DNA of 12,673 nucleotides, from the NCBI GenBank assembly GCA_002402125.1, contig NVVG01000012.1, positions 11,025-23,697 of the forward strand, given 5' to 3'. Of the stretch, positions 1 to 12,673 are shown one piece after another. The DNA is from Moraxellaceae bacterium. GTDB taxonomy: Bacteria > Pseudomonadota > Gammaproteobacteria > Pseudomonadales > Ketobacteraceae. Made by a program: the position numbers and the translations under genes. The first letter of the stretch is position 1. Each line of letters starts with the position of its first letter. The notes below the pieces were generated by a model, which had not been told where the DNA came from, did not search any database, and saw only the letters and a program-made list of their open reading frames with translations.

Positions 1-1
1 C

Positions 2-907
2 GGTGGCGGTTCATTCCCCGATGCCATATTCCCCCCCGACGATGTTCGCATTCCCATTTTTGGAGATGCTCCCATCATTGGGCCTATGATCAAAGAGTTT
101 CTACCCAGCGATCTTGGCATTAGTGATAAAGGTATATTTGCTTCATTTCTAGATGACAACTTCTTGTTTACGATGGCGATTGAAGCCGCCAAAGAAAACG
201 GTACGGCTAAAATTTTAGCTGAACCGACACTAACGGCTTTGTCTGGGCAGGAGGCCAGCTTTTTGTCAGGCGGTGAATTTCCAATCCCTGTCCCCAGAGG
301 CGATAGAGGTATCACCATTGAGTTTAAAGAGTTTGGGGTTGGCGTTAAGTTCATCCCCGTGGTGCTTAACAGCGGCAATATCAACTTGAAACTCAATATT
401 AGTGTCACCGAATTAAATGACGTTAACAGTATTGCGATTGGTGGCGGCAATGCCTCCTCGGCATTCTTTGTGCCCTCGCTGTCGAATCGAAGCACGAGTA
501 CCACGATTGAACTGGCTGATGGCCAGACAATGGGTATTGCAGGTTTGATCAATGAAAATATGCGCAGCGTCGTGCATAAGTTCCCTGGCCTTGGCGATAT
601 TCCCATACTTGGAGCCTTATTTCGCAGTCAAGAATTTGAACGTGGTGAGTCAGAGTTGGTCATTATGGTAACCCCCTATTTGGCCGAGCCTATTAATAAC
701 CAGCTTGACACTCTCCCTACCGACAGTTTTGTTGAACCCTCCGATATGGCCTTTTACTTGTTAGGCAAGACCTACGGAAAAGCAGGTGATGCAGAAAAAA
801 GCGGTTCAGAAGCCGCCAGTGCGTTAGCGCCGTCAGCACAGCTATTGGAAATTGATAGCGGTTATAGCGGTGGCGTTGAAGGCAAGTTTGGACACACTAT
901 TGATTAG
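2..907 (+). CDS. rcpA: Tad/Flp pilus secretin, RcpA/CpaC family (5' truncated)
   Basis: This is the C-terminal 301 residues of the outer-membrane secretin through which the Flp pilus leaves the cell. The frame is open from base 2, so the apparent ATG at 86 is internal and the true start lies before the window. The secretin core is clear: the motif FLSGGEFPIPVP (visible residues about 87-98) is the CpaC/RcpA signature. It is followed by the EFKEFGVGVKF strand, VPSLSNRSTSTTIELADGQT, GLINE and the closing segment FPGLGDIPILGALFRS with VTPYLAEP. A tail of about 75 residues follows the secretin domain, as is usual in this family. The N-terminal BON/N-domains and signal peptide are outside the window. 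It is the first visible gene of the operon, 13 bases before the small lipoprotein-like gene. The family call is firm; the symbol follows Tad nomenclature (cpaC in alphaproteobacteria). Confidence 0.95.
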   Translation, partial: GGGSFPDAIFPPDDVRIPIFGDAPIIGPMIKEFLPSDLGISDKGIFASFLDDNFLFTMAIEAAKENGTAKILAEPTLTALSGQEASFLSGGEFPIPVPRGDRGITIEFKEFGVGVKFIPVVLNSGNINLKLNISVTELNDVNSIAIGGGNASSAFFVPSLSNRSTSTTIELADGQTMGIAGLINENMRSVVHKFPGLGDIPILGALFRSQEFERGESELVIMVTPYLAEPINNQLDTLPTDSFVEPSDMAFYLLGKTYGKAGDAEKSGSEAASALAPSAQLLEIDSGYSGGVEGKFGHTID

Positions 908-920
908 AGGAGAAATAGAT

Positions 921-1193
921 ATGTATAAATTTATAATTATTTTGAGCACTATGATTTTGTGCCATGGATGTGCAGACACACCTGCATGGACTCCCGGTTT
1001 AGTGGTCAACGAGATGATCCGTTTACAGGTCGCTAACAAAGAAGTTATCGACAATCCCGCATCAGGAGTCGCGGCAGATTACTTCGGTGTAAGTGGTGAA
1101 GCGGTGATAAAAGCGCATCGTGCTGGTAGCGGTGGTGATAAAAAATCTATCAGTAAATCGATTACTGCTTCAGCCACTGGCAAACAAAAATAG
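921..1193 (+). CDS. small putative lipoprotein in the tad operon (90 aa)
   Basis: The start is ATG 921, eight bases after a strong GAGGAG site (907-912 region); the longer open frame upstream has no such site and overlaps the secretin. The product opens with a short signal-like stretch, MYKFIIILSTMILCHGC, and Cys17 could be the lipidated residue. The lipobox is imperfect because position -3 is Cys and -2 is His. The rest is short and polar, ending in a Ser/Lys-rich tail. I do not recognise a domain. Tad operons often carry a small outer-membrane or periplasmic protein next to the secretin (RcpB in Aggregatibacter, other small lipoproteins elsewhere), so a secretin-accessory role is a reasonable inference from position only. 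It lies between rcpA and tadG with short gaps and is surely co-transcribed. Confidence 0.75.
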   Translation: MYKFIIILSTMILCHGCADTPAWTPGLVVNEMIRLQVANKEVIDNPASGVAADYFGVSGEAVIKAHRAGSGGDKKSISKSITASATGKQK

Positions 1194-1215
1194 CGGTTAA
1201 AGAGGATATCTTGTG

Positions 1216-2541
1216 ATGACTATGTCAGTGATGTCAGTGATGTCAGCGTTTACGACAGGCAATCGGAGGTCTACGGGTAGCGGCGGTAGAGCTCAGCGTG
1301 GCGCTGCGCTGGTCATAGGTATGATAGGGTTGGTCGTATTGGTTGGTGTTGCCGGCATGGCATTGGACGGAGGTAGTCTAATGTTGAACAAAACTCGTCT
1401 ACAGAATATTGTCGATAGTGCAGCGATAAATGCCGCCAAAGCGTACGATATGAGCGGTGATATTGTTCTGGGTGAGGCGGCATCATTGCAGTCTATTGCT
1501 CAAAATGCCGACCTGCCGGGCAATCAATATTTTAAAGCTGAGTTTGAAGGGGGCGGGGTGAATGTCAGCATGCAGTTTTCCACCACACTGGAACCCTTTG
1601 TTAACGGAACTTTGCCTGCACGTTTTATTCGGGTACGTCTCGATGGTTTTCAATTCGCGACAATGTTTACCAGGGTTCTCGGTATCAATACCCTGGCGGT
1701 CAGCGTTTCGGCGGTAGCGGGGCCCAGCCCGAGCTTGACACAAAATGTTTGTGATATAGCACCGATGGTAGTTTGTGGTGATCCGGATACGGACCCCTAT
1801 GACGATTATGTTTATGGTTACCCAGTCAATGAGGCGATCGTGCTTAAAACGGGATCAGGCCAGGAATCTGCCGTCGGTCCAGGTAACTTCCAGATGTTGC
1901 GATTAGGGGACGATGCCGGTGGAGCCGATCTGCGCGAGGCTCTTGCTGGCGGTTACGAATCAGATGACTGTCTAAGCCAGAGCGATTCAGTAGGCACAGA
2001 ACCCGGAAACTCTGTCGGCCCGGTTGTGCAGGGCATTAACACACGTTTTGGTGAATATAGAGGACCGATGAATGCAACATTATATCCTGGCGATCACGTT
2101 ACCGATGCACCCTATCCACCACTTAGCCTGGATAACAATGGCGCAATGGTCTTTGATGATCCACACGATAATCTAGCACCAGTACCCTACGAAGGTGTTT
2201 ACCAGGAAGCCTTTAATTTTAACTATGAAGATTATGAATATGCTTATGACATGGGTTCCTATAGTTGCGTGGACGATGCCAACCAATGTAACAGACGGAT
2301 GTTGACTGTACCGGTAGGCGATTGTACCGGTACAGAAAGTGGGCAGGGGCAGGTTACCGTTATAGGCATCACCTGTATTTACCTGGTGCAGCCGGTCGTT
2401 CAACAAGGCAACCAAGCCCATATGTTTGGCCAGATTGTAGAGGGCTGCGCTGCAGAGGGGCGCTTTAGCCAGAACCCTTCTGCGGGTCCGGAGCCGACAA
2501 AAATTATTCTCTATAAGGACCCCGACAATGTTGACGCCTAG
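1216..2541 (+). CDS. tadG: TadG-like Flp pilus assembly protein
   Basis: The product of about 441 residues has the N-terminal Tad/TadG-like segment: a basic leader (residues about 17-29), then the hydrophobic helix GAALVIGMIGLVVLVGVAGMALDGG, then the LMLNKTRLQNIVDSAAINAAKA stretch typical of the Tad/DUF2134-type N-terminus. The exported remainder carries several Cys residues (NVCDIAPMVVCGDP, DDCLSQ, SYSCVDDANQC, VGDCTG, GITC, VEGC) that could form disulfides. I see no von Willebrand A metal site, so this is the shorter type of TadG. The start is uncertain: AGAGGA at 1201-1206 is well placed for ATG 1216 and also for GTG 1213. Three 9-bp repeats supply further in-frame ATGs at 1222, 1231 and 1240. 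The 3' end overlaps tadE by 14 bases, suggesting translational coupling. It probably acts in the inner membrane/periplasm in pilus assembly; the exact role of TadG is poorly known. Confidence 0.85.
   Translation: MTMSVMSVMSAFTTGNRRSTGSGGRAQRGAALVIGMIGLVVLVGVAGMALDGGSLMLNKTRLQNIVDSAAINAAKAYDMSGDIVLGEAASLQSIAQNADLPGNQYFKAEFEGGGVNVSMQFSTTLEPFVNGTLPARFIRVRLDGFQFATMFTRVLGINTLAVSVSAVAGPSPSLTQNVCDIAPMVVCGDPDTDPYDDYVYGYPVNEAIVLKTGSGQESAVGPGNFQMLRLGDDAGGADLREALAGGYESDDCLSQSDSVGTEPGNSVGPVVQGINTRFGEYRGPMNATLYPGDHVTDAPYPPLSLDNNGAMVFDDPHDNLAPVPYEGVYQEAFNFNYEDYEYAYDMGSYSCVDDANQCNRRMLTVPVGDCTGTESGQGQVTVIGITCIYLVQPVVQQGNQAHMFGQIVEGCAAEGRFSQNPSAGPEPTKIILYKDPDNVDA
1222..1248 (+). repeat. three tandem 9-bp units at the tadG N-terminus
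   Basis: Two exact copies of ATGTCAGTG are followed by ATGTCAGCG, encoding MSV-MSV-MSA. Each unit supplies an in-frame ATG, so copy-number change would alter the leader by three residues without shifting the frame. Confidence 0.85.
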
Positions 2542-3007
2542 CTTTGAAAAACAAATTAGCAGGAGTCACTGCCAAGGCCTGGTGATGGTTGAACTCACTA
2601 TCATGTTGCCCTTAATGCTGGTGCTTTTTTTGGCGACGGCGGAGTTGGGCAGGGCATTGTATACCTATAACACACTCACCAAACGGGTCCATGACGGTGC
2701 CCGTTACCTCAGTCAAAATTCGCTGCGAGGGAACTTGCAAGATGTAGAGCTTGACCAGGATGAAATCGATAAGCTGAAAAGCCTGATTGTCTACGGTAAT
2801 ACTTCGGGCTCTGGCAGTACAAGTGTAGAAGGTTTTAGTGTCAGTAATATTACTGTCACACCCTGGGATACACTCTATTTTAAGGTCGATATTAATTATA
2901 CTTACCGACCCATGTTCGGAAGCCGGCTGTCTTTGTTCGGGCTGGGAAATGATATCAATATAACCATCCCCCTCAATACCAGTGTGATTATGCGGGGGAT
3001 TAACTGA
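2528..3007 (+). CDS. tadE: TadE-family pseudopilin
   Basis: This 159-residue protein has the TadE-like N-terminal organisation: a short basic leader, a prepilin-type site with Gly17 followed by LVMVE (Glu at +5, matching the G/XXXXE rule for Tad pseudopilins), then a hydrophobic helix LTIMLPLMLVLFLATAELGRALYTYNTLT. TadE proteins are processed by the TadV prepilin peptidase and act as minor pilin-like components in pilus assembly. The start ATG 2528 overlaps the end of tadG by 14 bases and is preceded by AAGGA (2515-2519) at good spacing. Its TGA stop overlaps the next gene's ATG by one base. The family call is firm; separating TadE from TadF is by gene order only. Confidence 0.9.
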   Translation: MLTPSFEKQISRSHCQGLVMVELTIMLPLMLVLFLATAELGRALYTYNTLTKRVHDGARYLSQNSLRGNLQDVELDQDEIDKLKSLIVYGNTSGSGSTSVEGFSVSNITVTPWDTLYFKVDINYTYRPMFGSRLSLFGLGNDINITIPLNTSVIMRGIN

Positions 3008-3483
3008 TGAAAAATTGTCGCAGTTTAACGGGCCAAGGTGGTTTAGCTACGGTAGAAATGGCTATTGTTGGTTCTCTATTTTTTATAATATTGCTGGGTA
3101 TTATTGAAGTCGGCAGGCTGATGTTCAGTTGGAATGCCTTAAATGAAGTGACTAGACGTGGTGCACGTTTAGCTGCGGTGTGCTCTGTGAATGACACAGA
3201 GGCAGTTCGTAATGCCGCAATTTTTAACGGTGAAGTTATCGCGGGCTTGACCCCTGAGGATGTCATTATCACCTACCTTGATACCGCAGGCGCCCCAGTT
3301 GTCGATACCAATACAAACTTTGGCGATATTATATTTGTACGGGTCAGTATTGCTGACAGTTTTCAATATCGTTTATTGATCCCGTTTTATTACGGTTGGC
3401 TCAATGCACCAGCATTCAGTACCACTGTTGTTGCAGAAAGCCTCGGCGTATCACCGCCGGGTGCGGGCACGCCTACTTGTTAA
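3007..3483 (+). CDS. tadF: second TadE-family pseudopilin (TadF position)
   Basis: The 158-residue protein is a paralogue-type neighbour of tadE: leader MKNCRSLTGQG, a prepilin-like site Gly12 followed by LATVE (Glu17 at +5), and a hydrophobic helix AIVGSLFFIILLGIIEVGR leading into LNEVTRRGARLAAVC. This is the TadE-like domain. Translation starts at the ATG that shares its A with the upstream TGA (coupled by a one-base overlap). The C-terminus is Gly/Pro-rich and ends in TPTC. It would be a minor pseudopilin of the Flp system. It is called TadF because it follows TadE; both belong to one Pfam-type family, so the symbol is less sure than the family. Confidence 0.87.
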   Translation: MKNCRSLTGQGGLATVEMAIVGSLFFIILLGIIEVGRLMFSWNALNEVTRRGARLAAVCSVNDTEAVRNAAIFNGEVIAGLTPEDVIITYLDTAGAPVVDTNTNFGDIIFVRVSIADSFQYRLLIPFYYGWLNAPAFSTTVVAESLGVSPPGAGTPTC

Positions 3484-3507
3484 TGTTATAGCGAAGGAGA
3501 CACTATC

Positions 3508-4743
3508 GTGAAACTGGAATTAGCGCAATCTACTCAGAAATCACCGACTAATGTCGATCACAACTTTACCGTATTACTGGCCGGTCGTAATCGAACGGGT
3601 TTGGATCAGTTGGTTGACATTGTCTCTCGTATAAAAGGTATCAACATCACTACAAACCATATATGTAATGTCCACAGTGATCCGCTCCATGGGGTCGATA
3701 CACTACCGCAATTATTGGTGTTTTGGCTCGGTGAAAATTGGCGCGATGAGCTCAGTGAATTGGTACAGCGAAGCGCAAAACAAAGACCGGCAATAATTGT
3801 TGTAGCCAACACCTCAGAGCAGGAGGCTATGCGGATGGCGATGAAGGCAGGTGCCATAGATTACATCCGCTCTCCATTTGATGCGCTGGAGCTACAGAGC
3901 ACTATTTGCAAACAAATTGAGGAGAAAAATTATCAGGGAATCAATACAGTGTCGCCTATCACTTCTTTCATTAATGCAAAGGGTGGTTCAGGTTGCTCTT
4001 TGATCGCCTGCAATAGTGCACATATGATGGCGGAGGTTACGCATTCCAGAGTGGCTTTAATAGATCTGGATCTTCAGTTTGGCAGCCTCTGCCACTACTT
4101 GGATATGGAGCCCACGTATGGATTGATGGAAGCCTTGGAAAATGTATATGAGTTAGATAAACAGGCTTTAGAAGCTTATATGTTGAAGCATTCCTCAGGC
4201 CTTCACTTACTCGATATTAAGCCTGGGGATTTATTTGTCCCTGAAGATATCAGCACAGAAAATATGGATATACTACTACAGTTGCTGGCAACGAATTACG
4301 ATCATGTAGTGGTGGACCTGCCACGGCATATCAGCATGTTGAGCAGTATGGTACTAGAAAAATCGGAAAAAGTTGTAGTGGTGATGCAGCAAAGTATCTC
4401 TCACTTAAGAGATGCCAAGCGTCTACTGCATATTCTCAAGAATGATATTGGCATAGAAGAAAACAAAATTCGCGTAGTGGTTAATCGCTACAATAAAAAC
4501 GATAACCTGAACATTGATGATATTGGCAAAGCCTTAAGACATTCAGTCAACCTGACGGCGCCGAATTCATATGCACAAGTGTCAGAGAGTATTAACCAGG
4601 GTGTCCCGCTCTATGATATTTCGAAAAAATCGCCGCTTACCCAGTCGATGATGAATGTTGGTTATGACATTTCGGGGGGAGTTTGTATCCCGCAACAGAT
4701 TAGTCTTATTAGTCGTCTGCTAAAACATATCAGAGGAGTATAG
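3508..4743 (+). CDS. tadZ: TadZ/CpaE, ParA/MinD-like pilus localisation ATPase
   Basis: This 411-residue protein has an N-terminal receiver-like domain (about 20-138) followed by a ParA/MinD-superfamily domain. The P-loop region reads NAKGGSGCSLIA at 156-167. The signature Lys158 of deviant Walker A ATPases is kept, but the second Lys of KGGxGKT is replaced by Cys163. That pattern is characteristic of TadZ/CpaE rather than of ParA. The ALIDLDLQFGSL motif (about 183-194) and HVVVDLPRH (Asp270) follow as switch and Walker B elements. TadZ places the Tad machinery, usually at a cell pole. The start is GTG 3508 after GAAGGAGA (3492-3499). It ends three bases before tadA. The call is firm; the polar role is family knowledge. 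Confidence 0.93.
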   Translation: MKLELAQSTQKSPTNVDHNFTVLLAGRNRTGLDQLVDIVSRIKGINITTNHICNVHSDPLHGVDTLPQLLVFWLGENWRDELSELVQRSAKQRPAIIVVANTSEQEAMRMAMKAGAIDYIRSPFDALELQSTICKQIEEKNYQGINTVSPITSFINAKGGSGCSLIACNSAHMMAEVTHSRVALIDLDLQFGSLCHYLDMEPTYGLMEALENVYELDKQALEAYMLKHSSGLHLLDIKPGDLFVPEDISTENMDILLQLLATNYDHVVVDLPRHISMLSSMVLEKSEKVVVVMQQSISHLRDAKRLLHILKNDIGIEENKIRVVVNRYNKNDNLNIDDIGKALRHSVNLTAPNSYAQVSESINQGVPLYDISKKSPLTQSMMNVGYDISGGVCIPQQISLISRLLKHIRGV

Positions 4744-4746
4744 ATT

Positions 4747-6120
4747 ATGGATTATCAAGCTCAAACAAATCTATCAGCCAGTGTTGATCCTGACGAGAGT
4801 GAAGTCACTCGACCAGCTGACTGGAACGTATTGAGTGACAATGAGTCGCGTTATAAGGAACAGATTCATAAAAAACTACTGGATGTCATCGATCTCGCCA
4901 GGATAAACACTTTGAGCGAGGAAGATGCCAGAAGTCAAATGCGACATATTTGTCAACAGCTTTTCGATGAGATTTCACTGCCTATTAATATGCAAGCGCG
5001 GCAGAAAATTGTTCAACACATTGAAGATGAGGTTATGGGGCTGGGGCCACTTGAGTCCTTGCTGGCGGACGCGAGTATTTCGGACATTCTGGTTAACGGC
5101 CCCGATTTAGTTTACGTTGAGCGCGACGGCAAGTTACAAAAGGCTCACTGCCGTTTTGATAGTGAGGCCCATCTGCGCAATGTGATTGACCGGATAGTGT
5201 CTCGAGTGGGAAGGCGCATAGATGAATCGTCACCAATGGTCGATGCACGCTTAAAGGATGGTTCGCGGGTCAATGTGGTAATACCCCCATTAGCGATAGA
5301 TGGCTCAGCGCTGTCCATTCGCCGTTTTGCGATTAAAAAGCTGTCTATTGAGCAGCTGATCGAAACCGATTCACTGTCACATGCGGCGGCTAAATTTATT
5401 CAAGGGGCAGTAAAGGGCAGGATGAATATTTTGGTTTCTGGCGGAACAGGGTCTGGTAAAACCACTTTCCTCAATATTCTTTCCGGTTTTATACCGGAAG
5501 ATGAGCGGGTGATTACCATTGAGGATGCAGCAGAGCTGCAGATGCAACAACCCCATGTGGTGAGATTGGAAACGCGGCCAGCCAATATCGAGGGCAAAAG
5601 TGAAATTACCCAACGTGACCTGGTTAAAAATGCATTGCGTATGCGACCCGAGCGTATTGTTATCGGTGAAGTCAGGGGGGGAGAGGCCTTCGATATGTTG
5701 CAGGCGATGAATACCGGCCACGATGGTTCATTAACCACCATACACGCGAATTCCGCCAGGGATTCTTTAACCCGGGTAGAGAATATGGTGGCTATGGGAG
5801 GCATAGACTTTCCAATTAGCACGATTCGTAAACAAATTGCTTCGGCCATTCATATTGTTATTCAGGTGCAAAGACTCGAAGACGGCAAGCGTAAGGTCGT
5901 CAGCATCCAGGAGATAAACGGCATGGAGGGTGATGTGGTTACCATGTCAGAACTTTTTAAGTTCGAACGTTGCGGTATGGACAATGGTAGGGTTTTGGGG
6001 CGGTTCAAAGCCACAGGTATTATTCCTGCTTGTTTTGATAATTTACAGCAACGGGGCATAGAGATATCGACTGCTATGTTTCACCCCGGTGAGGAGTGGA
6101 GGCCTGAAAATGGACATTGA
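4747..6120 (+). CDS. tadA: TadA/CpaF, Flp pilus motor ATPase
   Basis: This is a type II/IV secretion ATPase of the VirB11/CpaF branch, 457 residues. Motifs are complete: GLGPLESLLADASISDILVNGPD (98-120), Walker A GGTGSGKTT (232-240), the acidic ITIEDAAEL stretch (about 257-264), Walker B RIVIGEVRGGE (303-313, Glu308), and the His box GHDGSLTTIHAN (324-335). It is a cytoplasmic hexameric ATPase that powers pilus extension (and, in some Tad systems, retraction) by acting on the TadB/TadC platform. ATG 4747 follows GAGGAG (4733-4738) at eight bases. The 3' end overlaps tadB by 11 bases. Nothing appears broken. Confidence 0.97.
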   Translation: MDYQAQTNLSASVDPDESEVTRPADWNVLSDNESRYKEQIHKKLLDVIDLARINTLSEEDARSQMRHICQQLFDEISLPINMQARQKIVQHIEDEVMGLGPLESLLADASISDILVNGPDLVYVERDGKLQKAHCRFDSEAHLRNVIDRIVSRVGRRIDESSPMVDARLKDGSRVNVVIPPLAIDGSALSIRRFAIKKLSIEQLIETDSLSHAAAKFIQGAVKGRMNILVSGGTGSGKTTFLNILSGFIPEDERVITIEDAAELQMQQPHVVRLETRPANIEGKSEITQRDLVKNALRMRPERIVIGEVRGGEAFDMLQAMNTGHDGSLTTIHANSARDSLTRVENMVAMGGIDFPISTIRKQIASAIHIVIQVQRLEDGKRKVVSIQEINGMEGDVVTMSELFKFERCGMDNGRVLGRFKATGIIPACFDNLQQRGIEISTAMFHPGEEWRPENGH

Positions 6121-7084
6121 TATCCTGATATTTATAGCGTTGATATTTGCTGCGGCTTTTTTGTTGCTGACTGGGCTGACCATGCCAGTGTTTGGCGAAA
6201 ACCGTCAGGCGAAAAAACGTTTGAAGAAGCGGGTAGCTAATCTCGATGAGTCTAAGCAGCACATAGAGCGTACGGTGGAGTTGCGTAAGGATGAGATAAA
6301 AGGTCTTTTCGACTGGGAGAAGAGGCTGGAAATATTGCCTGCACTGAATTCGCTAAGGCAATTGATTAACCAGTCGGGTCACCATATAAGTGCTTTTAGA
6401 CTGTTGATATTGTCGTTATTACTGGCAGTAGTTAGCGCAGCTACGGTCTGGTATTTTACCCATATGTTGCTAGCTGTGATTATTGCTGGCGTTGCAGTCG
6501 GTGCGCTACCAATGATTAAAATCATGCAAGACCGTAATAAACGATTTGCGCGCTTTGAAGAGCAGTTGCCCGATGCGATTGATGTTATGAAACGTGCTCT
6601 GCAAGCGGGTCACCCCTTTAACGAAAGCCTTAATCTGGTTGCGCTGGAACTGGACGATCCGATTGCCTCGGAATTCGGTAAAACCTTTGCCGAATTAAAT
6701 TATGGTAGCGATATGAAATGGGCTTTGCTGGGGCTGCTTGAACGGGTTCCCAGTGTCAATGTAATGGCCCTGATTACCTCGGTGTCAGTACAGCGAGAAA
6801 CCGGGGGTAATTTGGTGGAAATTCTTAATAAGTTGAGCCGAGTAATCCGCGAACGGTTTAAGTTTAGCCGTAAAGTACGCACCTTATCGGCGGAGGGGCG
6901 CATGTCAGCATGGATTTTGAGCTTGATGCCCTTTGGTTTGTGTGGGCTTATTGGGATTACAACACCGGAATATTTACCGATTCTTTTCAAGAGTGATACC
7001 GGTAAAGATTTATTGATGGGCGCCGCAGTTGGTATGGTGCTAGGTATCTATTGGATTCGAAATATTATCCGTATAGAGGTTTAG
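6110..7084 (+). CDS. tadB: TadB, inner-membrane platform protein (T2SF domain)
   Basis: The protein is a type II secretion F-domain membrane protein. An N-terminal helix (IDILIFIALIFAAAFLLLTGLT) and two central helices (residues about 95-140) precede the cytoplasmic T2SF domain with LPDAIDVMKRALQAGHPFNESL and SVSVQRETGGNLVEILNKLSRVIRER. C-terminal helices (SAWILSLMPFGLCGLIGI and GAAVGMVLGIYWI) follow. It forms, with TadC, the inner-membrane base on which TadA works. I choose ATG 6110 (324 residues) because GGAGG at 6098-6102 sits seven bases upstream; the open frame runs seven codons further back, to 6089, but without an equal site. It overlaps tadA by 11 bases, so coupling is likely. Confidence 0.94.
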   Translation: MDIDILIFIALIFAAAFLLLTGLTMPVFGENRQAKKRLKKRVANLDESKQHIERTVELRKDEIKGLFDWEKRLEILPALNSLRQLINQSGHHISAFRLLILSLLLAVVSAATVWYFTHMLLAVIIAGVAVGALPMIKIMQDRNKRFARFEEQLPDAIDVMKRALQAGHPFNESLNLVALELDDPIASEFGKTFAELNYGSDMKWALLGLLERVPSVNVMALITSVSVQRETGGNLVEILNKLSRVIRERFKFSRKVRTLSAEGRMSAWILSLMPFGLCGLIGITTPEYLPILFKSDTGKDLLMGAAVGMVLGIYWIRNIIRIEV

Positions 7085-7087
7085 GCA

Positions 7088-7348
7088 ATGGAATATTTTA
7101 TCGAGTTGTTATCACGTTATATACAAGATGAACAAATATTACGCTGGTTGTTTGTATTATTGGTCACTATTGCTGTATTCGCTATTGGTATGAGCCTGAC
7201 TTATTTAACGATGCCATTCTATGATCCCTTTCGCCAACGTTTGGCCAAGTTAACTGGCTTTGACCAAAATTCAAATACTGTCCCGTTGAACGAAGGAGAA
7301 AAATCAGCCCCTATTTTTGCAGATAAACTGGATGCAGTAGCAAAATAA
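7088..7348 (+). CDS. tadC: TadC N-terminal fragment, ended by an in-frame TAA
   Basis: This 86-residue reading frame corresponds to the start of TadC: a single transmembrane helix (WLFVLLVTIAVFAIGMSLTYL) followed by a cytoplasmic stretch FYDPFRQRLAKLTGF. ATG 7088 is preceded by AGAGG (7075-7079). The frame stops at TAA 7346-7348, but the same frame continues directly afterwards as VLPRNDSELASMRAKLVRAGFRG, which is what TadC proteins have between the N-terminal helix and the T2SF domain. So this is not a separate gene. A one-base substitution in a sense codon explains it; no indel is needed. Either tadC is a recent pseudogene, the two parts are made separately, the stop is read through, or there is a sequencing error. 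Confidence 0.8.
   Translation: MEYFIELLSRYIQDEQILRWLFVLLVTIAVFAIGMSLTYLTMPFYDPFRQRLAKLTGFDQNSNTVPLNEGEKSAPIFADKLDAVAK
7346..7348 (+). other. in-frame TAA interrupting tadC
   Basis: The codon lies between GCA-AAA (Ala-Lys) and GTA-CTC (Val-Leu), and frames on both sides are identical (both begin at positions leaving remainder 2 when divided by 3). The surrounding sequence contains no insertion or deletion signature. Single-base change from TAT, TAC, CAA, AAA, GAA, TCA or TTA would produce it. Confidence 0.9.
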
Positions 7349-7381
7349 GTACTCCCCCGGAATGACAGTGAGCTGGCTTCG

Positions 7382-8065
7382 ATGCGGGCCAAGTTAGTGC
7401 GAGCTGGCTTTCGAGGTGAGCGTGACTTGACATCTTTTTATGCAATAAAAACTATTGCCTGTGTTGTGTTTGGGTGTGTAGCCCTTCAAGCGACTACTTT
7501 CTTTCCTGAATTGAGCGCTAATCACGCTATGTTGATTGTTCTTGGTGCAATTTGTACCGGCTTAATACTACCCAATATGATTGTTAACAAATTGGAGACA
7601 AATAGAATTCGGAGAATACGTAATGGCTTTCCGGACGCGTTGGACTTGTTTGTTGTTTGTGTCGAAGCAGGTCTTGGTCTCGCCGCTACTATTCAACGAG
7701 TTGCCGATGAAATGGATGTAAGCCACCCCGATCTTGCCGAGGAATTAGGTCTGGTTACTGCCGAAATGAGTTTGGGTGTTGATCGTATCACCGCGCTTCG
7801 CGGGCTTGCTCGGCGTACCGGCCTCGATGAAATTAAAGGCTTGGTGGCGCTACTGGACCAAAGTGCTCGCTTCGGTACCGGCATAGCCGAAACCTTGCGA
7901 GTCTACTCAGATGAATTCCGTGATAAACGGATGCAGATGGCGGAAGAAAATGCCGCCAAAGTGGCTACTAAAATGATTTTTCCGCTGACATTTTGTATGT
8001 GGCCTGCATTTTTTGTGGTGGCAGTTGGGCCCGCAATACTAAAAGTTTTTGAAGTGTTTAAATAA
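7382..8065 (+). CDS. tadC: TadC C-terminal part, T2SF-domain platform protein
   Basis: This is the bulk of TadC (227 residues from ATG 7382; open in the same frame from 7349). It starts with MRAKLVRAGFRGERDLTSFYAIK, then two membrane helices (about 22-68), the T2SF domain (NGFPDALDLFVVCVEAGLGLAATIQRVADEM, then MSLGVDRITALRGLARRTGLDEIKGLVALLDQSARFGTGIAETLRVYSDEFRDKR) and a final helix ending in GPAILKVFEVFK. These are core TadC motifs and look intact. No good Shine-Dalgarno sequence precedes ATG 7382, so independent initiation would be weak unless translation restarts after the upstream TAA, 33 bases away. If expressed, the part lacks the first TadC helix. Bases 7766-7845 are the source of the inverted copy found in tadD. 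Confidence 0.88.
   Translation: MRAKLVRAGFRGERDLTSFYAIKTIACVVFGCVALQATTFFPELSANHAMLIVLGAICTGLILPNMIVNKLETNRIRRIRNGFPDALDLFVVCVEAGLGLAATIQRVADEMDVSHPDLAEELGLVTAEMSLGVDRITALRGLARRTGLDEIKGLVALLDQSARFGTGIAETLRVYSDEFRDKRMQMAEENAAKVATKMIFPLTFCMWPAFFVVAVGPAILKVFEVFK
7766..7845 (+). repeat. arm 1 of an 80-bp inverted repeat (tadC core)
   Basis: The reverse complement of this stretch matches 8650-8729 inside tadD at 75 of 80 positions without gaps. Here it encodes the conserved TadC segment MSLGVDRITALRGLARRTGLD and the EIKGLV that follows, so tadC is the likely source copy. Confidence 0.95.
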
Positions 8066-8094
8066 TTGTATCCGGAGACGGAGAGGATTACACA

Positions 8095-9336
8095 ATGAAT
8101 ACTACATACTCCAAAATTGTAACTATTACTCTGACCATCGCGTTGGCTGCGGGCTGCGCTACCAACAAAGTTGAGCCCAGCCCTGAGCAGGCCTGGATAC
8201 AGCAGCACGCGCTCTTTGACGGTAATGACAGCAGCTTGTTTGTTAACAGTGAGTTCAAGTCAAACACTAAAAATTGGAAAACAGAGAAGCAAGGAAAAGA
8301 GGCTCCGACTAAACAAGAATTTATCATGCGCGGCGATAGGGCCTGGCGCAGTGGTGATACCGAACGTGCATTATTTGAATATCTCCGTGCCCTGAAACTT
8401 GATGAGCAGGACAAAACCATTTATTTAAAAATCGGCATCGTCCATGAAAACAGAGAAAATGATAATCTGTCAGAACTGGCCTATATAGAGGCCCTGAATA
8501 TTGACCCAGACTATATTCCCGCACTTGCACGCAGCGGAAAAGTGTCTCTTAAGCAACGAAAATACCTGGAGGCACGTCACCTTTTTGAAAGAGCTATTAA
8601 ATTGGATAGATCGCGACTACTCGAAGATTCCACCATCCTGATAACAAGTACCAAGCCTTTAATTTCATCGAGGCAGGTACGCCGCGCAAGCCCGCGAAGC
8701 GCGGTGATTCGATCAACGTCCAAACTCATCGTAGATTCCACCAAACTGATGATAAGTCAGCAAACTGTTGCTGCCGATGTTGTTGCTGAATCGGAGCAGG
8801 ACGAAACACAAACCCTTGTGGTAGTTGAGCCTCCCCACATTGATAGCCGCTCCCCATTCTATGCTTATAATGGCGTGGGTGTGATCAATGATATTGAAGG
8901 CGAACATGCCTTGGCGATGAAAAATTTTGAACTCGCCAGGGAAATTGCACCTCGTTCTGCCCTGATTCATAACAATATGGGGTATTCCAATTATTTAGTC
9001 GACCAACTTGATGTAGCTGAGCAGTTGTTTAAAAAATCGATTGCCCTGGATAAAGATTATGGCGCAGCCTGGAGAAATCTGGCACTGCTTTATGTGCGCC
9101 AGGATAGCTATGAAAAAGCGGTCCATCTACTGGTATCGAAGTTTGACGATAAGCCATCGGCATATAATACCGTTGGATACCTGTGTATGCTGAATAAAAA
9201 ATACAATAGTGCCGAGCAATACTTTCAGAAGGCAATTAAATCCTCACCGGTTTATTACAAAATTGCTAATGAAAACCTGATAAGAAATCGTAAGCTTTAT
9301 TCCGCCACAGTTTATGAAAAATTAACGTATAACTGA
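8095..9336 (+). CDS. tadD: TadD, TPR lipoprotein, with an internal 36-codon insertion
   Basis: The 413-residue protein begins with a lipoprotein signal (helix ITLTIALAAGC, lipobox LAAGC). It then has TPR-like repeats at about 80-170 (RGDRAWRSGDTERALFEYLRALKLD and following) and again at about 260-400 (AYNGVGVINDIEGEHALAMKNFELAREIAP, NNMGYSNYLVDQLDVAEQLFKKSIALD, and so on). TadD lipoproteins help the secretin reach or assemble in the outer membrane. ATG 8095 follows GAGAGGA (8081-8087). Between the TPR blocks, residues about 176-221 are foreign: LEDSTILITS and IVDSTKLMIS bracket TKPLISSRQVRRASPRSAVI and the RSTSKL after it, a Ser/Arg-rich stretch that is the antisense translation of tadC core. 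The frame is kept because the repeat period is exactly 108 bp. Whether the longer linker is tolerated is unknown; the position in an inter-repeat linker makes it plausible. Confidence 0.9.
   Translation: MNTTYSKIVTITLTIALAAGCATNKVEPSPEQAWIQQHALFDGNDSSLFVNSEFKSNTKNWKTEKQGKEAPTKQEFIMRGDRAWRSGDTERALFEYLRALKLDEQDKTIYLKIGIVHENRENDNLSELAYIEALNIDPDYIPALARSGKVSLKQRKYLEARHLFERAIKLDRSRLLEDSTILITSTKPLISSRQVRRASPRSAVIRSTSKLIVDSTKLMISQQTVAADVVAESEQDETQTLVVVEPPHIDSRSPFYAYNGVGVINDIEGEHALAMKNFELAREIAPRSALIHNNMGYSNYLVDQLDVAEQLFKKSIALDKDYGAAWRNLALLYVRQDSYEKAVHLLVSKFDDKPSAYNTVGYLCMLNKKYNSAEQYFQKAIKSSPVYYKIANENLIRNRKLYSATVYEKLTYN
8621..8649 (+). repeat. direct repeat copy 1 flanking the insertion in tadD
   Basis: This 29-bp stretch matches 8729-8757 at 24 of 29 positions, including the exact 11-mer AGATTCCACCA. 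It ends at the base immediately before the inverted tadC copy starts (8650). Confidence 0.85.
8650..8729 (-). repeat. arm 2: inverted 80-bp copy of tadC core inside tadD
   Basis: It is the reverse complement of tadC 7766-7845 with five substitutions and no gaps; identity breaks off at both ends. Read in the tadD frame it encodes TKPLISSRQVRRASPRSAVI and continues through RSTSKL. One substitution makes CCGCGC (8682-8687) pair perfectly with GCGCGG (8699-8704), which in RNA extends to 8 bp with a G-U pair. Confidence 0.93.
8729..8757 (+). repeat. direct repeat copy 2 flanking the insertion in tadD
   Basis: This is the second copy of the 29-bp imperfect direct repeat, offset 108 bp from copy 1. 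It begins where the inverted tadC fragment ends, sharing one base. Confidence 0.85.
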
Positions 9337-9347
9337 TTAATACGTTA
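9323..9347 (+). other. AT-rich hairpin over the tadD stop codon
   Basis: TAACGTAT (9323-9330) pairs perfectly with ATACGTTA (9340-9347) around a 9-base loop that contains the TGA stop. There is no T-tract and the stem is AT-rich, so it is a weak candidate for a 3'-end structure. Confidence 0.45.
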
Positions 9348-9357
9348 TACATTGTAA

Positions 9358-9389
9358 GCCAGGACATGAAAACTCATTGCTGTTCTGGC
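9358..9389 (+). terminator. candidate hairpin terminator after the tad operon
   Basis: GCCAGGAC (9358-9365) pairs with GTTCTGGC (9382-9389) with one G-U pair; A9366-T9381 adds one more pair, leaving a 14-base loop. It lies 21 bases after the tadD stop. No T-tract follows, so intrinsic termination is uncertain. Confidence 0.4.
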
Positions 9390-9722
9390 ATGTGCTTGCT
9401 ACCGGTGTCCATGGACTTTGAAGTAGTGGTCTCTCCTCTAATGACCGGGAGGTAGTTAAAATTGGTCGTACTGGTCGGGTAAGGCTCTCCACCCTCAAGG
9501 CGGGTAGTCGTGGATAAAATAAAGGCTATTAATGACAGCTGTAGATCCTGCCGTCTAAAGGTTTACGACGGAACCACAATTCTAGTTTGAACGAAAATTC
9601 GAGAGTGTCAGGTTGAATCTGAACTTATACAAATAAACTGCGAACATCTTTAGTATCTATGCAGGCATAGCGAAGTATTACTATTGCTAGTGTCAGAAAA
9701 CTGTTGGAGTATAGATGCATAT

Positions 9723-9758
9723 CCAGGGAAGCTATGTGTTATTCGCAAGCTTCCCTGG
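9723..9758 (-). terminator. perfect 11-bp stem-loop after the minus-strand operon
   Basis: CCAGGGAAGCT (9723-9733) is perfectly complementary to AGCTTCCCTGG (9748-9758), with a 14-base loop. It sits nine bases beyond the SDR stop codon on the minus strand, the usual place for a terminator. A clean T-tract is absent on both sides, so it may act as a bidirectional terminator or a 3'-end stabiliser. Confidence 0.6.
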
Positions 9759-9766
9759 TCCAAGTC

Positions 9767-10684
9767 TTACTTTTGCGAATCTACATAAGCCTTGGCTTTT
9801 GCTAGGAACTTTTCCGACTGTTTTATACCGTTGGGCATTTCCTCTTGCGTGGATATATCGCTAATAGTATCCCACTGCGCCGAAATATTCTCAGGCGTTT
9901 GCTCGCTGGCGGGGATAAACGCACCATCGGTTTCGAATATGCGCGTGCTAGAATAGCCACCTGCACCAGCACATAAGATAAAACGATTTGGCGCATCTTC
10001 ATGCACCAATGTCAGTGCGCCAGCGGTAACTGCTTCTGGGGTAAGCATCGCACAAATATCGGCGGGCAAAACGTCTTCGGTCATGCGTGTTCCAGCAGTA
10101 GGAGCCAAAGCGTTAACCTTGATGTTGTTTTTGGCGCCTTCCAATACCAATGTATTCATGAAACCAATGACGGCCATTTTTGCTGCGCCGTAGTTAGTTT
10201 GGCCAAAATTCCCATACAAACCGCTAGAGGAGGTGGTCATCATGATACGCCCGTAATTCTGTGCTTTCATGATGTCCCAAACGGCTTTGCTGCAGTTAAC
10301 AGAACCCATCAAGTGAACATCCATAACCAATTTAAAGTCGGCTAGGTCCATTTTTCCAAAGGACTTGTCACGTAAGATTCCTGCGTTATTCATTAGTATG
10401 TCAATGCGGCCCCACTTATCCATGGCTTGTTTAACCATGTCTTGTACTTCGTCAAACTTGGCAACGTTTGCACCGTGCGCGATAGCTTCTCCGCCATTGG
10501 CTTCGATGAGCTTTACCACTTCCATTGCTGCATCGGAAGAGGCGCCGCTTCCGTCGCGGGATCCACCAAGATCATTGACGACTACTTTAGCGCCACGTTC
10601 TGCCAGTGCTAATGCGTGAGAGCGGCCTAAGCCATTACCAGCGCCAGTTACGATGGCAACTTGACCTTCAAAAGATATGGACAT
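9767..10684 (-). CDS. MFE-2-like short-chain dehydrogenase, probable (R)-3-hydroxyacyl-CoA dehydrogenase
   Basis: This 305-residue classical SDR has the Rossmann nucleotide site TGAGNGLG (13-20), NNAG (99-102), and the catalytic set Ser152, Tyr165, Lys169 in SSSGLYGNFGQTNYGAAK. The opening FEGQVAIVTGAGNGLGRSHALALAERGAKVVVNDLGG and the SRDGSG loop after it match the dehydrogenase domain of peroxisomal multifunctional enzyme type 2 and its bacterial relatives. These oxidise (R)-3-hydroxyacyl-CoA to 3-ketoacyl-CoA with NAD. A C-terminal extension of about 55 residues follows the core fold, as in MFE-2-type proteins. ATG 10684 is preceded by AAAGGA eight bases upstream. It is the last gene of the minus-strand operon, 53 bases after the MaoC gene. 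The substrate chain type cannot be read from the sequence; a steroid- or fatty-acyl-CoA is equally possible. Confidence 0.9.
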   Translation of the reverse strand: MSISFEGQVAIVTGAGNGLGRSHALALAERGAKVVVNDLGGSRDGSGASSDAAMEVVKLIEANGGEAIAHGANVAKFDEVQDMVKQAMDKWGRIDILMNNAGILRDKSFGKMDLADFKLVMDVHLMGSVNCSKAVWDIMKAQNYGRIMMTTSSSGLYGNFGQTNYGAAKMAVIGFMNTLVLEGAKNNIKVNALAPTAGTRMTEDVLPADICAMLTPEAVTAGALTLVHEDAPNRFILCAGAGGYSSTRIFETDGAFIPASEQTPENISAQWDTISDISTQEEMPNGIKQSEKFLAKAKAYVDSQK

Positions 10685-10737
10685 TCTATTTATCCTTTAT
10701 TGTTTGTTAATGATGTTAGATTTGTGCAATTTGTCGG

Positions 10738-11193
10738 TTATACAAATTGCATGGTGATCCATTCGGCGATTAGAGCGGGTTTGTCTTCGCCTTCGATCTC
10801 CACAGAGACTTCGGTTTTTATCATGAATTGCCCGGGTTTTTTCTCGATAATATCGAGAATCTTACTGTGAGATCGAATGTTGCTATCAACTTTAACGGGG
10901 TTGATAAATCGAACTTTATCAAAACCATAGTTAATTGCCATATGGCAGCCTTCGATACTGCAGCTAGTGACATCGCATAGATGCGTAAGCATTGAAAGAG
11001 TGAGAAAACCGTGAGCAATGGTTGCACCAAAAGGGCCTTCTTTGGCTTTCTCTTGATCAATGTGAATAAACTGATGATCTTGGGTGCAATCTGCAAACTG
11101 GTCAATCTGTTCCTGTTTTACCGCAAACCAAGGTGAAGGTTCACTTTGGTTACCAATGGCTTGTACTATCTCTTCTTTTTTAATGACTGTCAT
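10738..11193 (-). CDS. MaoC-family (R)-specific enoyl-CoA hydratase
   Basis: This 151-residue single hot-dog-fold protein has the hydratase-2 motif TQDHQFIHID with Asp39 and His44 as probable catalytic residues, followed by GPFGATIAHGFLTLSM (53-68). The length and motifs fit short MaoC-like dehydratases (PhaJ/Nod-N type). It would hydrate trans-2-enoyl-CoA to (R)-3-hydroxyacyl-CoA, which matches the stereochemistry used by the downstream MFE-2-like SDR. The spacing is 22 bases from the acyl-CoA dehydrogenase stop and 53 bases to the SDR, consistent with one transcript. The family is certain; the physiological substrate is inferred only from neighbours. Confidence 0.9.
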   Translation of the reverse strand: MTVIKKEEIVQAIGNQSEPSPWFAVKQEQIDQFADCTQDHQFIHIDQEKAKEGPFGATIAHGFLTLSMLTHLCDVTSCSIEGCHMAINYGFDKVRFINPVKVDSNIRSHSKILDIIEKKPGQFMIKTEVSVEIEGEDKPALIAEWITMQFV

Positions 11194-11215
11194 GTTTTTT
11201 CCTTAAACTTGTCGT

Positions 11216-12673
11216 TTAGAACCAATCCGCTTGCATGTCATAGCTTGTGCTATCGAAATCTGTCAGCAGCTTAGCCCAAGCATCTATTTCTGTGAGCTCT
11301 GACTTGTAGAAGTAGCGTAGCGCTTGCAGTTTACCTTTATAGAACTTCTGGTCTTGCTCGTGTGGTTGCTTCTCTAGTGCTGATTGAGCAACGATACCTT
11401 GCTTCAACCAAATCCAAGCCATGACCACATTGCCAAATAGGTCGAGGTATTTAACCGAGTTGGAAAGAACCAAATCGATATTCTTGGTCTGCATGCTCAC
11501 CAGTAAGGTTTCGGTGACAGAAGATAATGTCTTCATCGATTTTGCTAGTTCATCGGCGAATTCAATGAGGTTGTCATGATTTCTTGCCAGGTCAATGGTT
11601 TTGTTGAATTCGCCCATTAATGCTTTAACGCCAGCGAGCTGGTTCATCGGTACTTTACGAGCCAATAAATCCAATGATTGGATGCAGTAAGTTCCCTCAT
11701 GAATCGGGTTAAGCCGGTTGTCGCGATAGAACATTTCTACTGGGTGCTCATTAATATAACCGTGCCCCCCAAGCACCTGGATTGCCAGATCATTTGCCCG
11801 CGGGCCATATTCTGAGGGCCAGGACTTGATGATAGGTGTGAGCAAGTCTAAAAGGGTGTGAGCGTGTTTACGTTCTTCTTCGGTAGGAGCTGTCTTCTCA
11901 TCATCGGCTAACTGTGCACCGAGTAAACACAGTGCAAAAGCGCCTTCGGCATAGGCTTTTTGGGCAAGCAACATCCGGCGTACATCGGCATGCTCAATAA
12001 TATTGACCGGGGGTGTTGCAGGGTCTTTGCAAGAGGGGAGGCGTCCCTGAGGGCGTTCTTTGGCATAATCCAAGGAATACTGGAATCCGGTTAGTGCTGT
12101 GACGGCCGCACCTGTGCCCACTAAGATTCGGGCTTCGTTCATCATGTGAAACATGCAATACAGGCCTTTGTGCTCCTCACCGACGAGGTACCCGACGGCG
12201 CCGCCATTTTCTCCAAAGTTAAGCGCACACGATGTTTGGCCTCGGCCGCCCATTTTGTGGAACAAACCGGCAAGTGCAACGTCATTGCGCTCACCCAGTG
12301 AACCATCTTCATTGACCAAAATTTTGGGCACGATAAAAAGTGAAATACCCTTGGTACCTTTTGGTGCGCCCTTGATTCGAGCCAGAACCAAATGCACGAT
12401 ATTTGCATTAAGCTCGTGGTCTCCGCCGGAGATAAATACTTTGTTACCAGTAACCAGGTAGGTACCATCATCAGCTTTGACAGCGGAGGTGGTTAGATCA
12501 GCTAGCCCTGACCCGGCGTCGGCTTCGGTCATTGCCATGGTGCCGGCAAAGCGACCGTCGCGCATGGGAACAACCCATTGCTCGATCTGTTCTGCGGTTC
12601 CGTATGCCTGAATTAAGTTAGCGTTGGCATTGGTCAGCCAGGTGTATCCAAGTGTGATACTGCCGGCGGCACT
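11216..12673 (-). CDS. acyl-CoA dehydrogenase, ~600-aa family (5' truncated)
   Basis: The frame is open to the window edge (485 residues visible), so ATG 12565 is internal: the upstream codons read SAAGSITLGYTWLTNANANL and on into the ATG region. Features include TEADAGSGLADL (FAD/substrate region), KMGGRGQTSCALNFGE, and QVLGGHGYINEHPVEMFYRDNRLNPIHEGT, in which the Glu of IHEGT (residue 326 of the visible part) is the usual catalytic base. A further ~155 residues follow it, as in the long acyl-CoA dehydrogenases with an extra C-terminal domain (DmdC-like type). It is an FAD enzyme that introduces the 2,3-double bond into an acyl-CoA. It is the first visible gene of the minus-strand operon. 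The substrate is unknown; DmdC itself is not claimed. Confidence 0.92.
   Translation of the reverse strand, partial: SAAGSITLGYTWLTNANANLIQAYGTAEQIEQWVVPMRDGRFAGTMAMTEADAGSGLADLTTSAVKADDGTYLVTGNKVFISGGDHELNANIVHLVLARIKGAPKGTKGISLFIVPKILVNEDGSLGERNDVALAGLFHKMGGRGQTSCALNFGENGGAVGYLVGEEHKGLYCMFHMMNEARILVGTGAAVTALTGFQYSLDYAKERPQGRLPSCKDPATPPVNIIEHADVRRMLLAQKAYAEGAFALCLLGAQLADDEKTAPTEEERKHAHTLLDLLTPIIKSWPSEYGPRANDLAIQVLGGHGYINEHPVEMFYRDNRLNPIHEGTYCIQSLDLLARKVPMNQLAGVKALMGEFNKTIDLARNHDNLIEFADELAKSMKTLSSVTETLLVSMQTKNIDLVLSNSVKYLDLFGNVVMAWIWLKQGIVAQSALEKQPHEQDQKFYKGKLQALRYFYKSELTEIDAWAKLLTDFDSTSYDMQADWF

Follow-up and report, generated by a model that had tools for sequence, protein, structure and literature searches.

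An in-frame inverted copy of a tadC segment within the neighbouring tadD gene, probably the product of a single template switch during replication or fork repair

How does a bacterial gene come to encode, in frame and in antisense, a piece of the gene next to it? The question is posed by a stretch of 12,673 nucleotides (the window, meaning the whole stretch analyzed), which carries a tad pilus cluster according to its open reading frames and domains; the individual tad letters were assigned from domains, gene order and the names of relatives (Table 1). The original prediction, that an 80-bp piece of tadC lies inverted within tadD, ungapped and with sharp ends, was confirmed by a repeat search and by direct comparison. 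The repeat search returned two inverted arms of 80 nt each, 94% complementary and separated by 804 nt, and the tadD arm was identical to the reverse complement of the tadC arm at 75 of 80 positions without a single gap, with identity collapsing beyond both ends; from the outer end of one arm to that of the other, the pair spans 964 bp (7766–8729). Within the host assembly of 4.62 Mb, a 91-base tadC query found just two places, its own locus and the tadD copy (E = 4e-29 for the latter), which excludes chance. Domains, codon table and structural model agree that the tadC piece is read antisense as a Ser/Arg-rich stretch between the TPR blocks of TadD, and the codon table moves it from the residues originally given, about 176–211, to TadD residues 186–212.

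The copy is real, but its first description was incomplete, as it had overlooked a direct duplication of tadD sequence that brackets the copy. This imperfect repeat (family D4) comprises 34 nt at 79% identity, and the strict target duplication within it is identical at 23 of 28 positions, a value reached by none of 19,575 28-mer pairs drawn at random from 3501–9336 with 13 shifts allowed (best score, 20). Because the target duplication flanks the 80-nt copy, the whole insertion amounts to 108 bp (80 + 28), corresponding to 36 codons, in frame, at TadD residues 186–221. That the insert is open is unsurprising, since 35% of the frame choices for 80-nt tadC windows read in antisense are free of stops, and a total gain that stays a multiple of three would be expected about one time in three.

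Table 1. Coordinates (window positions) of the tad genes and of the segments involved in the tadD insertion.
Feature	Position	Strand	Basis
AAA/ParA-type ATPase, TadZ-like	3508–4743		ORFs, domains
T2SSE ATPase, TadA-like	4747–6120		ORFs, domains
T2SSF protein, TadB-like	6089–7084		ORFs, domains
tadC, upstream open part, 86 aa, ends at in-frame TAA	7088–7348	+	ORFs, alignment
tadC, downstream open part, 227 aa, T2SSF domain, contains the source	7382–8065	+	ORFs, domains
Source segment in tadC, 80 nt, codons for MSLGVDRITALRGLARRTGLDEIKGL...	7766–7845	+	Repeat search, direct comparison, TadC alignment
tadD, 413 aa, TPR protein, recipient	8095–9336	+	ORFs, domains, protein search
Target duplication, left copy (imperfect 34-nt version 8616–8649)	8622–8649	+	Family D4, random-pair test
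Inverted copy of the tadC segment within tadD, TadD residues 186–212	8650–8729	-	Repeat search, genome search, direct comparison
Target duplication, right copy (imperfect 34-nt version 8724–8757)	8730–8757	+	Family D4, random-pair test

We then asked whether the segment is shared with other TadD proteins. A protein search, in which the 7,996 candidates sharing most words were scored, provided a set of 35 homologues, the last seven of which are weak or longer TPR proteins, and the inserted segment was detected in none of the 35. Compared with these proteins, the 26-residue insert peptide yielded only short, chance-like matches, two of them gapped and the rest 4 to 8 residues long, with a best E of 0.037 within this small set of 35 proteins, so that common descent of the antisense segment from distant TadD proteins, which would have spoken against a local insertion, finds no support among them. 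Among 390 genomes of the order searched with TadD, 18 others matched at E 1e-12 or better, of which only G152 (46% identity) matched nearly end to end in one piece; a contig scan with the TadD query returned one weak locus at 24% identity. As no close relative with an uninterrupted allele was found, the state before the insertion is inferred from homologues at no more than 58% identity, which are without the insert and among which the linker varies in length.

It is this linker that received the insertion. TadD consists of two TPR blocks joined by 78 residues, compared with 9 to 75 in 13 aligned homologues, and subtracting the 36 added residues leaves 42, close to the 46 found in the two closest homologues. 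An AlphaFold2 model of TadD (14 sequences, mean pLDDT 79.7) places neither helix nor strand at residues 185–254 and has pLDDT below 50 at 193–243, and residues 185–254 are accordingly predicted to be disordered. With the frame kept and a disordered linker lengthened, TadD could tolerate the insertion, which was probably neutral.

The direction and relative age of the event can be read from a comparison with the 119 non-self TadC matches listed out of 5,187. When translated in the TadC frame, the copy holds the Ser found in its own TadC at residue 130 (numbering of the 227-aa part), a position that is Arg in 117 of the 119 listed relatives and Ser in none. It also carries the Arg of its own TadC at residue 144, shared by three of the 119, and has replacements of its own at Gly132 (Gly in 119/119) and Gly147 (Gly in 117/119). 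Together with the replaced glycines, the private Ser identifies tadC as the donor and tadD as the recipient, bearing out the proposed source, and makes the event lineage-specific; judged from the sequences compared, the insertion postdates the gain of this Ser by the present tadC. The nearest TadC relative among the matches listed is 80% identical, and closer ones may exist, as the listed cluster with the window's own TadC part (P0037) stands for three member sequences. Nor is the insertion fresh, with five mismatches in 80 positions between the inverted copies and five in 28 between the target copies.

The donor gene has a peculiarity of its own. An in-frame TAA (7346–7348) divides tadC, with the next ATG, at 7382, in the same frame, and all 22 aligned TadC relatives (318–331 aa) are uninterrupted at this position. 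None of the 38 adh_short matches in the host genome contains a stop, and the assembly is therefore not generally corrupt, nor the tadC stop a general assembly fault; the TAA is due either to a nonsense mutation of recent date or to an error confined to this site. The cluster may therefore have lost its function, and decay of this kind would ease a neutral insertion. The cluster (C92, window 3508–9336), which the closest genomes do not carry, seems foreign to the family, as TadC at more than 30% identity was found in 0 of 14 other family genomes, and a second TadC-like protein, 27% identical, is encoded in the same genome on contig C115.

Taken together, these features are very probably the product of a single templated insertion, that is, a template switch during DNA replication or fork repair. 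Three ordered fragments account for the sequence: tadD up to 8649, the inverted segment 7845–7766, and tadD again from a repeat of 8622–8649 onward. Under this mechanism, the nascent 3' end would leave tadD at about 8649, and the polymerase would copy 80 nt of tadC in reverse orientation, from 7845 to 7766, on a strand within reach of the same fork, before returning to tadD some 28 nt behind the point of departure, at about 8622, such that these 28 nt were copied twice. The resulting product of +108 bp would have kept the frame and extended the disordered linker by 36 residues (186–221), followed by drift. Synthesis from the opposite side would yield the same product, and the choice of template strand, like the assignment of copy and duplication to one replication-coupled event, is what we consider the most plausible reading; it is conceivable that duplication and insertion were two separate events, in that order. 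The 964-bp tadC–tadD span falls inside the 1.5-kb fork dimension given for E. coli in the available text of PMC3161906. Strict microhomology at the two junctions, assessed by eye, is 0 and 1 nt, although divergence may have erased some; microhomology thus lends no positive support to the template switch, and the few junctional bases that characterize microhomology-mediated template switching (MMBIR) are not seen here.

Several other origins were weighed against this template switch. A staggered double-strand break in tadD might have captured 80 bp of tadC, its overhangs of ~28 nt being filled in to give the flanking duplication before end joining. This route would leave the same final structure and require almost no microhomology, yet we regard it as improbable: both a long stagger and a fragment originating within 1 kb would be necessary, and, for the Ku-dependent form of end joining, Ku (PF02735) was unmatched in the host assembly, which is 87.1% complete (a control search with PF02735 gave a match in one of 14 genomes, that of Bacillus subtilis). 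Displacement amplification makes nearby inverted joins, and the locus could in principle be a chimera of assembly, strain mixture or whole-genome amplification. The fragmentation of the assembly (302 contigs, at the completeness given above), the single N positions dispersed over the assembly (327 among 289,224 sampled bases, with none in the window) and the in-frame stop in tadC would fit such an artifact. However, a chimera should be near-identical to its source and would require two joins that jointly keep the frame, whereas both repeat pairs have diverged; the divergence of the flanking repeats extends the earlier argument from the five substitutions in the inverted copy, and we consider a chimera quite improbable.

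Reading the 80-bp inverted repeat as a selected feature, either an invertible switch or an mRNA structure controlling tadC and tadD, draws on the strong pairing of the arms in silico (-148.6 kcal/mol), where the fold predicted for 7700–8800 pairs 76 of the 80 tadC-arm positions with the copy, and on the finding that inversion would cut the product of the downstream tadC part from 227 to 178 aa. Any inverted copy would pair in this manner, however, and three of the five changes disrupt RNA pairing, the remaining two resulting in G-U. The repeat was not found in the 35 homologues, and no separated inverted repeat was detected in 55 loci around TadD-like matches in other genomes (184,797 bases, four palindromic matches set apart), a weak control, since some of the stretches overlap and may lack a tadC–tadD pair. 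A switch whose inversion would truncate tadC and of which nothing is conserved was rejected, as was a structured RNA, with no Rfam match at gathering score in 7000–9600, and selection for the repeat appears very unlikely. We give least credence of all, practically none, to a mobile or reverse-transcribed element, whether cDNA from the tadC transcript or a small mobile repeat that entered tadD. The target duplication flanking the insert and one reverse-transcriptase match in the genome, on another contig, would be compatible with such an element. Against it, the genome holds one source and one copy, region 8610–8765 was unmatched in phages and plasmids, a 23-base piece had no exact match in viral contigs, and the insert, cut out of conserved coding sequence, showed no terminal inverted repeats; on the same evidence, a MITE or palindromic element was dismissed. 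Diversity-generating retroelements produce changes at template adenines only, whereas the changes here fall on two bases, three A and two C in the tadD sense, and a product of such an element was likewise rejected.

The original prediction had implied an unexplained kind of object, a view that finds no support, as the flanking duplication and the sub-kilobase distance match a described template-switch pattern and the recipient site is a disordered linker of variable length. In-frame palindromic elements of Rickettsia are small protein insertions in arbitrary frame that belong to repeated palindromic families; the tadD insertion shares with them its small size and kept frame within a bacterial protein, but it is a one-copy slice of a neighbouring gene. 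Quasipalindrome-associated template-switch mutation has reportedly been observed in E. coli, and there too a polymerase switch alters coding sequence. The same holds for template switching in yeast genes, as described in the available part of PMC8604942. Unlike the tadD case, in which a different gene gained a long arm de novo and the source lies farther away than in quasipalindrome models, the switches of both these systems correct the arms or invert the spacers of existing short inverted repeats (for yeast, in the same part of PMC8604942).

Another parallel is offered by the four-point template switches of great apes, for which the available text of PMC7954356 gives 1,503 gold-standard events, their inverted fragments having a median length of 12 nt and a maximum of 128 nt; in many of these events the return point precedes the point of departure, and the outcome shows up as a single large insertion. 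The tadD locus resembles the class termed 'point 4 before point 1' in that text, in which an inverted templated copy plus re-copied target form one larger insertion. It differs in being bacterial and in frame, with 80 nt from a neighbouring gene instead of the local source and 12-nt median recorded there (PMC7954356). Small inverted triplications (DUP/IN/DUP) from yeast and cancer have medians of 148/160/148 bp and spacers of 30 bp and likewise set an inverted fragment between direct copies, an arrangement ascribed to replication errors in the available portion of PMC13334657. The inverted piece there derives from the duplicated region, whereas here it comes from tadC, 0.8 kb away and outside the duplicated 28 nt of tadD, and the locus is therefore not a small inverted triplication (PMC13334657, same portion). 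In bacteria, complex junctions in starving E. coli were attributed to inverted template switching, as proposed by the authors in the accessible text of PMC3161906; those inverted duplications measure 5.2–42.6 kb with 3–30 bp of microhomology, unlike the 80-nt coding insert in tadD. No report of an inter-gene, inverted, in-frame insertion in bacteria was recognized in the open-licence literature searched.

Within the host genome, the tadC/tadD pair was the sole separated inverted repeat at E 1e-6 in 22 stretches covering 287,673 of 4,620,605 bases (excluding stretch L063, of 1,551 bases, and with five palindromic matches set apart), and an organism-wide tendency to form such pairs was dismissed on this count. 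The sample yielded further observations unrelated to tad. A reverse transcriptase, presumably group II intron-like by its motifs, is encoded on stretch L083 (G000:C236, 11807–13201), where a self-complementary stretch (78.6%) lies at 11207–11287. Another self-complementary stretch, of 61 nt and 92%, at L062 9428–9488 (G000:C92:29428–29488), is perhaps a hairpin or terminator. The scattered single N are clustered in places, in L061/L062 and other sampled stretches, and may mark strain variation or masked positions.

The tadD insertion is thus best explained as a known kind of mutation, unusually clear in a bacterial gene pair, and calls for no new genetic element; by itself it demonstrates neither a new system nor a function. 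A wider proposal, that bacteria recurrently extend disordered linkers with wholly new, antisense-encoded residues through template switches from one gene to its neighbour, of which this locus would be an example whose long inverted repeat can invert, or pair within the tadC–tadD mRNA, strikes us as improbable. What the locus offers is a legible fossil, in which source, copy, target duplication, copying direction and frame can be read in one bacterial locus. It also provides a search signature, an inverted copy with a flanking direct duplication and a source within about 1 kb, inside genes, which serves to ask how often template slips add coding sequence in bacteria.
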